The position numbers and the translations under genes are program-made. Below the pieces are notes generated by a model. The model searched no databases and was not told where the DNA came from. It saw only the letters and a program-made list of their open reading frames with translations. Source: an uncultured Bacteroidales bacterium (GTDB lineage: Bacteria > Bacteroidota > Bacteroidia > Bacteroidales > Muribaculaceae). Taken from it: a DNA stretch of 64,000 bases. This document shows positions 1 through 64,000 of the stretch, in pieces; positions within the stretch are counted from its first letter, which is position 1, and the number at the start of each line of letters is the position of its first letter. The stretch lies in assembly GCA_902774055.1 (NCBI GenBank), contig CACYGX010000001.1:94187-158186 (forward strand), written 5' to 3'.

Positions 1-1212
1 AACAAGAAGGACCTCACCGCCAACTGGGACTACAGCGTTGACGCTATCGCTTGGTCGCCCGACGAGAAGTCGATTTATTTCATCTGCCCCTTCCAGGGCG
101 TGCAGCCCATCTTCCGCATGGATGTCGCTACCCAGCGCATCGACACCATTGCTATGGGCGTGTGTGACTTCAACAGCATGGCATTTGCCGGCGACGATAC
201 CGTTATCGCTTGCATGCAGAGCTACCAGACACCCAACGAGATTTATAGCTTGCAAATGGGCAAAAAGCCTGTTCAACTCACTCATGTCAACGACGAGATG
301 CTGGCCCAGGTTGATCCCATCGGCATCGAGAAGCGCATGGTGCCCACCACCGACGGCAAGTTGATGACCACTTGGGTATGCTACCCGCCCAACTTCGATC
401 CCAGCAAGAAGTATCCCGCCATCCTCTTCTGTGAGGGCGGTCCCCAGTCGCCTGTGAGCCAGTTCTGGAGCTACCGCTGGAACATGCGCATCATGGCCAG
501 CAACGGTTACATCGTGATCCTGCCCAACCGCCGCGGTCTGCCGGGCTTCGGCACCGAGTGGAATGCTCAGATCAGTGGCGATTATGGTGGCCAGAACATG
601 CGTGACTACATCAGTGCTGTGGATTACATGAAGAAGGAGCCTTATATCGATGGCGACCACATCGGCGCCGTGGGTGCCAGCTATGGTGGCTATTCGGTTT
701 ACTTCCTCGCTGGTAACCACAACAAGCGTTTTGCTTGCTTCCTGGCTCACGCCGGTATCTTCAACCTCGAGGCACAATATCTCGAGACCGAGGAGATGTG
801 GTTCGTACAGTGGGATCTGGGTGGTCCGTACTGGGAGAAGGGTAATGCTACCGCCCAGCGTTCTTACACCCAGGCCAATCCCAAGAACTACGTGCAGAAT
901 TGGGATACTCCCATCATGTGCACCGCTGGCGAGCTCGACTACCGTATCGTCTTCACCCAGGCTTGCCAGGCATTCAATGCTGCCAAGATCAAGGGCCTGC
1001 CCGCACGCTTGCTGCTCTTCCCCGACGAGAACCACTGGATTCTCAAGCCCCAGAACAGCATCCTGTGGCAACGCGAGTTCTTCAAGTGGCTCGATACTTG
1101 GTTGAAGCCCGATAGCGAGGCTGCCAAGCAGTACAAGGCTCAGCAGGATTCCATCAACGCCGCTAAGGCCGCTGTTGCCGCTCCTGCTCCCGTCGAGGAG
1201 AAAAAGAACTGA
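1..1212 (+). CDS. S9 family peptidase (prolyl oligopeptidase/DPP-IV type), 5' truncated
   Basis: The reading frame is open from the first base, so the N-terminus lies outside the window and 403 residues are visible. The C-terminal alpha/beta-hydrolase domain is complete: the nucleophile motif GASYGGYS puts the catalytic Ser at visible residue 227, Asp is at 313 in GELDYR and His at 345 in DENHW, the order expected for clan SC family S9. The upstream part resembles the last blades of the family's beta-propeller. Such enzymes in Bacteroidales are usually periplasmic and cut dipeptides or short oligopeptides; a signal peptide cannot be checked here. The last 30 residues are an Ala/Lys/Pro-rich tail beyond the usual domain end. 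A strong terminator follows. Family call is secure; substrate is unknown. Confidence 0.9.
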   Translation, partial: NKKDLTANWDYSVDAIAWSPDEKSIYFICPFQGVQPIFRMDVATQRIDTIAMGVCDFNSMAFAGDDTVIACMQSYQTPNEIYSLQMGKKPVQLTHVNDEMLAQVDPIGIEKRMVPTTDGKLMTTWVCYPPNFDPSKKYPAILFCEGGPQSPVSQFWSYRWNMRIMASNGYIVILPNRRGLPGFGTEWNAQISGDYGGQNMRDYISAVDYMKKEPYIDGDHIGAVGASYGGYSVYFLAGNHNKRFACFLAHAGIFNLEAQYLETEEMWFVQWDLGGPYWEKGNATAQRSYTQANPKNYVQNWDTPIMCTAGELDYRIVFTQACQAFNAAKIKGLPARLLLFPDENHWILKPQNSILWQREFFKWLDTWLKPDSEAAKQYKAQQDSINAAKAAVAAPAPVEEKKN

Positions 1213-1243
1213 TTGATCATCAATCGATAGATAATTGACAATT

Positions 1244-1283
1244 TTGAGGGAGGTCCGCATCGTTGGGCCTCCCTCAATTTTTT
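1244..1283 (+). terminator. Rho-independent terminator after the S9 peptidase
   Basis: A 10-bp stem, TTGAGGGAGG pairing with CCTCCCTCAA, is followed directly by six T residues. It sits 32 bases past the peptidase stop codon and before the promoter of the next gene. Confidence 0.85.
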
Positions 1284-1292
1284 GGCCATTCA

Positions 1293-1324
1293 CTTGCAGG
1301 CCTAATCCTTAACCATTACCTTTG
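1293..1324 (+). promoter_or_regulatory. Bacteroidetes-type promoter of the DUF2284 gene
   Basis: CTTG and TACCTTTG are separated by 20 bases, matching the Bacteroidetes -33 (TTTG) and -7 (TAnnTTTG) elements. The -7 box ends only five bases before the ATG, so transcription should begin at or next to the start codon and give an almost leaderless mRNA. Confidence 0.7.
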
Positions 1325-1329
1325 CGGTG

Positions 1330-1896
1330 ATGAAATATACAGTGACCAGCAAGGAAGTGACCATCGGTGCCGACGAGTTTATCGGCCGTTACCGTGACGT
1401 GGAGCGCATCAGGCAATTCTGCCTGACGTGCCCGGGTTATGGCATGACATGGAGTTGTCCACCGTTTGACTTTGACCCCTGCAGCGTCTCGGACGGCTTC
1501 GACAGGGTGAGGCTGATGGGGACTACCATAGAATTTGATGAGGAAACGCGCGCTGCCTGCAAGAGTGCCGAGCAGTCGGCGATGATGGGACGTGAAGCGA
1601 TGCAGGAAGTGTGGCAGACGATGTTGCCGCGCCTCTATGAGATGGAACGTCAGGTGCCTGGCAGCCGATGCTTTACCTTCCGTTGCACATTGTGCCCCGA
1701 GGGCTGCACACGTCCCCAGGGCAAGCCGTGCCGCCATCGCGACAAGATGCGCCACTCGCTGGAGTCGGTGGGCTTTGACATCGAGGCCATGACCCGTGAA
1801 CTGTTTGGCATCGACCTCGAGTGGAGCACCGACGGTTCCCTGCCCAAGCACATCACCCTGGTAACCGCCTTGTTCACCAGGGAAAAAGAGTATTAA
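1330..1896 (+). CDS. DUF2284 family predicted metal-binding protein
   Basis: This 188-residue protein has the cysteine pattern of the DUF2284 family: C31, C34, C43 and C51 in a first cluster (CLTCPGYG, then SCPP) and C114, C119, C122, C126 and C134 in a second (CTLCPEGC). These probably bind a metal ion or an iron-sulfur cluster, but the reaction is not known. An in-frame GTG precedes the ATG directly; the ATG was chosen because the promoter's -7 box ends at 1324 and leaves no room for a leader. It is a single-gene unit between a terminator and a converging membrane-protein gene. Confidence 0.8.
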   Translation: MKYTVTSKEVTIGADEFIGRYRDVERIRQFCLTCPGYGMTWSCPPFDFDPCSVSDGFDRVRLMGTTIEFDEETRAACKSAEQSAMMGREAMQEVWQTMLPRLYEMERQVPGSRCFTFRCTLCPEGCTRPQGKPCRHRDKMRHSLESVGFDIEAMTRELFGIDLEWSTDGSLPKHITLVTALFTREKEY

Positions 1897-1912
1897 TCGG
1901 TTAAATCCGCCG

Positions 1913-1937
1913 AATTGGAATTCGCCCCGCAGGGTCG
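1913..1937. repeat. Short interspersed repeat, copy 1
   Basis: The stretch AATTGGAATTCGCCCCGCAG plus the following GGTCG matches 23 of 25 bases at 45536-45560, in another intergenic region. It lies between two converging genes. Two copies 43 kb apart in non-coding DNA suggest a dispersed intergenic repeat. Confidence 0.6.
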
Positions 1938-1938
1938 A

Positions 1939-2322
1939 TTACCACTTGTGGAAGACAAAGAACACCGCCATCACCAGGCAGATAAACGCTGCCAAATGGT
2001 TCCACCGCAACGACTCGCCATTGAAGAAAACGGTGACAAACACCGTGAACACAGCCAGCGAAATCACTTCTTGAATGACCTTTAACTGCATGATGTTGAA
2101 CGGGCCGCCATTACCGTCAAAGCCAATGCGGTTGGCGGGCACCTGGCAGGAATATTCGGGCAGGGCCAGCATCCACGACAACAAGATGATGACATAGAGT
2201 GGTGTGTTGTCACTGAAAACTTTGATCTGCTGCAGTTTCAGGTGGCCGTACCAGGCAAACGTCATGAAGATGTTGGACACAATGAGTAGTCCGATTGTAT
2301 AGATTTGTTGCAAGTGAGGCAT
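1939..2322 (-). CDS. DMT-superfamily membrane protein (DUF486)
   Basis: This 127-residue protein is almost entirely hydrophobic, with about four membrane helices, and contains the family hallmark NIFMTFAWYGHLK near its N-terminus. DUF486 proteins are short drug/metabolite-transporter-like proteins; no substrate has been assigned. A longer frame would start at an ATG at 2370, but that ATG overlaps the -7 promoter box TACTTTTG, so the start beginning MPHLQQ was chosen. It is transcribed leftward, divergent from the AraC-family gene. Confidence 0.8.
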   Translation of the reverse strand: MPHLQQIYTIGLLIVSNIFMTFAWYGHLKLQQIKVFSDNTPLYVIILLSWMLALPEYSCQVPANRIGFDGNGGPFNIMQLKVIQEVISLAVFTVFVTVFFNGESLRWNHLAAFICLVMAVFFVFHKW

Positions 2323-2357
2323 GTGAAGTATTGTGTTCGGTTTTCGTTTTGACGGCG

Positions 2358-2365
2358 CAAAAGTA
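2358..2365 (-). promoter_or_regulatory. -7 promoter box (TACTTTTG) for the DUF486 gene
   Basis: On the minus strand TACTTTTG matches TAnnTTTG exactly and lies 36 bases upstream of the chosen ATG. It rules out the upstream ATG at 2370 as a start. Confidence 0.65.
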
Positions 2366-2373
2366 GTCATTTA

Positions 2374-2405
2374 TTCTGATTTCTGGTCAATTATTCCTAA
2401 ATTTG
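2374..2405 (+). promoter_or_regulatory. Bacteroidetes-type promoter of the AraC-family gene
   Basis: TCTG and TAAATTTG are separated by 20 bases; the second matches the -7 consensus exactly. The ATG follows 24 bases after the box, giving a leader of about 15-20 bases. Confidence 0.65.
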
Positions 2406-2428
2406 CAGTCTAAACTCTTGAAATAACG

Positions 2429-3283
2429 ATGAAGGAAACCGTGATGCAACCTGTTGACATGTCGATGATGCACGTCACCGCGGCGGCCATCTCTTGGGGC
2501 GACGAACTGCTATTGATGGACACAATGGGCTTCACTGTGCCTATTGTTGGACTCGATTCGCCAGAGCGTTATCCCATGAAACTGCCCTTGTCTTGCATGC
2601 TGATAGTTTTAGAAGGCGAGGTCAGGTACCGCATCAATTTTCGTGAAATTGTGGCTGCTGGCAACACCTGTGCAATAATTGGCGAAAGCAACATTATCGA
2701 TAACGTGGCTTATAGTGACAATGCGCAATTCATCGAACTCATGTTCTCCCAGCAGGGAATTGGCATCGGCCAACCGAGCAGCCACCGTCTGTACGCCCTT
2801 CAGGACGAGCCCATGGCCATGCTCAAGGGCCTCTATGGCATGCTGCGCACGATGTTGAGTAACCCCGTTTTTAACACCAGGCGGGATGCTGTTGCCAACT
2901 GTATCCGCCTCATGCTCAGTATCGTTGAGCAGGACGATGATCACAACGCTACCGTCAAGAACAAGTCGAGTCGCCGTGATGAGATTGTCGCCAGTTTTCT
3001 GGATTGTGTTAATGCCAATTACCGCGAGCACCGCGAGCTAGGTTTCTATGCCGACCAGTTGTCCCTGTCGCTCAAGTACATGTCTCAGGTCATCTATGAG
3101 CAGACAGGTCGCCACCCGTCGCAGTGGATTAAGGATTACGTCATACTTGACGCCAAGACGATGCTACGAAGCGGTCGCTACACGGTCCAGCAGGTAGCCG
3201 AGGAGTTGCATTTCCCCAACCAGTCGTTTTTCGGTAAGTATTTCAAGGAAGCTGTTGGCGTCTCTCCCAAGAAGTGGAAGTGA
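2429..3283 (+). CDS. AraC/XylS-family transcriptional regulator
   Basis: This 284-residue protein has an N-terminal cupin-like sensor region (about 1-165) and a C-terminal AraC DNA-binding domain (about 180-284). The second helix-turn-helix is clear: VQQVAEELHFPNQSFFGKYF followed by KEAVGVSPKKWK. The layout is the ligand-sensing AraC type; no ligand can be named. It is divergent from the DUF486 gene and stops four bases before the converging phosphoesterase gene. Other in-frame ATGs at 2444 and 2459 are possible; the first was kept because it follows the promoter most closely. Confidence 0.9.
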   Translation: MKETVMQPVDMSMMHVTAAAISWGDELLLMDTMGFTVPIVGLDSPERYPMKLPLSCMLIVLEGEVRYRINFREIVAAGNTCAIIGESNIIDNVAYSDNAQFIELMFSQQGIGIGQPSSHRLYALQDEPMAMLKGLYGMLRTMLSNPVFNTRRDAVANCIRLMLSIVEQDDDHNATVKNKSSRRDEIVASFLDCVNANYREHRELGFYADQLSLSLKYMSQVIYEQTGRHPSQWIKDYVILDAKTMLRSGRYTVQQVAEELHFPNQSFFGKYFKEAVGVSPKKWK

Positions 3284-3287
3284 ACGC

Positions 3288-4379
3288 TTAATGCCCTTGG
3301 GGCGAAACGTTGATGACAACGTACTCTGAATCGGTGCCGATGCGGAACTTGCCGCCCCAGATGCCCAGTCCCGAGCTGACGTAGTAGTCGGTCTTGCCGC
3401 GTTGCCACTGCCCGTAGTCACATTCATACATCTTCTTGGTGACCCAGTTCAGGGGCCACACTTGGCCACGATGGGTGTGTCCGCTCAACTGCAGATCCAC
3501 ACCGTTTTGCTCGGCTTCTTCAAGATGATAGGGCTGATGATCGAGCATGATGATGTATGTGTCGCGGTCGATGCCGTTCATCAACTGCTCGACGTTCTTG
3601 CGCCGCCTGTTGCTGCGGTCGTCGCGTCCCGCAATAGTCACGTTGCCGATTGTCATTGTGCTGTCTCTCAAGATATGGATGCCCGTGTGGCTCAATAGTT
3701 CCAGCGACTTGTCAAGGCCCGTGATATACTCGTGGTTGCCCAGGCAGGCAATGGTGGGGGCATTGAGGCGATGAAGTTCCTCGGCGGTACCTTGGGCCTG
3801 CAAGGGTCTCACATTGCCGTCAATCATATCACCCGCGATGAGGATGAGGTCGGCCTGCTCGGCATTGATCATGTTTACCCATCGGCCAATTTCTGCGCGG
3901 CGGTTATGGAACCCGGCGTGCAGGTCGCTCACCATGACGATTTTCAGCGGACGCTCTAGCGGCTTGTCGGTGGTGAGGTTGATTTCCTGTCGTTGCTTGT
4001 TGTGATAGTGGATGTTACCGCCGATAAAGGTCACCAGCATCAATCCCGTCAACACGGCACTTGTCACGGCATTGTCGCGCAGCCATGTCGCGGGCACCAG
4101 ATGAACGAGCCGCCCGATGTCGAGAACGAGAAACGCCATCAGCAGGTAGAACATGATGACGAGCCACGAATTACCGATTTCATACATCACTGTGGCCATA
4201 CCCAGCGGCAGGCTATCGCTCTTGAACTGGAATACCATGCAGCACAGCGCAGCAAGCATCAGCAGGAGAACAACCACCTTGACGGGTGTCGAGAACGGCA
4301 GCAGGCGCCACACGTGCCACGACACATAGGCAAACATGGATAGGATTACGGTTAACGCAACAATGAAGAATTTAGCCAT
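3288..4379 (-). CDS. Membrane-anchored calcineurin-like metallophosphoesterase
   Basis: The 363-residue protein has four or five N-terminal membrane helices (about 1-125) followed by a phosphoesterase domain. Metal-site motifs appear in order: SDLHAG (D152, H154), AGDMIDG (D184), GNHEY (N215, H216) and GHTHRGQ (H301, H303). This is the YaeI/YkuE-like arrangement, where related enzymes act on phospholipid pyrophosphates; the substrate here is inference only. A longer frame starts at 4406, but that ATG is inside the TATTTTTG promoter box, so the ATG beginning MAKFFI was chosen. Confidence 0.88.
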   Translation of the reverse strand: MAKFFIVALTVILSMFAYVSWHVWRLLPFSTPVKVVVLLLMLAALCCMVFQFKSDSLPLGMATVMYEIGNSWLVIMFYLLMAFLVLDIGRLVHLVPATWLRDNAVTSAVLTGLMLVTFIGGNIHYHNKQRQEINLTTDKPLERPLKIVMVSDLHAGFHNRRAEIGRWVNMINAEQADLILIAGDMIDGNVRPLQAQGTAEELHRLNAPTIACLGNHEYITGLDKSLELLSHTGIHILRDSTMTIGNVTIAGRDDRSNRRRKNVEQLMNGIDRDTYIIMLDHQPYHLEEAEQNGVDLQLSGHTHRGQVWPLNWVTKKMYECDYGQWQRGKTDYYVSSGLGIWGGKFRIGTDSEYVVINVSPQGH

Positions 4380-4395
4380 AAATTTATTTTTGGCG

Positions 4396-4403
4396 CAAAA
4401 ATA
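4396..4403 (-). promoter_or_regulatory. -7 promoter box (TATTTTTG) for the metallophosphoesterase
   Basis: An exact TAnnTTTG match on the minus strand ends 16 bases before the chosen ATG, implying a leader of roughly ten bases. No convincing -33 element was seen. Confidence 0.55.
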
Positions 4404-4446
4404 CAATAAAGTCGCCTCAATCTGGACGAAACTGAGCTTTATTAAC

Positions 4447-4454
4447 TAATTTTG
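4447..4454 (+). promoter_or_regulatory. -7 promoter box (TAATTTTG) for the DEAD-box gene
   Basis: An exact TAnnTTTG match lies 21 bases before the helicase ATG. A weak TCTG -33 candidate sits 22 bases upstream. Confidence 0.55.
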
Positions 4455-4475
4455 TGGCTTAAATAGTCACAAGTC

Positions 4476-5798
4476 ATGAAGGAGAAGGATATCATGCCTC
4501 TGGTGAAGCGGCGCATGGGCATTGACGAGCTCAATGACATGCAGCAGCAGGCACTCAACGTGTGGAAATCGGGTGGGGGAGATCTCGTCTTGTATTCCCC
4601 GACGGGAACGGGCAAGACGCTGGCTTTCTCGCTGTGCTTGTTGCAGGCCCTCAAGCCGCCCATGCAGCAGTTGCAGGCGGTGGTGCTGGCTCCATCACGG
4701 GAGTTGGTGATGCAGACGGCCGAAATCCTGCGTTCTCTGGCCGTCGGCTACAAGGTCACTCCGTGCTATGGTGGGCATGCCGCCAGCGAAGAGAAAGCCT
4801 CGCTGGCTGTCACGCCCGATGTCATTGTTTCCACACCGGGGCGCTTGCTCGACCACCAGCGGCGTGGCAACATCGACCTGGCAGGCGCTCGCCTGCTAGT
4901 GCTTGACGAGATGGACAAGTCGCTGGAACTGGGATTTGAGGAGGAGATGCGCCAACTCTTGAAGAAGATGCCGCGCTTGAACCGCCGCATCCTGGCCTCA
5001 GCAACTGTGTTGTATCCAGTGCCCGATTACGTTCGCCTTCACAACCCGGCAACCCTCAACGTGCTTGAGAAAACCGACCTGCCTGCCGAGCGCATCACGG
5101 TTCGCCAAATCATCGCCGACAGCAAGGACAAACTGGAAACCCTGCGCAACCTCCTGCTGAGCCTCGACGGCGGCAAGACCATCGTGTTTGCCAACTACCG
5201 CGAGAGCGTGGAGCGCATCCACCAGTTCCTGGCAAGGGGGCGCATAGATGCTGGCATCTATCACGGCGCGCTCGAGCAACAGGACCGCGAGCGTGCTGTT
5301 GCCATGCTCAACAACGGCAGTATCACGGTGCTGGTGGCCACCGATCTCGCCTCACGCGGACTGGATATCGACACGGTGGAACATATCATCCACTACCACC
5401 TGCCCGTGAATGAGCAGGCTTATATCCATCGCAACGGGCGCACGGCGCGCGTCGATGCCACGGGTAACACCTATGTGATCACGGCTCCTGGAGAACAACT
5501 CCCCGAGTGGGTGACCGTGGACGAGACGATGGATCTTCACCCTGCCGACAGCATGCCCCGTGCCGCGATGGCGACCATCTATTTCCAGGCAGGAAAGAAG
5601 GAGAAACTTTCGCGTGGTGACATCATGGGCTTTATTGCCAGTAATGGCGGCATCGAGGCCGGCGACATCGGGCGTATCGACGTGCGCGACCATTACTCGC
5701 TGGCGGCAGTTCCCCGCCATCAGGCCCAAGAGGTGCTCAAGCGCCTCCAGAATGCCAAAATCAAGGGTAAAAAGGTGAGATTGTCACTGCTCAAATAA
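4476..5798 (+). CDS. DbpA-like DEAD-box RNA helicase
   Basis: The 440-residue protein has both RecA-like helicase lobes and a C-terminal DbpA-type RNA-binding domain (about 372-440). Motif I is PTGTGKT (42-48), motif III SAT (175-177) and motif VI HRNGRTAR (318-325). Motif II is DEMD (144-147) instead of DEAD; the metal-binding Asp-Glu and final Asp are kept. Proteins with this tail help assemble the large ribosomal subunit by binding 23S rRNA helix 92, which is the likely role here. The usual N-terminal Q-motif aromatic region is shortened. It is followed 70 bases later by fbp. Confidence 0.88.
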   Translation: MKEKDIMPLVKRRMGIDELNDMQQQALNVWKSGGGDLVLYSPTGTGKTLAFSLCLLQALKPPMQQLQAVVLAPSRELVMQTAEILRSLAVGYKVTPCYGGHAASEEKASLAVTPDVIVSTPGRLLDHQRRGNIDLAGARLLVLDEMDKSLELGFEEEMRQLLKKMPRLNRRILASATVLYPVPDYVRLHNPATLNVLEKTDLPAERITVRQIIADSKDKLETLRNLLLSLDGGKTIVFANYRESVERIHQFLARGRIDAGIYHGALEQQDRERAVAMLNNGSITVLVATDLASRGLDIDTVEHIIHYHLPVNEQAYIHRNGRTARVDATGNTYVITAPGEQLPEWVTVDETMDLHPADSMPRAAMATIYFQAGKKEKLSRGDIMGFIASNGGIEAGDIGRIDVRDHYSLAAVPRHQAQEVLKRLQNAKIKGKKVRLSLLK

Positions 5799-5810
5799 TA
5801 TTTTTTAACT

Positions 5811-5842
5811 TTTGACGTTATACAGTATATAATGTACCTTAA
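5811..5842 (+). promoter_or_regulatory. Possible promoter of fbp
   Basis: TTTG and TACCTTAA are separated by 20 bases. The -33 box is perfect and the -7 box matches six of eight consensus positions. The fbp ATG follows 26 bases later. Confidence 0.4.
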
Positions 5843-5868
5843 ACTCATAAAAAAGCTATAGCAGAACT

Positions 5869-7878
5869 ATGAAACCAAAGAAAAGAAAACGTGACCTCTA
5901 TTTCCTGAAGTTGCTGTCACGCAGCTTCCCCAATGTGGCGACTGCCAGCACCGAGATCATCAACCTCGAAGCGATTCTGAACCTTCCCAAGGGTACCGAA
6001 CACTTCCTTGCTGACCTCCATGGTGAGTATCTTGCTTTCCAGCACGTGTTGCGCAATGCCAGTGGTACCATTAAGCGTAAAGTGGGTGAGATTTTCAACG
6101 ACTCGTTGAGTACCCGTGAACAGAAGGACCTGTGCACCCTCATCTACTATCCTGCCGAGAAACTGGAACTTGTCAAGGCCGCTATTCCCGACAAAGATGA
6201 ACTGAATGACTGGTACTTCATCACCATCAACCGCCTAGTGAAGGTGTGCCGCAATGTGTCGTCAAAATATAGCCGTTCCAAGGTGCACAAGGCACTGCCC
6301 GAGGATTTCTCCTACATCATTCAGGAGCTCATGCACGAGCACAGCAGTGATCCCAACAAGCAGGCCTATGTGGATGTGATTATCAAGACCATCATCTCGA
6401 CCCATCGTGTGGACGAGTTCATCATCGCGATGTGTAACCTTATCCAGCAGTTGACCATCGACATGCTGCACATCCTGGGCGATGTCTATGACCGTGGCCC
6501 CAGCCCCGACAAGATCATGGATGTCCTGGGCAGTTTCCACAACTTCGATATCCAGTGGGGTAACCACGATATCCTGTGGATGGGCGCCGCAGCAGGCAAT
6601 GATTGCAGTATTGCCAATGTGTTGCGTATCGCCCTGCGCTACGGCAACCACGGTGTGCTCGAGGACGGTTACGGCATCAACCTGTTGCCGCTGGCAACCT
6701 TCGCTATGGACACCTATGCCAACGATCCCTGCGAGCGCTTCCTGCCCAAGGACGGCAGCGCCAAGGATCCCGAGCGTGCACGCACGGCACAACTCGTTGC
6801 CCAGATGCACAAGGCCATCAGCATCATCCAGTTCAAACTCGAGGCTGCCGCCATCAAGCGTCGTCCCGACTTTGACATGAAGGATCGTCTCTTGCTCGAC
6901 AAGATGGACCTCCAGAAGGGTATCATTAAAATCAAAGGCAAGGAATATGAAATGCTGGACACCAACTTCCCGACAGTTGATCCCAAGCATCCCTACAAGT
7001 TGACGCCTGAGGAGGAATCCATCGTCAACAAGTTGCACCAGTCGTTCACCGAGAGCGATAAACTGCGCAAGCACATGAAATGCATGTTCCGCAACGGTTG
7101 TCTCTACACCATTGCTAACGGTAACCTGCTTTACCATGCCTCCATCCCCCTGAACGAGGACGGAACCCTCAAGGACGTGCTCATCCGCGGCGAGAAGTAC
7201 CATGGTAAGGCTCTGCTCAAGCGCGCTGGCAACCTTATCCGCTCGGCATACTTTGGATGTGAGGACCCCGATGAATATGCCTTTGCACTCGACTACCTGT
7301 GGTACCTGTGGTGTGGCAAGGATTCGCCCGCGTTCGACAAGAGCAAGATGGCGACCTTTGAGCGCTACTTCATTGCCGACAAGGATACCCACAAGGAGGT
7401 AAAGGGTGCTTACTACACCATGCGTGATAACCCCGAGGTGGTTGACATGATCCTCGATGAATTTGGTGTCGAGGGCGAACATCGCCACATCATCAACGGC
7501 CACGTGCCCGTCAAGACCATCAAGGGTGAGAATCCCATCAAGGCCGGCGGCAAACTCATGGTGATTGACGGCGGTTTCTCTAAGGCCTACCAGCCCGAGA
7601 CGGGTATTGCAGGATACACCCTGGTGTACCATTCGCGCGGTTTCGAACTTGTTCAGCACGAGCCCTTCTCGTCCAAGGAGGAGGCCGTGAACCAGGGCCA
7701 GGACATTAAGTCCACGCGCAGCCTGGTTGAGCTCACTAACCACCGCATGCATGTCAAGGACACCGACATAGGCATTGAACTGCAGTCCCAGATCGACGAC
7801 CTCAAGGAACTGCTTGACGCTTACCGCTCTGGCGACCTCAAGGAGCGCAACCTGCGTCCCATCACCAACAAGCGCTAA
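5869..7878 (+). CDS. fbp: Class III fructose-1,6-bisphosphatase
   Basis: The enzyme hydrolyses fructose 1,6-bisphosphate to fructose 6-phosphate, the committed step of gluconeogenesis, in the cytoplasm. At 669 residues it matches the Firmicutes/Bacteroidetes class III family (about 650-670). Metal-site motifs of the metallophosphatase fold are visible: ADLHGEY (D49, H51), GDVYDRGP (D205, D208), WGNHD (N232, H233, D234) and, near the C-terminus, INGHVPVK and IDGGFS. The start is the first ATG, followed by a basic KPKKRKRD stretch. The gene stands alone with a large palindrome downstream. Confidence 0.95.
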   Translation: MKPKKRKRDLYFLKLLSRSFPNVATASTEIINLEAILNLPKGTEHFLADLHGEYLAFQHVLRNASGTIKRKVGEIFNDSLSTREQKDLCTLIYYPAEKLELVKAAIPDKDELNDWYFITINRLVKVCRNVSSKYSRSKVHKALPEDFSYIIQELMHEHSSDPNKQAYVDVIIKTIISTHRVDEFIIAMCNLIQQLTIDMLHILGDVYDRGPSPDKIMDVLGSFHNFDIQWGNHDILWMGAAAGNDCSIANVLRIALRYGNHGVLEDGYGINLLPLATFAMDTYANDPCERFLPKDGSAKDPERARTAQLVAQMHKAISIIQFKLEAAAIKRRPDFDMKDRLLLDKMDLQKGIIKIKGKEYEMLDTNFPTVDPKHPYKLTPEEESIVNKLHQSFTESDKLRKHMKCMFRNGCLYTIANGNLLYHASIPLNEDGTLKDVLIRGEKYHGKALLKRAGNLIRSAYFGCEDPDEYAFALDYLWYLWCGKDSPAFDKSKMATFERYFIADKDTHKEVKGAYYTMRDNPEVVDMILDEFGVEGEHRHIINGHVPVKTIKGENPIKAGGKLMVIDGGFSKAYQPETGIAGYTLVYHSRGFELVQHEPFSSKEEAVNQGQDIKSTRSLVELTNHRMHVKDTDIGIELQSQIDDLKELLDAYRSGDLKERNLRPITNKR

Positions 7879-7906
7879 ACCGCCCCTCTGTCGAGAACCT
7901 CAATAA

Positions 7907-7956
7907 CACGGGCAACATGGTTGGCAATCGTCTGATTGTCGGTCATGTTGCCTGTG
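7907..7956. other. Long two-part inverted repeat downstream of fbp
   Basis: CACGGGCAACATG pairs with CATGTTGCCTGTG (13 bp, one G-U), and inside the loop GGCAATC pairs with GATTGTC. The T-run (8 T at about 7989-7996) is about 33 bases away, so this is not a textbook terminator. It may protect the fbp mRNA end or be a structured RNA element. Confidence 0.6.
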
Positions 7957-8027
7957 TTGTACGGTAGTAGTTTTAAACTGTAAAGTGTTTTTTTTGTCTA
8001 ATCAATCGGTTATTTAAAAATAAATAC

Positions 8028-8035
8028 TATATTTG
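8028..8035 (+). promoter_or_regulatory. -7 promoter box (TATATTTG) for the OmpA-like gene
   Basis: An exact TAnnTTTG match lies 51 bases before the ATG. The leader is A/T-rich (TTAATTAATAAATAAAG), as is common for strongly expressed Bacteroidetes genes. No -33 element is clear. Confidence 0.55.
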
Positions 8036-8086
8036 CAAGTTGTAAAGATTGGACAATTCACATTATTAATTAATAAATAAAGAAAA

Positions 8087-8776
8087 ATGAAAAAGACTTT
8101 ATGTTTATTATTAAGTGCAATGTTGATGCTCGGTATCTCGGGCTGTGGTTCAATGAATAACGCCTCTAAGGGTGGCCTGATTGGTGGTGGCGGTGGCGCT
8201 GCTATCGGTGCTGGCATTGGCGCTCTCATTGGCAAGGGCAAGGGTGCTGCTATCGGTGGCGCTATCGGTGCTGTTGCTGGTGGTGTGGCTGGTACCCTCA
8301 TCGGCAAGAAGATGGACAAGCAGGCTCGTGAGTTGGCCCAGATCGCTGGCGCTCAGGTTGACACCTGTACCGACGTTAACGGCTTTGAGGCAATTAGGGT
8401 GACCTTTGACAACGGTATCCTGTTCGGCTTCAACAGCTCACAGCTCGGCAGTGAGGCCAAGGCTTCGCTCGACAAGTTTGCTGCATCGCTGATGAACAAC
8501 CCCCAGACCGACGTTCAGATTTACGGTCACACCGACAACGTGGGTTCACGTGCCGCTAACGAGAAGGTTTCCAATGCTCGTGCTACCGAGGTGAAGACCT
8601 ATCTGACCAACGCAGGTGTTCCCGTTGCCCGCATGACCAGCCAGGGTCTGGCCTATGACTATCCCGTTGCCAGCAATGACACCGAGGCCGGTCGCGCCCA
8701 GAACCGTCGCGTCGAGATTTACATCACCGCTAACGAGGACATGATTAAGGCCGCTCAGGACGGTACCCTTAAGTAA
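8087..8776 (+). CDS. OmpA-family lipoprotein with glycine-zipper segment (YiaD-like)
   Basis: The 229-residue protein starts with a lipoprotein signal peptide ending in the lipobox LGISGC, so C20 is the likely lipidated residue. Residues about 29-75 form a Gly/Ala-rich glycine zipper that probably packs as a membrane hairpin. The C-terminal OmpA-like domain (about 108-222) has the peptidoglycan-binding signatures YGHTDNVGS and NRRVEIYI. The expected role is tethering the outer membrane to peptidoglycan, as for YiaD/YfiB-type proteins. It is monocistronic, with a promoter before it and a terminator after it. Confidence 0.92.
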   Translation: MKKTLCLLLSAMLMLGISGCGSMNNASKGGLIGGGGGAAIGAGIGALIGKGKGAAIGGAIGAVAGGVAGTLIGKKMDKQARELAQIAGAQVDTCTDVNGFEAIRVTFDNGILFGFNSSQLGSEAKASLDKFAASLMNNPQTDVQIYGHTDNVGSRAANEKVSNARATEVKTYLTNAGVPVARMTSQGLAYDYPVASNDTEAGRAQNRRVEIYITANEDMIKAAQDGTLK

Positions 8777-8810
8777 TTCAGCGACTTATCATTTCCAGTA
8801 AGATTTCATC

Positions 8811-8840
8811 AAGGGCATTCTCTTAACGGGAATGCCCTTT
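8811..8840 (+). terminator. Terminator after the OmpA-like gene
   Basis: AAGGGCATTC pairs with GAATGCCCTT around an eight-to-ten base loop, followed by a short T stretch. It lies 35 bases past the stop codon. Confidence 0.7.
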
Positions 8841-8989
8841 ATGTTACTGCAAGTAATTTGTATTGAGAGACTTTGGTTGCCTGTTAGTTGTCCTTTTGGA
8901 TAACTTTTTTATTAATGTATAAATCTAATCTATTGAAAATCAACTAAATAAAATTTTTTTTGAAAAACTTTAGAAAAATCGAAATATTT

Positions 8990-9020
8990 TTTGTGGTTCA
9001 AAATATTCATATTACCTTTG
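8990..9020 (+). promoter_or_regulatory. Promoter of nrdJ
   Basis: TTTG and TACCTTTG are separated by 19 bases, a full match to both Bacteroidetes consensus boxes. The start codon is 84 bases downstream, so this gene has a longer leader than most in the window. Confidence 0.75.
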
Positions 9021-9104
9021 CGAGGATTTTGCCGATTGATGCAATTCCGTCAATAAATCAGAAACTATTATTCCTAAAAGACCAATTAATACAGCAAGAT
9101 AGCA

Positions 9105-11678
9105 ATGGAACCAACAACCTACACTTATCAGCAGGCCTATGAGGCTTCGTTGAAATATTTTGACGGCGATGAACTCGCTGCCAGGGTATGGGCAACGAAA
9201 TATGCGCTGAAGGATTCATTTGGGCACCTGTACGAATTGACGCCCGATGATATGCACCGTCGCATTGCCCGCGAGATTGCCCGTATCGAGAAAAAGTATC
9301 CCAATCCCTTGAGTGAGGACCGCTTGTTTGACTTGATGAGCCACTTCCGCTACATCGTGCCCCAGGGCAGCCCTATGGCGGGTATCGGCAACAACTTCCA
9401 GGTGGGCTCATTGAGCAACTGCTTTGTCGTCGGCCTTGACGGAGAGCCTGACAGCTACGGAGGCATCCTCAAGATTGACGAGGAACAGGTGCAGCTCATG
9501 AAGCGCCGTGGTGGCGTGGGTCATGACTTGTCCCACATCCGCCCCAAGGGCTCCCCTGTCAAGAACAGCGCCCTGACCTCGACAGGTCTCGTGCCTTTCA
9601 TGGTTCGATACAGCAACAGCACCCGTGAGGTGGCTCAGGACGGCCGCCGCGGCGCCCTGATGCTCACCGTGAGCATCAAGCACCCTGATGCCGAATCCTT
9701 CATCGACGCCAAGATGGAAGAGGGCAAGGTGACTGGCGCTAACGTGTCGGTGCGCATCGATGACGACTTCATGAAAGCTGCCGTCGAGGGCAAACCCTAT
9801 CACCAGCAGTATCCCATCGACAGCGACAAGCCCATCTATGAGCAGGAAACCGATGCTGCACGCCTGTGGGCCAAGATTGTGCACAACGCTTGGAAGAGCG
9901 CTGAGCCTGGTATCCTCTTCTGGGATACTATCACTCGTGAGTCGGTGCCCGATTGCTATGCCGACTTGGGCTTCAAGACCATTTCTACCAACCCCTGCGG
10001 TGAGATTCCCTTGTGCCCCTATGACAGTTGCCGCCTGATTGCCATCAACCTGTATAGCTACGTGAAGAATCCCTTCACGCCCCAGGCTAGCTTTGACTAT
10101 GACCTGTTTGCCGAGCATGTGGCTTGTGCCCAGCGCATGATGGATGATATCATCGACCTGGAAATGGAGAAAATCGAGAAAATCCTCGACAAAATCAAGT
10201 CTGACCCTGAGACGAGCGAAGTCAAGACCACCGAGATGAACCTGTGGAACAAAATCCGCACCAAGACCCTCAAGGGCCGTCGTACTGGCGTGGGCACCAC
10301 GGGCGAGGGCGACATGATCGCCGCCATGGGACTGCGCTATGGTACCCCTGAGGCTACAGAATTCTCGGTAAGCGTCCACAAGGCACTGGCACTCGCTGCC
10401 TACGGCTCATCGGTACAGATGGCCAAGGAGCGTGGCGCCTTTGAGATCTACGATGCAAAACGTGAGTTCAATAATCCTTACATCAGCCGCATCCGCGAGG
10501 CCGCTCCCGAACTCTACGAGGATATGGTGAAGTATGGCCGCCGCAATATCGCCTGCTTGACCATTGCTCCCACGGGAACCACCAGCCTGCTCACGCAGAC
10601 CACCTCGGGCATTGAGCCGGTGTTCATGCCCGTCTATAAGCGCCGCCGCAAGGTCAACCCCAGCGACAAGGATGTGCATGTCGATCTGGTTGACGAGAAT
10701 GGCGATTCGTTTGAGGAATTTATCGTCTATCACCACAAGCTGGTGACATGGATGAACGTCAATAACATCCCCGTGCGCCGCGACTACACCCAGGAGGAAC
10801 TAAACGCCATCGTCGAGAAGTCGCCCTATTACAAGGCTACAGCCAACGATGTGGACTGGGTGAACAAGGTGAGGATGCAGGGCGAAGTCCAGAAGTGGGT
10901 GGACCACAGCATCAGCGTGACCATCAATCTGCCGAACGACATCAGCGAGGAAATGGTCGGTAAACTTTATGTCGAGGCTTGGCGCAGTGGCTGCAAGGGA
11001 TGTACCGTCTATCGCGACGGCTCCCGTACCGGCGTGCTCGTGGCACTGAGCGACAACGACAAGAAGAAAGAGAAAGAAAAGGAAAAAGGCGCGACCGAGC
11101 AGCAAGAGGCCCGCTATATCGCCGAGGAGGAACACATCCTCAAGCGTCCTGTCGAGCTGGAGGCCGACGTCGTGCGTTTCCAGAACAAGAAGGAGAAGTG
11201 GATTGCCTTCATCGGTTTGATTGATGGACGTCCCTATGAGATTTTCACCGGTATTGCCGATGATGATGAGGGCATCTTCTGCCCCAAGTCGGTGACCAAG
11301 GGTAAGATCATCAAGGCTGTGGGCGAGGACGGCGTGAAGCGCTACGACTTCCAGTTCATCAACAAGCGCGGCTTCAAGACCACCATCGAGGGCTTGAGCG
11401 AGAAGTTCAATCCCGAGTTCTGGAACTATGCCAAGCTCATTTCGGGCGTGTTGCGATACGGTATGCCCATCCCTCAGGTGCTGAAGCTCGTCAGCAGCCT
11501 GGAACTCGATAGCCAGTCTATCAATACCTGGAAAATGGGTGTTGAGCGTGCTTTGAAGCGCTACATCCACAACGGCGAGGCGGCTGCCGAGCGTTGTCCT
11601 AACTGCGGTCAGGACACCCTGGTCTATCAGGAAGGATGCCTCATCTGCACCAACTGCGGCACCTCCCGCTGTGGCTAA
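9105..11678 (+). CDS. nrdJ: Adenosylcobalamin-dependent ribonucleotide reductase (class II)
   Basis: This enzyme reduces ribonucleotides to deoxyribonucleotides for DNA synthesis using a B12-generated thiyl radical and no oxygen. The 857-residue protein has the class II signatures: SNCFVVG (C106), NPCGEIPL (C298, the expected radical cysteine), a partner Cys 11 residues on at C309, APTGTTS and GCKGCTVYRDGSR. Spacing of C106, C298 and C309 agrees with the redox pair and radical cysteine of characterised NrdJ proteins; that mapping is by motif, not alignment. A Lys/Glu-rich linker (about 648-665) leads to a C-terminal domain ending in a zinc-ribbon, CPNCGQ and CTNCGT. It is a single-gene unit with its own promoter and terminator. 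Confidence 0.95.
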   Translation: MEPTTYTYQQAYEASLKYFDGDELAARVWATKYALKDSFGHLYELTPDDMHRRIAREIARIEKKYPNPLSEDRLFDLMSHFRYIVPQGSPMAGIGNNFQVGSLSNCFVVGLDGEPDSYGGILKIDEEQVQLMKRRGGVGHDLSHIRPKGSPVKNSALTSTGLVPFMVRYSNSTREVAQDGRRGALMLTVSIKHPDAESFIDAKMEEGKVTGANVSVRIDDDFMKAAVEGKPYHQQYPIDSDKPIYEQETDAARLWAKIVHNAWKSAEPGILFWDTITRESVPDCYADLGFKTISTNPCGEIPLCPYDSCRLIAINLYSYVKNPFTPQASFDYDLFAEHVACAQRMMDDIIDLEMEKIEKILDKIKSDPETSEVKTTEMNLWNKIRTKTLKGRRTGVGTTGEGDMIAAMGLRYGTPEATEFSVSVHKALALAAYGSSVQMAKERGAFEIYDAKREFNNPYISRIREAAPELYEDMVKYGRRNIACLTIAPTGTTSLLTQTTSGIEPVFMPVYKRRRKVNPSDKDVHVDLVDENGDSFEEFIVYHHKLVTWMNVNNIPVRRDYTQEELNAIVEKSPYYKATANDVDWVNKVRMQGEVQKWVDHSISVTINLPNDISEEMVGKLYVEAWRSGCKGCTVYRDGSRTGVLVALSDNDKKKEKEKEKGATEQQEARYIAEEEHILKRPVELEADVVRFQNKKEKWIAFIGLIDGRPYEIFTGIADDDEGIFCPKSVTKGKIIKAVGEDGVKRYDFQFINKRGFKTTIEGLSEKFNPEFWNYAKLISGVLRYGMPIPQVLKLVSSLELDSQSINTWKMGVERALKRYIHNGEAAAERCPNCGQDTLVYQEGCLICTNCGTSRCG

Positions 11679-11722
11679 AAATGAAGTATTAAGGCAAGAG
11701 TCAATAAAAATAGCTGGTTCGT

Positions 11723-11760
11723 GTGTCCTGCCCCTCCCCAACGAGGCAGGACACTTATTT
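11723..11760 (+). terminator. Terminator after nrdJ
   Basis: GTGTCCTGCC pairs perfectly with GGCAGGACAC around a 12-base loop and is followed by TTATTT. It lies between nrdJ and the converging YwqG-like gene and may serve both. Confidence 0.8.
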
Positions 11761-11791
11761 ATAAGGGATTGTAGCAGGCAGCATGTGTGGT

Positions 11792-12634
11792 TTACCCGCA
11801 GTCCCAGCAGTAATAGACACGGGTGAAGTCGCGGGCGGCGAGGTCATCATGGTTGATGAATATAAAGCCGCTGCCCATGTCGCCCCACATGACCAGTTCC
11901 TTGCGGTCAAGCGTCGAGAACTGTGAATCGAGTTGGAACAGGAGCGTGTCGTGCCTCTCTATGTCGCGGCGCGCTTCTTCTTGGGTGTAAACGGGGTAGC
12001 CCAGCATCTGGTGGCGTGGACGTTTCATGCCCAGTTGGCGCTCAAAATACAAGCAATCGTCATTGTCCAGGTATTCATACCACATCTTGCCCGTGTGCTC
12101 GACGCCCGTGATTTCCTTTATGATTTCAAAGAACATACGGTTAAATGCTCCGTCGTTCACGCCTATTGAAGTGGATTCCACCTCAAAGTCTATCGCCACC
12201 TCACGTTTTACGGGCGTGAGCATGTCTTCCACGGTATCATGAGTGGGCGCGTTGGGATATGAACTCTCGCCATCGATATGCTCATGGTATATGATACGGA
12301 AATCATTGCCCTCTTCGGCATAGTTGCCGCGGCAGCCATACATGCGCTCGGGGTTGAGGCTGATAAACCACTGCAAAATGCCCTGCTCGGGCAATGGCGC
12401 TTTCAGTCCTGCTTGGGCGCAATTCACCTGCATGAGCATGAGCATGGGCCTGCCCTGTTCGTCAACAGGGTATTCTGTAGCCTCTCCATTTGGCCAATAG
12501 GGCATGCCGCCGATTTTGCTGTCGGTAATTGTCGGTACACGTTCCTCGTTGAGCACGAGGCGATAATGGTCACAGGTCGTGCGCCGGGTGATTTCTTCAG
12601 CAATGCGCACCGCGCGTTCACTTGCTTGATTCAT
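11792..12634 (-). CDS. YwqG-like protein (DUF1963)
   Basis: The 280-residue cytoplasmic protein has the DUF1963/YwqG signatures: SKIGGMPYWP near residue 40, a LMLMQVNC strand, and a C-terminal region with FQLDSQ and GFIFIN. The biochemical function of the family is unknown. No signal peptide or membrane segment is seen. It is the last gene of a leftward group after the S1-domain protein and the fucosidase, 44 bases behind the latter, so it may be co-transcribed. The start ATG has no competing upstream candidate. Confidence 0.8.
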   Translation of the reverse strand: MNQASERAVRIAEEITRRTTCDHYRLVLNEERVPTITDSKIGGMPYWPNGEATEYPVDEQGRPMLMLMQVNCAQAGLKAPLPEQGILQWFISLNPERMYGCRGNYAEEGNDFRIIYHEHIDGESSYPNAPTHDTVEDMLTPVKREVAIDFEVESTSIGVNDGAFNRMFFEIIKEITGVEHTGKMWYEYLDNDDCLYFERQLGMKRPRHQMLGYPVYTQEEARRDIERHDTLLFQLDSQFSTLDRKELVMWGDMGSGFIFINHDDLAARDFTRVYYCWDCG

Positions 12635-12678
12635 AGTCGTTTATTGTTAGGAGAAAAGGTGCGGATAATCTGTGCTTT

Positions 12679-14136
12679 CTATTCATTGGAATAGAATCCC
12701 TCGATGTTGTTGATGCAGGGACATGCGCGGGCATCGAGAATGCGAATGCGCCACTCGCTGGCAGTCTTCTCGGCAAAGCGCACGATGCGCTTGTAGCCGA
12801 TTGTGGTGGTTTCCTCATCAACGATCACGGGCACCCACTTGCCGCAGCAGGTCTTGTACTCAATGACAAACTCCTTGACCCGCTGACCCAGAGGAATGTA
12901 CTCTTGCAGCATGATGCGGTTCAGGGTGACGTCCTTCTTGGTCTTGATGGTGATGTCGGCCACGGTGACGCCATCTTTTGGTGCCCAATAGGTCTCCCAT
13001 TCGCCGTCGCCCATCTTTGAGGCGTTGTAGGTCTTGTTGCGGGTGTCGCTGGCGGTGAATTTGGCTCCGAGGAGCAGGTTGGTGCTCAATTCGCGCTGGA
13101 TGCGCTCATGCCACTGGACCACAGTGGCCGAGTCGATGGGATGGATGAGCCCCTCCCTATCGACGGGGAAATTCAACAAGAAAGTGCCATTGTGGCCCAC
13201 GCTGCGGTAATAGAGGTCCACCAGTTGGTCAACGCTCTTGACCATTGTGTCCTCCTTCTCGTGGTAGAACCATCCCGGGCGGATGCTGGTGTTACATTCG
13301 CTGGCGCACCATGCATCACCATCGGCATGGCCCGATTGCAGTTCCTCGTATTGCGGATAACCGGGATAGACCTCCTTAATGCGCAAGAACGACCAATTGG
13401 TGGGGTTGGCAAAGCCTTTTTCATTGCCCACCCAGCGGCAGCCGGGACCACCGTCCGAAAAGATGACGGCATTGGGCTGTAAGCGATTTACGATGCCCCA
13501 TGCCTTGAGGTAGTTGTAATAGGTGCTGCGGTCAATCTCACGTTTCTCACGCGCGCCGCCATACCAGCCGTCGCCGCCGTTGGCGCCGTCAAACCACACC
13601 TCGAAGATGTCGCCATACTGCGTCATCAATTCTTCCAATTGGTTGTAGTAGTAGGTGACATATTCTGGCGTGCCGTAACTGGCCTGATGACGATCCCACG
13701 GTGACAGATATACGCCGAAACGGATGCCGTACTTCTTGCAGGCGTCCGACAGTTCGCGCACCACGTCACGCTTGAAGGGTGAACTGGCGACGCTATAATC
13801 GGTATAGCGCGAGGGCCACAGGCAGAAGCCGTCATGGTGCTTACACGTCAATATCACGCCCTTCATCCCCGCCTTGACGATGGTCTGTACCCATTGCTCG
13901 CAGTCGAGTCGGGTGGGGTTAAACGCTTCGGCTGGCGTGTCGCCATATCCCCATTCCATATCGGTGAATGTGTTGGGTCCGAAATGGATAAACGCATAGG
14001 TCTCCAATCGTTGCCACGCCACCTGAGCAGCCGTCGGCACGGGGCCAACCGCCTCCGGCGCCCTGCTGTTGTCAGCAAGGGCACTGAGGGCAACCATCAC
14101 AGTTGCTATCGTTAATAAAAAGAACTGTTTTTTCAT
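12679..14136 (-). CDS. Secreted alpha-L-fucosidase (GH29) with C-terminal discoidin-like domain
   Basis: The 485-residue protein has a signal peptide (about 1-21) and a GH29 catalytic domain. YAFIHFGPNTF, TCKHHDGFCLWPS (H100, H101) and VWFDGANG are conserved; D183 in the last is the expected nucleophile. The last 120 residues, after ASDTRN, look like an F5/8 type C (discoidin) carbohydrate-binding domain. The enzyme should release alpha-linked L-fucose from host or dietary glycans in the periplasm or at the surface. There are no SusC/SusD genes nearby, so this is not part of a visible polysaccharide-utilisation locus. It starts ten bases after the S1-domain gene ends, suggesting one transcript. 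Confidence 0.92.
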   Translation of the reverse strand: MKKQFFLLTIATVMVALSALADNSRAPEAVGPVPTAAQVAWQRLETYAFIHFGPNTFTDMEWGYGDTPAEAFNPTRLDCEQWVQTIVKAGMKGVILTCKHHDGFCLWPSRYTDYSVASSPFKRDVVRELSDACKKYGIRFGVYLSPWDRHQASYGTPEYVTYYYNQLEELMTQYGDIFEVWFDGANGGDGWYGGAREKREIDRSTYYNYLKAWGIVNRLQPNAVIFSDGGPGCRWVGNEKGFANPTNWSFLRIKEVYPGYPQYEELQSGHADGDAWCASECNTSIRPGWFYHEKEDTMVKSVDQLVDLYYRSVGHNGTFLLNFPVDREGLIHPIDSATVVQWHERIQRELSTNLLLGAKFTASDTRNKTYNASKMGDGEWETYWAPKDGVTVADITIKTKKDVTLNRIMLQEYIPLGQRVKEFVIEYKTCCGKWVPVIVDEETTTIGYKRIVRFAEKTASEWRIRILDARACPCINNIEGFYSNE

Positions 14137-14146
14137 GTCAATATGG

Positions 14147-14974
14147 TCACGCGAGTTTTACTGTGTCGCCGAGGGTGACTTTTTGTTGCTTGTAGAGGAG
14201 GCCAAGGGCTTTCTTGAAGTCTTTCTTGCTGCAGTTGAAAGCCTTGTTGATGTCTTCGGGGTCACTCTTGTCGGTGAGAGCCATTTCGCCGCCATTAGCC
14301 TTTAGATGCTCGAGGATGGTGTCGGCGAGGTCATCAACGCGCATCTTCTCGATTTTGGCAAGGGTGACATCGATTTTCCCATCGGGACGCACCTGCTTGA
14401 TAAAGGCGGTGAATCGGTCGCCAATGTTGACTTCCTGATAGGTCTCGTTCTGGTAGATCTGTCCCCAGTGGGCATTATTGATAATGATGCGGTAGCCCAG
14501 GTCGCTACGTTGCACCACGAGCACTTCAACCTTCTCGCGGTGATAGTAGTCGGGCTCGGTGAGGTTGAGGAATTTGGCGAGTTTGGCACTGGCGACGATG
14601 CGCTGGCTGGCTTCGTCGAGATAGACGCGCACGATGTAGCTGCGACCAGCTTTCATGTCCACGCGTTGCTCTCTGAAGGGCACCAGCAGATCTTTTGCCA
14701 CCAATCCCCAGTCAAGGAAGGCGCCCACGTTGTTGACGGCCTTGACGCGCATCAGGGCAAAGTCGCCCACCACGGCCTTGGGTTCCTCGGTGGTCGCTAC
14801 GGGGCGGTTCTCGCTATCGTTATATACAAACACGCGGATGGTGTCGCCCACCTTCATGTCGGGCGTGAGGTAACGTTTGGGCAACAACACCTCGTGGGTG
14901 TCGTCATCGATGAGGTAAGCGCCAAAATCTACCATGCGGTTGATGCGCAACTCGTTGTATTCTCCAATCTTCAT
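14147..14974 (-). CDS. CvfB-like S1 RNA-binding protein
   Basis: The 275-residue protein begins MKIGEYNELRI, the usual CvfB/YitL opening, followed by tandem S1-type beta-barrels (VDFGAYLIDDD, NNVGAFLDWGL, VRPDGKIDVTL) and a C-terminal winged-helix region (DKSDPEDINKAF). CvfB proteins bind RNA and affect virulence-factor expression in Staphylococcus aureus; the role in Bacteroidales is not known. An upstream ATG at 15007 would add eleven residues that are not part of the family, so the internal ATG was chosen. It appears to lead a transcript with the fucosidase. Confidence 0.85.
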   Translation of the reverse strand: MKIGEYNELRINRMVDFGAYLIDDDTHEVLLPKRYLTPDMKVGDTIRVFVYNDSENRPVATTEEPKAVVGDFALMRVKAVNNVGAFLDWGLVAKDLLVPFREQRVDMKAGRSYIVRVYLDEASQRIVASAKLAKFLNLTEPDYYHREKVEVLVVQRSDLGYRIIINNAHWGQIYQNETYQEVNIGDRFTAFIKQVRPDGKIDVTLAKIEKMRVDDLADTILEHLKANGGEMALTDKSDPEDINKAFNCSKKDFKKALGLLYKQQKVTLGDTVKLA

Positions 14975-15047
14975 CGTCGCTTGATATTTTTTTGCAAAGT
15001 TCGGCAAAAAAATTCATTCCTCAACTTGGTTTTTGACAATTTTATCG

Positions 15048-15055
15048 TACCTTAG
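15048..15055 (+). promoter_or_regulatory. Possible -7 promoter box (TACCTTAG) for the DUF3298 lipoprotein
   Basis: TACCTTAG matches seven of eight -7 consensus positions, and CTTG lies 19 bases upstream at 15025-15028. The ATG follows 32 bases downstream. Confidence 0.45.
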
Positions 15056-15087
15056 CAAGATTAAATCGACAAACTAAATCAAAAACG

Positions 15088-15930
15088 ATGAAAACGAAGT
15101 TCACTTCACTTTTTATATTGCTGTCAATCACCGCTTTACTTTTTTCGTGCTCCCAGGCGTCTAAAAAGCAGGGTGGTGATGGCAAGCCAGCAGTGACGGT
15201 TCAGACACAGCGCCTGAGCGACACTTCGGGCTTCACGATGAGTAACGGCGAGCGCTGCACCATTGTTGCCGACGCTACAATAGATTATCCTGTGACGATT
15301 GTCGATGGGGCAGCCGTCGATAGCCTGCAGCGGTTGTTTGCCGCTTATGTCCTCGAGTCTGGCGACACGCTTTCCTTGCAAGAGGCCATGCGTCAAGTTG
15401 TTGCCAACAGTATGCACCAGTATGACTTCATGGACGGCCCAGCCGAAGCCGAAGCCGTCGCCGAGGACGAGGGAATGACTACGCTCAAGTATGCCACTAG
15501 CACGCGTGTGACACCCGTCTATAACAAGAACGGGATTGTGACGTTTGAGCGCGTCGATGTGGTGAAGAAAAACGACAAGGTGACTTCGGTGACTCATCGC
15601 TACTACAGTTTTGACGTGAATACCCAAACCTATATCGACTTGAATCGCCTGTTCCGTGACGATGCCATAGCCGACGTGTGCCAGCTGCTCAAGGAACAGC
15701 TGCTCAAGCAAAACAATGTCACGGGCAACGAGCAGTTGAACGACCTGGGCTACTTTAATGTCGAGAACATCACGGTGACTCGTAATTTCTACTTCGACGA
15801 GAACGGCGTGACATGGAGTTACCTGCCCAATGAACTTGCTGTTGAAGCCGTTGGTGAGCCCAAGATCACCATCCCCTATGGCGCTCTCAAGGACGCCCTG
15901 TGTGACGACAGCATCATCGAGAGACTTTAA
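15088..15930 (+). CDS. DUF3298-containing lipoprotein (RsiV-like C-terminal domain)
   Basis: The 280-residue protein has a lipoprotein signal peptide ending at C21 in LLFSC, so it is probably membrane-anchored in the envelope. The C-terminal half (about 175-270) is a DUF3298 domain: the segment TYIDLNRLFRDDA is typical, followed by NFYFDENGVTWSYLPNELA. In Bacillus, the RsiV anti-sigma factor uses this domain to bind lysozyme; there is no sigma gene beside this one, so a regulatory role is not implied. It starts a rightward run with rsmG 25 bases downstream. Confidence 0.8.
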   Translation: MKTKFTSLFILLSITALLFSCSQASKKQGGDGKPAVTVQTQRLSDTSGFTMSNGERCTIVADATIDYPVTIVDGAAVDSLQRLFAAYVLESGDTLSLQEAMRQVVANSMHQYDFMDGPAEAEAVAEDEGMTTLKYATSTRVTPVYNKNGIVTFERVDVVKKNDKVTSVTHRYYSFDVNTQTYIDLNRLFRDDAIADVCQLLKEQLLKQNNVTGNEQLNDLGYFNVENITVTRNFYFDENGVTWSYLPNELAVEAVGEPKITIPYGALKDALCDDSIIERL

Positions 15931-15955
15931 GGCAACCATTGACGACTGACTGACG

Positions 15956-16576
15956 ATGGAACATATATTGAAATATTTCCCTGAACTGAACGAGACCCAG
16001 CGCCAACAGATGGCACAACTCGAGGTGCTCTATCCCGAGTGGAACGCTAAAATCAATGTAATCTCCCGCAAGGATATTGACAACCTGGAGGTGAACCACC
16101 TGCTGCACTCGTTGGGCTTGGTCAAGTTTGTCAAGTTCACGCCCGGCACGCGGGTGATGGACCTGGGGACGGGTGGGGGACTGCCTGGCATACCACTGGC
16201 TATTTATTATCCCGAAGTGACTTTCCATCTCGTTGACCGCATCGGCAAGAAACTCAAGGTGGCGCAGGACATCGCCGAGCGCATCGGCCTGAAAAACGTT
16301 ACCTTCCAGCATGGTGATGTCAAGGAGGTAAAAGGCAAGTTTGACTTCGTCGTGAGCCGTGCCGTGATGGACCTGGGCGACATGGTTCCGCTCGTCAAGC
16401 GGTTTATCGACAGCGAGGACCGCAATGCCGTCCCCAATGGCCTGATTTGCCTCAAGGGAGGAGACCTGACGGGTGAAGTTCAGAAATTCAAAAACCAAGT
16501 CCTCATCGACGAATTGTCCAGCTATTTCACCGAAGAATTTTTCACAACCAAGAAAATCCTGTATTTACCATTATGA
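15956..16576 (+). CDS. rsmG: 16S rRNA (guanine527-N7)-methyltransferase
   Basis: RsmG (GidB) transfers a methyl group from S-adenosylmethionine to N7 of G527 in 16S rRNA. The 206-residue length fits. The SAM-binding motif VMDLGTGGGLPGIPLAI is intact, with HLVDRIGKK and FDFVVSRAV following in the expected order. The stop codon overlaps the next start as ATGA, so the downstream hydrolase is probably translationally coupled. Confidence 0.93.
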   Translation: MEHILKYFPELNETQRQQMAQLEVLYPEWNAKINVISRKDIDNLEVNHLLHSLGLVKFVKFTPGTRVMDLGTGGGLPGIPLAIYYPEVTFHLVDRIGKKLKVAQDIAERIGLKNVTFQHGDVKEVKGKFDFVVSRAVMDLGDMVPLVKRFIDSEDRNAVPNGLICLKGGDLTGEVQKFKNQVLIDELSSYFTEEFFTTKKILYLPL

Positions 16577-17214
16577 TCAACGCAACAATGATGACCGTCA
16601 ACCCGTTTGGCGAGAATATGTTTATCCTGTGGGACGAGGTGTCGCATGAGGCTGTGGTGGTTGACCCCGGCATGATGCGTGATAGCGAGCAGGAGATGGT
16701 GACCAAGTTCATCGATGAGCACAACTTGATGGTGAAGCACATCCTCTTGACCCACCTGCACGTTGACCACATCACTGGAGCCCGTTGGCTCGCCGACAAG
16801 ACCGGAGCCGACGTGTGTGGCAGTTCTCTGGATGCCAAGTTAGGGTTGGAACTGCCTGAACAAGTGGCTCATTTTCGCATCAATGTTGATGTAGAACCCT
16901 TGACTGTCGATCGAGACCTGATTGACGGTGACACCATCCCCCTGGGCGACGAACTCATCCGCGTGCTGCATGTGCCGGGTCACAGCCCTGGCGGACTAGC
17001 GTTCTATCTGCCCGACAGCGCCTTGCTCATTGCTGGCGACACCATCTTTAACGGCAGTGTGGGTCGCACCGACTTGTGGGGTGGCGATATGGCTCAACTC
17101 ATCAACAGCATCCGTGAGAAAATTTTCCCCTTGCCCGACGAGACCGTCATTGCATCGGGCCACGGTCCCACAACCACCGTCGCCGACGAAAAACGATTCA
17201 ATCCCTTCCTGTAA
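16573..17214 (+). CDS. Metallo-beta-lactamase fold hydrolase (glyoxalase II-like)
   Basis: The 213-residue protein has the complete metal site of the fold: THLHVDH (H61, H63, D65, H66), VPGHSPGG, IAGDTIF and ASGHGP. Size and motifs fit the GloB-like group of short hydroxyacylglutathione hydrolases, but the Bacteroidales proteins may act on other thioesters. It overlaps rsmG by four bases. It is followed by a 9-base tandem repeat and converging genes. Confidence 0.87.
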   Translation: MINATMMTVNPFGENMFILWDEVSHEAVVVDPGMMRDSEQEMVTKFIDEHNLMVKHILLTHLHVDHITGARWLADKTGADVCGSSLDAKLGLELPEQVAHFRINVDVEPLTVDRDLIDGDTIPLGDELIRVLHVPGHSPGGLAFYLPDSALLIAGDTIFNGSVGRTDLWGGDMAQLINSIREKIFPLPDETVIASGHGPTTTVADEKRFNPFL

Positions 17215-17264
17215 ACCAAGCAACTGAAATAATGAAAAAAACGGGGAATCCCTCTAAGCAGGAT

Positions 17265-17318
17265 TCTCCGTAATCTCCGTTATTTCCGTTATCTCCGTAA
17301 TCTCCGTTTTTTCCGTTA
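17265..17318. repeat. Six tandem copies of a 9-base unit (TCTCCGTTA-type)
   Basis: Units read TCTCCGTAA, TCTCCGTTA, TTTCCGTTA, TCTCCGTAA, TCTCCGTTT and TTTCCGTTA without gaps. The array ends ten bases before the stop codon of the converging envelope-protein gene. Confidence 0.85.
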
Positions 17319-17328
17319 TCTCTTTCTC

Positions 17329-18192
17329 TTACAAGAAGATGGCGCCGCCCAGCATCCAAGTGTTCTTGATCTCGGGGCCAAAGCCTTTCTTGAACATGTT
17401 GCCAGGGGTGTAGCGGCAGTAGATAGCCAAGCCGTCGAACGAGAAAGCGCCAATCAAGTCGAATGTAATCTTATTCTGCTTGATGCCATGATAGGAAACA
17501 TCATGTTCAGTCTTGTTAATTTTGTAACGGGTATTGCAGAAAGCGTAAGCGTTCCAGTTCATGCTTGCTCCCAGCGTAATGTGGAAATCCTTGCCCAATT
17601 TCTGCTCGAACAGGAGCGGGAACTGAATGGCTCTCACCGTGAATGCCGATGAGCGGTTTCTCGCACCATCAGGATAGAAGTCGGTCACTACGTCCACTAT
17701 GTTAGTCTCCTCGTCCATTTCAAAGCAATAGGGACGCTTGAGTGAGAAGCGCTTTTCGTCAAAGCCGATACCAAACGAGAAGTTTTGACCGTGAAGGGTG
17801 TTGTAGTTGATGCCGACAACTTGGAGAATACCCCAGTTAAAGCTGTTGTTCACCTGACCGTATGAGGTCTTTAATCCTCCGCCAAAGTAGAGGCCTTTAG
17901 TCTCAATGCTCCAGTGGCTGGGCGACTTTTTATCTTTCTTGAACGGATAATTGAGTTCCCAGTCCATATTCTGGGTGGTGTGGATGCTGTCGTTGGCATT
18001 ATGATCCATCTGATAAGTGTAGTTGTACTCGTTGTTGTCTTTCATACCTTTCACTTTCACAACAGTTCCATTGGGGGTCTCGGTGATGATGACTTGGTTG
18101 GGTTGGTTGATGACGGTAACAGTATCGGGCGTCTGAGCTGACAGCTGTGATACTGCAAGTAGAGTTGTGATAAAGAAATAAAACTGTTTCAT
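17329..18192 (-). CDS. Predicted outer-membrane beta-barrel protein
   Basis: The 287-residue protein has a signal peptide (about 1-19, ending SAQ) and a C-terminal half of alternating hydrophobic and polar residues ending in WMLGGAIFL, as expected for a small outer-membrane barrel. Residues 20-90 are polar and Asn/Asp-rich. No named family was recognised. It is the last gene of the ECF sigma operon, 27 bases after the DUF6108-like gene, so it may be under control of that sigma factor. Confidence 0.65.
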   Translation of the reverse strand: MKQFYFFITTLLAVSQLSAQTPDTVTVINQPNQVIITETPNGTVVKVKGMKDNNEYNYTYQMDHNANDSIHTTQNMDWELNYPFKKDKKSPSHWSIETKGLYFGGGLKTSYGQVNNSFNWGILQVVGINYNTLHGQNFSFGIGFDEKRFSLKRPYCFEMDEETNIVDVVTDFYPDGARNRSSAFTVRAIQFPLLFEQKLGKDFHITLGASMNWNAYAFCNTRYKINKTEHDVSYHGIKQNKITFDLIGAFSFDGLAIYCRYTPGNMFKKGFGPEIKNTWMLGGAIFL

Positions 18193-18219
18193 AATTGCTA
18201 ATATTTTATTGGTTATTAA

Positions 18220-18669
18220 TTATTTACGTATAAGATGCTTGATTTGTGACGGAGTGGCTTTACCCTCCATATAGATGAGCGTGACCATGTTCTTGGGCGA
18301 CTTCTTGGCCAGGTTTTGGTTCAGGAAGAAGATGTAGCGGTTGAGCTTTTTCTTTGAGGGGGGTAGAACGTAGAAACCATAGTAGATTTTCCCGTTGCGC
18401 AACTGCACCTCCTTGTCGATGGCCGTGGCACCGTCCTTGTTGACAAGGCTCTCAATCAACTCTTGCTGTTCTTTTTGGGTGACCTTTAGACTGTGATATA
18501 TTTCCAGATCAATATCCAAAGCAGCGGGGCCAGTAACGATATACTCGGCGGCATAGGGGTTCTTCTTGTATCGGCCGTCAAAGAGCGAATTGATGTGTAA
18601 TCCGCTCTGAGCCAACGCAGGCAATGTTGCCAGAGCCATAACAGCAATGATAATGCTAATCCGTTTCAT
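18220..18669 (-). CDS. Small periplasmic protein of an ECF sigma operon (resembles DUF6108)
   Basis: The 149-residue protein has a signal peptide ending near ALAQ (residue 21). The rest is a compact alpha/beta sequence with a basic C-terminus. It resembles the DUF6108 proteins found next to sigma factors in Bacteroides, from memory of the family rather than a search. Function is unknown. It follows the anti-sigma gene by 38 bases. Confidence 0.6.
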   Translation of the reverse strand: MKRISIIIAVMALATLPALAQSGLHINSLFDGRYKKNPYAAEYIVTGPAALDIDLEIYHSLKVTQKEQQELIESLVNKDGATAIDKEVQLRNGKIYYGFYVLPPSKKKLNRYIFFLNQNLAKKSPKNMVTLIYMEGKATPSQIKHLIRK

Positions 18670-18707
18670 AGTTTCTTATTGTATTTGATGATGATTATTA
18701 ACACGTG

Positions 18708-19223
18708 TTAATCGTCTAGTTCGATGGCTTCGCCCAGACTGGATAATTCATTGGTCATGTATTGTGTCGCGTCGCTGATGTCGTTCATGTCATCGGCAAT
18801 CGCGTTATCCATCTCATGTGTGGCCATTCCCATGTTGTTCAGGTCTTGTTCTATGAGCGACATGACTGCCTCCTGGTTGTTGGCAATGACCTTGCCGTTG
18901 ACATAGGCGATATATTCAGGTTGTGGTGTTGACCACCTGTGGGACAGCGCCGGAATACCGACAGTGAGCAGGATGGCGATAGTGGCCGCAATGCCGATAA
19001 TGCTGATGCGATTAAACTTGCTGGCCTCTTTCCGCTCCTGGCGGTGGGCCGTAAAGTAACCCATGGCAAAGCGGGCTTCGTCAATGGTCTCGCTGGTCCA
19101 CTGGCTATTGGCAAGGGCCTCACGCAGCAGCTGTTCTTCCTGGATGCTGGTCTCGCCGTCAAAGTAGCGTTCGATGAGCTGTTCCAGCTCGTTTTGATTG
19201 GATATGTGATGAGAAGTGTTCAT
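18708..19223 (-). CDS. Probable anti-sigma factor, single-pass membrane protein
   Basis: The 171-residue protein has a cytoplasmic N-terminal helix-rich part (about 1-70), one membrane helix (73-93) and an acidic periplasmic tail. This layout, and the ATGA overlap with the ECF sigma gene just upstream, are the basis for the anti-sigma call. The N-terminal part has no zinc-binding HxxxCxxC motif, so it is not a ZAS-type anti-sigma factor. Its LIERYFDGETSIQEEQLL segment resembles the N-terminus of Bacteroidales sigma-linked proteins. Confidence 0.7.
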   Translation of the reverse strand: MNTSHHISNQNELEQLIERYFDGETSIQEEQLLREALANSQWTSETIDEARFAMGYFTAHRQERKEASKFNRISIIGIAATIAILLTVGIPALSHRWSTPQPEYIAYVNGKVIANNQEAVMSLIEQDLNNMGMATHEMDNAIADDMNDISDATQYMTNELSSLGEAIELDD

Positions 19224-19756
19224 GCGTTCATCTCCTTTCTTCTTGATTGGTAAATTTCTCGCACGCGTTTACGTGCTCGGCTCAGTTCCACTCTCACGTT
19301 GGCGGCAGTCATGTTCATTCGGCGGGCAATTTCTTCAAACTCCAGCCCTTCCACTTCGCGCAGGTCGATAATCATCTGTTGGTTTCGCGACAACTCATTG
19401 TCAATGATTTGGCGCACTTGCTGGTAGGCTAGGCTACGGTCGTTGTCGTTCACCTCCACGACGGCATCGGCTGCTTTTTCGATGGGAACATCAGCTCGAT
19501 GGCTATTGCGCCGTGCCATGTCGATGCTGGTTGTGCGCACGGTCATCATTCCTGCTCCCCGGGCGTGGCTTGTGGTCTCGTATTTGCCACGTTGCTGCCA
19601 CAGCTTGACGAAGGCGTCCTGTACCGCGTCGGCTGCATCGTCACGGTTGCCCGTGATGCGTTCGGCCAGTGAGAGCATTTGTTCTCTCAAGGCGGTGAAT
19701 GCGTTAGTGATGCGGTCAGGTTGCTTCATTGTTTCAGCACGAGCGGGGTGTTTCAT
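19220..19756 (-). CDS. ECF RNA polymerase sigma factor
   Basis: The 178-residue protein has sigma region 2 (about 12-60, with DDAADAVQDAFVKLWQ) and region 4 (about 110-175, with FEEIARRMNMTAANVRVELSRARK as the helix-turn-helix). The first ATG is 19756; a TTG twelve bases upstream is a weaker start. The gene overlaps the anti-sigma gene by four bases. An ECF-type promoter lies just upstream, suggesting it activates its own operon. It is not next to SusC/FecR-type genes, so it is not of the iron or PUL trans-envelope class. Confidence 0.9.
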   Translation of the reverse strand: MKHPARAETMKQPDRITNAFTALREQMLSLAERITGNRDDAADAVQDAFVKLWQQRGKYETTSHARGAGMMTVRTTSIDMARRNSHRADVPIEKAADAVVEVNDNDRSLAYQQVRQIIDNELSRNQQMIIDLREVEGLEFEEIARRMNMTAANVRVELSRARKRVREIYQSRRKEMNA

Positions 19757-19768
19757 AGCCCCGTTCAA

Positions 19769-19803
19769 CTAGTAAACGAACGTTATGGGGATTTGTAACA
19801 AAT
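19769..19803 (-). promoter_or_regulatory. ECF-type autoregulatory promoter with 13-base palindrome
   Basis: On the minus strand TGTTACAAAT is followed 14 bases later by CGTTTACTAG, resembling the TGTAACA and CGTCTA boxes found before many Bacteroidetes ECF sigma genes. The first part lies in the perfect palindrome ATTTGTAACAAAT (19791-19803), which could also be an operator. Confidence 0.5.
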
Positions 19804-19828
19804 TGAGGTGATTTTTTACTTATTTCAG

Positions 19829-20956
19829 TTAATCATCGGCTTCTAGGACCTTGGCGAAACGCACCTGGCTCTTATAGACGGGAAAACTCAGGGTGAGGAT
19901 GACACCGTTCTCGATGCTGGCCTGGGCGTCTTTCTCGATGGGTTGCATGGTGGCGTCTATCCACGTGAGGTCATAGTTGCCGCTAAAGATGGTCTTGGTC
20001 ATGTGCCCCTTGAGCATACCAGTTTGCCACATCGTCTTTTTGACTTGAGCTCCGTCAATATAGATAAGGTCATAGCCATCGTCGGCACGCACGACTGCCA
20101 GCGTGTAACGACCGCCCAGCCTGAGCCAATCGTCCTGCATGTCGCGGTCCAAATATTTCCAGTAACCCTCGGCAGGGTCGGCACTTTGGGCAAAATACTC
20201 ATCGAGGGCTTCCACCGTCCACAACGTGCTGTTGGCGACTTGGCGCTCGTTGTCGATTGTCAGCACAGCACGCTCAATCGAGACGCTGGCACCCGGTCCC
20301 ACCAGATAACCCACCTGAACCGCCCCTGTTGGACGCTTGACATCGGCTTCCAGCACGGGTTGCAGGTCCTGCTTGCCCATGGAGACTTTCACCCCGCGTT
20401 CATCCACATCAACACAGATGGTGTTCAGGTCATCTTCCAGCGAGACCCCCTTGGAGAGCGATGTCTGGGCCAGGATGTTCTCCTCGCGGCCCGTGCGCTG
20501 CATGAGGGTCACCTGCATCGAGCGTTGGTCGGTAATGTCGTCATAGGGGGCGCTGTTCTCACAACTCAGCACCACGGCACAGAAGTTGCCGTCCTTGTCG
20601 CGGTTAAACACCAGGCCCCACTGCGTGCGGGTAATATTGGTTCTCTCGCCCGTGATGGGATTCTTGATGGAGCGGGTCTTTCCCTGTTTGTTGTTGGTGT
20701 TGGCCAGGCGCAGCTGGTAACGGTAAGATGAACTGTGGATTTTCATCGTGTCAAAGCCCATCGCATTCGCCATGGTCGCGTTCTCGTCAACCAGGCGGTT
20801 GTCTTCGATAGCCTTGTATCGCCCCTGCATCCTCATGCCGGGATGCGGGTACAGTCCACCAAAGTTGTTCCTTACCGAATTGTAATAGGATTTACCCAGG
20901 CCTTCTAGCGCAGTACCCACCAGCAAAACAATCAGCAGTATATATAATTTCCTCAT
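19829..20956 (-). CDS. Uncharacterised membrane-anchored or secreted protein
   Basis: The 375-residue protein starts with a short basic stretch and a hydrophobic segment (MRKLYILLIVLLVGTALEGL), either an uncleaved anchor or a signal peptide. The rest is a beta-rich sequence, with a region (about 60-240) that resembles a LamG-like or glycan-binding fold (PTGAVQVGYLVGPGASVSIE). This comparison is impression only. I do not recognise the family. It lies 37 bases downstream of rlmH and is likely co-transcribed. The reading frame continues upstream into rlmH, but the ATG just before the hydrophobic segment fits best. Confidence 0.6.
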   Translation of the reverse strand: MRKLYILLIVLLVGTALEGLGKSYYNSVRNNFGGLYPHPGMRMQGRYKAIEDNRLVDENATMANAMGFDTMKIHSSSYRYQLRLANTNNKQGKTRSIKNPITGERTNITRTQWGLVFNRDKDGNFCAVVLSCENSAPYDDITDQRSMQVTLMQRTGREENILAQTSLSKGVSLEDDLNTICVDVDERGVKVSMGKQDLQPVLEADVKRPTGAVQVGYLVGPGASVSIERAVLTIDNERQVANSTLWTVEALDEYFAQSADPAEGYWKYLDRDMQDDWLRLGGRYTLAVVRADDGYDLIYIDGAQVKKTMWQTGMLKGHMTKTIFSGNYDLTWIDATMQPIEKDAQASIENGVILTLSFPVYKSQVRFAKVLEADD

Positions 20957-20993
20957 AACTAATCTTCTATATAAAGTCAATTCCCTTTTTAAC

Positions 20994-21467
20994 CTACTCA
21001 TGATGATAGGGCTCGTGCCGAAGGATGGTGAACGCGCGGTAGAGTTGCTCGACAAAGATGAGGCGCACCAGTTCGTGCGGGAATGTCATCTTGCTCAAGG
21101 AGATTTTCTCATTGGCGCGGTCATAGACTTCGGGAGAGAAGCCATAGGGTCCGCCCACGACAAACACCAGCCGCTTGCAACCGCTCGCCATGCGGCGCTC
21201 GAGCCACTGGCTGTAATCGACCGAGGTGCGCTCGGTGCCGTGCTCATCGAGCAGGACGACGTGGTCGCTAGTCTCGAGGGTGGCGAGCAATGCGCGGCCT
21301 TCGGCAGTCTTCTGCTGCGCCTCACTCATGTTGCGGGTGTTGCGCACATCCCCGATGTACTGGATGTCGAAGGTTACATAGTGCCGTAACCGTTTCACAT
21401 ATTCCTCGATACCTTGGCGAACAAAACCCACTTCGGTCTTGCCGATGACAGCGAGAGTAATCTTCAT
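20994..21467 (-). CDS. rlmH: 23S rRNA (pseudouridine1915-N3)-methyltransferase
   Basis: RlmH is a SPOUT-fold enzyme that methylates pseudouridine 1915 in helix 69 of 23S rRNA. The length of 157 residues is typical. VVGGPYGF (about 103-110) and the C-terminal HELVRLIFVEQLYRAFTILR with HEPYHHE are diagnostic. The frame extends far upstream into nadC on the opposite strand; the ATG beginning MKITLAVIG is the family start and lies 28 bases after a promoter box. Confidence 0.95.
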   Translation of the reverse strand: MKITLAVIGKTEVGFVRQGIEEYVKRLRHYVTFDIQYIGDVRNTRNMSEAQQKTAEGRALLATLETSDHVVLLDEHGTERTSVDYSQWLERRMASGCKRLVFVVGGPYGFSPEVYDRANEKISLSKMTFPHELVRLIFVEQLYRAFTILRHEPYHHE

Positions 21468-21494
21468 TTTGGCAGATTTTAATGATTTTGGCGG

Positions 21495-21502
21495 CAAAAT
21501 TA
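21495..21502 (-). promoter_or_regulatory. -7 promoter box (TAATTTTG) for rlmH
   Basis: An exact TAnnTTTG match on the minus strand. It is back-to-back with the nadC promoter box on the other strand, 21 bases away, so the two genes are divergently transcribed from a very compact region. Confidence 0.6.
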
Positions 21503-21523
21503 GCAATTCCCCCGAAATATCCC

Positions 21524-21531
21524 TAATTTTG
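21524..21531 (+). promoter_or_regulatory. -7 promoter box (TAATTTTG) for nadC
   Basis: An exact TAnnTTTG match 30 bases before the nadC ATG; TTAG lies 20 bases upstream as a weak -33 box. Confidence 0.55.
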
Positions 21532-21561
21532 TGGTCGAAATCACTAAATAATGAAATTGAT

Positions 21562-22410
21562 ATGAAAACTCGTGAAGAACTGATTGATGAATTGATCGAC
21601 CTGTCGTTTGCCGAGGACATCGGTGACGGTGACGCAACGACCCTGTGCTGCATCCCTGCCGACGAGATGGGCCGCCAACGCCTGATTGTCAAGGAAGAAG
21701 GAATCCTGGCCGGCGTGGAAATCGCGCGCCGCGTGTTTGAGAAATTTGACCCTGAACTGCACATGGAGGTCATGATCGAGGACGGCGCCCACGTCAAGCC
21801 TGGCGACATCGCCTTTGTGGTGACGGGTAAGGTGCGCTCCCTGTTGCAAACCGAGCGCCTGATGCTCAATATCATGCAGCGCATGAGTGGTGTGGCCACG
21901 ACCACCGCCCGCTATGCCAAGCGACTGGAGGGCCTCAAGACCCGTGTGCTCGATACTCGCAAGACCACGCCGGGAATGCGCATTCTCGAGAAGGAAGCCG
22001 TCAAGATTGGTGGCGGTTGCAACCATCGCATCGGTCTGTTTGACATGATTCTGCTCAAGGACAACCATGTGGACTTTGCCGGCGGCATCGTTCCCGCTAT
22101 CGAAAAAGCCCACCAGTGGTGCCGCGAGAATGGCAAGGACCTCAAGATTGAGATCGAGGTGCGCAACTTTGATGAGTTGCAGCAGGTGCTTGACCATGGT
22201 GGCGTTGACCGCGTGATGCTTGATAACTTCAGTGTCGAGAACACCCGCAAAGCCGTCGAACTCATCGCTGGCAGGGTAGAGACCGAGTCAAGCGGTGGCA
22301 TCACCATCGACACGCTGCGTGACTATGGCGAGTGTGGCGTGGACTATATCTCGGTGGGTGCTCTCACTCACTCCATCAAGTCGCTCGACATGAGTTTCAA
22401 GGCTTGCTGA
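21562..22410 (+). CDS. nadC: Nicotinate-nucleotide pyrophosphorylase (quinolinate phosphoribosyltransferase)
   Basis: NadC converts quinolinate and PRPP to nicotinate mononucleotide in de novo NAD synthesis. The 282-residue protein contains TRKTTPGMR, the GGGCNHRIGLFDMILLKDNH substrate-binding stretch, EIEVRNFDEL and VMLDNFS, all diagnostic. An in-frame upstream extension exists, but the ATG beginning MKTREELIDELI follows the promoter and fits the family. Its stop codon shares one base with the next start codon. nadD, a later step of the same pathway, lies at 53.5 kb. Confidence 0.95.
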   Translation: MKTREELIDELIDLSFAEDIGDGDATTLCCIPADEMGRQRLIVKEEGILAGVEIARRVFEKFDPELHMEVMIEDGAHVKPGDIAFVVTGKVRSLLQTERLMLNIMQRMSGVATTTARYAKRLEGLKTRVLDTRKTTPGMRILEKEAVKIGGGCNHRIGLFDMILLKDNHVDFAGGIVPAIEKAHQWCRENGKDLKIEIEVRNFDELQQVLDHGGVDRVMLDNFSVENTRKAVELIAGRVETESSGGITIDTLRDYGECGVDYISVGALTHSIKSLDMSFKAC

Positions 22411-23474
22411 TGCCGAACTTTTCGCTACAGGACATTCAACCGCTCCCGCTGCAAGGGGAGCCTTTGGTCATTGCAGGACCTTGCAGCGCCGAGACCGAGC
22501 AGCAGACGCTCGACACCGCCAGGGCGTTGAGCGCCATCGGTGTGAAGGTCTTCAGGGCTGGCATCTGGAAACCGCGCACCATGCCTGGCGGCTTCGAGGG
22601 CGTGGGCGACCAGGGCCTTCAGTGGCTGCGTCGTGTCCAAGATGAGATAGGAATGGCGGTGGCTACCGAGGTGGCCACCGTTGACCATGTGCGTGCCGCC
22701 CTGGATGCAGGAATTGATATCCTGTGGGTAGGGGCGCGAACGAGTGCCAACCCATTTGCCATGCAGGACATTGCCGATGCCCTGAACGGGCATGATGAAG
22801 TGACCGTCTTGGTAAAGAATCCCTTGAACCCCGATTTAAGCCTGTGGCTAGGTGCCCTGCAACGCATTCGCAATGCGGGCATCACACGCCTGTGTGCTGT
22901 GCATCGAGGGTTCAGTTCAGCTGGCTCACACCTCTACCGTAACGACCCGCAGTGGCACATCCCCTTCGAGTTGCGTCGCCTCGTGCCTGGCATGACCATC
23001 CTCTGCGACCCGTCGCACATTGGCGGCAAGCGGGAGTTTGTCGCACCCTTATCCCAGTTGGCGCTTGACATGGGCTTTGACGGCTTGATGATTGAGAGCC
23101 ATTGCGCCCCCGACCAGGCATTGAGCGACAGCGCCCAGCAGGTGACCCCTGAGGAACTCAAGACGATTCTCGATCGGCTCGTCGTGCGCTCGGGTGCTCC
23201 CATTGAGGACGAACTGTCGTTGTTGCGTCAGCAGATTGACGACTGCGACCACGAGTTGCTGGCCGTACTGGCCCGCCGCATGAGCGTGTCGCGTGAGATT
23301 GGCCGTTTCAAGAAGGCGCACAACCTGCGTGTCGTGCAGCCCACCCGTTACCAGGAGGTGATCAAAGCCCGCCTCAGCGAGGGACAATCGTTGGGGCTGG
23401 ATGAGGAATTTACCCAGCGCGTGATGCAAGCCATCCACGAGGAGAGTGTCCGTCAACAACTCAACCTCACATAA
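22410..23474 (+). CDS. Bifunctional DAHP synthase (type I-beta)/chorismate mutase
   Basis: The 354-residue protein joins two shikimate-pathway enzymes. Residues about 1-260 are a KdsA-like 3-deoxy-7-phosphoheptulonate synthase (VIAGPCSAET, VFRAGIWKPRT, VGARTSANP, DPSHIGGKR). Residues about 265-354 are an AroQ-type chorismate mutase (ELSLLRQQIDDCDHELLAVLARRM). The same fusion is known in Bacteroidetes such as Porphyromonas gingivalis, where the mutase domain gives feedback control by prephenate. The start overlaps the nadC stop by one base (TGATG), so translation is probably coupled. Confidence 0.93.
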   Translation: MPNFSLQDIQPLPLQGEPLVIAGPCSAETEQQTLDTARALSAIGVKVFRAGIWKPRTMPGGFEGVGDQGLQWLRRVQDEIGMAVATEVATVDHVRAALDAGIDILWVGARTSANPFAMQDIADALNGHDEVTVLVKNPLNPDLSLWLGALQRIRNAGITRLCAVHRGFSSAGSHLYRNDPQWHIPFELRRLVPGMTILCDPSHIGGKREFVAPLSQLALDMGFDGLMIESHCAPDQALSDSAQQVTPEELKTILDRLVVRSGAPIEDELSLLRQQIDDCDHELLAVLARRMSVSREIGRFKKAHNLRVVQPTRYQEVIKARLSEGQSLGLDEEFTQRVMQAIHEESVRQQLNLT

Positions 23475-23486
23475 AACCTAATGCTT

Positions 23487-24209
23487 ATGAAAAGAGTAAT
23501 CATCATCGGGGCCTCGTCAGGAATAGGGATGGAAGTAGCCAAGTTGCTGCTCGACGAGGGTTGCCGTTTGGGCGTGGCTGCAAGGCGTGAGGACCGCTTG
23601 CAGTTATTGAAGCAACTGGCGCCCGATAGGGTAGTGACAGCAACCATCGATGTCACTGCCGAGGGCGCGGAGCAACGCTTGAGAGCGCTGATCGACGAGT
23701 TGGGCGGTATGGACCTGTTTTTCTATGCCTCGGGCATCGGCAAGCAGAACCGTACTTTAACACCCGAAATCGAACTCAATACGGTGAACACCAACGGCAT
23801 GGGCTTCACCCGCATGATAGGTGAGGCTTATCGTTACTTTGCCGACAGGGGAGAAGGGCACATCGCTGCCATATCCAGCATCGCTGGCACCAAGGGACTC
23901 GGGCCAGCACCTTCCTATTCCGCCACCAAGGCGATGCAGAACGTCTATCTGCAAGCCCTGGAACAGCAGGCCAATGCCCGTGGCCTTAAAATCCGCTTTA
24001 CCGACATCCGCCCTGGCTTTGTCGATACCGCCCTGCTAAATGGGGATTTCCATTACCCCATGATGTTAAAGCCCGAGAAGGTGGCCCGACAAATCGTCTG
24101 CGCCATCAACAGCAAGCGGCACATCAAGGTCATCGACTGGCGCTACGCCATCTTGACAGCCCTCTGGCGCCGCCTCCCACGCCCCCTCTGGCGCCACCTG
24201 AAACTATGA
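23487..24209 (+). CDS. Short-chain dehydrogenase/reductase
   Basis: The 240-residue protein is a classical SDR: GASSGIG (8-14) binds NAD(P), and Y144 with K148 in PSYSATK form the catalytic pair with Ser at 130-131. The NNAG motif is replaced by YASGIG. Substrate is unknown. A basic, Trp/Arg/Pro-rich tail (RYAILTALWRRLPRPLWRHL) could be a membrane-associating helix. Another ATG two codons earlier is possible. It follows the DAHP synthase gene by 12 bases and may belong to the same transcript. Confidence 0.87.
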   Translation: MKRVIIIGASSGIGMEVAKLLLDEGCRLGVAARREDRLQLLKQLAPDRVVTATIDVTAEGAEQRLRALIDELGGMDLFFYASGIGKQNRTLTPEIELNTVNTNGMGFTRMIGEAYRYFADRGEGHIAAISSIAGTKGLGPAPSYSATKAMQNVYLQALEQQANARGLKIRFTDIRPGFVDTALLNGDFHYPMMLKPEKVARQIVCAINSKRHIKVIDWRYAILTALWRRLPRPLWRHLKL

Positions 24210-24275
24210 CAAACATAAATAAGGCGTTTCGTTGCATTATTATTTTAAATAATGTGGCGTTAATTTAGTAAAATG

Positions 24276-24307
24276 CTTGCATATAATAAGTTTTATAACG
24301 AAATTTG
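24276..24307 (+). promoter_or_regulatory. Weak promoter candidate for the LRR protein
   Basis: CTTG and GAAATTTG are separated by 20 bases; the TTTG half of the -7 box is present but the TA half is not. The ATG lies 33 bases further. Confidence 0.3.
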
Positions 24308-24340
24308 CAAGATAAACTAAGTCACCAAAAAAAGATTACT

Positions 24341-27300
24341 ATGAACCGTTTTAATTTCAGAACCAACCTGTTGCTTCTGTTGACCCTATTATGCGTCCCC
24401 ACAGCCCTTGCCTATGACTTCGCAGTTGATGGCATTTACTACAATATCAACGGAACAGAAGCCACTGTAACTCATGATAATAATTTTAATTCTTATTATC
24501 AAGGAGAAGTTCTCATCCCTGAAACAGTAACTTATGATGGCACTACATACACTGTAACTTGCATTGGAAACAATGCATTTTATGGTTGCAGCTACTTGAC
24601 AAGTGTTATTATTCCTAATACAGTCACAACTATAGATGTCGAAGCGTTCAGACTTTGCACCGGTTTAAGTCACATAACTATTCCAAACTCGATCACTACA
24701 ATTGGCAATAGTGCATTCGTTAGCTGTATAAGTCTTACGAGCATGACCATTCCTAATTCAGTTACTAGAATCGGAAACAAGGCGTTTCAGGGATGTCGCT
24801 CATTGATAGCACTTGACTTCAATGCTGTTAATTGCGCTGATTTCAGCACTAATGATAATAATCCCTTTTATAACTTAAATCTCTCTACTGTTAATTTTGG
24901 TGATAGTGTGAAAAGGATTCCTGCTTATTTCGCACAGAATCAGACAAAACTGGTGCACTTGAACATCGGTAACTCAGTCACAAGTATCGGTGACTATGCC
25001 TTTTGGTATTGTGTCGGCCTAACTGACGTGACCATTCCCAATTCGGTTATCGAGATTGAAGACCGAGTTTTCCATGGTTGCAAAGGTTTGAAAAACGTCA
25101 CTTTTGGCAGTTCGATTATTTGTATAGGTGATAGCGCATTTAATAGTTGCAGTGGTCTTACGAGCGTAACCATCCCAAAGTCTATTCAGCGCATTGGCTA
25201 CCGTGCTTTCAATGGGTGTACAGCATTGGATACGCTAAATTTTAATGCCATATCCTGTGCCAATTTTAGTTCGGAATATTACAGACAACCATTCTATTAT
25301 TTGAATATTTCGACAATCAATTTAGGAGATAGCGTTGAGAGAATTCCCGCGTATTTTGCTCAGGGTTTGAAAAAAATTAAGAATTTACTCATTCCTAACT
25401 CTGTCACAAGCATTGGTGAGTGTGCATTTCAGGGCTGTAGTGGATTGACGGGTGATTTGAATATCCCTAACTCTGTCACTAGCATCGGCAATTATGCGTT
25501 TTATGGTTGCAGTGGCCTTACGGGTGATTTGATTATACCTGACTCTATCTTAATGATCGATTATGGCGTGTTCCGAGATTGTAGTGGCCTGACAAGCTTG
25601 ACATTCCCAAGCATGGTCACCAACATCAGCAGCTATGCATTTCAGGGATGTAGTGGACTGACGAGCGTTACTATCCCTAACTCAGTCACCAGCATTGGCG
25701 ACTATGCCTTTCAGGGCTGTAGTGGGCTGACGAACGTTACCATTGGCAACTCTGTCACAAGTATTGGTGGTTATGCCTTTCAGGGCTGTAATGGATTAAC
25801 GGGTGATTTGACTATCCCCAACTCTGTCACTAGTATCGGCAACTATGCATTTCAAGAATGCTCTGCGTTGCAAACGCTCAACTTCAATGCGGTTTCCTGT
25901 GATAATTTCAGTTCAGCAGCACGCTCTCGTCCATTCTATAATTTAAATATCTCGATCATTAATATTGGGAACGAAGTGGAAAAAATTCCAGACTATTTCG
26001 CAAACGGTCTGACAAATCTGACAAGCGTGTCCATTGGCAACTCAGTCATCACTATCGGCAACTATGCGTTTTATGGTTGCAGTGGTTTGGTGAGTGTGGC
26101 TATCCCCAACACGGTCACCAGCATTGGAGTCTATGCATTTTATAATTGTAGTGGACTAACGGGAGATTTGATCATCCCCAACTCTGTCACTAGCATCGGC
26201 AACTATGCGTTTTATGGATGTAGTGGTTTGACGGGAGATTTGATTATCCCCAACTCTATCACAATAATCGATTATGGCGTGTTCGAGGGATGCAGTGGTT
26301 TGACGAGTGTGACCTTCGGCAACTCCGTCTCTGAAATCGGCAGCTCTGCGTTCTATGGTTGCAGTGGTTTGGAGAGCGTGACCATTCCATATTCTCTCAC
26401 CTCCATTGGAAGCTATGCATTTCAAGGATGCTCTGCGTTGCAAACGCTTAACTTCAATGCAGTTTCATGTTCTGATTTCAGTTCAACAGCAAGCTCTCGT
26501 CCTTTCTATAATTTAAATATCTCGACCATCTATTTTGGAGATAACGTTGAGCGAATACCCGCTTATTTTGCACATGGCTTGGTCAAACTGACAAGCGTGA
26601 CCATCCCGAAGTCTGTCAACTACATCGGTAATTATGCATTCCAAGGTTGCTCTTATTTGCAAACGCTCAACTTCAATGCAGTCTCTTGTTCTGATTTTAG
26701 TTCTTTGGTTTTTGATGGTTCAAAAAATATCTCGACTGTTAATATCGGGAATAGTGTGGAGCGAATCCCTGCGTTTTTTGCGTATGGGCAGACTAAACTG
26801 TCGAGCGTTGCCATCCCCAATTCGGTTACTACCATCGGCAAATATGCATTCTCTGGCTGCAGCGCTCTGTCGTGCGTGACTATTCCTAACTCGGTCACAA
26901 CCATTGCTAACAATGCATTCTATAGCTGTAGTGGTTTAACAGGCACTTTGACCATCCCCACCTCGGTTACCACCATCGGCAATTCTGCTTTCTCAGGCTG
27001 CAGCAGTCTGACGTCTGTTTCGAGTTTGAGGCCAGAGGCTGTTTCTTTGCCATCAGATGCATTCTCTTCTTCTACATATAGCAATGCGATGCTGAAGGTT
27101 CCCGTTGGGAGCTATAACAGCTATATGCAGACAGATTATTGGAACAAGTTCAGTAGAATATGTGAGGTGGATGTAGATGACAACATTATGGTTACTGGCA
27201 TCTCACTAAATGTGTCAGACAAGGTCCTGAATATTGGCGAAACATTTGGATTGACAGCAACGCTTTCACCAGATTTTGCCACAAACCGAACGGTGCTGTG

Positions 27301-29197
27301 GTCATCGAGTGAAAACAATGTTGCCACTGTTGATAATGATGGTATGGTTACGGCTTTGGATGATGGGTCGGCTATCATCACCGCTACGACCACCGACGGC
27401 AGCAACCTGAGCGCTTCATGCAATGTGACCGTGGTTAGACCTGTGACGGGCATCACGCTCAATGAAAACAGCCTTGAACTTGTGTTGCCCGAGATGGCGC
27501 AACTGATTGCAACCATCACGCCCAGTAATTCAACTAACGGTACGTTGCAATGGACGAGCAGCAAATCCTCTGTAGCAAGGGTGGATGCCAACGGACTTGT
27601 GACATCAGTAGCGCCTGGCACGGCAAACATTACAGCCACAACTACCGATGGTACAAGCTTGAGTGCGTCCTGCAGTGTGACGGTGCGACGGCAATATGTG
27701 ACATCCATTACACTGAACGAGATTTATCTGGAGATGCATTTGGGCGACACCTTCCAATTATCGGCAGATGTGGCTCCAGAAAATGCTACAAACAAGACGC
27801 TGAACTGGTCTTCGAGCGCAACCTCGGTGGCCAGCGTGGATACAAACGGTCTGGTTACCGCCAAATCAGCCGGAACGGCCATCATCACCGCAAGAGCTGC
27901 CGATGGCAGCAATATCTCTAAGAGTTGTGTTGTTAATGTACTGCCAGACTATTACATCTCTCTTGATACATTGACCCATATCAGAGGTGAGGCTGCCAAC
28001 CTGGTTGTTTTACCAGTGTCTCTGTATAACAAAAATCCCATCTCTGCCATCCAATTTGATGTGAGCTTGCCCTCCTGCATCACCTTTGGCTATCCTGAAA
28101 TGTGGCTGGACGATGATCGGGCTACCCGAAGCCATTCATTGAGTATCAATCAACTCTCCAGTAACTCATATCGAGTGCTGATAGCTTCTTCGACAGCCAA
28201 GAACCTCAAGGGAAATGATGGCCCGATAGCTCACATGAATATATTAATGAGTAAAACCATAAGTACCACAGGAAATTACTATATTAATATTTCAAATATT
28301 ATCGCTTCAGAATCAGATGAGACACAACATATCCTTAATAATTCTAAGGGAGTTGTCCGTTACTATTATATTGTGGGTGATGCCGATGCGGATGCTTCGG
28401 TTGATATCGCTGACTATATGGCTACTGCAAGCAAGATTCTGGGCCGTTCGCCTTCACCGTTCTATAGTGATGCAGCTGATGTGGACGCGAATTCCAGCAT
28501 CAACGTGACCGATCTTGTAGGTATCGCAAACATCTCGCTGGGCATTAAGCCTATCACGTTACGTTATTCACCTCGTCAAGGTTCGGAATTGGATTGTCTG
28601 ACCTGTGAGCAGCTTGCTATCGTTGGCGGAGGGGAAGGTGAGGCCACCCTCAATCTGGATGCGGGCTATGATTTCGCTGCCTTCCAAATGGATTTGTCCC
28701 TACCACAGGGCATGACCCTGAAAGATGCGGTTCTTGGCAACGAGGCCTCCAAACTGCAGTTGACGTGGACGACGTTGCCTGATGGCAAGGTGCGCTTGCT
28801 GGCCTCCTCGTTCAGTGATGCCGAGGTCATGGGCGCATGTCCCGGACTACTGACACTCAAGGTTAAAACTGACGAAAGCTTTGTTGGCTCAAGTATCGGA
28901 ATAAGTGACATCACTTTTGCCGAGCGCAACTTAAACAGCCACAAGTTCGATGACATGGAAGTGGAATATTATGGTACGACCGCAGTCCAAGAAATAGATG
29001 GTGCCTCCCGCATTTATGTCGAGGGCGGCATGATTATCGTTGACACTCCGATGAACGGCAAGGTTGTGGTAAGTGATGTCTCTGGTCACACGAGGGAGTA
29101 TTCCGTCACCATCGGTCGTAACGAGATTGCTCCTTGGACCACAGGCATAATGATGATAAAATTCAATAACCAGACATTAAAAATCAACCTGAAATGA
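24341..29197 (+). CDS. Giant secreted BspA-type LRR protein with Ig-like, cohesin-like and dockerin-like modules
   Basis: The 1618-residue protein has a signal peptide (about 1-24) and then about 25 BspA/TpLRR leucine-rich repeats (about 75-925) of the type IPNSVTSIGNYAFYGCSGLT. Five longer units with LNFNAVSC and ERIPAYFA break the repeat run. Three Ig-like BIG2 domains follow (about 950-1030, 1034-1115, 1120-1199), then a cohesin-like domain (about 1203-1343), a dockerin-like pair (about 1345-1404; DADADASVDIADY and DVDANSSINVTDL), a second cohesin-like domain (about 1430-1545) and a 70-residue tail that resembles a type IX secretion sorting domain. It is probably surface-displayed and binds host or microbial ligands. 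A TTG twelve codons upstream is in frame but less likely. The repeat region is richer in A+T than neighbouring genes. Confidence 0.88.
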   Translation: MNRFNFRTNLLLLLTLLCVPTALAYDFAVDGIYYNINGTEATVTHDNNFNSYYQGEVLIPETVTYDGTTYTVTCIGNNAFYGCSYLTSVIIPNTVTTIDVEAFRLCTGLSHITIPNSITTIGNSAFVSCISLTSMTIPNSVTRIGNKAFQGCRSLIALDFNAVNCADFSTNDNNPFYNLNLSTVNFGDSVKRIPAYFAQNQTKLVHLNIGNSVTSIGDYAFWYCVGLTDVTIPNSVIEIEDRVFHGCKGLKNVTFGSSIICIGDSAFNSCSGLTSVTIPKSIQRIGYRAFNGCTALDTLNFNAISCANFSSEYYRQPFYYLNISTINLGDSVERIPAYFAQGLKKIKNLLIPNSVTSIGECAFQGCSGLTGDLNIPNSVTSIGNYAFYGCSGLTGDLIIPDSILMIDYGVFRDCSGLTSLTFPSMVTNISSYAFQGCSGLTSVTIPNSVTSIGDYAFQGCSGLTNVTIGNSVTSIGGYAFQGCNGLTGDLTIPNSVTSIGNYAFQECSALQTLNFNAVSCDNFSSAARSRPFYNLNISIINIGNEVEKIPDYFANGLTNLTSVSIGNSVITIGNYAFYGCSGLVSVAIPNTVTSIGVYAFYNCSGLTGDLIIPNSVTSIGNYAFYGCSGLTGDLIIPNSITIIDYGVFEGCSGLTSVTFGNSVSEIGSSAFYGCSGLESVTIPYSLTSIGSYAFQGCSALQTLNFNAVSCSDFSSTASSRPFYNLNISTIYFGDNVERIPAYFAHGLVKLTSVTIPKSVNYIGNYAFQGCSYLQTLNFNAVSCSDFSSLVFDGSKNISTVNIGNSVERIPAFFAYGQTKLSSVAIPNSVTTIGKYAFSGCSALSCVTIPNSVTTIANNAFYSCSGLTGTLTIPTSVTTIGNSAFSGCSSLTSVSSLRPEAVSLPSDAFSSSTYSNAMLKVPVGSYNSYMQTDYWNKFSRICEVDVDDNIMVTGISLNVSDKVLNIGETFGLTATLSPDFATNRTVLWSSSENNVATVDNDGMVTALDDGSAIITATTTDGSNLSASCNVTVVRPVTGITLNENSLELVLPEMAQLIATITPSNSTNGTLQWTSSKSSVARVDANGLVTSVAPGTANITATTTDGTSLSASCSVTVRRQYVTSITLNEIYLEMHLGDTFQLSADVAPENATNKTLNWSSSATSVASVDTNGLVTAKSAGTAIITARAADGSNISKSCVVNVLPDYYISLDTLTHIRGEAANLVVLPVSLYNKNPISAIQFDVSLPSCITFGYPEMWLDDDRATRSHSLSINQLSSNSYRVLIASSTAKNLKGNDGPIAHMNILMSKTISTTGNYYINISNIIASESDETQHILNNSKGVVRYYYIVGDADADASVDIADYMATASKILGRSPSPFYSDAADVDANSSINVTDLVGIANISLGIKPITLRYSPRQGSELDCLTCEQLAIVGGGEGEATLNLDAGYDFAAFQMDLSLPQGMTLKDAVLGNEASKLQLTWTTLPDGKVRLLASSFSDAEVMGACPGLLTLKVKTDESFVGSSIGISDITFAERNLNSHKFDDMEVEYYGTTAVQEIDGASRIYVEGGMIIVDTPMNGKVVVSDVSGHTREYSVTIGRNEIAPWTTGIMMIKFNNQTLKINLK

Positions 29198-30621
29198 TGA
29201 AGATTAGAAAATCTTTATACTTATTGGGTATTATTTTGGCCTCAGTCCTGTTGGGCAGCCCGTCGGCAGCTGCTGCCGACTATTCGGTTTATCTTGACAC
29301 GCTTTCGCATATTAGGGGTATGGCATCGGATGTGTCAGTGATGACCCTTTCGCTGAGTAACATGAACCCGATATCAGGCATCCAGTTTGATGTGACCTTG
29401 CCCAGTTGTGTGACCTTCGGCTACCCCGAGATGTTGCTTGACGATAACCGCTCGACCCGCAGCCATTCTCTTAGCGTGAACAAACTCAGCGGCTACTCCA
29501 ACAAGTACCGCGTACTTATCGCCTCGTCCACTGCTAAGGCTCTTAAGGGCAATGACGGCCCGTTGGTGAACATGAATATTATTATGAGCAATACAAGTTC
29601 ATATAACGGATACTATTACATCGATGTTTCCAACATCATTGCTTCGGAGTCTGACGAAACGCAACACAACATCAGCAGCACGCGTGGCGTGGTGCGTTAC
29701 GGCTATATGGTGGGTGATGCAAACGGTGACGCTACAGTCGATATAGCCGACTATATGGCCACGGCAAGCAAGATCCTTGGTAATTCCCCATCCCCGTTCT
29801 ACAGTGATGCGGCAAATGTCAACAACACCGCATCAATAGATGTTTCTGACCTCGTTGGCATTGCGAACATCTCGCTGGGAATAAGGCCAATAACCTACAG
29901 GTATGGAAATTCGTATGGCTTTTATGCCAATAATTTTTCCGTTGATGGAACACTCTTAAACAGTTGTGAAGGTTCTAGGGATGTCGTTCTTGATGCTCGA
30001 GCCACTGGTGATGACAGGCTGTATATCGAGGATTTCAGCATCGAACCTGGCGAAACGCTATCAGTGCCAGTCTTGTTGGACAACAATGTAGCCTATGGTG
30101 GTCTGCAGACAGACCTGTATTTGCCCGATGGATTGAGTGTAGACATGGAAGACGATGAATACATCATAGACTTAACATCACGCAAGGACTATTCTCACTC
30201 GCTTTCTTGTTTTGAACAGGGTGATGGCGCCATAAGGATTTATGTTTCGTCGATGAGCACAGCTGCCTTCTCAGGAAACAGCGGCGCTATTATGACCATC
30301 AGCTTGACCGCTTCCAGTGATTTTCATGGTCCTGCTACTATATCATTAAAAAACACGATCTGTGCCGAGCCCATAGGTACCAAGCATGTGTTGCAAGATG
30401 AAACCTGCACCGTGAACAGTAATTCAAGCGGCGTGATACTGGGAGACGTGGATGACAATGGGAGTGTGGGCATTAGCGACGTTTCGGCGCTCATCGATTA
30501 CCTGTTAAGCGGTGACACTGAAGGCGTTAATCTTGAGGCCGCCGATTGTGACCATAACAACAATGTGGGTATCAGCGATGTGTCGGCGCTCATTGACTTC
30601 CTGCTCACTGGCAGTTGGTAG
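29194..30621 (+). CDS. Secreted protein with two cohesin-like and two dockerin-like modules
   Basis: The 475-residue protein has a signal peptide (about 1-28). Its modules run cohesin-like (about 30-170), dockerin-like (about 174-230; GDANGDATVDIADY), cohesin-like (about 277-410) and a C-terminal dockerin (417-475; GDVDDNGSVGISD and DCDHNNNVGISD, with the Ca-binding Asp/Asn pattern). The first two modules are close copies of residues about 1200-1404 of the protein encoded just upstream: both share SHSLS, YRVLIASSTAK and SPSPFYSDAA. The start overlaps the upstream stop (ATGATG), so the pair is one transcript. The domains suggest Ca-dependent protein-protein assembly at the cell surface; the partners are unknown. 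Confidence 0.82.
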   Translation: MMKIRKSLYLLGIILASVLLGSPSAAAADYSVYLDTLSHIRGMASDVSVMTLSLSNMNPISGIQFDVTLPSCVTFGYPEMLLDDNRSTRSHSLSVNKLSGYSNKYRVLIASSTAKALKGNDGPLVNMNIIMSNTSSYNGYYYIDVSNIIASESDETQHNISSTRGVVRYGYMVGDANGDATVDIADYMATASKILGNSPSPFYSDAANVNNTASIDVSDLVGIANISLGIRPITYRYGNSYGFYANNFSVDGTLLNSCEGSRDVVLDARATGDDRLYIEDFSIEPGETLSVPVLLDNNVAYGGLQTDLYLPDGLSVDMEDDEYIIDLTSRKDYSHSLSCFEQGDGAIRIYVSSMSTAAFSGNSGAIMTISLTASSDFHGPATISLKNTICAEPIGTKHVLQDETCTVNSNSSGVILGDVDDNGSVGISDVSALIDYLLSGDTEGVNLEAADCDHNNNVGISDVSALIDFLLTGSW

Positions 30622-30662
30622 ATTTACAGTAATAGATTACCCCTGTTTCAAGTTAGTGATAG

Positions 30663-31292
30663 TTAACGGGTGGTGACGCGGGCGGCGGTGTAGAAGTGGG
30701 TGGCGTAGTAGTCTTGACGGAGGTCATCGACACAGACGCCGCGAGATGATGAGGAGTGGATAAACTTGTTGTCCCAGAGGTAAATGCCGACGTGAGAGAC
30801 GTGGCCATCGCCGCTGGTGATGAAAAAGACAAGGTCGCCCTCGCGCAGGTCGTCCAGGTCGATGGGTTTGCAGTTCTGCTCAAGCATCTTGGCACTGTTG
30901 CGGTGCAGTTTGATGCCATAAACCGCTTGAAATACCTCCATAACCATGCCCGAGCAATCGGTCCCCTCACCGCAGGTGTGGGCTGCATAGGCGTATGGGG
31001 TGCCGAGCCAGCGTTTCAGTTCCTTGTACAGGTCTTTGTTTTTTTTGTTGTGTGGCTTGACGTCTAGACGCGCCCACTCGTCGCTCACCAGGCCATGTCC
31101 ACTGGGCGTGGGTTTCTTTTTGTCGGTTTGGGTCGATGGGGCATCGTCGGCAGTCGAGCCGGTGCGGTTGCGACGTTCGCTATAGGGACGGTAGGTGTGT
31201 GTGTTGTGGCTTGTGCTGCGGCAAGATACCACAGGCAGCGACAAGAGTATCGCCGCTGCCATGTAGAGTATCTTTTTGCCGTATTTGGTCAT
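30663..31292 (-). CDS. NlpC/P60-family lipoprotein (peptidoglycan endopeptidase)
   Basis: The 209-residue protein has a lipoprotein signal peptide with the lipobox PVVSC (C24) and a polar linker to about residue 80. The NlpC/P60 domain (about 85-209) has the triad C113 in TDCSGM, H167 in HVSHVGIY and H179 in KFIHSSS. Such enzymes cut peptide stems of peptidoglycan and act in the periplasm. It is the last gene of the leftward housekeeping block, separated from DUF5606 by a 7-base repeat array. Confidence 0.92.
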   Translation of the reverse strand: MTKYGKKILYMAAAILLSLPVVSCRSTSHNTHTYRPYSERRNRTGSTADDAPSTQTDKKKPTPSGHGLVSDEWARLDVKPHNKKNKDLYKELKRWLGTPYAYAAHTCGEGTDCSGMVMEVFQAVYGIKLHRNSAKMLEQNCKPIDLDDLREGDLVFFITSGDGHVSHVGIYLWDNKFIHSSSSRGVCVDDLRQDYYATHFYTAARVTTR

Positions 31293-31302
31293 AAAGGAAT
31301 GA

Positions 31303-31356
31303 TAGTCCTTAGTCCTTAGTTTTTAGTCCTTAGTCCTTAGTTTAGTCCTTAGTTTC
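31303..31356. repeat. Imperfect tandem array of TAGTCCT
   Basis: Exact TAGTCCT units start at 31303, 31310, 31324, 31331 and 31343, with degenerate units (TAGTTTT, TAGTT, TAGTTTC) between and after them. The array begins eleven bases upstream of the NlpC start and runs into the final codons of the DUF5606 gene. Confidence 0.8.
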
Positions 31357-31785
31357 TTCGGCGGGTTCTTCGGTTTGTGCCTCTTCCTCTTCAGGCTTTG
31401 CTGCGAATTCGGTGATACCGGCGTTAACAAGGATGTTATACCAGGAGATGATCTTCTTGATGTCGCTATTGTGAACGCGCTCGTCATCCCAATTCTCCAG
31501 CACGTTGTTCATGAACTCGTGCAGCTGGTCGGGCGTGGAGAAAGCCTTGGCATCCACGGCCTTTTTGTCATATTTCTTAGCCACATTCTCGAGAACCTGC
31601 GACAGGGGTGTGTCTTCGCCAGTGGTGAAGATGGAGATGTCGCCTAATGACATCGCGCGCTCGCGTGAATGAACGGGGAAACGATGGTGATCGGTCAGAC
31701 CCTCGACGAGCAGCATATTCTTACCATAAGACACGAGTTTGTACAGTCCGGGACGTCCCGAGATGGATAAAATTTCTCTTAACAT
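31342..31785 (-). CDS. DUF5606 family protein
   Basis: The 147-residue protein matches the Bacteroidetes-specific DUF5606 family by its N-terminus (MLREILSISGRPGLYKLV), SLGDISIFT and the helical KAFSTPDQLHEFMNNVLENW. The last 20 residues are Glu-rich. Its function is unknown. It lies between coaE and the NlpC/P60 lipoprotein, an arrangement I believe is common in Bacteroidales. The stop and last codons are built from the TAGTCCT repeat array, which may let the C-terminus vary between strains. Confidence 0.85.
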   Translation of the reverse strand: MLREILSISGRPGLYKLVSYGKNMLLVEGLTDHHRFPVHSRERAMSLGDISIFTTGEDTPLSQVLENVAKKYDKKAVDAKAFSTPDQLHEFMNNVLENWDDERVHNSDIKKIISWYNILVNAGITEFAAKPEEEEAQTEEPAEETKD

Positions 31786-31826
31786 AATTAATAATGTTGA
31801 TTTAATGTAGTGATTATTGTTGTTTA

Positions 31827-32420
31827 CTAGTTAATAATTGCTTGTTGTGATAGCAGGCGGGTGACCTGTGGCAGCAGGGCATGGTCGTTGTCGTTGACGA
31901 TGACCTGTTCGCCAGGCGCGATACTGTCCTCAAGGCTTTGTGAGGCGATGCGGGCCTGAACCTGCTCACGGCTGAACCCGTTACGGGCCATGACGCGTTG
32001 AATGCGCACCTCGTCGGGGGCGGTGACGTGCCACACGTCGTCCACCACGCGGTCTAGACTGGCCGTCCTCAGCAAGGCCGTCTCGACAAAGGCGACAGCC
32101 GCTCCTCGAGCACTTTGCTCGCCTGCCCATCGTTGCAGATTCCTCGCCGTGGCGGGGTGAACGATGGCGTTGAGGCGCGACAGGGCCTCACTATCGGCAA
32201 ACGCTACCGCGCTCAGGTGCTGGCGGTTGATAGATCCGTCATTGAGATAAATCTCATGGCCAAAGGCTTCAACCAAGAGCCTCTTGACCTCGGCATCACC
32301 GGTCATGAGCTGCTTGGCGCGGGTGTCACAGTCATAGACCTCATAGCCCATGACCTGAACCATGTGCGCGACAACACTCTTGCCGCTGCCGATGCCACCG
32401 GTTATCGCAATCAGTCTCAC
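31827..32420 (-). CDS. coaE: Dephospho-CoA kinase
   Basis: CoaE phosphorylates dephospho-CoA in the last step of coenzyme A synthesis. The 197-residue form starts with the P-loop strand MRLIAITGGIGSGKS (P-loop 8-15), then DCDTRAKQL and AFVETALLRTA. The start is a GTG four bases after the YbbR stop codon. A GTG at 32453 in the same frame would overlap the YbbR gene and add eleven residues not seen in the family. coaBC, an earlier step, is 6 kb upstream in the same block. Confidence 0.9.
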   Translation of the reverse strand: MRLIAITGGIGSGKSVVAHMVQVMGYEVYDCDTRAKQLMTGDAEVKRLLVEAFGHEIYLNDGSINRQHLSAVAFADSEALSRLNAIVHPATARNLQRWAGEQSARGAAVAFVETALLRTASLDRVVDDVWHVTAPDEVRIQRVMARNGFSREQVQARIASQSLEDSIAPGEQVIVNDNDHALLPQVTRLLSQQAIIN

Positions 32421-32424
32421 GGCG

Positions 32425-33387
32425 TCAATGTTTCTCGATGATGTACTCGACACTGTCGCGAGACAGTTTCACATCCTGATAGGATGCAGGCATCTCGCCG
32501 ATCATGACTTTCACCTTGTTGCCGGGAGTGCTGTTGTCCACCTCATTGTAATCGACGACAACCGTAATGCCCGGATCATCCTTGATGCGGCTGATGGGGG
32601 CACGGTAGCTCACCTCGACATCGCTGGGGAAAAGGAGCATCTTGATGCCAGCCGGGGCATTGCGGACGACAATCTTGACGTCACGGGACTGCGACTGGAG
32701 TTTCTCGATGGGCACCATGATGTCGATACCGCCTGGCTCGATAATCGCGCCAGTAATGGCTTGGAAATGAACCTTGCGCCGCAAGGTATCAGTAAGGTCA
32801 TCGACCTCAATGTGATGGGTATATACCTCGTTGACTTCGCTCAAGGTCTTGGCGTCGCTGAAGACGAATACCGAGTCCTGACTCAGGATCAAGGCCCCAT
32901 AGAGCGTATAGCCCTCGCGCGGTTCAGCGATGATGTCAGTCTTGATGGGCACCTTCTTGCCGGGCAAGTCAGTATATTTGATGTTGATGGACTCCGGTAG
33001 CACACTGACGATGGTGGCGTTCTTGTTCAAGACGCGTGCCAGTGCCTTTTTCAAGTGGCTCTGGTCGATCTTTATCAAACTGTTGCCATCGCTGTAGTCG
33101 TTGAAGCGCAACGTGAGCTTCGGGGTCTTGTTGAACATGTAGGAAAGGAACCTGTATCCACGGTCCTTGACCGTGACGGTGAGCGAGTCCGGCATTTTGG
33201 CAAGCAAATGGACATTCTCGGGCAGATTCATCTCTACAGGCACCTCAACATCGAGTTGCACATCGCTGTTAAAGGTCAGGAAACTCCAGAAAATGGCCGA
33301 AATGCCGACAAACGACAAGTAGAGCAGAATCGACCTCGTTCGAGGCGACTCCTTCAAGTGTTCACGTATTTTGTCCCAGAGTTTCAC
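32425..33387 (-). CDS. YbbR-like domain protein (CdaR-related)
   Basis: The 320-residue protein has an N-terminal membrane helix (about 19-40) and tandem YbbR-type beta domains outside the membrane. CdaR in Firmicutes, with the same domains, controls the c-di-AMP synthase CdaA; no cdaA gene is in this window, so the regulatory partner is unknown. It sits between yajC and coaE, spaced 21 and 4 bases from them, in the order usual for Bacteroidetes. Confidence 0.82.
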   Translation of the reverse strand: MKLWDKIREHLKESPRTRSILLYLSFVGISAIFWSFLTFNSDVQLDVEVPVEMNLPENVHLLAKMPDSLTVTVKDRGYRFLSYMFNKTPKLTLRFNDYSDGNSLIKIDQSHLKKALARVLNKNATIVSVLPESINIKYTDLPGKKVPIKTDIIAEPREGYTLYGALILSQDSVFVFSDAKTLSEVNEVYTHHIEVDDLTDTLRRKVHFQAITGAIIEPGGIDIMVPIEKLQSQSRDVKIVVRNAPAGIKMLLFPSDVEVSYRAPISRIKDDPGITVVVDYNEVDNSTPGNKVKVMIGEMPASYQDVKLSRDSVEYIIEKH

Positions 33388-33408
33388 TGCTGCTTTGTTG
33401 ACGGTAAG

Positions 33409-33735
33409 TTATTTCTTGATGTCGGCGCCAGTCTCGGCTACGTCCTGCATCGATTGATAGATGGAGTTCTTGTCAATCTTGATGCGTACGCCGTCGGCAA
33501 TCTCCAGAATTACCGTGTTGTCCTTGACCTCGCGGATGCGGCCATAGATACCGCCAGCGGTCATCACCTTGTCGCCGTTCCTGAGACTGTCACGAAAGGC
33601 GTTGATCTTCTTCTGCTTCTTCTGCTGCGGAGCAATCATGAAGAAATAGAAAATGGCGATCAGGGCAACAATCATGATCATGCTGCTCCAGCCTGATCCA
33701 CCACCGGCTGCCTGCAATAAAATAGTGTTAAGCAT
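33409..33735 (-). CDS. yajC: Preprotein translocase subunit YajC
   Basis: YajC accompanies SecDF at the Sec translocon. The 108-residue protein has a single membrane helix (about 18-34, ending FFMIAPQQKKQKK) and a cytoplasmic SH3-like domain with LRNGDKVMTAGGIYGRI. Length and motifs are typical. It lies between nusB and the YbbR gene in the same transcript. Confidence 0.95.
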   Translation of the reverse strand: MLNTILLQAAGGGSGWSSMIMIVALIAIFYFFMIAPQQKKQKKINAFRDSLRNGDKVMTAGGIYGRIREVKDNTVILEIADGVRIKIDKNSIYQSMQDVAETGADIKK

Positions 33736-33793
33736 AATACGTTCTGTTTATTATATAATAAATGTGATTTATTTCTCTTGTTGTAGCCGTTGA

Positions 33794-34726
33794 CTACGGC
33801 TTGATGACCGTGCCGTCCTTGCGCAGTTGCTTGACGGCATTGTTGAGGATACCGTTGACAAACTTGCCGCTGGCTGCGGTGCTGAAGTTCTTGGCCAGCT
33901 CGATGTACTCGTTGAGGGTCACGGCAACGGGAATCTTGTCAAACGTGCGCAGCTCGGCCAGGGCCGTACACATGATGATGCGGTCCATGAGCACGATGCG
34001 GTCCTTGTCCCAACGGCTAGAGAGCACCAGGTCGTCAATAATCTTGTTGTTCTCGGGCATCTGGGTAACGGCGGCGGTGAACAATTCCTTGCCGAAGTCG
34101 CCATCCTCGTCATCCTTGAACATGGGCATAATGGCGTCCTCTTCGCCATCGGCCATACGCTTGAAGGTCTTGCTCACGAACTGTCCTACCAGATCCAGGT
34201 CGTCCTCGGTCCAGTAGAGGGAGCGCTGCTCAACGGCTTCGGCCATGTTCTCGTCGGGGAGGATGACCTGCTTCATGAGTTGCTGCCACAGCAGGCTGTC
34301 GCCAGTCATGGAGTCCTCGTCGTCGGCCATATAGTCGTTATAGAGGTCGCTCTTGACAATCTTGTCAAGCATGATACGCTCAAAGATGGGATCGTCGTTC
34401 CATGTGATGGTGTGCTCCTCGGCAAACTGCTGCAAGGGCTCGCTGGCAGCAAGTGCAGCAACCAGACGGTTGTTGACAAACTTCATGTTGGGGTTGAGCT
34501 CTTCCTCGGTGGGCAGGTACTTGTTGCGGGCCTCGTCCAGCTTCATCTCCTGGATATGGGTCAACTCCACAGGAAGCCTCAACAGGTAGTGGTAAAGCTC
34601 GTAGGTCTTGTCAAGGCAAGCGTTCAAGTCCTTGAGCGCATTGCTGAGCGTGCGTTCAGGACGAGTGAGCATATAGGAGTACAGGTTTTGTACTACTTTG
34701 GTGCGGATTAAAACTCTATTTATCAT
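33794..34726 (-). CDS. nusB: Transcription antitermination factor NusB, extended form
   Basis: NusB binds boxA of rRNA transcripts with NusE (S10) and prevents premature termination. The signature lies at the C-terminus (about 262-300: PVAVTLNEYIELAKNFSTAA then GKFVNGILNNAV). At 310 residues this protein is about twice the 140-150 residues of NusB in Escherichia coli; the N-terminal 160-170 residues are a helical extension found in Bacteroidetes homologues. A full promoter is present (CTTG, 20 bases, TAATTTTG), so nusB starts a new transcript within the block. Confidence 0.9.
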   Translation of the reverse strand: MINRVLIRTKVVQNLYSYMLTRPERTLSNALKDLNACLDKTYELYHYLLRLPVELTHIQEMKLDEARNKYLPTEEELNPNMKFVNNRLVAALAASEPLQQFAEEHTITWNDDPIFERIMLDKIVKSDLYNDYMADDEDSMTGDSLLWQQLMKQVILPDENMAEAVEQRSLYWTEDDLDLVGQFVSKTFKRMADGEEDAIMPMFKDDEDGDFGKELFTAAVTQMPENNKIIDDLVLSSRWDKDRIVLMDRIIMCTALAELRTFDKIPVAVTLNEYIELAKNFSTAASGKFVNGILNNAVKQLRKDGTVIKP

Positions 34727-34745
34727 AATGTGATTTTTGAACTTG

Positions 34746-34777
34746 CAAAATTAACGAAAAATAACGGCACTGACAAG
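34746..34777 (-). promoter_or_regulatory. Promoter of nusB
   Basis: On the minus strand CTTG (34774-34777) is followed after 20 bases by TAATTTTG (34746-34753). The -7 box ends 19 bases before the ATG, implying a very short leader. Confidence 0.65.
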
Positions 34778-34788
34778 TAAAACGTGGA

Positions 34789-35547
34789 CTAATCAACGCT
34801 CTGGTTGTCGTTGATGCGTTGTCTCACCACTTCATAGATCATGATGCCACCCGCTACCGACACGTTCAACGAGTTGATGTGGCCGAACTCGGGAATCAGG
34901 ACCTGTGTGTCGCACAACTTCATGATTTCGGGCGAGATGCCCTTGTCCTCGGCGCCCAGCACAATGGCAACAGGACCCGTGTAGTCGGCTTGGGTGTAAC
35001 GCATCTGCTTCTTGTCGCTGGTGCCTACAATCTTGAATCCGCTGTCACGCAGCAGCTTCACGGCATTCACCAGATTGCGCTCTCGGCAGACGGGCAGGTA
35101 GTTGAGGGCTCCAGCCGACGTCTTGACAGCATCGGCGTTGACACTGACGCTCTCGCGGTCGGGGATGACGATAGCGCTCACGCCCGCGCACTCGCAGGTG
35201 CGAGCCACGGCACCGAAGTTGCGCACGTCGGTCACACCGTCAAGCACAACGATAAAGGGGTTCTCGCCGTTGTCAAACAGTTGAGGCACCAAATCCTCGA
35301 CACGATAATAGGTCACCGCTGCCAGCATCGCCACCACGCCCTGGTGGTTGCGGCGTGTGATGCGGTCAATCTTCTGCACCGGCACGCGTTGCACCGGCAC
35401 ACGCAGTTGCCTGGCCTTGTCACTGATATCCCTAGCCGTATCGTCGTTGAGCGTCTTGCTCAAGAAGATTTTGTCGATATCTTTTCCTGCTTCAATCGCT
35501 TCGAGAACGGCATGGATGCCGTAGATGTATTGGGTCTTGTCAATCAT
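34789..35547 (-). CDS. rlmB: 23S rRNA (guanosine2251-2'-O)-methyltransferase
   Basis: RlmB is a SpoU-type SPOUT enzyme that methylates the ribose of G2251 in the peptidyl-transferase region. The 252-residue protein contains YGIHAVLEAI (substrate-binding N-terminal domain), LDGVTDVRNFGAVART (motif 1), VLGAEDKGIS (motif 2) and IPEFGHINSLNVSVAGGI (motif 3). It overlaps recN by four bases. Other TrmH-family members are less likely because of the N-terminal domain. Confidence 0.93.
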   Translation of the reverse strand: MIDKTQYIYGIHAVLEAIEAGKDIDKIFLSKTLNDDTARDISDKARQLRVPVQRVPVQKIDRITRRNHQGVVAMLAAVTYYRVEDLVPQLFDNGENPFIVVLDGVTDVRNFGAVARTCECAGVSAIVIPDRESVSVNADAVKTSAGALNYLPVCRERNLVNAVKLLRDSGFKIVGTSDKKQMRYTQADYTGPVAIVLGAEDKGISPEIMKLCDTQVLIPEFGHINSLNVSVAGGIMIYEVVRQRINDNQSVD

Positions 35548-37211
35548 TTTTTATGCTTATGGTTGATGAGTGATTTTGCGTTTTCGATAGCTGCGGCGTT
35601 CAAGTCCTTGCCACTGAGCATGCGGGCCACCTCCATCACATGCTCTTCAGGACCCAGTTGCTCGACACACGTGAGGGTCTCCACGTCGGTATCGGTCTTG
35701 AAGACGCGCAGGTGGTGGTCGCCGTTAGCGGCCACTTGGGGCAAGTGGGTGATGGCAATGACTTGGATGCTGCGCGAAATGTCGGCCATCATTTCACCGA
35801 TCATGCCGGCCACGTCACCGCTCACGCCCGTGTCCACCTCGTCAAAGATGATGCTGGGCAACTGCATGTGGCGCGCGATGATAGTCTTGATGCAAAGCAT
35901 CACACGTGATATTTCTCCGCCCGATGCGGTGTCCTTAATGGGCATGGGGCGCTGGTTTTTGTTAAATGCCATCATGAACTGCACGCTGTCGGTCCCGTTG
36001 GGCGACAGTTCTGAGTCACGAAATTCTACGTCAAAGGCGATATTCTTCATGCCCAGTGGAGCGGCCTGATGCAGCAGTTCCTTGCTGAAGTGTTTTGCGG
36101 CCTTGTGCCTGTTCCCAGAGAGTTGTGTGGCAATGGCAAGGGCCTCGGCATGAGTCGCTTGGACGCGCGCCGTGAGTTCTTCGATAATGCTATCGTTGTG
36201 TTCAATTTCGCTGAGTTGACGCTCATAGTCATGCTGGATGTCTATCAACTGGTTGACATCCTGGGCATTGTGCTTGCGCTGCAGGGTGTAGATGCTGTTT
36301 AGGCGGTCATCTACTCGTGCCAGTTCAGCCGGGTCATCGTAGAGGGTGTCCATGATGGCTCCCACGCTCGATGCTATGTCTTTGAGGTCGATGAGCGATG
36401 TGCGCACGCGTTGCGACATCCCTTCAACGTCGTTAAGGTTGCGTTCGGCCTCTTCGAGCCGCTGGGCAACGTAGTTAAGCCTTGACAGAATGCTGTTCTC
36501 GTCATTGTCGAGTTCGTTACCCACGTGCCACAGCGCTTCTTTCAGTTCGGTGATGTTGCTCAGTTTGGCCTGCAACGCTTCCAGTTCCTGATCTTCGTCA
36601 GGCTGCAGTTGCATGGTCTGCAACTGGTCGAGTTGGTATCGTATGTAGTCCTCGTTGTGGCGCATCTGTTCGATGGCAAGGCGCGTCTCGTTCAGTTTGT
36701 GCTCAGCGTCGCGGTATTGCTGGTAGGATGCACGGTATTTGTCCAGCAACTCGCTGTTGCCGGCGATATTATCGAGGATGGACAGCTGGAATGCCGACTG
36801 CGACAGCAGCATGTTGCTGTGTTGGGAATGGATGTCGAGCAGCCGTGTGCCCAGGTCACGCATCAGCGCCAACGACACGGGACTGTCGTTGATAAACGCG
36901 CGGGAGCGTCCTGTGGGCGATAGTTCACGCCTCACGATGCACTCATGCTCATCCCAGTCTATGTCGTTGTCGTTGAAAAAGCGCTCCAGCCTGTAGCCCG
37001 TGATGTCAAAAACCGCCTCGACCACTGTCTTGGCGTTGGCGTCGCGAATGGCCTTGGTGTCGGCCCGCTCACCCAGGATGAGCGACAATGCCCCCAGAAT
37101 GATAGACTTTCCCGCACCTGTCTCACCAGTGATAATAGTCAAGCCATCGTCAAACCCGATGTCGAGTTTGTCGATGAGTGCATAGTTCGAGATGTGCAGA
37201 TGCTTGATCAT
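35544..37211 (-). CDS. recN: DNA repair protein RecN
   Basis: RecN is an SMC-like ATPase that acts in double-strand-break repair. The 555-residue protein has the Walker A GETGAGKS (29-36), long central coiled coils (about 150-360) and a C-terminal ATPase half with ASGGEISRVML signature and FDEVDTGVSG Walker B. Length matches the family. Downstream rlmB overlaps by four bases; DUF4835 lies 18 bases upstream. Confidence 0.95.
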   Translation of the reverse strand: MIKHLHISNYALIDKLDIGFDDGLTIITGETGAGKSIILGALSLILGERADTKAIRDANAKTVVEAVFDITGYRLERFFNDNDIDWDEHECIVRRELSPTGRSRAFINDSPVSLALMRDLGTRLLDIHSQHSNMLLSQSAFQLSILDNIAGNSELLDKYRASYQQYRDAEHKLNETRLAIEQMRHNEDYIRYQLDQLQTMQLQPDEDQELEALQAKLSNITELKEALWHVGNELDNDENSILSRLNYVAQRLEEAERNLNDVEGMSQRVRTSLIDLKDIASSVGAIMDTLYDDPAELARVDDRLNSIYTLQRKHNAQDVNQLIDIQHDYERQLSEIEHNDSIIEELTARVQATHAEALAIATQLSGNRHKAAKHFSKELLHQAAPLGMKNIAFDVEFRDSELSPNGTDSVQFMMAFNKNQRPMPIKDTASGGEISRVMLCIKTIIARHMQLPSIIFDEVDTGVSGDVAGMIGEMMADISRSIQVIAITHLPQVAANGDHHLRVFKTDTDVETLTCVEQLGPEEHVMEVARMLSGKDLNAAAIENAKSLINHKHKK

Positions 37212-37229
37212 TTCCTGGCCGATAGAACG

Positions 37230-38153
37230 CTAGTTGTTGCTGGTCTTCTTGATTTGATCCAGGCGTGTGGTTTCGCTGGGAAAGACCTGGTACAGCATTT
37301 CATAGACTGATTCCTTCTCAGTCGAGTTGGCTTTGCTGTAAATGTTGATGAGTTCGTCCAGTTTAGCGTCCTTGAACATGGTCAGGCAAATCGACATGGG
37401 TGCCACATCATAGATTTTGCCAAGGTTCTCCAGCGTGTGGGTGATTGTCGAACGCCCCTTATCTACGGTGACAACCATCTGATCCAGTCCCATGCGATGG
37501 TAATCGTAGAGCATTTGTCGGATGGGTGCCGTTTGTTTTTCGGTAAAGGCGCTGAGCACCGCACTGCGGTTGTTGTTGTCCTCAAAGGCCTTCCAGCCGG
37601 TCTCGTTGGAACTTTGTGCTAAGCGCACGACTTGGGCCGCACGCTCATAGTATGGGTCACCGCCATTGAGCTCAAACGTGTCAAAGTCCATGGCAATGAT
37701 CATATAGGCCCAGAAGTTGAGGATGGCCGTCAGATTGTCTTCCATCTCCATCTCCGAGAATACGAGTTGCTGGCCCGTCTCATAGAAGAACTTCACCTTG
37801 GTATCCCTGAAATTGATGATAGCGGTGGTATAGCTGCTGTTGTAAACGGGACGCTGCGATTGAATCTGCAGGTCGCCTTCCATCGCACCCGTGCTATTGT
37901 CCCACCCGCTAATAGTAAACATCAACTTGCAGTAAATCTTCTCGTTGGTGCCAAAGGTCGCGTTGGTCCATTTGGTGGTGTTCATGTAGTCGGTGATGGC
38001 TTGCTTGAGCTCGTTGAATATGTCTTTGCTGCCACTGGTGATCTTGTCGCTATTCACCTCGACCTCGCAGTTGAGTTCGGTGGCTTCGTCATCAGCAATG
38101 GCGTTAAATGCGCACATCAGCGCCATGAGCATCAACAACAGTGTTTTTTTCAT
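37230..38153 (-). CDS. DUF4835 family secreted protein
   Basis: The 307-residue protein has a signal peptide (about 1-20) and a mature sequence starting ELNCEVEVNSDKI, typical of the Bacteroidetes DUF4835 family. Function is unknown; the family is predicted to be periplasmic or outer-membrane associated. It overlaps coaBC by four bases and sits between coaBC and recN, the conserved order in this phylum. Confidence 0.88.
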   Translation of the reverse strand: MKKTLLLMLMALMCAFNAIADDEATELNCEVEVNSDKITSGSKDIFNELKQAITDYMNTTKWTNATFGTNEKIYCKLMFTISGWDNSTGAMEGDLQIQSQRPVYNSSYTTAIINFRDTKVKFFYETGQQLVFSEMEMEDNLTAILNFWAYMIIAMDFDTFELNGGDPYYERAAQVVRLAQSSNETGWKAFEDNNNRSAVLSAFTEKQTAPIRQMLYDYHRMGLDQMVVTVDKGRSTITHTLENLGKIYDVAPMSICLTMFKDAKLDELINIYSKANSTEKESVYEMLYQVFPSETTRLDQIKKTSNN

Positions 38154-39358
38154 TTTTGTGATAGATAATGGTGTAAAACATCAACTATGTCGCGGGCTAC
38201 TTCGCGCTTGGACTTGCATTCGCCCTCGATGGTCTCGCCCTTGTCGGTAAAGATGGTTACCTTGTTGGTATCGACCTGGAAACCGGCATTCTTGTCACGC
38301 AATGAGTTCATAACGATGAAATTCAAGTTTTTACGTTCCAGTTTGCCTTGTGCGTTGACCTGTTCATTGTCGGTCTCCAATGCAAATCCCACGGTCACTT
38401 GGTCGGGGCGCTTGGCTTGGCCCACGGCACGTGCGATATCGGGATTGGGTGTCAGTTTGATGACGGGAGCGGCATCTTTCTCGCGCTTGATTTTCTTGTC
38501 AGCGACATTTTCAACACGGTAATCGGCAACGGCGGCACACAGGATGACGGCATCGCTCAGGGGCAACGCCTGCATCACTGCATCATGCATCTCGGTAGCC
38601 GCGATGACGTCAACACGCTCGATGCCGGGATGCTCGGTCTTGAGGGCCACGGGGCCGGCAACCAGGGTTACCAGTGCGCCACGGGCGGCACACTCCTCGG
38701 CCAGGGCAAATCCCATCTTGCCCGATGAGAAGTTGCTGATGAAGCGCACGGGGTCGATTTTCTCCACGGTGGGGCCTGCTGTGATGAGCACGCGCTTTCC
38801 CTGCAAGTCCTCGCTGGCACTGAAGAAGTCGTCAAGCGCCTTGACGATGTTCTCGGGCTCTTCCATGCGACCCTTGCCAATCAGGTGGCTCGCCAGCTCT
38901 CCGGCGGTGGGCTCGATGATGTGGTTACCATAGGACCGCAGCAGTTCCAGATTGCGTATTGTGCTGGGATGGCGCATCATGTCAAGGTCCATTGCGGGGG
39001 CAACGAACACCGGTGCCTTGGCCGACAAATAGGTGGTCACCAGCATGTTGTCGGCGACGCCATTGGCCATCTTGCCTATGGTAGATGCTGTGGCGGGGGC
39101 TATGACAAGGGCATCGGCCCACAAGCCCAAATCCACATGGCTGTTCCACTGGCCCGTGTTGGCGGTGAAGAACTCGCTGATGACGGGCTTGCCGCTCAGG
39201 GTGGATAACGTCAACGGTTGGATGAACTGCTTGGCGTTAGGGGTCATGATGACTTGCACCTCGGCGCCTGCCTTGACGAGCAGGCGGGTGAGCGTTGCGC
39301 ACTTATAGGCGGCGATACCGCCCGTGATGCCTAGGATGATGTGCTTGCCTTTTAACAT
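38150..39358 (-). CDS. coaBC: Bifunctional phosphopantothenoylcysteine decarboxylase/phosphopantothenate-cysteine ligase
   Basis: CoaBC carries out two successive CoA-synthesis steps. The 402-residue protein has the flavin-dependent CoaC domain (about 1-180) with TGGIAAYK, WNSHVDLG (catalytic His) and APAMDLDM, where Asp replaces the usual Asn of the PAMN motif. The CoaB domain (about 190-402) has ITAGPTVEKIDPVR, NFSSGKMG and the DKKIK lysine motif. The stop overlaps DUF4835 by four bases. Confidence 0.95.
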   Translation of the reverse strand: MLKGKHIILGITGGIAAYKCATLTRLLVKAGAEVQVIMTPNAKQFIQPLTLSTLSGKPVISEFFTANTGQWNSHVDLGLWADALVIAPATASTIGKMANGVADNMLVTTYLSAKAPVFVAPAMDLDMMRHPSTIRNLELLRSYGNHIIEPTAGELASHLIGKGRMEEPENIVKALDDFFSASEDLQGKRVLITAGPTVEKIDPVRFISNFSSGKMGFALAEECAARGALVTLVAGPVALKTEHPGIERVDVIAATEMHDAVMQALPLSDAVILCAAVADYRVENVADKKIKREKDAAPVIKLTPNPDIARAVGQAKRPDQVTVGFALETDNEQVNAQGKLERKNLNFIVMNSLRDKNAGFQVDTNKVTIFTDKGETIEGECKSKREVARDIVDVLHHYLSQK

Positions 39359-39386
39359 GATGCGTTATTGATTATACGGGGTGTTT

Positions 39387-40169
39387 CTATCGTTTCTTGT
39401 ATTGGATGTAGAGCTTGGTAATCACTTGCTTGGTGTTCTCGGCAAAGTCGCTCTTCATCATCCAGTCATAGTAGCCCAGGTCGAGTTTGGTGAACACTTC
39501 CTCGACCGTTTTGCCCTTGTGCTTGCCGAAGTTGAATACCGGCTGCTTCTGCTCGTTGTAGATGATGCGTCCGGCCAGGTCCACATTGCGGTTGTGGCTG
39601 GAATACTGTGACAGGTAATCTACGTCGTTCTGCAGCGGTTCGGCATCGTTGGCATAGTGGTCCAGCTGGGCCTTCAGCACCTCGAGGGTGGTCTTGGCAT
39701 CGTCGGCCGCCGAGTGGTGGTTCTCCATCGGGTGGCCGCAGTAGAAGATGCACGCCGCCTCCAGGTCTCGTTTCTCACGCTTGTGATAGATGGTCTGCAC
39801 ATCGATGAACTTGTGCTGGTTGGGGTCAAAGTTGACTCCTGCCTTGCTCATCTCTTGGGCCAACAGGGGAATGTCAAAATGGTTGCTGTTGAAGCCGGCG
39901 ATGTCGCTGCCCTCAAACACACGGGCAATGTCATGTGCACGCTGCTTGAAGGTGGGCTCGCCCTCGAGCATCTCATTGGTGATGTGGTGAACATCGATGG
40001 CCTGCTGGGGAATCACCTTCTCGGGGTTGAAACGATAGGTATTGCTCTCCTCGTGGCCGTCGGGATAAACTTTAACGTAGGACAACTCGATAATGCGGTC
40101 CTCGGTAATATTCAGCCCTGTCGATTCCAGATCAAAGACCACGAGTGGGCGCTTCAGGTTCAGTTCCAT
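39387..40169 (-). CDS. DnaQ-like 3'-5' exonuclease
   Basis: The 260-residue protein has a DEDDh exonuclease domain: VFDLEST (D13, E15), NSNHFDIPLL and HHSAADDAKTT supply the acidic metal ligands and catalytic His. A C-terminal segment (FNFGKHKGKTVEEVF) follows the nuclease domain, as in related Bacteroidetes proteins. It may be a proofreading subunit of DNA polymerase III or a separate repair nuclease. Its position 28 bases downstream of dnaN favours a replication role. Confidence 0.88.
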   Translation of the reverse strand: MELNLKRPLVVFDLESTGLNITEDRIIELSYVKVYPDGHEESNTYRFNPEKVIPQQAIDVHHITNEMLEGEPTFKQRAHDIARVFEGSDIAGFNSNHFDIPLLAQEMSKAGVNFDPNQHKFIDVQTIYHKREKRDLEAACIFYCGHPMENHHSAADDAKTTLEVLKAQLDHYANDAEPLQNDVDYLSQYSSHNRNVDLAGRIIYNEQKQPVFNFGKHKGKTVEEVFTKLDLGYYDWMMKSDFAENTKQVITKLYIQYKKR

Positions 40170-40197
40170 TAGTTTAATTTAGCTTTCGACTTAAATT

Positions 40198-41316
40198 TTA
40201 GATCATCATGGGCATCTGCAGGACGATAAGGTCCTCGCCAGCCTTCTGCTCACTGGGCACAAACACACCGGCACGTGCGGGGTCGAGCAACTTGAGGAAA
40301 ACACCGTCGCAGTCGATGTTGTTCACCACGTCGATGACGTCAGCGCTCTTGAAGCCGATGTTCATGGGCTCGCCATTGTATTCACAGTTGATGGTCTCCT
40401 CGGCAGCTGTCGAGTGGTCAACGTCCTGGGCGGTGAGTACGACATGGTCGGCGCTCAGGTCGAGGCGTACAAGGCCCCCCACGTTGGCAAACACGGCCAC
40501 ACGGCGCACGGCGTTGAGCAACGTCTGGCGGTCAACGGCCATGGTGTAGGGGTTGTCCTCGGGGATTACCGAGTTATAGTTGGGGTAACGTCCGTTGATA
40601 AAGCGGCATGAGAGCTGATAGTCGGCGTTCTCAAATGTGGCGCTGTTCTCGTCAACAGTGATGTTGATGGGCTCCTCGCTATTGCGGTCGATGATGTTGA
40701 GCAGGATAGCAGCGGGCTTGGCGGGAAGGATGAAGTTGCGCTCAAAGTCGGGCTTCACGTCGGTCTGGCGGTAGCGCACGAGCTTGTGTGAGTCGCTGGC
40801 CACATACACGATCATGTCGGGCTTGATGTCCCAATAGATACCCGTGAACTGGGGGTGCATGTCGTCATTGCCCACGGCGAACAACGTGTGGCCGATACCG
40901 GCAGCGATGTTCTTGGAGGGCAGGCTGAACTGCTTCACGTCATTGGCATTGGCAGCCTTCTCGGGAAACTCGTCTCCGTTGAGCGCCATGGCGTCATAGT
41001 AACCGTTGATGTAGGTCACCTTCACGGCCAGCGTCTCGTCGTTGATTTCAAAGGTCAGGGCAGTGTCGGGCAACTCCTTGAGGGAGTTAATGGTACGCTT
41101 GACATCAAGGGCAAACTTGCCAGTGCCTTCCACGTTCTGGACCTCAATGTTCGTGGTCAGACGTGTCTCCATGTCACTGCCAGTCACCACCAGGCGGTCG
41201 CTCTGGAGCTCAAACAGGAAGTTGTCAAGAATAGCATAGGCGTTCTTGCTGCTCACCACTTTGCTCACCGCATTCAGGCGCGTGAGCAATAATTTACTTT
41301 GGACGTTGAATTTCAT
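40198..41316 (-). CDS. dnaN: DNA polymerase III subunit beta (sliding clamp)
   Basis: The 372-residue protein is the ring-shaped processivity clamp. The start MKFNVQSKLLLTRLNAVSKVVSSKN, the three repeated clamp domains, and the C-terminal LLDPARAGVFVPSEQKAGEDLIVLQMPMMI match the family. It leads the conserved leftward block and has its own promoter. It is not next to dnaA in this genome. Confidence 0.95.
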   Translation of the reverse strand: MKFNVQSKLLLTRLNAVSKVVSSKNAYAILDNFLFELQSDRLVVTGSDMETRLTTNIEVQNVEGTGKFALDVKRTINSLKELPDTALTFEINDETLAVKVTYINGYYDAMALNGDEFPEKAANANDVKQFSLPSKNIAAGIGHTLFAVGNDDMHPQFTGIYWDIKPDMIVYVASDSHKLVRYRQTDVKPDFERNFILPAKPAAILLNIIDRNSEEPINITVDENSATFENADYQLSCRFINGRYPNYNSVIPEDNPYTMAVDRQTLLNAVRRVAVFANVGGLVRLDLSADHVVLTAQDVDHSTAAEETINCEYNGEPMNIGFKSADVIDVVNNIDCDGVFLKLLDPARAGVFVPSEQKAGEDLIVLQMPMMI

Positions 41317-41369
41317 ACAGTTATGTCTCTTTATATTGTGATTAATTTTTTGTTTTATCTTTTAACCTA

Positions 41370-41377
41370 CAAATTTA
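41370..41377 (-). promoter_or_regulatory. -7 promoter box (TAAATTTG) for dnaN
   Basis: An exact TAnnTTTG match on the minus strand, 53 bases before the dnaN ATG. No clear -33 element. Confidence 0.55.
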
Positions 41378-41420
41378 GCAATTTTTTCTTTAATAATGTG
41401 GTGTTGGTAACAAAAAAACG

Positions 41421-41458
41421 AAAAAAAGCGCCATCGATTGCCTCGATAACGCTTTTTA
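41421..41458 (-). terminator. Terminator of the Omp28-like gene
   Basis: AGCG and ATCGA pair with TCGAT and CGCT, flanked by an A-run on one side and a T-run on the other. On the minus strand the stem ends in seven T residues, 58 bases past the Omp28-like stop codon. Confidence 0.75.
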
Positions 41459-41515
41459 AGTATTGTTGGCTTATATTATCGGATATGAAACCCGATTGAA
41501 AGCATCATGAAAAGA

Positions 41516-42547
41516 TTATGCATGCAATAGGAGATCGATGAGGGCCGACAGGTCTTCAATGTCAACATCGCCATCAGCGTCAATATCGGCATTGTTGGTG
41601 TTGATGCTAATCTCATCACCCTTCAGCAGATAGTCAATGAGTTCAGCCAGGTCGTCAATGCTGAGAACACCGTTGCCGTCCACATCACCAGGCATCACCT
41701 CAACAAAGTCGCTGATATAGCACCTGTTGGCATTGATGGCATGACGGTTGTTTTTATAAACTACCACGGCGATCACATGCAGGTTGTCCTTGTTTTGGAT
41801 CAGTGAAGGCTTGGGGAGGCGGTCCAGCTTGAAAGAGTAGGTGGTGGTATAGTCGTTATAGGCCACGATATTGGTGGGAAGGCTATTAGGAATCACTTTG
41901 CTGAAGCCCACCAGCACGTCATTAAAGTGCAATCCGGTGACGTTTGCTGGCTTCTTGGTCCACGGGCCCAGATAGGGATCCTTTGCATACTCGCTAGCAT
42001 ATTGGCGGTAATAGTTGGCTTGGGTCCAGCCTGAACCGCTTCCATACAGGTCATCGGCAACGAGCATGACTTCGATTGCATAGTTGGCGTTGTCGTTATC
42101 AACAGTGAAATAGGTGGTCACGTTCACGTCGATTTCGGTCTTGTCGGCACTTGTCCACTGGGCGGTCACGTCAATGCCGGCAATAACTTCCATTGCAGCA
42201 ATCTGTTGCATGTCACTAACAATCGCACCAGAAGCACCGCCAAAACCATATAAAGGATCGACATCGTAGGTCCTCTCAATAAATGCAGAGGGGAATCCAC
42301 CGATGCTGTTAGGATAGCTGGTTGTGACCTCCATGGCATCACCGTTGTGGTAGGCAACACCAATGAAATCCTCACCGAAGTTTTCTCTCAACAGTTCCAT
42401 GCCTACAATGCCTCGAACGCACCAACCGCACCATGTGCCGGTGTATTCTTCAATCAATGGACGATGAACGGGAGTTGCGTTGTTGGCAACCATAGTGAGC
42501 GACATGAGACCCGCTAAAAGAGCAATAATAAGTTTAATTTTTTTCAT
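41516..42547 (-). CDS. Omp28-like thioredoxin-fold protein with C-terminal dockerin
   Basis: The 343-residue protein has a signal peptide (about 1-20), then EEYTGTWCGWC with the CxxC pair C40/C43 of a thioredoxin fold, as in the Omp28-related family. The last 60 residues form a type I dockerin: GDVDGNGVLSIDDLAELIDY and then DIDADGDVDIEDLSALIDLL, each with a complete Ca-binding loop. It may be surface-attached, possibly docking to cohesin-like modules such as those at 24-30 kb, which is inference. An ATG three codons upstream was rejected because MKKIK fits a signal peptide start. It has its own promoter and terminator. Confidence 0.82.
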   Translation of the reverse strand: MKKIKLIIALLAGLMSLTMVANNATPVHRPLIEEYTGTWCGWCVRGIVGMELLRENFGEDFIGVAYHNGDAMEVTTSYPNSIGGFPSAFIERTYDVDPLYGFGGASGAIVSDMQQIAAMEVIAGIDVTAQWTSADKTEIDVNVTTYFTVDNDNANYAIEVMLVADDLYGSGSGWTQANYYRQYASEYAKDPYLGPWTKKPANVTGLHFNDVLVGFSKVIPNSLPTNIVAYNDYTTTYSFKLDRLPKPSLIQNKDNLHVIAVVVYKNNRHAINANRCYISDFVEVMPGDVDGNGVLSIDDLAELIDYLLKGDEISINTNNADIDADGDVDIEDLSALIDLLLHA

Positions 42548-42627
42548 TGCGCACAAAAAATATAAAAAGGTTTAACAAATTAAGAGTTCTTATATTTAGA
42601 CTAGAATTGTAATTCTATTCATGTGGG

Positions 42628-42658
42628 CAAAGGTATTACAATTAATTGTTTTAGCAAA
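42628..42658 (-). promoter_or_regulatory. Promoter of the Omp28-like dockerin gene
   Basis: On the minus strand TTTG (42655-42658) is followed after 19 bases by TACCTTTG (42628-42635), a full match to the consensus and identical in both boxes to the nrdJ promoter. Confidence 0.72.
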
Positions 42659-42726
42659 ACATTACGTCAGAAATTCTTGTAATTAATGGGATATTTATAG
42701 ACGATTTTTATCGCCGAGCGGCATAA

Positions 42727-42772
42727 CAAAAAAAGGCGTTAACAGCTCATCATGTATTGAGCCATTAACGCC
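42727..42772 (-). terminator. Terminator of the DUF1015 gene
   Basis: GGCGTTAA pairs with TTAACGCC and, nested inside, GCTCA pairs with TGAGC. On the minus strand the stem is followed by eight T residues. It lies 37 bases past the DUF1015 stop. Confidence 0.88.
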
Positions 42773-42808
42773 AATCTGCTTATAAAAAAGAAATACTCCT
42801 ATTAAGGA

Positions 42809-44053
42809 TTAGTCGAGCTTGTGGATAATGAGACCCGAGCGCAACTTGGGTTCAAACCAGGTAGCCTTGGGAGGCATGATCTTACCGCTGTCGGCAATGT
42901 CGATGATCTGCTTCATGGTCACGGGATAGAGGGCCAGAGCCATCTTCATCTCGCCGCTGTCAACGCGCTGCTTCAACTCGCCCAGGCCGCGGATGCCGCC
43001 AACGAAGTCGATGCGCTTGTCTGTGCGCAGGTCGGTGATGCCCAGGATGTCGCGCAGGATGTAGTCGCTGCTGATGGTCACGTCGAGCACGCCGATGGGA
43101 TCGTTGTCGTCATAGGTGCCTTCCTTGGCGGTCAGTGAGTACCACTTGCCACCCAGGTACAGCGAGAAGTTGTGCAGTTTAGCGGGCTTGTAAATCTCGG
43201 TGCCCTTCTCCTCGACGATGAATTTTTCACCAAGCTTCTCCAGGAACTGCTCCTCGGTGTTGCCGTTCAGGTCAACAACCACGCGGTTGTAGTCCATCAC
43301 CTTGAGGTGTGACTGGGGGAAGCACACTGCCAGCAGGTAGTTGTACTCCTCGGTGCCGTTGTGGTTGGGGTCAGCCTTAGCCTTCTCCTCGCCCACGTGG
43401 GCAGCGGCAGCTGTGCGGTGGTGGCCGTCAGCGATGTAGAGGTAAGGAATTTCGCCAAACTCACGGGTGATGGTGTCGATGGTCTCCTTGTCCTTGATAA
43501 CCCACAGGGTGTGGCCGATGCCGTCCTCGCTCACGAAGTCATACTCGGGAGTGGTCTGGGCGGTCTTGTCGATAATCTCCTCCAGGATGGTGTTGTCGGG
43601 GAATGCCAGGAACACCGGCTCTATGTTGGCATTGTTGATCTCGATGTGGTGCATGCGGTCAGCCTCTTTCTCACGGCGGGTGAGCTCGTGCTTCTTGATG
43701 CGGCCAGTGAGGTAATCCTCAACGCTGGCGCCAACTACAAATCCGTACTGGGTGCGGCCATCCATGGTCTGGGCATAGATGTAGTAGCAGTCCTGGTCGT
43801 CCTGAACGAGCCAACCCTTGTCCTGGAACTTCTTGAAGTTCTCAACAGCCTTGTCATAGACCTTGGGCTCGTGTTCGCCAGTGCCGGGCTCGAAGTCGAT
43901 TTCGGGCTTAATGATGTGATACAGACACATCTCGTTGTCGCCAGCTTCGGCGCGTGCCTCTTCACTTGACAGCACGTCATAGGGCTTGGAAGCTACTTTT
44001 TCTACATACTCTTTCGGCGGTCTCACGCCACGGAACGGTTTTACTTTAGCCAT
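42809..44053 (-). CDS. DUF1015 family protein (ParB/SerK-like fold suspected)
   Basis: The 414-residue cytoplasmic protein begins MAKVKPFRGVRPPKEYVEKVASKPYD, the standard DUF1015 opening. The strongest motif is ADGHHRTAAA (D209-R213), which resembles the DGHHR motif of ParB/sulfiredoxin-fold enzymes such as the archaeal serine kinase SerK; a kinase or nucleotide-dependent role is a guess from this. In many Bacteroides genomes the gene is near serA/serC, but not here. It follows the Fur-family gene by 48 bases and may be co-transcribed. Confidence 0.87.
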   Translation of the reverse strand: MAKVKPFRGVRPPKEYVEKVASKPYDVLSSEEARAEAGDNEMCLYHIIKPEIDFEPGTGEHEPKVYDKAVENFKKFQDKGWLVQDDQDCYYIYAQTMDGRTQYGFVVGASVEDYLTGRIKKHELTRREKEADRMHHIEINNANIEPVFLAFPDNTILEEIIDKTAQTTPEYDFVSEDGIGHTLWVIKDKETIDTITREFGEIPYLYIADGHHRTAAAAHVGEEKAKADPNHNGTEEYNYLLAVCFPQSHLKVMDYNRVVVDLNGNTEEQFLEKLGEKFIVEEKGTEIYKPAKLHNFSLYLGGKWYSLTAKEGTYDDNDPIGVLDVTISSDYILRDILGITDLRTDKRIDFVGGIRGLGELKQRVDSGEMKMALALYPVTMKQIIDIADSGKIMPPKATWFEPKLRSGLIIHKLD

Positions 44054-44101
44054 GATAAATTAACGGTTTTAAAAGTGTTAAATAGGTTTTTTAGATAATT
44101 A

Positions 44102-44608
44102 TTAAAGTGATTTCTTGCGTTTGTTGTTCTCAGCCTTGACGCGCCTTGACTTGCGGGCACACGAACTGCAAGTGCCATAGACGTACAGGCTGTAGTGGTC
44201 GGTGTTAAAGGCGTTGAAGCGACGGGCGTTCATGAAGGCGGCAAAGTTAGTGTCCTTCACCTCCTTGACCCTGCCGCATGTCGTGCATATCAGGTGGGTG
44301 TGAGGCAGGGTGATGCGCTCATACTGGGCTTGCATCCCCTCAAACACATGTCGCCTGAGCATCTTGGCCTCGATGAGCAACTCGATGGTGTTATAGACCG
44401 TTGAGCGGCTCACGCGAAAACCATCCCCATCCATGATTTGCTGCAACTCCTCAATAGTGAAGTGCCCGTTGATGTTCATGATGTGCTCCAAGATGGCATA
44501 GCGCTCGGTGGTCTTGCGCATACCATGCTGGTCCAGATAGTCACTGAACTTGCGAACAACGGGATTGACGCTATTGGCGTAATCTTCGATATTTGGGATG
44601 GTTTTCAT
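44102..44608 (-). CDS. Fur-family metalloregulator
   Basis: The 168-residue protein has a winged-helix DNA-binding domain (about 10-90; GMRKTTERYAILEHI, RVSRSTVYNTIELL) and a C-terminal dimerisation domain with two zinc-binding CxxC pairs (CTTC and CSSC). The HTHLIC segment carries regulatory metal-site histidine. It may be Fur, Zur or PerR-like; the sequence alone does not decide. A basic Arg/Lys tail follows. A TTG start 39 bases upstream would lie within the promoter, so the ATG beginning MKTIPN was chosen. Confidence 0.9.
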   Translation of the reverse strand: MKTIPNIEDYANSVNPVVRKFSDYLDQHGMRKTTERYAILEHIMNINGHFTIEELQQIMDGDGFRVSRSTVYNTIELLIEAKMLRRHVFEGMQAQYERITLPHTHLICTTCGRVKEVKDTNFAAFMNARRFNAFNTDHYSLYVYGTCSSCARKSRRVKAENNKRKKSL

Positions 44609-44616
44609 CGATGTGA

Positions 44617-44648
44617 CAAAAGTACAACGATTTTTGCAATCGAGCAAA
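44617..44648 (-). promoter_or_regulatory. Promoter of the Fur-family gene
   Basis: On the minus strand TTTG (44645-44648) is followed after 20 bases by TACTTTTG (44617-44624), an exact match to both boxes. The -7 box ends only eight bases before the ATG, so the mRNA should be leaderless or nearly so. Confidence 0.72.
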
Positions 44649-44668
44649 GAAATGTGGCAAGAAAAAGA

Positions 44669-45325
44669 TTATCCGCGGCGGGGACAATTCAATGTTTGCT
44701 CAACACTAAGTTGACGCACGACATCAACAGTCATGTCGCTCAGTTGGCTCACGGCCTCGGTGCTCAGTGTCGTGGCCACTCCAATGACACGAGCGCCCGA
44801 GCTGCGACCGGCGATCAGTCCGTTGCGGGAGTCCTCGAGCACGATGCAGTCTTTGATATCCAAGCCAAGCATCTTGGCGCCCATCAAGAAGCAGTCAGGA
44901 TCGGGCTTGGCTTTGGTCACCATGTCACCGGTAATGATGTGGTCAAACAGGGTGGGGAACTCTGGATACTGGCTATAGAGCGATTGCATCTTCTTGCGGT
45001 CGCTCGAGGTGACGATGGCCATCGGGATGCCGGCGTCACGTAGCCGCTTGACATAGTCGAGTGCTCCCGGGAAGAACTCGTATTTCGTCTCGCGCTCAAA
45101 TGCGGATAACTTGTCAAGAATCTGCTGGCGCACCTCGTCGCTGTCAAAGTAATTCAGAATACGGCTCAGGTGAAATCCCTTGATATAGCTGGCGAAATTC
45201 TCAACGCCCGTGGGATATTCCTGGTCGATTTGGCCCCAAAAAATGCTGTACTTTCCCTCACTGTCAAGCAGTACGCCGTCAAGGTCAAAAAGCACGCCGC
45301 AGGGTTGATTCAAAATCTTGCTCAT
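44669..45325 (-). CDS. HAD-superfamily phosphatase (beta-phosphoglucomutase-like)
   Basis: The 218-residue protein has all four HAD motifs: FDLDGVLLDSE (D14, D16), VTSSD, K in TKAKPDPD and EDSRNG. The four-helix cap between motifs I and II is the C1 type of the PGMB/GPH subgroup. Substrate is unknown; phosphoglycolate phosphatase and beta-phosphoglucomutase are the nearest relatives by motif. It is followed by the Fur gene, which has its own promoter. Confidence 0.88.
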   Translation of the reverse strand: MSKILNQPCGVLFDLDGVLLDSEGKYSIFWGQIDQEYPTGVENFASYIKGFHLSRILNYFDSDEVRQQILDKLSAFERETKYEFFPGALDYVKRLRDAGIPMAIVTSSDRKKMQSLYSQYPEFPTLFDHIITGDMVTKAKPDPDCFLMGAKMLGLDIKDCIVLEDSRNGLIAGRSSGARVIGVATTLSTEAVSQLSDMTVDVVRQLSVEQTLNCPRRG

Positions 45326-45356
45326 CTCAGTTTCAGTCTAGTGTTGATTTAGGCCG

Positions 45357-45364
45357 CAAAAGTA
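45357..45364 (-). promoter_or_regulatory. -7 promoter box (TACTTTTG) for the HAD phosphatase
   Basis: An exact TAnnTTTG match on the minus strand, 31 bases before the ATG. No -33 box was found. Confidence 0.5.
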
Positions 45365-45386
45365 CGTTAAATTGACAATAAATAAG

Positions 45387-45394
45387 TAATTTTG
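45387..45394 (+). promoter_or_regulatory. -7 promoter box (TAATTTTG) upstream of the flavoprotein
   Basis: An exact TAnnTTTG match on the plus strand, but 208 bases ahead of the flavoprotein ATG. A four-codon reading frame (ATG GAA ACG ATG TAG) begins 15 bases after it. The intervening DNA contains an inverted-repeat element, so the element may have been inserted between promoter and gene. Confidence 0.45.
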
Positions 45395-45444
45395 TGGCAT
45401 AAATAATAATGGAAACGATGTAGAAGTTGACCTTGAAAGTTTTT

Positions 45445-45560
45445 TAATACCAATTTCGCTAATAAAACGAACCTTCAGGCGAAGCCAAGTACACGAAAAA
45501 ACTAAACTACTCGCAGTCACTTGATAAATTCGTGTAATTGGCATTAGCCCCGCAGGGTCG
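45445..45560. repeat. Intergenic inverted-repeat element with shared 25-base end
   Basis: The ends TAATACCAATT (45445-45455) and AATTGGCATTA (45536-45546) are inverted copies with one mismatch. Inside, ACACGAA (45491-45497) pairs with TTCGTGT (45529-45535). The right edge, AATTGGCATTAGCCCCGCAG plus GGTCG, is the second copy of the 25-base repeat at 1913-1937. The left edge recurs with one base missing at 55921-55934 (AATACCAATTCGCT). Confidence 0.6.
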
Positions 45561-45602
45561 TGAGCCAACAGCTATATCATTGCCTAAATAATTATAACGA
45601 CT

Positions 45603-47165
45603 ATGATTCAGGAACTGCAATTACGTGTCAGTCCGCGCACTGCGGCAAGTATGGGCGACATCGCCAGTCACATTGCCAAACATAACGACATCCCAGCGCA
45701 AAGCATCAGCGGCATCAGGGTGTTGAAACGCTCCATCGACGCCCGCCAGCGCAATGTGGTGGTGAACCTCAAGGTCAGGGTATATATTGATGAGCCCATG
45801 ACCCAGGACTATCTGGTACCGCCCATCGACTACAAGGCCGTTGACGGTAAGCGCCAGGCGGTTGTCGTGGGCATGGGACCTGGCGGACTGTTCGCGGCGT
45901 TGAGGCTCATTGAGTTGGGCATCAAGCCCATTGTACTCGAGCGCGGCAAGGACGTGATGCAACGTCGCATCGACGCGTCGATGATTCAACGCGAGGGCAT
46001 CGTCAATCCCGAGAGCAACTATTGCTATGGCGAGGGTGGGGCAGGAGCCTATAGCGACGGCAAACTCTACACCCGCAGCAAGAAACGCGGGTCGGTTGAC
46101 CGCATCCTGGGCATCTTTGTCCAGCATGGCGCCCGCGAGGACATCCTTATCGACGCCCACCCGCACATTGGCAGCGACAAGTTGCCCGGCGTGATTAAGG
46201 CGATGCGCGAGACCATCTTGCGCTGTGGCGGAGAGGTGCATTTCGAGACCCGTGTGACCCGTCTCGTTGTTGAGGACGGCAAGGTCACTGGTGTGGAAAC
46301 TGCTGCTGGAGAGCGTTTTGACGGCCCCGTGATTCTGGCGACTGGCCATTCGGCTCGCGATGTCTATCAGATGCTCTACGACAGCGATATCACTGTCGAG
46401 GCCAAAGGGATTGCCGTTGGCGTGCGTCTGGAGCACCCCCAGCGCATTATCGACCAGATCCAGTATCACAGCGTGTCAGGGCGCGGCGACTTCCTGCCTG
46501 CCGCCGAGTATAATTTTGTGACCCAGGTCGATCACCGTGGGGTATATTCCTTCTGCATGTGCCCTGGCGGCTTTGTTGTGCCTGCCGTGAGCGAGGTCGA
46601 TGGTCTTGTGGTCAATGGCATGTCTCCCAGTAACCGCGGTTCTCACTGGGCCAACTCGGGCATGGTCGTGGAGATTCACCCCGAGGACTTGCCCGACCAG
46701 TATAAGAAATATGGTGAGCTGGCGATGATGGAGTTCCAGCGCGACATGGAGCGCAGGGCCTTTGCCGAGGCTGGCAATACGCTCATTGCCGGAGCCCAGC
46801 GCATGAAGGACTTTGTCGACGGCAAGGCGTCGCGCAATATCCCGCCTTCATCCTATCTGCCTGGAGTCCAGATGTCTAGACTCGACCTATGGATGCCGCC
46901 TTTTGTTGCCAACAGGCTCCGCAAGGGGTTTAAGGTCTTCGGGAAAAGCGCGCAGGGTTTTCTCACGAATGATGCTGTGGTTATCGGTGTCGAGACCCGC
47001 ACCTCTTCGCCCCTGCGCATCCCTCGCGACAATACAACCTTCCACCATGTTGCCCTCGAGGGCCTCTATCCTTGTGGCGAAGGGGCAGGCTATGCCGGTG
47101 GCATCGTCTCCAGCGCCATTGACGGCGAACGTTGTGCCGAAGCCCTCGCTCAGGCCGCTCCCTGA
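45603..47165 (+). CDS. FAD-dependent oxidoreductase (COG2509-like flavoprotein)
   Basis: The 520-residue protein has an N-terminal region (about 1-80) with a beta-alpha-beta ferredoxin-like look, then the FAD-binding GMGPGGLFAAL (90-100) and a second FAD motif near the C-terminus (GLYPCGEGAGYAGGI). ESNYCYGEGGAGAYSDGK and ATGHSARD are typical of the uncharacterised COG2509 dehydrogenases. No substrate is known. The ATG follows an unusually long leader containing the inverted-repeat element. Confidence 0.88.
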   Translation: MIQELQLRVSPRTAASMGDIASHIAKHNDIPAQSISGIRVLKRSIDARQRNVVVNLKVRVYIDEPMTQDYLVPPIDYKAVDGKRQAVVVGMGPGGLFAALRLIELGIKPIVLERGKDVMQRRIDASMIQREGIVNPESNYCYGEGGAGAYSDGKLYTRSKKRGSVDRILGIFVQHGAREDILIDAHPHIGSDKLPGVIKAMRETILRCGGEVHFETRVTRLVVEDGKVTGVETAAGERFDGPVILATGHSARDVYQMLYDSDITVEAKGIAVGVRLEHPQRIIDQIQYHSVSGRGDFLPAAEYNFVTQVDHRGVYSFCMCPGGFVVPAVSEVDGLVVNGMSPSNRGSHWANSGMVVEIHPEDLPDQYKKYGELAMMEFQRDMERRAFAEAGNTLIAGAQRMKDFVDGKASRNIPPSSYLPGVQMSRLDLWMPPFVANRLRKGFKVFGKSAQGFLTNDAVVIGVETRTSSPLRIPRDNTTFHHVALEGLYPCGEGAGYAGGIVSSAIDGERCAEALAQAAP

Positions 47166-47284
47166 CAGCTTTAAAAACATAAATAATTAAAAAAACAACA
47201 TTTTCTTGCTGGTTATACACAATATGGCGCACTTTTTGTAGTTATTGAGGCAATCAGGTTTTTTATCTAAATATATCGAGCATT

Positions 47285-47989
47285 ATGAAACAGAAAGAAA
47301 TCATTGCTGCGGCCCTTCTCGCATTGAGCGTCTTTTGTTTGGGCTGGTTTATCAAGGCTGGTATTGATGATTTTGCAAGCAAGGACCGCAAGGTCTGTGT
47401 GAAAGGTCTCGCTGAGCAGGAAGTGAAGGCTGACAAGGTGACATGGCCCATCGTTTCTAAGGAGGTGGGTAATGACTTGCCAGGCCTGTATGAGAAAATC
47501 GGTTCGACCCAGTCCAAAATCAAGGCATTCTTGATTAAAGGTGGCGTCAAGGAGGAGGAAATCAGTTTCAATGCACCTCAGGTAGCCGACCTCACCGCTC
47601 GAGAGTATGATTCGGGCAACAGGGCCTATCGTTACATCGTGACCTCGGTGCTTACCGTGACGAGTAAGAATGTGGATCTGGTCCGACAGCTCATCGCCAA
47701 GCAAGGTGATTTGTTGCGTGAAGGCGTGGCTATCACGGGCGACAGTTATGACAACCAGATACAGTATGAGTTCGTCGCGTTCAAGGAGATGAAGCCCAAG
47801 ATGATGCAGGAGGCCATCGAGAATGCTCAGGTTACTGCCGAGCAGTTTGCCAAGAACTCCCACAGCAAGCTCAATAAGATTGTGAGTGCCGACCAAGGTC
47901 AGTTCTCCATCGATGACCGTGACGAGTACACGCCCTGGATCAAGAAAGTGCGCGTCGTGACCACCGTCACCTACTCACTCAAGAACTAA
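47285..47989 (+). CDS. SIMPL domain (DUF541) protein
   Basis: The 234-residue protein has an N-terminal membrane helix or signal peptide (about 7-25) and a SIMPL domain: [20 protein letters not shown] at the start and [13 protein letters not shown] at the end. SIMPL proteins are periplasmic and form oligomeric assemblies; in Bacteroidales their role is unknown, and oxidative-stress protection has been reported for other family members. It stands alone and converges on umuC through a shared hairpin. Confidence 0.88.
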
Positions 47990-48024
47990 CAACACAACAA
48001 TTTAAACAGTAAGTCTCAACAACT

Positions 48025-48071
48025 GAATACCCTGAGAAATCTGAAACATTTCAGAAGTTCTCAGGGTATTC
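48025..48071. other. Long hairpin shared by the 3' ends of converging genes
   Basis: GAATACCCTGAG pairs with CTCAGGGTATTC, and in the loop CTGAAA pairs with TTTCAG, giving an 18-bp two-part stem. The right arm includes the last codons and stop of umuC. No T-run follows on either strand, so it may act as a bidirectional processing barrier instead of an intrinsic terminator. Confidence 0.7.
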
Positions 48072-49388
48072 TTCTGATGTGTCGAGGTCTGTAATACTGT
48101 TGTCGGGGGCTTCGGGGTAAACATGGGGGTCAATCATGCCGGTGTAGAAGTGGAGGGTCTTGCTGAGCTCCTGGAAGTGGTTTTGGTTAGGTGCCCATTC
48201 GCCGCGTTGGAGGCCTGGAGCGAGTTTTACCGAGCGGTGGCCATACATGTTGTTGATGCCGTCGATACTGGTCATCAAGCGACGTAGTTTGCCGTGGTCC
48301 TCGGTGTCAAACACGTTGAGTTGGATGCCTACACCATGCTGGATGTCGAGTGCCATCACGCCTGCTTTCCTGTAGCCGAAACCATCGCGCCAAATGAGGT
48401 TAAAAGCGTTTAAGGCTTGACGTACGATGGTCATCGTGTCATTTGTCGGGGTGTCGAGTGTCAGTTGGCACGAGTTGGAGTAGAATGGCAGGTCTTCGCG
48501 GAAGTAGTCACCCCGCACATAGGTCATGATGCTGCCTGCAACACTGCCTTCGTCACGCAGTTGGCGAGCCGTGCGCTCGGCAAAGCTGACGATGGCATCG
48601 GCAATCTCGTCGCGGTTGGTCAACACTTTGCCAAAGGTGCGTGACGTCATGATGGTCTTGTGGGCGATGTCCACCGGGTTGGCAATCTGGCAGTCATGGC
48701 CCATGAGTTCGCGTTGGGTGCGCTCCACTGTCATGGAGTATAGCGACCGCACCAGTGAAGACGGCATTTTTACAAAATCGGCTGCTGTCGTGATGCCGCG
48801 GGCTTGCAACGATGCCGATAGCCGTCGCCCAATGCCCCACACGTCCTCGATGGGGGTGCGCCTCAAGATGATATCAATGGCCTCAGGCCTCACGAGCCAA
48901 TACACGCCATCGGTGATGCGGTGGTCCTTTTTGGCAATGTGGTTAGCCACCTTGGCAAGGGTGCGCGATGGGGCAAAACCTATACTGACTGGTATGCCCA
49001 CATATTGCTTGACTTTCTTCACGAGTTCGGCCATCACGCGGTGGCTGGTCTCGACATCTTCATGGGGCAATTTAAAAAAGGCCTCATCGACAGAATATTG
49101 TTGCAGATTTTCGACTTCTTGTCCCACGAGGTGCATCACGCGGTTGGACAGGTCACGGTAGACGATGTGTCGTGCCGACAGCTGGATGACTTGACGTGGG
49201 TCGGTGTGTTCCTTGATTTTAAAGGCAGGGCAGCCCATGGGTATGCCTGCCGCCTTGGCCTCGTTGCTGCGAGCGATGACGCAACCGTCGTTGTTTGACA
49301 GCACAACAACTTTTTTCCCGTTAAGCCGTGGGTCAAACACTCGCTCACAGGAGACAAAAAAGTTATTGCAGTCAACCAGACCGTACAT
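48051..49388 (-). CDS. umuC: Y-family DNA polymerase (UmuC-like)
   Basis: The 445-residue protein is a translesion polymerase. MYGLVDCNNFFVSCERVF (D6) and YSVDEAF (D101, E102) supply the catalytic acidic residues; the little-finger domain and a UmuC-type C-terminal region follow. The length and MYGLVDCNNF start favour UmuC over DinB (about 350-370 residues). No umuD-like protease gene lies next to it, unlike most umuDC operons. It follows the ABC-F gene by 58 bases. Confidence 0.9.
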   Translation of the reverse strand: MYGLVDCNNFFVSCERVFDPRLNGKKVVVLSNNDGCVIARSNEAKAAGIPMGCPAFKIKEHTDPRQVIQLSARHIVYRDLSNRVMHLVGQEVENLQQYSVDEAFFKLPHEDVETSHRVMAELVKKVKQYVGIPVSIGFAPSRTLAKVANHIAKKDHRITDGVYWLVRPEAIDIILRRTPIEDVWGIGRRLSASLQARGITTAADFVKMPSSLVRSLYSMTVERTQRELMGHDCQIANPVDIAHKTIMTSRTFGKVLTNRDEIADAIVSFAERTARQLRDEGSVAGSIMTYVRGDYFREDLPFYSNSCQLTLDTPTNDTMTIVRQALNAFNLIWRDGFGYRKAGVMALDIQHGVGIQLNVFDTEDHGKLRRLMTSIDGINNMYGHRSVKLAPGLQRGEWAPNQNHFQELSKTLHFYTGMIDPHVYPEAPDNSITDLDTSEEYPENF

Positions 49389-49446
49389 TTTTTTAGTTAA
49401 GAGTTAATAGTTGATGGTGAATAGTTGGCATGCGCCTTTTTCACTC

Positions 49447-51315
49447 CTAACCCTCTGAAAGTTCCAGCCAGCGCATTTCTTTCTCGTCGAGCAGTTCTTT
49501 TACCTCTTGGTAGCGGGCGGCCTTGGCGGCAACGTCGTCAAGCGTCTCACCGCTGGCAAACAGGGCGTCCAGTTCGGCTTTTTCCTTGTTGAGAGCCTCC
49601 ATGTCGGCGTTGAGTTGCTCCAGTTCGCGTTGTTCCTTGTAACTGAGGCGTTTTTGCTCGCTGCGGTTGGCCCAGGTATTCTCTTTGGGCTTGGCGGTCT
49701 CTTGTTCCTTGGCGGCTTGGGCGGCTTCCTGCTCGTGTCGCTGTTTCCAGGCTCGATACTCACTGTAGTTGCCGGGAAAGTCCTTGATATGGCCATTTCC
49801 CGTGAACACAAAGGTGTGATCTACGGTACGATCCATGAAGAAACGGTCGTGACTCACAATGATGACGCAGCCGTTGAACTGTGACAGGTATTCTTCAAGG
49901 ATTTCAAGCGTCGAAATGTCCAGGTCATTGGTCGGCTCGTCCAGGATGAGGAAGTTGGGCTTGGTCATGAGCACCATCGCCAGATAGAGCCTGCGGCGCT
50001 CGCCACCGCTCAACTTGGCGATAAACTTCTGTTGGTCTTGTGGCGTGAACAGGAAGTGGTTGAGCCAGGCCATGGCGGTGTAGTGGTGTTTCTCGTCAAA
50101 GTAGATGTACTCTGCCACATCGCGCACGGCGTCAATCACCCGTTTACCCTCGTCAAAGTGCATCCCTTCCTGGCTGTAGTGGGCGAACTTGACGGTTTCG
50201 CCAATCTCGAAGTAGCCACTGTCGGGCTTGACGATATCGAGCAGCAGTTTGATAAACGTGGTCTTGCCCACGCCATTGTCGCCAACGATGCCCAATTTCT
50301 CATAACGGGCGAAAGTGTAGTTGAAGTCGTCGAGAATCACCTTATCGCCAAAGCGCTTATTGACATGGTGGGCGGTAAAAATCTTTTTGCCGATATAGGC
50401 ACTCTTGACGTTCAACTCCACTTCGCCGTCGTCGCGCCGTTGCTGGGCGCGTTCTTGAAGGTCATAGAAGGCATCGATGCGGAACTGTGCCTTGTGGGCA
50501 CGTGCCTGTGGCTGACGGCGCATCCAGTCCAGCTCGGTACGCAGCAGGTTGCGGGCCCGCTCCACCTGGGCGTTCTGCGCCTCGATGCGCTCGGCCCGTT
50601 TCTCCAGATAATAGTTATAGTTGCCGTTATAGGAGAAGATGCTGTGCTGGTCCATCTCCAGGATGCGGTTGCAGATGTTGTCCAGGAAGTAGCGGTCGTG
50701 GGTGACCATCAGCAGGGTCACACGGCTGCGTTGCAGGTAGTTTTCCAGCCACTCGATCATGTCGATGTCGAGGTGGTTGGTCGGCTCGTCGAGGATGAGC
50801 ATCTGCGGTTCGTCTATCAGCAGCCGTGCCAGTGCAACACGCTTCACCTGACCACCACTCAATTCCTTGACGGGCTGGTTGTAATCGGTGATTTTGAGTT
50901 GAGTGAGAATCTGCTTGAAGCGTTCTTCGTAGTCCCATGCCGCATTGGCGTCCATCGCTTGGATGGCGGCTGTCATCGAGTCGCTGTCGCCAGTGCGCAG
51001 GGCTTCCTCATAGTCGTGGATGGCCGCCGAGCGCGGGTCGTCACCATGCAGGCAGGCATCGAGTACGGTGAGCGCCCCGCCCAGGTCGGGCAATTGCGGC
51101 AGATAGCCCACCCGCAGGTTGTTACGGTAGATGACCGTGCCGCTGTCCTGTGAGGCGATACCCGCAAGGATGTCGAGCAAAGTCGATTTGCCGGTGCCAT
51201 TCTTGGCGATAAGCCCGATTTTCTCACCCTCGGCAACACCAAAGGTCAAATCCTCGAAAAGCACATCGACGCCAAACGCCTTGCTCAATCCCTCCACTTG
51301 CAAGTAACTCACCAT
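49447..51315 (-). CDS. ABC-F family ATPase (Uup-like)
   Basis: The 622-residue protein has two ABC domains without membrane segments: Walker A KNGTGKST with LSGGQ signature, and DNGVGKTT with LSGGE. A linker (about 245-290) joins them, and a Lys/Glu/Gln-rich coiled coil (about 555-622) ends the protein, as in Uup. ABC-F proteins act on ribosomes or, for Uup, DNA structures. Antibiotic-resistance members are not suggested by anything visible. Confidence 0.9.
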   Translation of the reverse strand: MVSYLQVEGLSKAFGVDVLFEDLTFGVAEGEKIGLIAKNGTGKSTLLDILAGIASQDSGTVIYRNNLRVGYLPQLPDLGGALTVLDACLHGDDPRSAAIHDYEEALRTGDSDSMTAAIQAMDANAAWDYEERFKQILTQLKITDYNQPVKELSGGQVKRVALARLLIDEPQMLILDEPTNHLDIDMIEWLENYLQRSRVTLLMVTHDRYFLDNICNRILEMDQHSIFSYNGNYNYYLEKRAERIEAQNAQVERARNLLRTELDWMRRQPQARAHKAQFRIDAFYDLQERAQQRRDDGEVELNVKSAYIGKKIFTAHHVNKRFGDKVILDDFNYTFARYEKLGIVGDNGVGKTTFIKLLLDIVKPDSGYFEIGETVKFAHYSQEGMHFDEGKRVIDAVRDVAEYIYFDEKHHYTAMAWLNHFLFTPQDQQKFIAKLSGGERRRLYLAMVLMTKPNFLILDEPTNDLDISTLEILEEYLSQFNGCVIIVSHDRFFMDRTVDHTFVFTGNGHIKDFPGNYSEYRAWKQRHEQEAAQAAKEQETAKPKENTWANRSEQKRLSYKEQRELEQLNADMEALNKEKAELDALFASGETLDDVAAKAARYQEVKELLDEKEMRWLELSEG

Positions 51316-51358
51316 ATCACTGTCCTGTTGTATGTCGTGGCACCGCCACGATGAATTG

Positions 51359-52657
51359 TTAACTGAAGAACTGCTTCATCACCTTGATCATGTTCACATG
51401 ATCGTCACACGAGCCGGTCTCGCGCACCGAGTGCATCGCGAGCACGGGGTTGCCCACGTCCACGCCCTCGATGTCGAGTTGTCCCGTGAGGATGTTGCCC
51501 AGGGTCGATCCGCCTGCCACGTCGCTGTGGTTCACAAAGTACTGGAACGGGGCATCGGCTTTCTCACACAGGCTCTTGAAGATGGCTGCCGAGTGGGCAT
51601 CGCTCATGTATTTGCAGTTGGCGTTGACTTTTACGCACGGACCGCCTCCCAGTGCGGGATGGTTGGTCGGGTCATATTTCTCGGGATAGTTGGGATGGAA
51701 GGCGTGGGCGTTGTCGGCCGAGATCATGAACGAACGGTGAACGGCGCGGCCAAAGTCCTCAAAATCGCCGCCCAAAGCCATCACGAGCCTTAGCAACATG
51801 TTGCCAAGAACGGGCGAGTGGGCGCCCTGCTTGGTGCCGCTGCCTGTCTCCTCGTTGTCAAAGATGGCGGCAACCAGCGTAGCGTCTTTATCCTTAGCCT
51901 CGGTAATGGCAGTGATGGCGGCATGTACCATGCTCAGGTCGTCGAGACGGCCAGCTGAGATGAATTCGTTATTCAGGCCAAACAGGCTTGCCTTGCTCAC
52001 ATCATAGAGCATCAGGTCAAAGTCCAGGATATCGGCAGCTTCGACCTGCAATTCGTCGGCAACCAGGTTGACTAGGGTATTCTGCCACTCAAAATCCCTG
52101 TTGATCTTGGTGAGGATGGGCAGCATGTCTTTCTGTTTGGACAGGTGATTGCCCTCGTTGACGGCTCGATTGAAGTGGATGGCCAGGTGCGAGATGCACA
52201 TGAGCGGACGGTCAATCTTGATGAGTTTTGTCACGGGGTGCAGGGCATCTTTTCCCTTGAGCAACACGCGTCCAGCGAGTGATAGGGGACGGTCGAACCA
52301 CGTGTACAGGATGGGACCGCCATAGACCTCGGTATTGAGCCTCAGGATGCCGCCGTCACCAGGAATCTCGCTGGCGGGCTTGATTCTGAAGCATGGTGAG
52401 TCGCTGTGGGCCGCGATAATCTTGAAACCCGTGTCAGCGGGCTTTTTCTTGCCCACCTGCACGGCAAAGATGGCGCTGTCGTTCTTGGTGAAAAAGAATT
52501 TATCACCTGCTTTGGCGGTCATCTTATCGTCAATTTTCTTTTCCTTGAAGCCGTTGGCGATCAGGATTTTCTTCACGGTGTCAACAGCCAGGAAGTTGCA
52601 GGGGCTGTTATCGAGAAACTCGAGCAGCGAGTTCACATAGTCATTCTTGTTACTCAT
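51359..52657 (-). CDS. M18 family metalloaminopeptidase
   Basis: The 432-residue protein is an aspartyl-type aminopeptidase that removes N-terminal residues from peptides in the cytoplasm. Zinc-site motifs are AAHSDSPCF (H84, D86) and FDNEETGSGTKQG (about 266-278), with CVKVNANCKY and a C-terminal GGSTLGNI segment also conserved. Length is typical. It lies 18 bases after the DUF5063 gene. Confidence 0.93.
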   Translation of the reverse strand: MSNKNDYVNSLLEFLDNSPCNFLAVDTVKKILIANGFKEKKIDDKMTAKAGDKFFFTKNDSAIFAVQVGKKKPADTGFKIIAAHSDSPCFRIKPASEIPGDGGILRLNTEVYGGPILYTWFDRPLSLAGRVLLKGKDALHPVTKLIKIDRPLMCISHLAIHFNRAVNEGNHLSKQKDMLPILTKINRDFEWQNTLVNLVADELQVEAADILDFDLMLYDVSKASLFGLNNEFISAGRLDDLSMVHAAITAITEAKDKDATLVAAIFDNEETGSGTKQGAHSPVLGNMLLRLVMALGGDFEDFGRAVHRSFMISADNAHAFHPNYPEKYDPTNHPALGGGPCVKVNANCKYMSDAHSAAIFKSLCEKADAPFQYFVNHSDVAGGSTLGNILTGQLDIEGVDVGNPVLAMHSVRETGSCDDHVNMIKVMKQFFS

Positions 52658-52675
52658 AATATTATTGTATGAAGT

Positions 52676-53176
52676 TTATATTCCGTGGTAGATGGCATTC
52701 AACGCCCTCAGTACGTTGCAGAGCGTTTGACTCCAGTAATTCTCGGCATTTAACCTGCACTGGCACAGCATGTCGTGCTGGGTCTCGGTCATGGCCTCCT
52801 GGGCCGAGTGAATGAGGTTGAAAAACTCCTGGTACAAGTCGGCAAGATTCTCAGACACCGATGCCGAGATGGGCGTGTCGCTGTATTTCATGTCTTCCAC
52901 AAAGACCTCGAGGTAGATGTCTTCCTCGGCCATGAGTTGGGCAACACGCTCCCTGACCATGTCATACACGTCCTCCTCGAGCGCGGGCTCAATATAGGCG
53001 TCGGTGTATGGGTCTTGTTCCAGATCCATCATGGTGATGTACAGGCGAGGCAACAGTTTGAGCATCTTACCCACAAACTGCTCTCGTGAATCGTGTTCCA
53101 GCGCATGCTCCATCGCATGGCAATATTCATTTGCCAGGGCGATGAATGTCAACTCATTAGGTGTCAATTTCTCCAT
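52676..53176 (-). CDS. DUF5063 family protein
   Basis: The 166-residue protein is helical, acidic and cytoplasmic. FIALANEYCHAMEHA, LLPRLYI and EDIYLEVFVEDMKYSD fit DUF5063. Function is unknown. The gene is two bases after nadD and 18 bases before the M18 peptidase, so it is co-transcribed with both. Confidence 0.82.
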   Translation of the reverse strand: MEKLTPNELTFIALANEYCHAMEHALEHDSREQFVGKMLKLLPRLYITMMDLEQDPYTDAYIEPALEEDVYDMVRERVAQLMAEEDIYLEVFVEDMKYSDTPISASVSENLADLYQEFFNLIHSAQEAMTETQHDMLCQCRLNAENYWSQTLCNVLRALNAIYHGI

Positions 53177-53178
53177 GA

Positions 53179-53772
53179 TTACTCTTGCTCTGATTTGCGA
53201 TATAATTGTTTGCGCTCGATGTATCCAAGTACCTCATCGGGCACGTAGTAGCGGACGCTCAGCCCTTGGGAAAGGCGTTCGCGGACTTGGGTTGATGATA
53301 TCTCGATGATGGGGGCGTCAACCAGCTTGACACGGTCTTTCAGCTCGTCAGGGATGTTCACCTCATAACCCAAGCGGGGATAAATGAGCAGGTGGTATTT
53401 GGCAAGGATTTCCTCGCTGTTACGCCACTTGTCAAAAATCTGCCAGTTGTCTCCTCCGGTAACCAGATAGAACTCATCGTCGGGAAATTTGGCTTGCAGG
53501 GCATTGAGCGTGTCGATGGTGTAGGACGGCTTGGGCATGGTAAATTCAAATGCCGATGTCTCAACGCCCTCCATGGGACGTGACACCATCTCGACCATGC
53601 GCAACCGGTCGGTGTCGGCCACTTGACGTTTCTTATCGGCCTTCAACGGATTAACGGGCGACACCATGAACCACAAGCGGTCCACGGCTCCGCTGCCGAT
53701 AATGTGCTGTGCGATAATCGCATGGCCAATGTGTATCGGGTCAAATGACCCGCCGAATATCCCAATTCTCAT
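53179..53772 (-). CDS. nadD: Nicotinate-nucleotide adenylyltransferase
   Basis: NadD adenylates nicotinate mononucleotide to deamido-NAD. The 197-residue protein has the nucleotidyltransferase motif GGSFDPIHIGH (7-17) and the C-terminal ISSTQVRERL. It is six bases after gmk and two before DUF5063. It complements nadC at 21.6 kb. Confidence 0.95.
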   Translation of the reverse strand: MRIGIFGGSFDPIHIGHAIIAQHIIGSGAVDRLWFMVSPVNPLKADKKRQVADTDRLRMVEMVSRPMEGVETSAFEFTMPKPSYTIDTLNALQAKFPDDEFYLVTGGDNWQIFDKWRNSEEILAKYHLLIYPRLGYEVNIPDELKDRVKLVDAPIIEISSTQVRERLSQGLSVRYYVPDEVLGYIERKQLYRKSEQE

Positions 53773-53778
53773 TTTTGG

Positions 53779-54354
53779 TTAATCGTTAGAAACAAACTCG
53801 GTGATGAGATCGTGGACCTCGTTGACAGCGGTATCCAGGTCGTCGTTGATGACGGTGTGGTCAAATTGCGGACCGATTGAGATTTCAAATTCCGCTTTAT
53901 CCACGCGAGCCTTGATATCCTCCATGCTGTCGGTGCCGCGTTTGATGAGGCGCTGGCGCAACACTTCGACGCTGGGCGGCTGGATGAAGATGGACAACGC
54001 GCGGTCGCCATACATCTTCTTGACGTTCACGCCGCCCAGCACATCCAGGTCGAGCACGACGTTCTTGCCCATGCCCGTGATGCGTTCCACCTCGCTCTTG
54101 GGGGTGCCGTAGTAGCGTCCAGCATAGACTTCTTGGTATTCAACCAGTTCGTCATTGGCAATCATTCGCTCAAATTCCTCGGGTGTCAGGTAGTAATAGT
54201 CCACGCCATGCACCTCCTGGCCACGGCGGGGGCGGGTAGTGGCCGATACCGAGAAGGCCAGGCGCAACGACTCGTCCTGCATGATGCGACCGATGATGGT
54301 CGATTTGCCTGAACCCGACGGCGCCGAAATGATAATCAATTTGCCCTGTTCCAT
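53779..54354 (-). CDS. gmk: Guanylate kinase
   Basis: Gmk converts GMP to GDP. The 191-residue protein has the P-loop APSGSGKST (11-19), SVSATTRPRR and a GMP-binding GVDYYYLTPEEFE region. Size is typical. It lies between a small barrel protein and nadD, spaced 19 and 6 bases. Confidence 0.95.
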   Translation of the reverse strand: MEQGKLIIISAPSGSGKSTIIGRIMQDESLRLAFSVSATTRPRRGQEVHGVDYYYLTPEEFERMIANDELVEYQEVYAGRYYGTPKSEVERITGMGKNVVLDLDVLGGVNVKKMYGDRALSIFIQPPSVEVLRQRLIKRGTDSMEDIKARVDKAEFEISIGPQFDHTVINDDLDTAVNEVHDLITEFVSND

Positions 54355-54373
54355 ATCGTGTTGGGTGTATAGG

Positions 54374-54889
54374 TTAGAAGGTATATTTTATACCCAGCAC
54401 GGTCACCGACTGATTATAGTCCTTCATGATCTGGAAGCGCTCTTCACTGTAAAAATACAGATGATCCTTGACCCTATATTCAGCACCCATGCCGATGTTG
54501 GCACCGCAACGGTCACGCTCATCTTTTCGCTCGCCAATCAGTTTGTCAACAATATCCACTCCAGTTGACGTTGAAGGCTTATATGTAAAGTGGCCATAGG
54601 AGAATCCTGCAAGGGGATAGATGGCGAATGAGGAACTCGTGGGAATAATGTAGTGGAGATTCAAGTTGGCGTTGATAGCGGTCCAGTCGTCGCTCTCAAA
54701 AAAATAGATGAACTCGGGAGCGAGGCGAAAGTTAGTGACGGGCTCATATTGAATTTGTATGCCCAAACCTGCCATGGAGTGACGGGAAGCATAAACAAAC
54801 TGAGCTGCTGCTGATGCATTACCCTGCTCCGCATTGGCGGTGAAGGCTGAGATGAGGGCAACGATGGCCATGAAAATATACTTTCTCAT
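54374..54889 (-). CDS. Small outer-membrane beta-barrel protein
   Basis: The 171-residue protein has a signal peptide (about 1-20, ending NAEQ), eight or so amphipathic strands and the terminal strand VTVLGIKYTF ending in Phe, which fits an outer-membrane barrel recognised by BamA. It belongs to the OmpA/OmpX-like small porin group by shape, not by a diagnostic motif. It lies 66 bases downstream of yicC. Confidence 0.72.
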   Translation of the reverse strand: MRKYIFMAIVALISAFTANAEQGNASAAAQFVYASRHSMAGLGIQIQYEPVTNFRLAPEFIYFFESDDWTAINANLNLHYIIPTSSSFAIYPLAGFSYGHFTYKPSTSTGVDIVDKLIGERKDERDRCGANIGMGAEYRVKDHLYFYSEERFQIMKDYNQSVTVLGIKYTF

Positions 54890-54955
54890 TTTATTATAGT
54901 TGTTAATAGTTAATACTCAATTCTAATGGATCGGTACGCGTTGAGACGCGTGAGT

Positions 54956-55837
54956 TTACAATACATTCAGGACCTGTTCCTTGATTTGCTCCAGGTGGTC
55001 CTTCATGCGCACCACAAGGTTTTGCAAATCGGCCTGATTGGCCTTGGAACCCATCGTGTTCACCTCGCGGCCGATTTCCTGGCTGATAAATCCCAACTTC
55101 TTGCCCTGGCCCGGCTCTTCGCCGTGCATCGTGTCCAAGAAGTACTTCAGGTGATTCTGGAGGCGTATTTTCTCCTCGGTGATATCGAGTTTCTCGATAT
55201 AATAAATGAGTTCCTGCTCAAAGCGGTTCTTGTCGTAATCGACCTCTTTGATCTTGGCCAGGGCGTCAAGGATGCGTCCCTTGATTTTCTGGGTGCGGGG
55301 CTCCTCATAGCGGGGTACCTCGTCGAGCAGGGCCTGTATCGCGGCAATTTTTTCTTCAAAGAATGTCGCTAGCCGCGCGCCCTCCTGGCGGCGGAAGGCG
55401 ATCAGCTGCTCGGTTGCCTGGGTGACGACTTCCTTCACCACAGCGAGTTCCTCTTCGTCGGCCTCGGTGGCTTTGGCGTCGGTCTTGAGGGCATCGGGCA
55501 TGCGCAGCAGGGTGGCGTACCAGTCCTCGGGCTGCGGCAGATTTAATACCTTGGCCATTTCCTCGATTTGTGCCTTATATTGCTGCAACATCGGGATGTT
55601 GATGGTGCCCGACGTGGCGCCCTCGATGGGCTCACAATAGACAAACAGGTCAATCTTGCCACGCAACAGAGCCTTGGACACGATGTTGCGCAGTTCCATT
55701 TCAATTTCTCGATGGCTTTGAGGCGTGCGGACCCCAAAATCCAGCTGCTTGCTGTTAAGTGACTTGACTTCGGCAGTGATTTTCTTGTTGTTATAGACCT
55801 TAACCGCCTTGCCAAATCCGGTCATGGATAGTATCAT
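54956..55837 (-). CDS. YicC-family endoribonuclease
   Basis: The 293-residue protein begins MILSMTGFGKA, the invariant family start, and ends with the conserved helical region (RFEQELIYYIEKLDITEEKIR, KKLGFISQEIGREVNTMGSKAN). YicC has been shown to be an endoribonuclease in Escherichia coli, where it affects small-RNA stability. Two residues upstream is another ATG, which is less consistent with the family. It leads the second leftward housekeeping block. Confidence 0.9.
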   Translation of the reverse strand: MILSMTGFGKAVKVYNNKKITAEVKSLNSKQLDFGVRTPQSHREIEMELRNIVSKALLRGKIDLFVYCEPIEGATSGTINIPMLQQYKAQIEEMAKVLNLPQPEDWYATLLRMPDALKTDAKATEADEEELAVVKEVVTQATEQLIAFRRQEGARLATFFEEKIAAIQALLDEVPRYEEPRTQKIKGRILDALAKIKEVDYDKNRFEQELIYYIEKLDITEEKIRLQNHLKYFLDTMHGEEPGQGKKLGFISQEIGREVNTMGSKANQADLQNLVVRMKDHLEQIKEQVLNVL

Positions 55838-55866
55838 TGTCAAATTAGATTTTTAATTACAATCTG

Positions 55867-55874
55867 CAAAATTA
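55867..55874 (-). promoter_or_regulatory. -7 promoter box (TAATTTTG) for yicC
   Basis: An exact TAnnTTTG match on the minus strand, 29 bases before the ATG. No good -33 box; the best CAAA is 25 bases away. Confidence 0.5.
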
Positions 55875-55920
55875 CCAAAAAAAACTATTTCTCCCATATC
55901 AAACCCTAAAAAAAGACCGC

Positions 55921-55934
55921 AATACCAATTCGCT
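55921..55934. repeat. Partial copy of the intergenic repeat edge
   Basis: AATACCAATTCGCT matches 45446-45460 (AATACCAATTTCGCT) except for one missing T. It lies inside a larger inverted repeat in which CCGCAAT (55918-55924, overlapping it) pairs with ATTGCGG (55965-55971). Confidence 0.4.
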
Positions 55935-56002
55935 CAAATTGCAAACAATAGAAAAAACTGCCTCATTGCGGCAAGAGTGTTGCAAAATCAGATTATTTCT
56001 TG

Positions 56003-56010
56003 TAATTTTG
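56003..56010 (+). promoter_or_regulatory. -7 promoter box (TAATTTTG) of the surface-glycan operon
   Basis: An exact TAnnTTTG match, with TTGC 19 bases upstream (55980-55983), 41 bases before the glycosyltransferase ATG. No other promoter of this type was found up to 63.7 kb, so all six genes may be read from here. Confidence 0.55.
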
Positions 56011-56051
56011 CAGGTTGGTCATGAGGACCAATAGAAGAAAAACAGTAAAAA

Positions 56052-56999
56052 ATGGGAAACTCGATATTAGCAATCGTGGTGCCTTGCTTCAACGAGGAGG
56101 AAGTGTTGCCACAGACCAATCAGCAACTGCGCGCCCTGCTCGACGGCATGATGCGTGACGGGCTGGTGGGCAATGGGAGTTACATCCTCTATGTCAACGA
56201 TGGGTCGCGTGACCGCACGTGGGAAATCATCGCTGGATATAGCGAGGCCGATGTCCATGTGAGGGGCCTTAAACTGGCAGGAAATGTGGGACACCAGAAC
56301 GCCCTGATGGCGGGTCTGGAAACTGCCCGCCAGGATGCTGATGTGACCGTCTCGATCGACGCCGACCTGCAGGACGACATCCATGCCATCCCCGAGATGG
56401 TCAACAAGTATAACGATGGCTGTGACATCGTGTATGGCGTGCGCCGCAAGCGCACGACCGATACCTTCTTCAAGCGCACCACGGCCCAGATGTTCTATAA
56501 GTTCATGACGGGCATGGGTGTGAAATCGGTCTATAACCACGCCGACTTCAGGTTGATGAGCCGTCGTGCGGTGGATGCCTTGTGCCAGTACGAGGAACGC
56601 AACCTGTTCCTGCGCGGCCTGGTGCCCCTGCTGGGCTACAAGACCGACCAGGTCTATTATGACCGCTTGGAGCGTCAAGCCGGCGAGAGCAAGTACCCGT
56701 TGAGCAAGATGTTGTCCTTCGCCATCGATGGCGTCACCTCGTTCAGTGTCAAGCCGTTGCGGCTGATTTTTGACTTGGGACTCGTTTTCCTGCTCATCAG
56801 CTTGGGCATTCTGGTCTATGTGATTGTGGCCTTGTGCCAGGGCCGTGGCGTGCAGGGTTGGGCGTCGTTGATGTTGTCCATCTGGTTTGTGGGTGGCTGT
56901 GTGCTCATCTGCCTCAGTATCATTGCCGCCTATATCGGGCGAATCTACACCGAGGACAAACACAGGCCCCGCTATAATATTGAGACCTACCTTAAATAA
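56052..56999 (+). CDS. GT2 polyprenyl-phosphate glycosyltransferase (GtrB/DPM-like)
   Basis: The 315-residue protein has a GT-A domain (about 1-225) with VPCFNEEEVL and the sugar-nucleotide/metal motif SIDADLQDD (D103, D105), then two C-terminal membrane helices (about 237-258 and 270-293). This layout fits enzymes that load one sugar onto undecaprenyl phosphate at the inner membrane (GtrB, ArnC, DPM1 type). It is the first gene of the glycan operon; the next start is 15 bases past its stop. Confidence 0.9.
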   Translation: MGNSILAIVVPCFNEEEVLPQTNQQLRALLDGMMRDGLVGNGSYILYVNDGSRDRTWEIIAGYSEADVHVRGLKLAGNVGHQNALMAGLETARQDADVTVSIDADLQDDIHAIPEMVNKYNDGCDIVYGVRRKRTTDTFFKRTTAQMFYKFMTGMGVKSVYNHADFRLMSRRAVDALCQYEERNLFLRGLVPLLGYKTDQVYYDRLERQAGESKYPLSKMLSFAIDGVTSFSVKPLRLIFDLGLVFLLISLGILVYVIVALCQGRGVQGWASLMLSIWFVGGCVLICLSIIAAYIGRIYTEDKHRPRYNIETYLK

Positions 57000-57014
57000 T
57001 TGAATTCCAATAGT

Positions 57015-57530
57015 ATGACAGAGATACAAAAAGGTGCTGAGCCCCGAGTGCCACGTCCCAGCGACATCAGGCTCTTCTTGACCGACGTTGACGGAACGCT
57101 CACCGATGGCGGCATGTACTACGGGTCGGATGGCACCGAATTTAAGAAATTCAACACCCGTGACGGCATGGGACTGCAGATGCTGCAACGCACTGGCGTC
57201 AAGGTGGGCATCGTCACCAGCGAAAATGTGGCCATCAACGTGAACCGTGCCAAGAAACTGGGGCTGGATTACCTCAAGCAGGGCGCACGCGACGGTGGCA
57301 AACTGGCGGCAACACGCGAAATCTGTGACGAGATGGGCATCACCATGCAAGAGGTGGCCTACGTAGGCGACGATGTGAACTGCTTCGACTTGCTGTCGGC
57401 AGTGGGGTGGGCGGCCTGTCCCGCTGATGCCTGTGACAAGGTGAAAAACATTCCTGGCATACACATTCTGTCTCGCCGTGGCGGTGATGCCTGCGTGCGC
57501 GAGTGGATTGACATGATTCTGGCTGAATAA
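57015..57530 (+). CDS. KdsC-like HAD phosphatase
   Basis: The 171-residue protein lacks a cap domain and has FLTDVDGTLTDG (D24, D26), VTSEN, a conserved Lys in GARDGGKLAA and VAYVGDDVNC, as in 3-deoxy-D-manno-octulosonate-8-phosphate phosphatase. KDO synthesis for lipid A-core is the likely role, but related enzymes act on phosphorylated nonulosonic acids. No kdsA or kdsB is nearby. The ATG chosen avoids an in-frame TTG at the preceding stop codon. The stop shares one base with the flippase start. Confidence 0.85.
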   Translation: MTEIQKGAEPRVPRPSDIRLFLTDVDGTLTDGGMYYGSDGTEFKKFNTRDGMGLQMLQRTGVKVGIVTSENVAINVNRAKKLGLDYLKQGARDGGKLAATREICDEMGITMQEVAYVGDDVNCFDLLSAVGWAACPADACDKVKNIPGIHILSRRGGDACVREWIDMILAE

Positions 57531-59026
57531 TGAGTGGCGAGAACGATAATCAGACCTTGAAACAAAAGACGGCCCAAGGCCTCTTTTGGGGCTTGCTGAG
57601 CAGCGGCGGTATGCAACTGCTCAATTTGATTATCGGCATTTTCCTCGCCCGCCTGCTCTCCCCTGGAGAATATGGCATCGTCGGCATGTTGGCCATCTTC
57701 TCACTCATTGCCGTTAACTTGCAAGAAAGCGGTTTCGGGGTTGCCCTGGTTAATATCAAGGAGATCAAGCACAACGACTATAACTCGGTGTTTTGGTTTA
57801 ATATTGGCGTTAGCATTCTGTTATATTTGATACTGTTCCTGTGTGCCCCGCTCATTGCCGCATTTTTCCATCAACCTTGCCTGACGTCGTTGTCTAGATT
57901 TCTCTTCTTGGGAATTATCTTTGCGGCACTCGGCGTCTCTCCAAATGCAATGCTCGTGAGGAGCCTGAAGATGAAGGAAAAGGCGATAACCTCGTTGTCT
58001 GCCTTGGTTATCTCGGGTTCGGTGGCTGTAGTCATGGCCATGAAGGGGTTCTCCTACTGGAGCCTGGCGACTCAGCAGGTATTATATAATGTGGTAATCA
58101 GCATTGGGCGATATTACTACACCCGCTGGTGCCCCACGTTCAAGGTGAATTTCACTCCCGTGAAACAGATGTTCTCATTCAGTTACAAAGTGCTGATTAC
58201 TGCTATCTTGACGACCATCAACAACAATGTGTTGACCGTTATCTTCGGCCGTTTGTTCCCGGCACAGGCTGTGGGCAACTTTACCCAAGCCAACAAGTGG
58301 AACACGATGGCCAACCAGTTGGTGACCAATACGGTGGCCCAGGTGGCCCAGCCCGTCCTTACTCGTGTCACCGACGATAACGAGCGCCAACGCCGCGTCT
58401 TCGGCAAGATGCTTCGTTTCACGGCCTTCCTTGCTTTCCCTGCCATGTTCGGCCTGGCGATAGTGGCTCCGCAGGTCATCTTGCTTGCCATTGGCGACAA
58501 GTGGATTAACAGTATCCCCTTGCTGCAGGTTTTGTGCATCAGCGGCGCTTTTATCCCGTTATATACGGTCTATCAGAACCTGTTCTTGAGTCAAGGCAAG
58601 TCCGATACCTACATGTGGCTCACTATCGGTCAGATAGCGGCTATACTTATCGCGGTACTGGCTTGTCATCGTTTGGGTGTCATGGCGATGGTCATAGCCT
58701 TTGCATGCATCAATGTTTTGTGGCTCTTGATGTGGCAGTGGTTCGCTTCCAAACTCATTGGATACCGTTTTATGACCATGCTGCGAGATCTGTTGCCGTT
58801 CATGGTGATTGCCTTGATAGCGATGGCCATTACTTATTATGTGACACAGCCCATCAGCAACATGGCTCTATTGCTGCTGGTGCGCGTTCTTCTTGCTGCT
58901 GCACTTTATATCATGGCGATGAAATTGCTGCATGCAAAAATTCTCGAGGACTGTATCGAGTTCATTCTTTCCCGTAAAAATAAGAAAACCAATATCATAA
59001 ACGATCAAGAAGACAATGAAAGGTAA
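57530..59026 (+). CDS. MOP-superfamily oligosaccharide flippase (Wzx-like)
   Basis: The 498-residue protein has about 12-14 membrane helices and the family start TLKQKTAQGLFWGLLSSGGM and ARLLSPGEYGIVGML. This is the WzxC-type lipopolysaccharide/exopolysaccharide translocase group, which moves lipid-linked glycans across the inner membrane. It overlaps the KdsC-like gene by one base and galE by eleven, pointing to tight co-expression. Confidence 0.92.
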   Translation: MSGENDNQTLKQKTAQGLFWGLLSSGGMQLLNLIIGIFLARLLSPGEYGIVGMLAIFSLIAVNLQESGFGVALVNIKEIKHNDYNSVFWFNIGVSILLYLILFLCAPLIAAFFHQPCLTSLSRFLFLGIIFAALGVSPNAMLVRSLKMKEKAITSLSALVISGSVAVVMAMKGFSYWSLATQQVLYNVVISIGRYYYTRWCPTFKVNFTPVKQMFSFSYKVLITAILTTINNNVLTVIFGRLFPAQAVGNFTQANKWNTMANQLVTNTVAQVAQPVLTRVTDDNERQRRVFGKMLRFTAFLAFPAMFGLAIVAPQVILLAIGDKWINSIPLLQVLCISGAFIPLYTVYQNLFLSQGKSDTYMWLTIGQIAAILIAVLACHRLGVMAMVIAFACINVLWLLMWQWFASKLIGYRFMTMLRDLLPFMVIALIAMAITYYVTQPISNMALLLLVRVLLAAALYIMAMKLLHAKILEDCIEFILSRKNKKTNIINDQEDNER

Positions 59027-60050
59027 AATTTTAGTGACTGGCGGAACCGGCTTCATCGGTTCGCACACTACGGTCGAGCTGCAACAGGCCGGCTACGAGG
59101 TAGTCATCATCGACGACCTGAGTAACAGTAACATTGATGTGCTGGACGGTATCGAGCGCATTACGGGCATCCGCCCCGTGTTTGTCAAGGGCGACTGTAA
59201 GGACCGCGCTGTGGTGCGCAAGCTCTTTGAGGATAATCCCGGCATCAGCGGTATCATCAATTTTGCAGCAAGCAAAGCCGTGGGCGAGAGCATCGAGAAG
59301 CCCATCATGTATTACAGCAACAACATCAACATCCTGCTCAACTTGTTGGAACTGATGCCCGAGTTTGGCGTGAAGGGGTTTGTATTCTCGTCGTCATGCA
59401 CGGTCTATGGCGAGCCCGACAAGAATCCCATCACCGAGGATGCGCCCACCAAGAAGGCCACCTCGCCCTATGGCGCCACCAAGCAGATCTGTGAGGACAT
59501 CATCAGCGACGTCATCCGCAGCGGTAGCCCCATCAAGGCCATCCTGTTGCGCTACTTCAACCCGATTGGCGCCCATCCCAGTGCCGAAATCGGCGAACTG
59601 CCCAATGGCGTCCCCCAGAACCTGGTGCCCTATCTGACTCAGACCGCTATCGGCGTGCGCAAGGAGTTGAGCATCTTTGGTGACGACTATCCCACGCGCG
59701 ACGGTTCCTGCATCCGCGACTTCATCAACGTCGTTGACCTGGCCAAGGCCCACGTCAAAGCGCTGGAACGCATGCTCGAGGACAAGAGCGACGAGGCATT
59801 GGAAATCTTCAACATCGGCACGGGAAACGGAGCATCGGTGCTCGAGTTGCTCCACTCGTTTGAACGTGCAACAGGCGTGAAGGTGCCCCACAAGATTGCA
59901 CCGCGTCGTCCGGGCGACATCGTCCAGATTTGGGCCGATCCCAAGCGTGCCAACGAAGTCCTCGGCTGGCATGCCGAGATTTCACTCGACGACACCATGC
60001 TCAGCGCCTGGAACTGGCAAAAACGCCTCCGTGAACGCGGCATCATGTAA
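59016..60050 (+). CDS. galE: UDP-glucose 4-epimerase
   Basis: GalE interconverts UDP-glucose and UDP-galactose, supplying galactose for glycans. The 344-residue protein is an extended SDR with GGTGFIG (9-15), SSSCTVYG and Y152/K156 in PYGATK, and the terminal substrate-binding region RPGDIVQIWADP. It overlaps the flippase by eleven bases. UDP-GlcNAc epimerase activity cannot be excluded. Confidence 0.93.
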   Translation: MKGKILVTGGTGFIGSHTTVELQQAGYEVVIIDDLSNSNIDVLDGIERITGIRPVFVKGDCKDRAVVRKLFEDNPGISGIINFAASKAVGESIEKPIMYYSNNINILLNLLELMPEFGVKGFVFSSSCTVYGEPDKNPITEDAPTKKATSPYGATKQICEDIISDVIRSGSPIKAILLRYFNPIGAHPSAEIGELPNGVPQNLVPYLTQTAIGVRKELSIFGDDYPTRDGSCIRDFINVVDLAKAHVKALERMLEDKSDEALEIFNIGTGNGASVLELLHSFERATGVKVPHKIAPRRPGDIVQIWADPKRANEVLGWHAEISLDDTMLSAWNWQKRLRERGIM

Positions 60051-60068
60051 GTAATATATTTCTATTTG

Positions 60069-60878
60069 ATGAGCGACAAGCCAACATTCAATCAACAAGA
60101 GCTCAGGGCAAGATTCAACCCCGAGGGCTCCCCGCTGCGCCGCCAACAAATGGTCATGCTCGAGATGGTAAAGGTACTTGATTCCATCTGTAAAAAGCAT
60201 AATATACCATACTTCCTGTATGGCGGCACCTTGTTGGGCGCATTTCGTCACAATGGGTTTATTCCATGGGACGACGATTTGGATGTAGCCATGATGCGCA
60301 GCGATTACAAGCGCTTGTTGAAGGTCTTGCCCGATGAGTTGCCTGAGCATATTGTCCTCCAGACAAACGATACAGACAGGAATTACTTCTTCTTTGTCGG
60401 TAAACTGAGAGACAAGAGGTCTTTCCTTGATGAAGACAGTTTTGACATGGTGTTCAAGGAACGTGGCATCTTTATCGATATCTTTCCGCTTGATAAGTTA
60501 CTGCCATGGTCTCAACGGCTGCGGTTGCAGAGCCCTGCCTACAACATTTTTCGCAAGGGAGACGGGAGTAATGGCTCGATGCGGAAGATTAGGGCATTGA
60601 CATGGTTCAATCGTCATGTCTCATTTCCATTGCTCCGCTTCATCAGCCGTTGCAGTGGCACCCAGGCGCTCATGTGTGACTACGGAATCCCGTTTCACAA
60701 CATCTATGACCTGCAGGATGTGTTCCCGTTGACAACCCATGATTTTGAGGGTGTTCAACTCTCTGTTCCCGGCAATAGCCATCACATGCTCCAAACCATG
60801 TATGGTGACTACACGCAACTACCTGATGACCTCGACAATGTTTACCACCATGTTGAGCGACTAGAATTTTACGATTAA
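60069..60878 (+). CDS. LicD-family phospho-headgroup transferase
   Basis: The 269-residue protein has the LicD hallmarks YGGTLLGAFRHNGFIPWDDDL (GGTLLGA 52-58, PWDDDLD 66-72), the nucleotidyltransferase-type metal site used to transfer phosphocholine (or a similar aminoalkyl phosphate) from a CDP-activated donor to a sugar. The next gene encodes a LicC-like cytidylyltransferase, the enzyme that would make such a donor. A TTG three bases earlier is in frame; the ATG was preferred. No licA or licB gene is present. Confidence 0.9.
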   Translation: MSDKPTFNQQELRARFNPEGSPLRRQQMVMLEMVKVLDSICKKHNIPYFLYGGTLLGAFRHNGFIPWDDDLDVAMMRSDYKRLLKVLPDELPEHIVLQTNDTDRNYFFFVGKLRDKRSFLDEDSFDMVFKERGIFIDIFPLDKLLPWSQRLRLQSPAYNIFRKGDGSNGSMRKIRALTWFNRHVSFPLLRFISRCSGTQALMCDYGIPFHNIYDLQDVFPLTTHDFEGVQLSVPGNSHHMLQTMYGDYTQLPDDLDNVYHHVERLEFYD

Positions 60879-60904
60879 ACATCTTTATATAAAAAATATT
60901 TAAT

Positions 60905-63742
60905 ATGCAAGCAATAATCTTAGCGGCAGGAATGGGCCGTCGTTTGGGTAAGTACACCCGTGATAACACCAAGTGCATGCTACCTGTCAACGGCGTTAGG
61001 TTAATAGATCGGATGCTGGAACAACTATGCCAGTTGAACTTGTCACGCTTGGTGATTGTGGTGGGTTATAAAGGTCAAGAATTAATTGATCACATCGGTA
61101 ACCGTTATGATGACCGTTTAAATATTGAATACGCCACAAATCCCATCTATGACAAGACCAATAATATCTATTCTCTGGCGCTGGTGAAGGACAAGTTGAC
61201 CGAAGATGACACACTGCTCATCGAGAGTGACTTGATTCTTGACGACAGCTTGTTTCAGATGATTCTCGACGATCCCTATCCAAATTTGGCCTTGGTGGCT
61301 AAGTATGAGACTTGGATGGATGGCACAATGGTTCGCATCGATAAGGACAACAACATTGTGAACTTTGTCCCCAAGAAGGCTTTCAGATACTCGGAAGTTG
61401 ACACTTACTATAAAACGGTAAATGTCTATAAATTTAGTAAAAATTTTTCTACCAGAGTATATGTGCCCTTCCTTGATGCTTATTGCAAGGTAATGGGTGA
61501 TAACGAATACTATGAGCAAGTGTTGCGGGTAATAACGTTGCTAGATCAGGCCAATCTCAAGGCATTGCCTATAGGTGACAAGCCATGGTATGAAATTGAT
61601 GATGTCCAGGATAAGGACATTGCCGAGGCCATATTCTCTCCTGATCAAGACAAGTTGAATAAGTATCATATCAGGTATGGTGGTTATTGGCGATTCCCCA
61701 AAATGCTGGATTTTTGCTATTTGGTCAATCCGTTTTTCCCAACCAAACGCATGCGCGAGGAAATGCGTGCCAACTTTGATGTCCTATTGACTCAATATCC
61801 TAGCGGCATGGCCATCAATTCATTGTTGGCTGGCAAGTATTTTGGAGTAAGTAGCCAATATGTCGTTGTGGGTAATGGCGCGGCCGAGTTGATTAAGAGC
61901 CTCATGGAACAGTTCATGAGTAAGGGCTGCAAGATGGGTATCGTGTATCCGACATTTGAAGAGTATCCTCATCGATTGCCACAGGATGCCATCGTCCCGT
62001 TCTATCCAAGCAATCTTGACCTGCGTTATTCTGTTGATGAGTTAAAAGCATTCTATGAAGCAAAGGATATTCAGGCCTTGTTGCTCGTCAACCCAGACAA
62101 CCCTTCAGGCAATTACATTCCCAAGCAGGATGTGCTGGCTTTGGCTGCATGGTGTGCTCAGCGAGATATCAGGTTGATTGTTGACGAGTCATTTGTGGAC
62201 TTCTCTGACGGGGGGCCAGCTAATTCATTGTTAAATGATGACATCCTTGAGCAATATCCTAAGTTGTTGGTCATGAAGAGCATCAGCAAGTCTTACGGTG
62301 TTCCTGGTCTTAGACTGGGTGTCTTGGCTGGCGCAGATACTGCTCTGCTGGATAAGATGAAAAAAGATGTTGCCATCTGGAACATCAACTCTTTTGCCGA
62401 GTTCTATATGCAGATCTTTAACAAGTACGAGTCTTTCTACAAGGCTGCTTGTCAACAATTTGTCATTGAACGTAATCGATTTGCCAGCAAGCTCTCATCA
62501 ATACCATTCTTGCGTGTGATTCCTTCTCAGGCCAATTTCTTCCTGTGTCAAGTGACCAAGCATTACACGTCAAGGCAACTGACCGAAAAGTTGTTAAAAG
62601 ACCACAATTTACTGATTAAAGACTGTGACTCTAAAACGGGTCTTGAAGGAAAGAATTTCGTGAGAATTGCTATTCGTGATGAGAATGAGAACAACCAGCT
62701 AGTGGATGCGCTGAAGAGTCTAAACGGATTGAATATTTGCATTTGTGGCGGTGGCAATTTGGGTCATGTGATGGCTGGTTATTTGGCCTCCCAAGGCCTT
62801 CATCGCGTGAACGTTCTGACAGGGCATCCCGAGAAATGGTCAGATTCCTTGAAGATTAATGTGAAGAATCCATGTGGCTCCGAGGCGTTAAATGGTAAGT
62901 TAAACCTTGTGACTGCTAACGCTGAACAGGTCATACCTGATGCTGATATGGTCTTCATTTGCTTGCCTGGCCCACACATCAAGTCCATGCTTGAGAAAAT
63001 CAAGCCCTATTTGAACAAGAAAACGATTGTTGGTAGTATTGTTTCTAATACAGGCTTCTTCTTTCATGCCCACGAAGTGATTCCAAAGCAAACGATTTTC
63101 GGATTCCAGCGCGTTCCGTTTATTTCAAGAGTTGTGAAATATGGAGAAGAGGCAGATCTGTTGGGTTCTAAAAAGTCACTTAGCCTGTGTGTGGAAAATG
63201 GTAACGGTAATGCAATACGCATGACACTTGAGCACTTGCTTAATACACCCGTGAAATTGTTAGGGAATTTCTATGAGGTGAGTCTCTCAAACAGTAATCC
63301 CCTGTTGCACCCTGCAAGGTTGTATACCATGTGGAAGGACTGGAACCCATCAGTACAATATGAACGTATTCCGTCATTTTATGCCGAGTGGGATGACGCT
63401 GCTTCTCAATTACTCATTGATATGGATAATGAGTTGCAAGAATTGTTGAGACACTTGCCAGTTGACCCTGAGAATGTGACGTCCATTCTTGATTACTATG
63501 AGTCGACCGATGCCTCATCATTGTCATGTAAAATACGTTCTATTCCGGCTTTCAAGTCAATTATGTCTCCAATGAAAAAGGCTGGGAATGGCTTTATTCC
63601 GGATTTAGAAAGTCGTTATTTTACTGAGGACTTTGAGTGTGGAACATTCTATATTCGTGACACTGCCAGATTGAATGGTATCGAAACACCAGCGATTGAC
63701 TTGGTGTGTGAATGGTATGAGAATCTGAAATCTTATAAGTAA
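60905..63742 (+). CDS. Trifunctional fusion: LicC-like cytidylyltransferase, CobD/HisC-like PLP enzyme, opine dehydrogenase
   Basis: This 945-residue protein has three complete enzyme domains. Residues 1-235 are a LicC-like nucleotidyltransferase (LAAGMGRRLG, K23, IESDL with D109). Residues about 255-605 are a fold-type I PLP enzyme (GNGAAELI, NPDNPSG, D427 in DESFVDFS, PLP-binding K462 in SISKSYG, then GLRLG), nearest to CobD phospho-amino-acid decarboxylases and HisC aminotransferases. Residues about 610-945 are an octopine/nopaline-type dehydrogenase (GGGNLG 615-620; N798 and H802 in NPLLHP; D909 in FTEDF). A likely reading is decarboxylation of a phosphorylated amino acid, CTP activation and N-alkylation with a 2-oxo acid, to make a donor for LicD. 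The order of steps and the substrates are inference. Base composition is richer in A+T than in galE. Confidence 0.85.
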   Translation: MQAIILAAGMGRRLGKYTRDNTKCMLPVNGVRLIDRMLEQLCQLNLSRLVIVVGYKGQELIDHIGNRYDDRLNIEYATNPIYDKTNNIYSLALVKDKLTEDDTLLIESDLILDDSLFQMILDDPYPNLALVAKYETWMDGTMVRIDKDNNIVNFVPKKAFRYSEVDTYYKTVNVYKFSKNFSTRVYVPFLDAYCKVMGDNEYYEQVLRVITLLDQANLKALPIGDKPWYEIDDVQDKDIAEAIFSPDQDKLNKYHIRYGGYWRFPKMLDFCYLVNPFFPTKRMREEMRANFDVLLTQYPSGMAINSLLAGKYFGVSSQYVVVGNGAAELIKSLMEQFMSKGCKMGIVYPTFEEYPHRLPQDAIVPFYPSNLDLRYSVDELKAFYEAKDIQALLLVNPDNPSGNYIPKQDVLALAAWCAQRDIRLIVDESFVDFSDGGPANSLLNDDILEQYPKLLVMKSISKSYGVPGLRLGVLAGADTALLDKMKKDVAIWNINSFAEFYMQIFNKYESFYKAACQQFVIERNRFASKLSSIPFLRVIPSQANFFLCQVTKHYTSRQLTEKLLKDHNLLIKDCDSKTGLEGKNFVRIAIRDENENNQLVDALKSLNGLNICICGGGNLGHVMAGYLASQGLHRVNVLTGHPEKWSDSLKINVKNPCGSEALNGKLNLVTANAEQVIPDADMVFICLPGPHIKSMLEKIKPYLNKKTIVGSIVSNTGFFFHAHEVIPKQTIFGFQRVPFISRVVKYGEEADLLGSKKSLSLCVENGNGNAIRMTLEHLLNTPVKLLGNFYEVSLSNSNPLLHPARLYTMWKDWNPSVQYERIPSFYAEWDDAASQLLIDMDNELQELLRHLPVDPENVTSILDYYESTDASSLSCKIRSIPAFKSIMSPMKKAGNGFIPDLESRYFTEDFECGTFYIRDTARLNGIETPAIDLVCEWYENLKSYK

Positions 63743-63769
63743 TACGGTCTTTATTCTCTAGAAAAATAA

Positions 63770-63800
63770 CAAGCTCCCAACCTTGATGGTTGGGAGCTTG
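63770..63800 (-). terminator. Terminator between the fusion gene and rpsP
   Basis: CAAGCTCCCAACC pairs perfectly with GGTTGGGAGCTTG around a five-base loop. On the minus strand the stem is followed by TTATTTTTC, so it ends the rpsP transcript; on the plus strand TGTGGTTTTA follows, and it probably ends the glycan operon too. Confidence 0.85.
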
Positions 63801-63828
63801 TGTGGTTTTAAAAAGAACGGGGTTCTTC

Positions 63829-64000
63829 TTATGCCTCAGCGGCGGGAGCCTCTTCAGCAGCGGGTGCTTCCTCGGCGGGAGCCTCAGCGGCCTCAGCCTC
63901 TTGAGCAGCCTTTGCAGCCTCAGCCTCGGCAGCAGCCTTAGCGGCAGCGATCTCGGCTTTCTTCTTGGCTACGGCCTCAGCCTTTGCCTCGTTCTTCTTG
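63829..64000 (-). CDS. rpsP: 30S ribosomal protein S16, C-terminal fragment (5' end outside window)
   Basis: Only the last 56 residues are visible, reading into the right edge of the window. They consist almost solely of Ala, Glu, Lys and Pro and end APAEEAPAAEEAPAAEA. Bacteroidetes S16 proteins carry just such a long Ala/Glu-rich tail after the conserved domain. The conserved S16 part is not seen, so another Ala/Glu-tailed protein remains possible. Transcription ends at the strong hairpin 29 bases downstream. Confidence 0.7.
   Translation of the reverse strand, partial: KKNEAKAEAVAKKKAEIAAAKAAAEAEAAKAAQEAEAAEAPAEEAPAAEEAPAAEA

Follow-up and report, generated by a model that had tools for sequence, protein, structure and literature searches.

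Organization of the locus

We analysed a stretch of DNA of 64,000 nucleotides, here called the window, which carries on its forward strand an open reading frame of 945 amino acids (60905..63742) that starts with ATG and has no inner stops. Three domains make up the encoded protein, an intact fusion: a cytidylyltransferase of LicC/PntC type, a PLP enzyme of CobD type and an enzyme of octopine-dehydrogenase type (ODH). Sequence and fold were the basis for assigning the domains, the conserved residues, the partner genes, the fusions and the patterns of exchange. The features of the locus, beginning with the GT2 gene that is the first of its syntenic block, are as follows.

56052..56999, + strand: GT2 polyprenyl-phosphate glycosyltransferase-like protein (PF00535; NF047588 226 bits, cut-off 500)
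57000..57530, + strand: HAD phosphatase of the KdsC/KDN-9-P phosphatase group (TIGR01670 124.3 bits, above 106.95; NF058599 159.3 bits, below 180)
57530..59026, + strand: MOP flippase (NF058658 653.1 bits, cut-off 720; PF13440)
59016..60050, + strand: GalE-type UDP-hexose 4-epimerase (TIGR01179 398 bits, above 262)
60066..60878, + strand: LicD-family phosphotransferase (PF04991 145.4 bits, above 22.6), 26 nt upstream of the fused ORF
60905..61654, + strand: domain 1, LicC/PntC-type cytidylyltransferase (aa 1-250; PF12804/PF00483; D109)
61655..62722, + strand: domain 2, CobD-type PLP enzyme, predicted O-phospho-L-serine decarboxylase (aa 251-606; PF00155; K462)
62723..63742, + strand: domain 3, octopine-dehydrogenase-type imine reductase (aa 607-945 plus stop; PF02317; N798, H802, R904, D909)

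The preliminary description of this DNA had proposed that three enzyme domains share one polypeptide, and the intact reading frame bears this out, as do three Pfam domains that each score above the curated cut-off (NTP_transf_3 at residues 3-123, Aminotran_1_2 at 311-603 and Octopine_DH at 787-940). It had also raised the concern that a frameshift or assembly error might have joined separate genes. ODH is indeed a separate gene in most relatives examined, the two-domain and ODH genes overlapping at ATGA in the four relatives whose joint was compared (L026, L027, L030 and L042), and the window's contig stops only 258 bases past the ORF stop. Against an artefact, the full fusion occurs in 9 of the 200 genomes searched, the window's own counted, at 78-100% identity and each time in a single open frame, so that the architecture is present in other genomes as well; and the junction of the PLP domain with ODH, which has no linker in the window protein (ALKSLNGLNICICGGGNLG), is the same in the fused relatives whose joint was displayed. 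Because nine genomes encode the fusion in one open frame, we rejected a frameshift or assembly error, which we regard as exceedingly improbable.

Relatives were sampled as the best 80 of 220 confirmed loci and, separately, as 200 genomes; the two partly overlap, so their counts are not additive. The 80-locus sample favours carriers of ODH, because two of the six search patterns fall in the ODH part, and it may lack the records closest to the window. LicD, flippase, metG, PepM and PF04464-type proteins were located across the 80 loci with HMMs built from these loci. Pfam confirmed the LicD calls in L011, L065 and L138, in the window and in the L048 and L056 fusions described below, and PF04464 in L072, L069 and L031; the LicD of L113 is supported by an NCBIfam model at a score under its cut-off.

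Two LicD genes were found in the window's genome (94% complete), one of them being the LicD neighbour noted in the preliminary description. In the suggested count of its co-occurrence, made on the best 80 of 220 loci, 64 have a LicD gene no more than 10 kb away, and 72 have either LicD or a PF04464-type protein nearby. The window flippase is nearest to the O-glycosylation flippase model NF058658. Of the best 80 of 220 loci, 14 have metG no more than 2.5 kb away and 47 have a flippase match no more than 10 kb away, which may recall the Bacteroidota locus for general O-glycosylation (LFG). In this sample of the best 80 of 220 loci metG adjoins none of the eight fused genes, and the window flippase remains below the model's cut-off.

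Domain assignments of the fused protein

Domain 1 matches PF12804 (43.5 bits, cut-off 27), its best PDB sequence matches are LicC (1jyk) and PntC-AEPT (6pd1), and it has the NTP_transf_3 fold, the N-terminal nucleotide-binding motif and the catalytic Asp typical of LicC and PntC enzymes. This residue, D109, which the preliminary description had named as a key residue, is invariant together with E107 and S108 in all 41 aligned two-domain sequences (window included). Glu107 aligns with Glu104 of Tde-PntC, reported to contact the primary amine of 2-aminoethylphosphonate (AEP) (PMC6697681), where the LicC chain has Asp; the second amine contact of PntC, Glu196, falls outside the alignment shown. 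PntC-AEPT of Treponema denticola (6PD1/6PD2; PMC6697681) is like the window protein in placing the cytidylyltransferase N-terminal to a PLP enzyme, in having that PLP enzyme make the phospho(no)amine, as predicted here, and in having Glu at the amine-contacting position, and it is the top Foldseek match over both domains, at ~13-16% identity in the Foldseek alignments. It differs in that AEPT is a class V transaminase yielding a phosphonate, whereas the window enzyme is CobD-type (class I/II) and a predicted phosphoethanolamine producer, and in having no ODH domain.

The window system also appears to share with the Lic-1 pathway (LicA-LicC-LicD, CDP-choline) a CDP-linked phosphoalcohol donor and a LicD transferase, but its head group is predicted to be amino-acid-derived, to carry a primary amine rather than choline and to undergo an extra N-alkylation. 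A choline head group is disfavoured by the PntC-like Glu107 and by a search for choline kinase LicA (PF01633), which gave 0 matches in the window's genome. A phosphonate route in that genome (G000) was rejected, since PEP mutase (TIGR02320) had no match there.

The PLP lysine of domain 2, K462, was likewise a residue given in the preliminary description and is invariant in the same alignment (41/41, window included). The best NCBIfam model for this domain is TIGR01140 (CobD), at 194.3 bits and thus under the cut-off of 290.55; a separate, free-standing CobD-like protein of the window's genome is also below that cut-off (240 bits). Judged by sequence, the domain may work as a CobD-type decarboxylase, yet it is not filed as CobD itself. 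When its sequence was compared with PDB entries, the SMUL_1544 decarboxylase of Sulfurospirillum multivorans (6oux) came first with 153 bits, 3ftb (labelled histidinol-phosphate aminotransferase) second with 119 and CobD (1lc5) third with 115, so that SMUL_1544 is the closest solved relative of the domain by sequence; the preliminary description had cited a CobD-type enzyme of Sulfurospirillum that turns phosphoserine into phosphoethanolamine. By structure CobD (1lc5) is level with or just above SMUL_1544, and CobD chains and 6oux chain A rank ahead of HisC-labelled chains; the structure model of residues 1-607 has a weak stretch at 262-278. SMUL_1544 has been proposed as a possible producer of ethanolamine phosphate (PMC4585668). 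It serves norcobamide synthesis, whereas the window domain is fused and lies in a glycan locus.

These comparisons bear on what domain 2 does. One reading is that it decarboxylates O-phospho-L-threonine as cobalamin CobD does, giving a head group of N-alkylated (R)-1-amino-2-propanol phosphate; among NCBIfam models the one for threonine-phosphate decarboxylase fits it best, Salmonella CobD is level with SMUL_1544 by structure, and phosphothreonine may be available because the genome has a second CobD-like gene. By sequence the domain is nonetheless closer to SMUL_1544 than to Salmonella CobD (153 versus 115 bits), and we favour phosphoserine over phosphothreonine as its inferred substrate. A different reading makes domain 2 an aminotransferase, with the reductase an ordinary ketone or amino-acid reductase and the product a nucleotide-linked compound lacking an opine bond. 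The matches of aminotransferase class I/II and HisC models, and of 3ftb, are in its favour; the structural ranking is against it.

Domain 3 matches PF02317 at 104.8 bits (cut-off 30) and octopine dehydrogenase (3c7a) in the PDB sequence comparison with an E value of 7e-31. Its AlphaFold2 model has a pLDDT of 95.8, and the top three Foldseek matches of this model are octopine dehydrogenases (TMq 0.83-0.85). N798, H802 and D909, all given in the preliminary description, are invariant along with R904 in 30/30 aligned ODH sequences (window included); the positions of the first three are fragment positions 193, 197 and 304 plus 605. The GGGNLG motif described earlier stands in part: GGG is invariant in the 30 sequences, and the NLG portion varies. 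An alignment mixing whole proteins and fragments was discarded, the ODH start being apparently misaligned in it. The domain shows the traits of the octopine dehydrogenase family, with an Octopine_DH match above cut-off, a Rossmann half with the GGG motif and a conserved His/Asp pair, and it has its fold, cofactor motif and catalytic residues in common with octopine dehydrogenase, CENDH and staphylopine-type dehydrogenases (PF02317 and kin). Characterised members take amino acids or taurine-like amines and yield free opines, whereas the predicted partner of the window enzyme is phospho- or CDP-linked ethanolamine. The N-terminal portion of ODH resembles ketopantoate reductases, which would suit the aminotransferase reading; the invariant His/Asp pair speaks against that reading.

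Exchange of modules among related loci

The 200 genomes contain 51 loci with the two-domain part: 9 with fused ODH, 15 with adjacent ODH, 25 with an adjacent OCD, and 2 cut by contig ends. OCD is a protein of the imine-reductase-type ornithine cyclodeaminase/mu-crystallin family, unrelated to ODH, that occupies the ODH slot. Every one of the 49 uncut loci has exactly one of ODH or OCD, never both and never neither. The slot-replacing OCD proteins match PF02423 at 79.5-91.7 bits (cut-off 24) in 3/3 tested, all listed NCBIfam matches of these three being under their cut-offs, and of the 24 OCD-family hits above cut-off in 101 genomes of the window's genus, 23 adjoin a two-domain gene. Reduction of the imino-acid C=N bond is chemistry common to the ODH and OCD families, the latter including alanine dehydrogenases and ornithine cyclodeaminases.

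On a tree of 78 rows the OCD label must change 11 times, and for 10 of these changes the branches that force them are well supported, as judged by a quick method with SH-aLRT only. This tree was built from the best 80 of 220 loci, plus the window and L115 and minus L041, L044, L045 and L046, in which the two-domain gene is incomplete or disrupted or an ODH frame overlaps oddly. Between L069 and L072 the neighbours from metG onward are 87-99% identical (99% for metG, 96% for both the two-domain protein and the flippase), yet ODH is replaced by OCD. The OCD version is also carried by a named strain, Bacteroides cellulosilyticus DSM 14838 (L073). That the two families substitute for one another argues further against the aminotransferase reading, as does the fact that OCD enzymes are not known to perform ketopantoate-type chemistry; we consider that reading quite unlikely.

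Loci without either enzyme exist. Seven of the best 80 of 220 loci have neither ODH nor OCD beside the gene, once two of the nine scored as having none are set aside (L045, in which the gene is broken in two with ODH after the second piece, and L046, at a contig end), and neither enzyme accompanies the gene in 6 of the 12 loci that an order-wide sampling gave outside the genus. ODH and OCD are therefore an add-on, and their presence is no proof of what the first two domains act on.

Two further rearrangements involve ODH. In two of the best 80 of 220 loci (L048 and L056) ODH is fused to LicD. In G053 (L113), within the same syntenic block, the AEP pathway replaces the two-domain part and ODH and LicD are retained. 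The replacement genes encode a PEP mutase (PepM, 406.3 bits, cut-off 319.55), a phosphonopyruvate decarboxylase (Ppd, 505.9 bits, cut-off 312.5), an AEP transaminase (AEPT, 466.0 bits, cut-off 360.8) and a PntC-like protein. The G053 LicD is 79-91% identical to the LicDs of eight ODH/OCD relatives, to which the LicDs of four PepM-Ppd loci without ODH or OCD are 57-70% identical; part of the LicD similarity may reflect strain kinship. AEP with ODH and without the two-domain gene was seen in this one genome only. AEP and phosphoethanolamine have the aminoethyl end in common, and the swap in G053 feeds an unbranched aminoethyl group to ODH and a closely similar LicD; with this added to the sequence comparison, we regard phosphothreonine as an unlikely substrate of domain 2.

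The same observations bear on whether ODH and OCD act on the head group at all. They might act on some other amine, such as a glycan amino acid or amino sugar, and have only their regulation in common with a pathway to plain CDP-ethanolamine. Transfer of plain phosphoethanolamine seems possible, since some loci have the two-domain protein and LicD but neither reductase, and N-carboxyethylated amino acids occur in O-antigens (PMC10609480). We nevertheless judge this very unlikely, given that nine genomes have ODH in one chain with the head-group synthase and two loci have it in one chain with LicD, that one reductase or the other accompanies the two-domain part at all 49 uncut loci of the 200 genomes, and that ODH is kept when the front end becomes AEP.

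Proposed pathway and its significance

We think it likely that the fused protein assembles, within a single chain, an opine-like head group based on phosphoethanolamine that decorates a surface or protein-linked glycan. Every substrate in this scheme is inferred, as are the glycan acceptor and the order of CDP activation and N-alkylation. The CobD-type domain would decarboxylate O-phospho-L-serine to phosphoethanolamine, and the LicC/PntC-type domain would convert this with CTP to CDP-ethanolamine. At the ODH domain, in a step that could precede or follow CDP activation, the free amine would form an imine with a 2-oxo acid (probably pyruvate), and reduction of this imine by NAD(P)H would yield N-(1-carboxyethyl)ethanolamine phosphate. 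The adjacent LicD, or in some relatives a CDP-glycerol-phosphotransferase-like protein, would attach the capped phosphoethanolamine to a sugar, and a Wzx-type flippase would export the decorated sugar. The chemistry put forward in the preliminary description, in which all substrates were likewise predicted, gains support from the exchange of ODH and OCD, the ODH-LicD fusions and the AEP swap in G053, and also from SMUL_1544 being the nearest solved sequence relative of the PLP domain and from the appearance of the expected group in the literature. Since relatives seem to use interchangeable unrelated enzymes, this is apparently a real, little-known sugar-decorating pathway.

The preliminary description named N-(1-carboxyethyl)ethanolamine phosphate as a group of some Gram-negative O-antigens; its R form, R-Cet-EtnP, is a component of Proteus, which belongs to another phylum. 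The group, which is that of the predicted product, is found in print: in a review, R-Cet-EtnP, N-[(R)-1-carboxyethyl]ethanolamine phosphate, is named in the legend of a figure on O-polysaccharides of P. mirabilis and capsules of K. pneumoniae (PMC9630907). Among the literature matches listed we found neither a biosynthetic route for R-Cet-EtnP nor the present pathway, which is weak evidence of absence. The main text of a paper on Proteus O-antigen clusters (PMC5560731) does not contain the words ethanolamine or opine, and a ChoP survey (PMC10434233) does not contain Bacteroid-, Prevotella or fused. We found no glycan structure for any carrier of the gene. P. mirabilis O38 is described with N-acetyl-phosphoethanolamine and not the predicted group (PMC9912281). 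In the Prevotella intermedia O-glycan a phosphodiester is present on HexNAc, but it leads to a sugar alcohol of formula C6H12O5 (PMC10897501). By formula arithmetic, the product in the pyruvate case would add about +195.03 Da in the phosphate form and +179.03 Da in the phosphonate form.

The window system appears to be a variant of the Lic/Pnt head-group pathways. Its host is a rumen-type bacterium in which one protein appears to make, activate and cap ethanolamine phosphate. If the proposal is true, it would show how an opine-type phosphoethanolamine group that is listed among O-antigen and capsule components can be made, give opine dehydrogenases a place in glycan decoration, and describe a locus that exchanges as modules both its head-group source (phosphoserine or phosphonate) and its capping enzyme (from two unrelated families). 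More speculatively, and with less than even confidence, we suggest that Bacteroidales glycans, perhaps general protein O-glycans among them, may bear a chiral cap that can be switched, either N-(1-carboxyethyl)-phosphoethanolamine or the corresponding phosphonate, with ODH and OCD installing opposite stereoisomers or different oxo acids. Were this true, a one-gene swap would rewrite the epitope and leave the glycan backbone and the transferase unchanged.

Genomic organization of the fusion gene

The three-domain fusion ORF starts 26 nt after a LicD gene, one of two LicD genes in the window's genome, and the order leading up to it is GT2 enzyme, KdsC-like phosphatase, MOP flippase, galE, LicD and then the fusion. 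The contig stops 258 bases past the ORF, and downstream genes are readable only in relatives.

60905-63742, + strand: fusion ORF, 945 aa, uninterrupted
aa 3-123 of the fusion: NTP_transf_3 (Pfam; domain 1)
aa 311-603 of the fusion: Aminotran_1_2 (Pfam; domain 2)
aa 787-940 of the fusion: Octopine_DH (Pfam; domain 3)

Elsewhere in the window, positions 24305-29197 encode a BspA-type protein of 1630 aa that combines leucine-rich repeats and bacterial Ig-like domains; the protein after it (29194-30621) has a dockerin type I domain.

The preliminary description took the three domains to be a single polypeptide, and this is borne out: the complete three-domain ORF occurs in 9/200 genomes at 78-100% identity (with the window's own genome counted in both figures), so an artefactual join is not. 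In relatives the two-domain part (domains 1 and 2; C1) is a stand-alone gene, mostly followed by an octopine-dehydrogenase-type gene (ODH) or one for a PF02423 protein of the ornithine cyclodeaminase/mu-crystallin family (OCD). C1 and ODH are separate genes overlapping at ATGA in loci L026, L027, L030 and L042, and the joint between domain 2 and ODH in the fusion is linker-free; the fusion would thus most simply have arisen when such overlapping genes came into one frame. At two loci (L045:4902-6836 and L154:5003-6953) the C1 gene is split in two, by decay or assembly error, with ODH after the second piece.

Domain relationships and proposed chemistry

Domain 1 matches LicC (1jyk) and PntC-AEPT (6pd1) among PDB sequences. 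Its Glu107, invariant in 41/41 aligned sequences, aligns with PntC Glu104, where LicC has Asp; Glu104 is reported as one of two Glu contacting the primary amine of AEP (excerpt of PMC6697681). The top NCBIfam model for domain 2 is CobD TIGR01140, at 194 bits (below the 290.55 cut-off), and its PDB sequence ranking is 6oux (153 bits), 3ftb (119 bits, labelled histidinol-phosphate aminotransferase) and Salmonella CobD (115 bits). The Foldseek listing names 6oux as SMUL_1544, a Sulfurospirillum multivorans decarboxylase, and by structure CobD and SMUL_1544 are about level for this domain. SMUL_1544 is specific for phosphoserine. It might make ethanolamine phosphate (excerpt of PMC4585668). When domains 1 and 2 are taken together, Foldseek ranks the PntC-AEPT fusion first.

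For domain 3 the PDB match by sequence is octopine dehydrogenase 3c7a (E 7e-31); the domain's model has a pLDDT of 95.8, and the nearest folds are octopine dehydrogenase and N-(1-D-carboxylethyl)-L-norvaline dehydrogenase. N798, H802, R904 and D909 are invariant in 30/30 aligned sequences, and in the 3c7a alignment H802 and D909 fall on the catalytic His/Asp pair of octopine dehydrogenase. R904 aligns with Arg324, which binds NADH pyrophosphate in that enzyme, where agmatine, an amine without a carboxylate, occupies the arginine site (both from an excerpt of PMC2924402).

The chemistry put forward in the preliminary description is the best reading of the fusion and its partners, and a probable one. 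In the form favoured here, phosphoserine would yield phosphoethanolamine and CDP-ethanolamine, with reductive N-alkylation by a 2-oxo acid and LicD transfer to a glycan. Pyruvate would be the candidate oxo acid, and the proposal fixes neither the order of steps nor the acceptor.

Exchange of ODH and OCD

The 51 C1 loci found among 200 genomes comprise 9 with fused ODH, 15 with adjacent ODH, 25 with adjacent OCD and 2 cut by contig ends (genomes G013 and G069); none of the 49 uncut loci has both or neither adjoining C1. Within the genus, 23/24 PF02423 matches above cut-off adjoin C1. The other (L132:8539-9507) lies in another glycan cluster of G092, which carries a second OCD adjoining its C1. 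Only 22/38 PF02317 matches within the genus adjoin C1, so ODH-family proteins also serve other roles there. A second, longer ODH-family protein (about 400 aa) adjoins a GH88/76-like protein in L043 (4294-5502 and 5503-6708), L028 and L032, in the same glycan clusters and some kb from C1.

A C1 tree of 78 proteins, built by a quick method, requires 11 switches of the OCD label, and well-supported branches force 10 of these. With labels shuffled the mean is 15.0, and 1/500 shuffles was as low as 11, so the label is clustered yet labile. OCD lies on the opposite strand after C1 in near kin L018, L020, L022, L023, L024 and L036. Between L069 and L072 the slot differs inside a stretch 87-99% identical from metG on; upstream of it, gene identities are 60-97%. 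Among the best 80 of 220 confirmed loci, L059 (2183-4377) alone has an ODH, divergent at 33%, directly behind OCD; the OCD gene there contains a scaffold gap.

ODH and OCD are unrelated families whose shared chemistry is the reduction of imino acids. Given their exchange in one slot, they seem interchangeable in function at C1 loci, which would argue for C=N reduction, i.e. reductive N-alkylation. In the window's group ODH and C1 form one chain, and in L048 (11815-13608) and L056 (2447-4258) ODH shares an ORF of about 600 aa with LicD, with Octopine_DH and LicD both above cut-offs; only these two loci among the best 80 of 220 have an ORF matched by two local HMMs. Through these fusions ODH is joined to the enzymes that precede and succeed it in the proposed route.

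Replacement by a phosphonate gene set

Genome G053 (L113) keeps the syntenic block GT2-phosphatase-flippase-GalE-LicD, and its LicD is followed by PEP mutase (PepM), phosphonopyruvate decarboxylase (Ppd), a PntC-like gene, AEP transaminase and then ODH. Compared with the LicDs of eight ODH/OCD relatives, this one shows 79-91% identity, and it shares 82% with that of the window; LicDs of four PepM+Ppd genomes lacking ODH/OCD have 57-70% identity to any member of that set. The GalE adjoining LicD in such PepM+Ppd genomes is 96-98% identical to that of G053 (three, where found).

Six genus loci, L125-L130 (G055, G071, G006, G089, G019 and G002), carry PepM, Ppd and LicD, which in L125-L128 adjoin the same flippase block; neither ODH nor OCD is present in these six loci as read (L130 is cut). 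An iron alcohol dehydrogenase accompanies PepM+Ppd in 5/6 (L125-L129; L130 is cut), which suggests that this set would yield hydroxyethylphosphonate. Set against L125-L129, the gene set and LicD identities of G053, the one such genome, indicate that ODH and this type of LicD track the aminoethyl head group, phosphate or phosphonate. ODH adjoins PEP mutase in 1/12 genomes with PEP mutase above cut-off (G053) and OCD in 0/12, two of the 12 having their loci on contigs <9 kb. In four of the best 80 of 220 loci (L061, L067, L074 and L080), C1 is accompanied by ODH and also has a PepM-type gene within 10 kb.

Transfer, acceptor and distribution

A LicD gene is no more than 10 kb from C1 in 64 of the best 80 of 220 loci, some of which are short. 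Six loci without LicD (L031, L033, L069, L072, L076 and L082) have a PF04464-type protein after the ODH/OCD gene, and one or other transferase candidate lies within 10 kb in 72/80. Of the same 80 loci, 14 have metG beside C1 and 47 have a matching flippase no further than 10 kb away. The Bacteroidota O-glycosylation locus begins with metG and wzx (excerpt of PMC12871550), and the Prevotella intermedia O-glycan has a phosphodiester group on HexNAc (excerpt of PMC10897501). These neighbours and this phosphodiester make protein O-glycans a plausible acceptor; the window gene lacks an adjoining metG and the window flippase is below the model cut-off, which holds the assignment at plausible.

The best 80 of 220 loci, a sample biased to ODH because two search patterns fall in the ODH part, comprise 8 fused, 47 with adjacent ODH, 16 with adjacent OCD and 9 with none, seven of these nine being genuine (L052, L055, L064, L065, L066, L070 and L071). 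Twelve non-genus loci from the order sample comprise 3 with ODH (G138, G161, G774), 3 with OCD (G650, G153, G888) and 6 with neither (G613, G662, G704, G794, G801, G874); LicD adjoins C1 in four of these six and was not found within the 12 kb read at G662 and G801. Distribution is narrow: matches occur in 13/393 order genomes (E 1e-100) and in 2/395 phylum genomes (E 1e-60), own genome counted in each. The distant phylum match has 31% identity, a LicD-family gene directly after and no ODH. On these counts C1 and LicD form the core, to which ODH/OCD is often added.

A group of the predicted kind, N-[(R)-1-carboxyethyl]ethanolamine phosphate (R-Cet-EtnP), occurs in nature, in Proteus serogroup O14. 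The top matches listed in the open-licence literature gave no biosynthetic route to it. In excerpts of PMC9630907 it appears in the glossary and in the legend of a polysaccharide figure showing Proteus mirabilis O-polysaccharides and Klebsiella pneumoniae capsules.

The pathway is real, conserved and multi-part. Lic/Pnt-type pathways are themselves known; what is new is the addition of opine chemistry to such a head-group pathway, and the pathway's double modularity.
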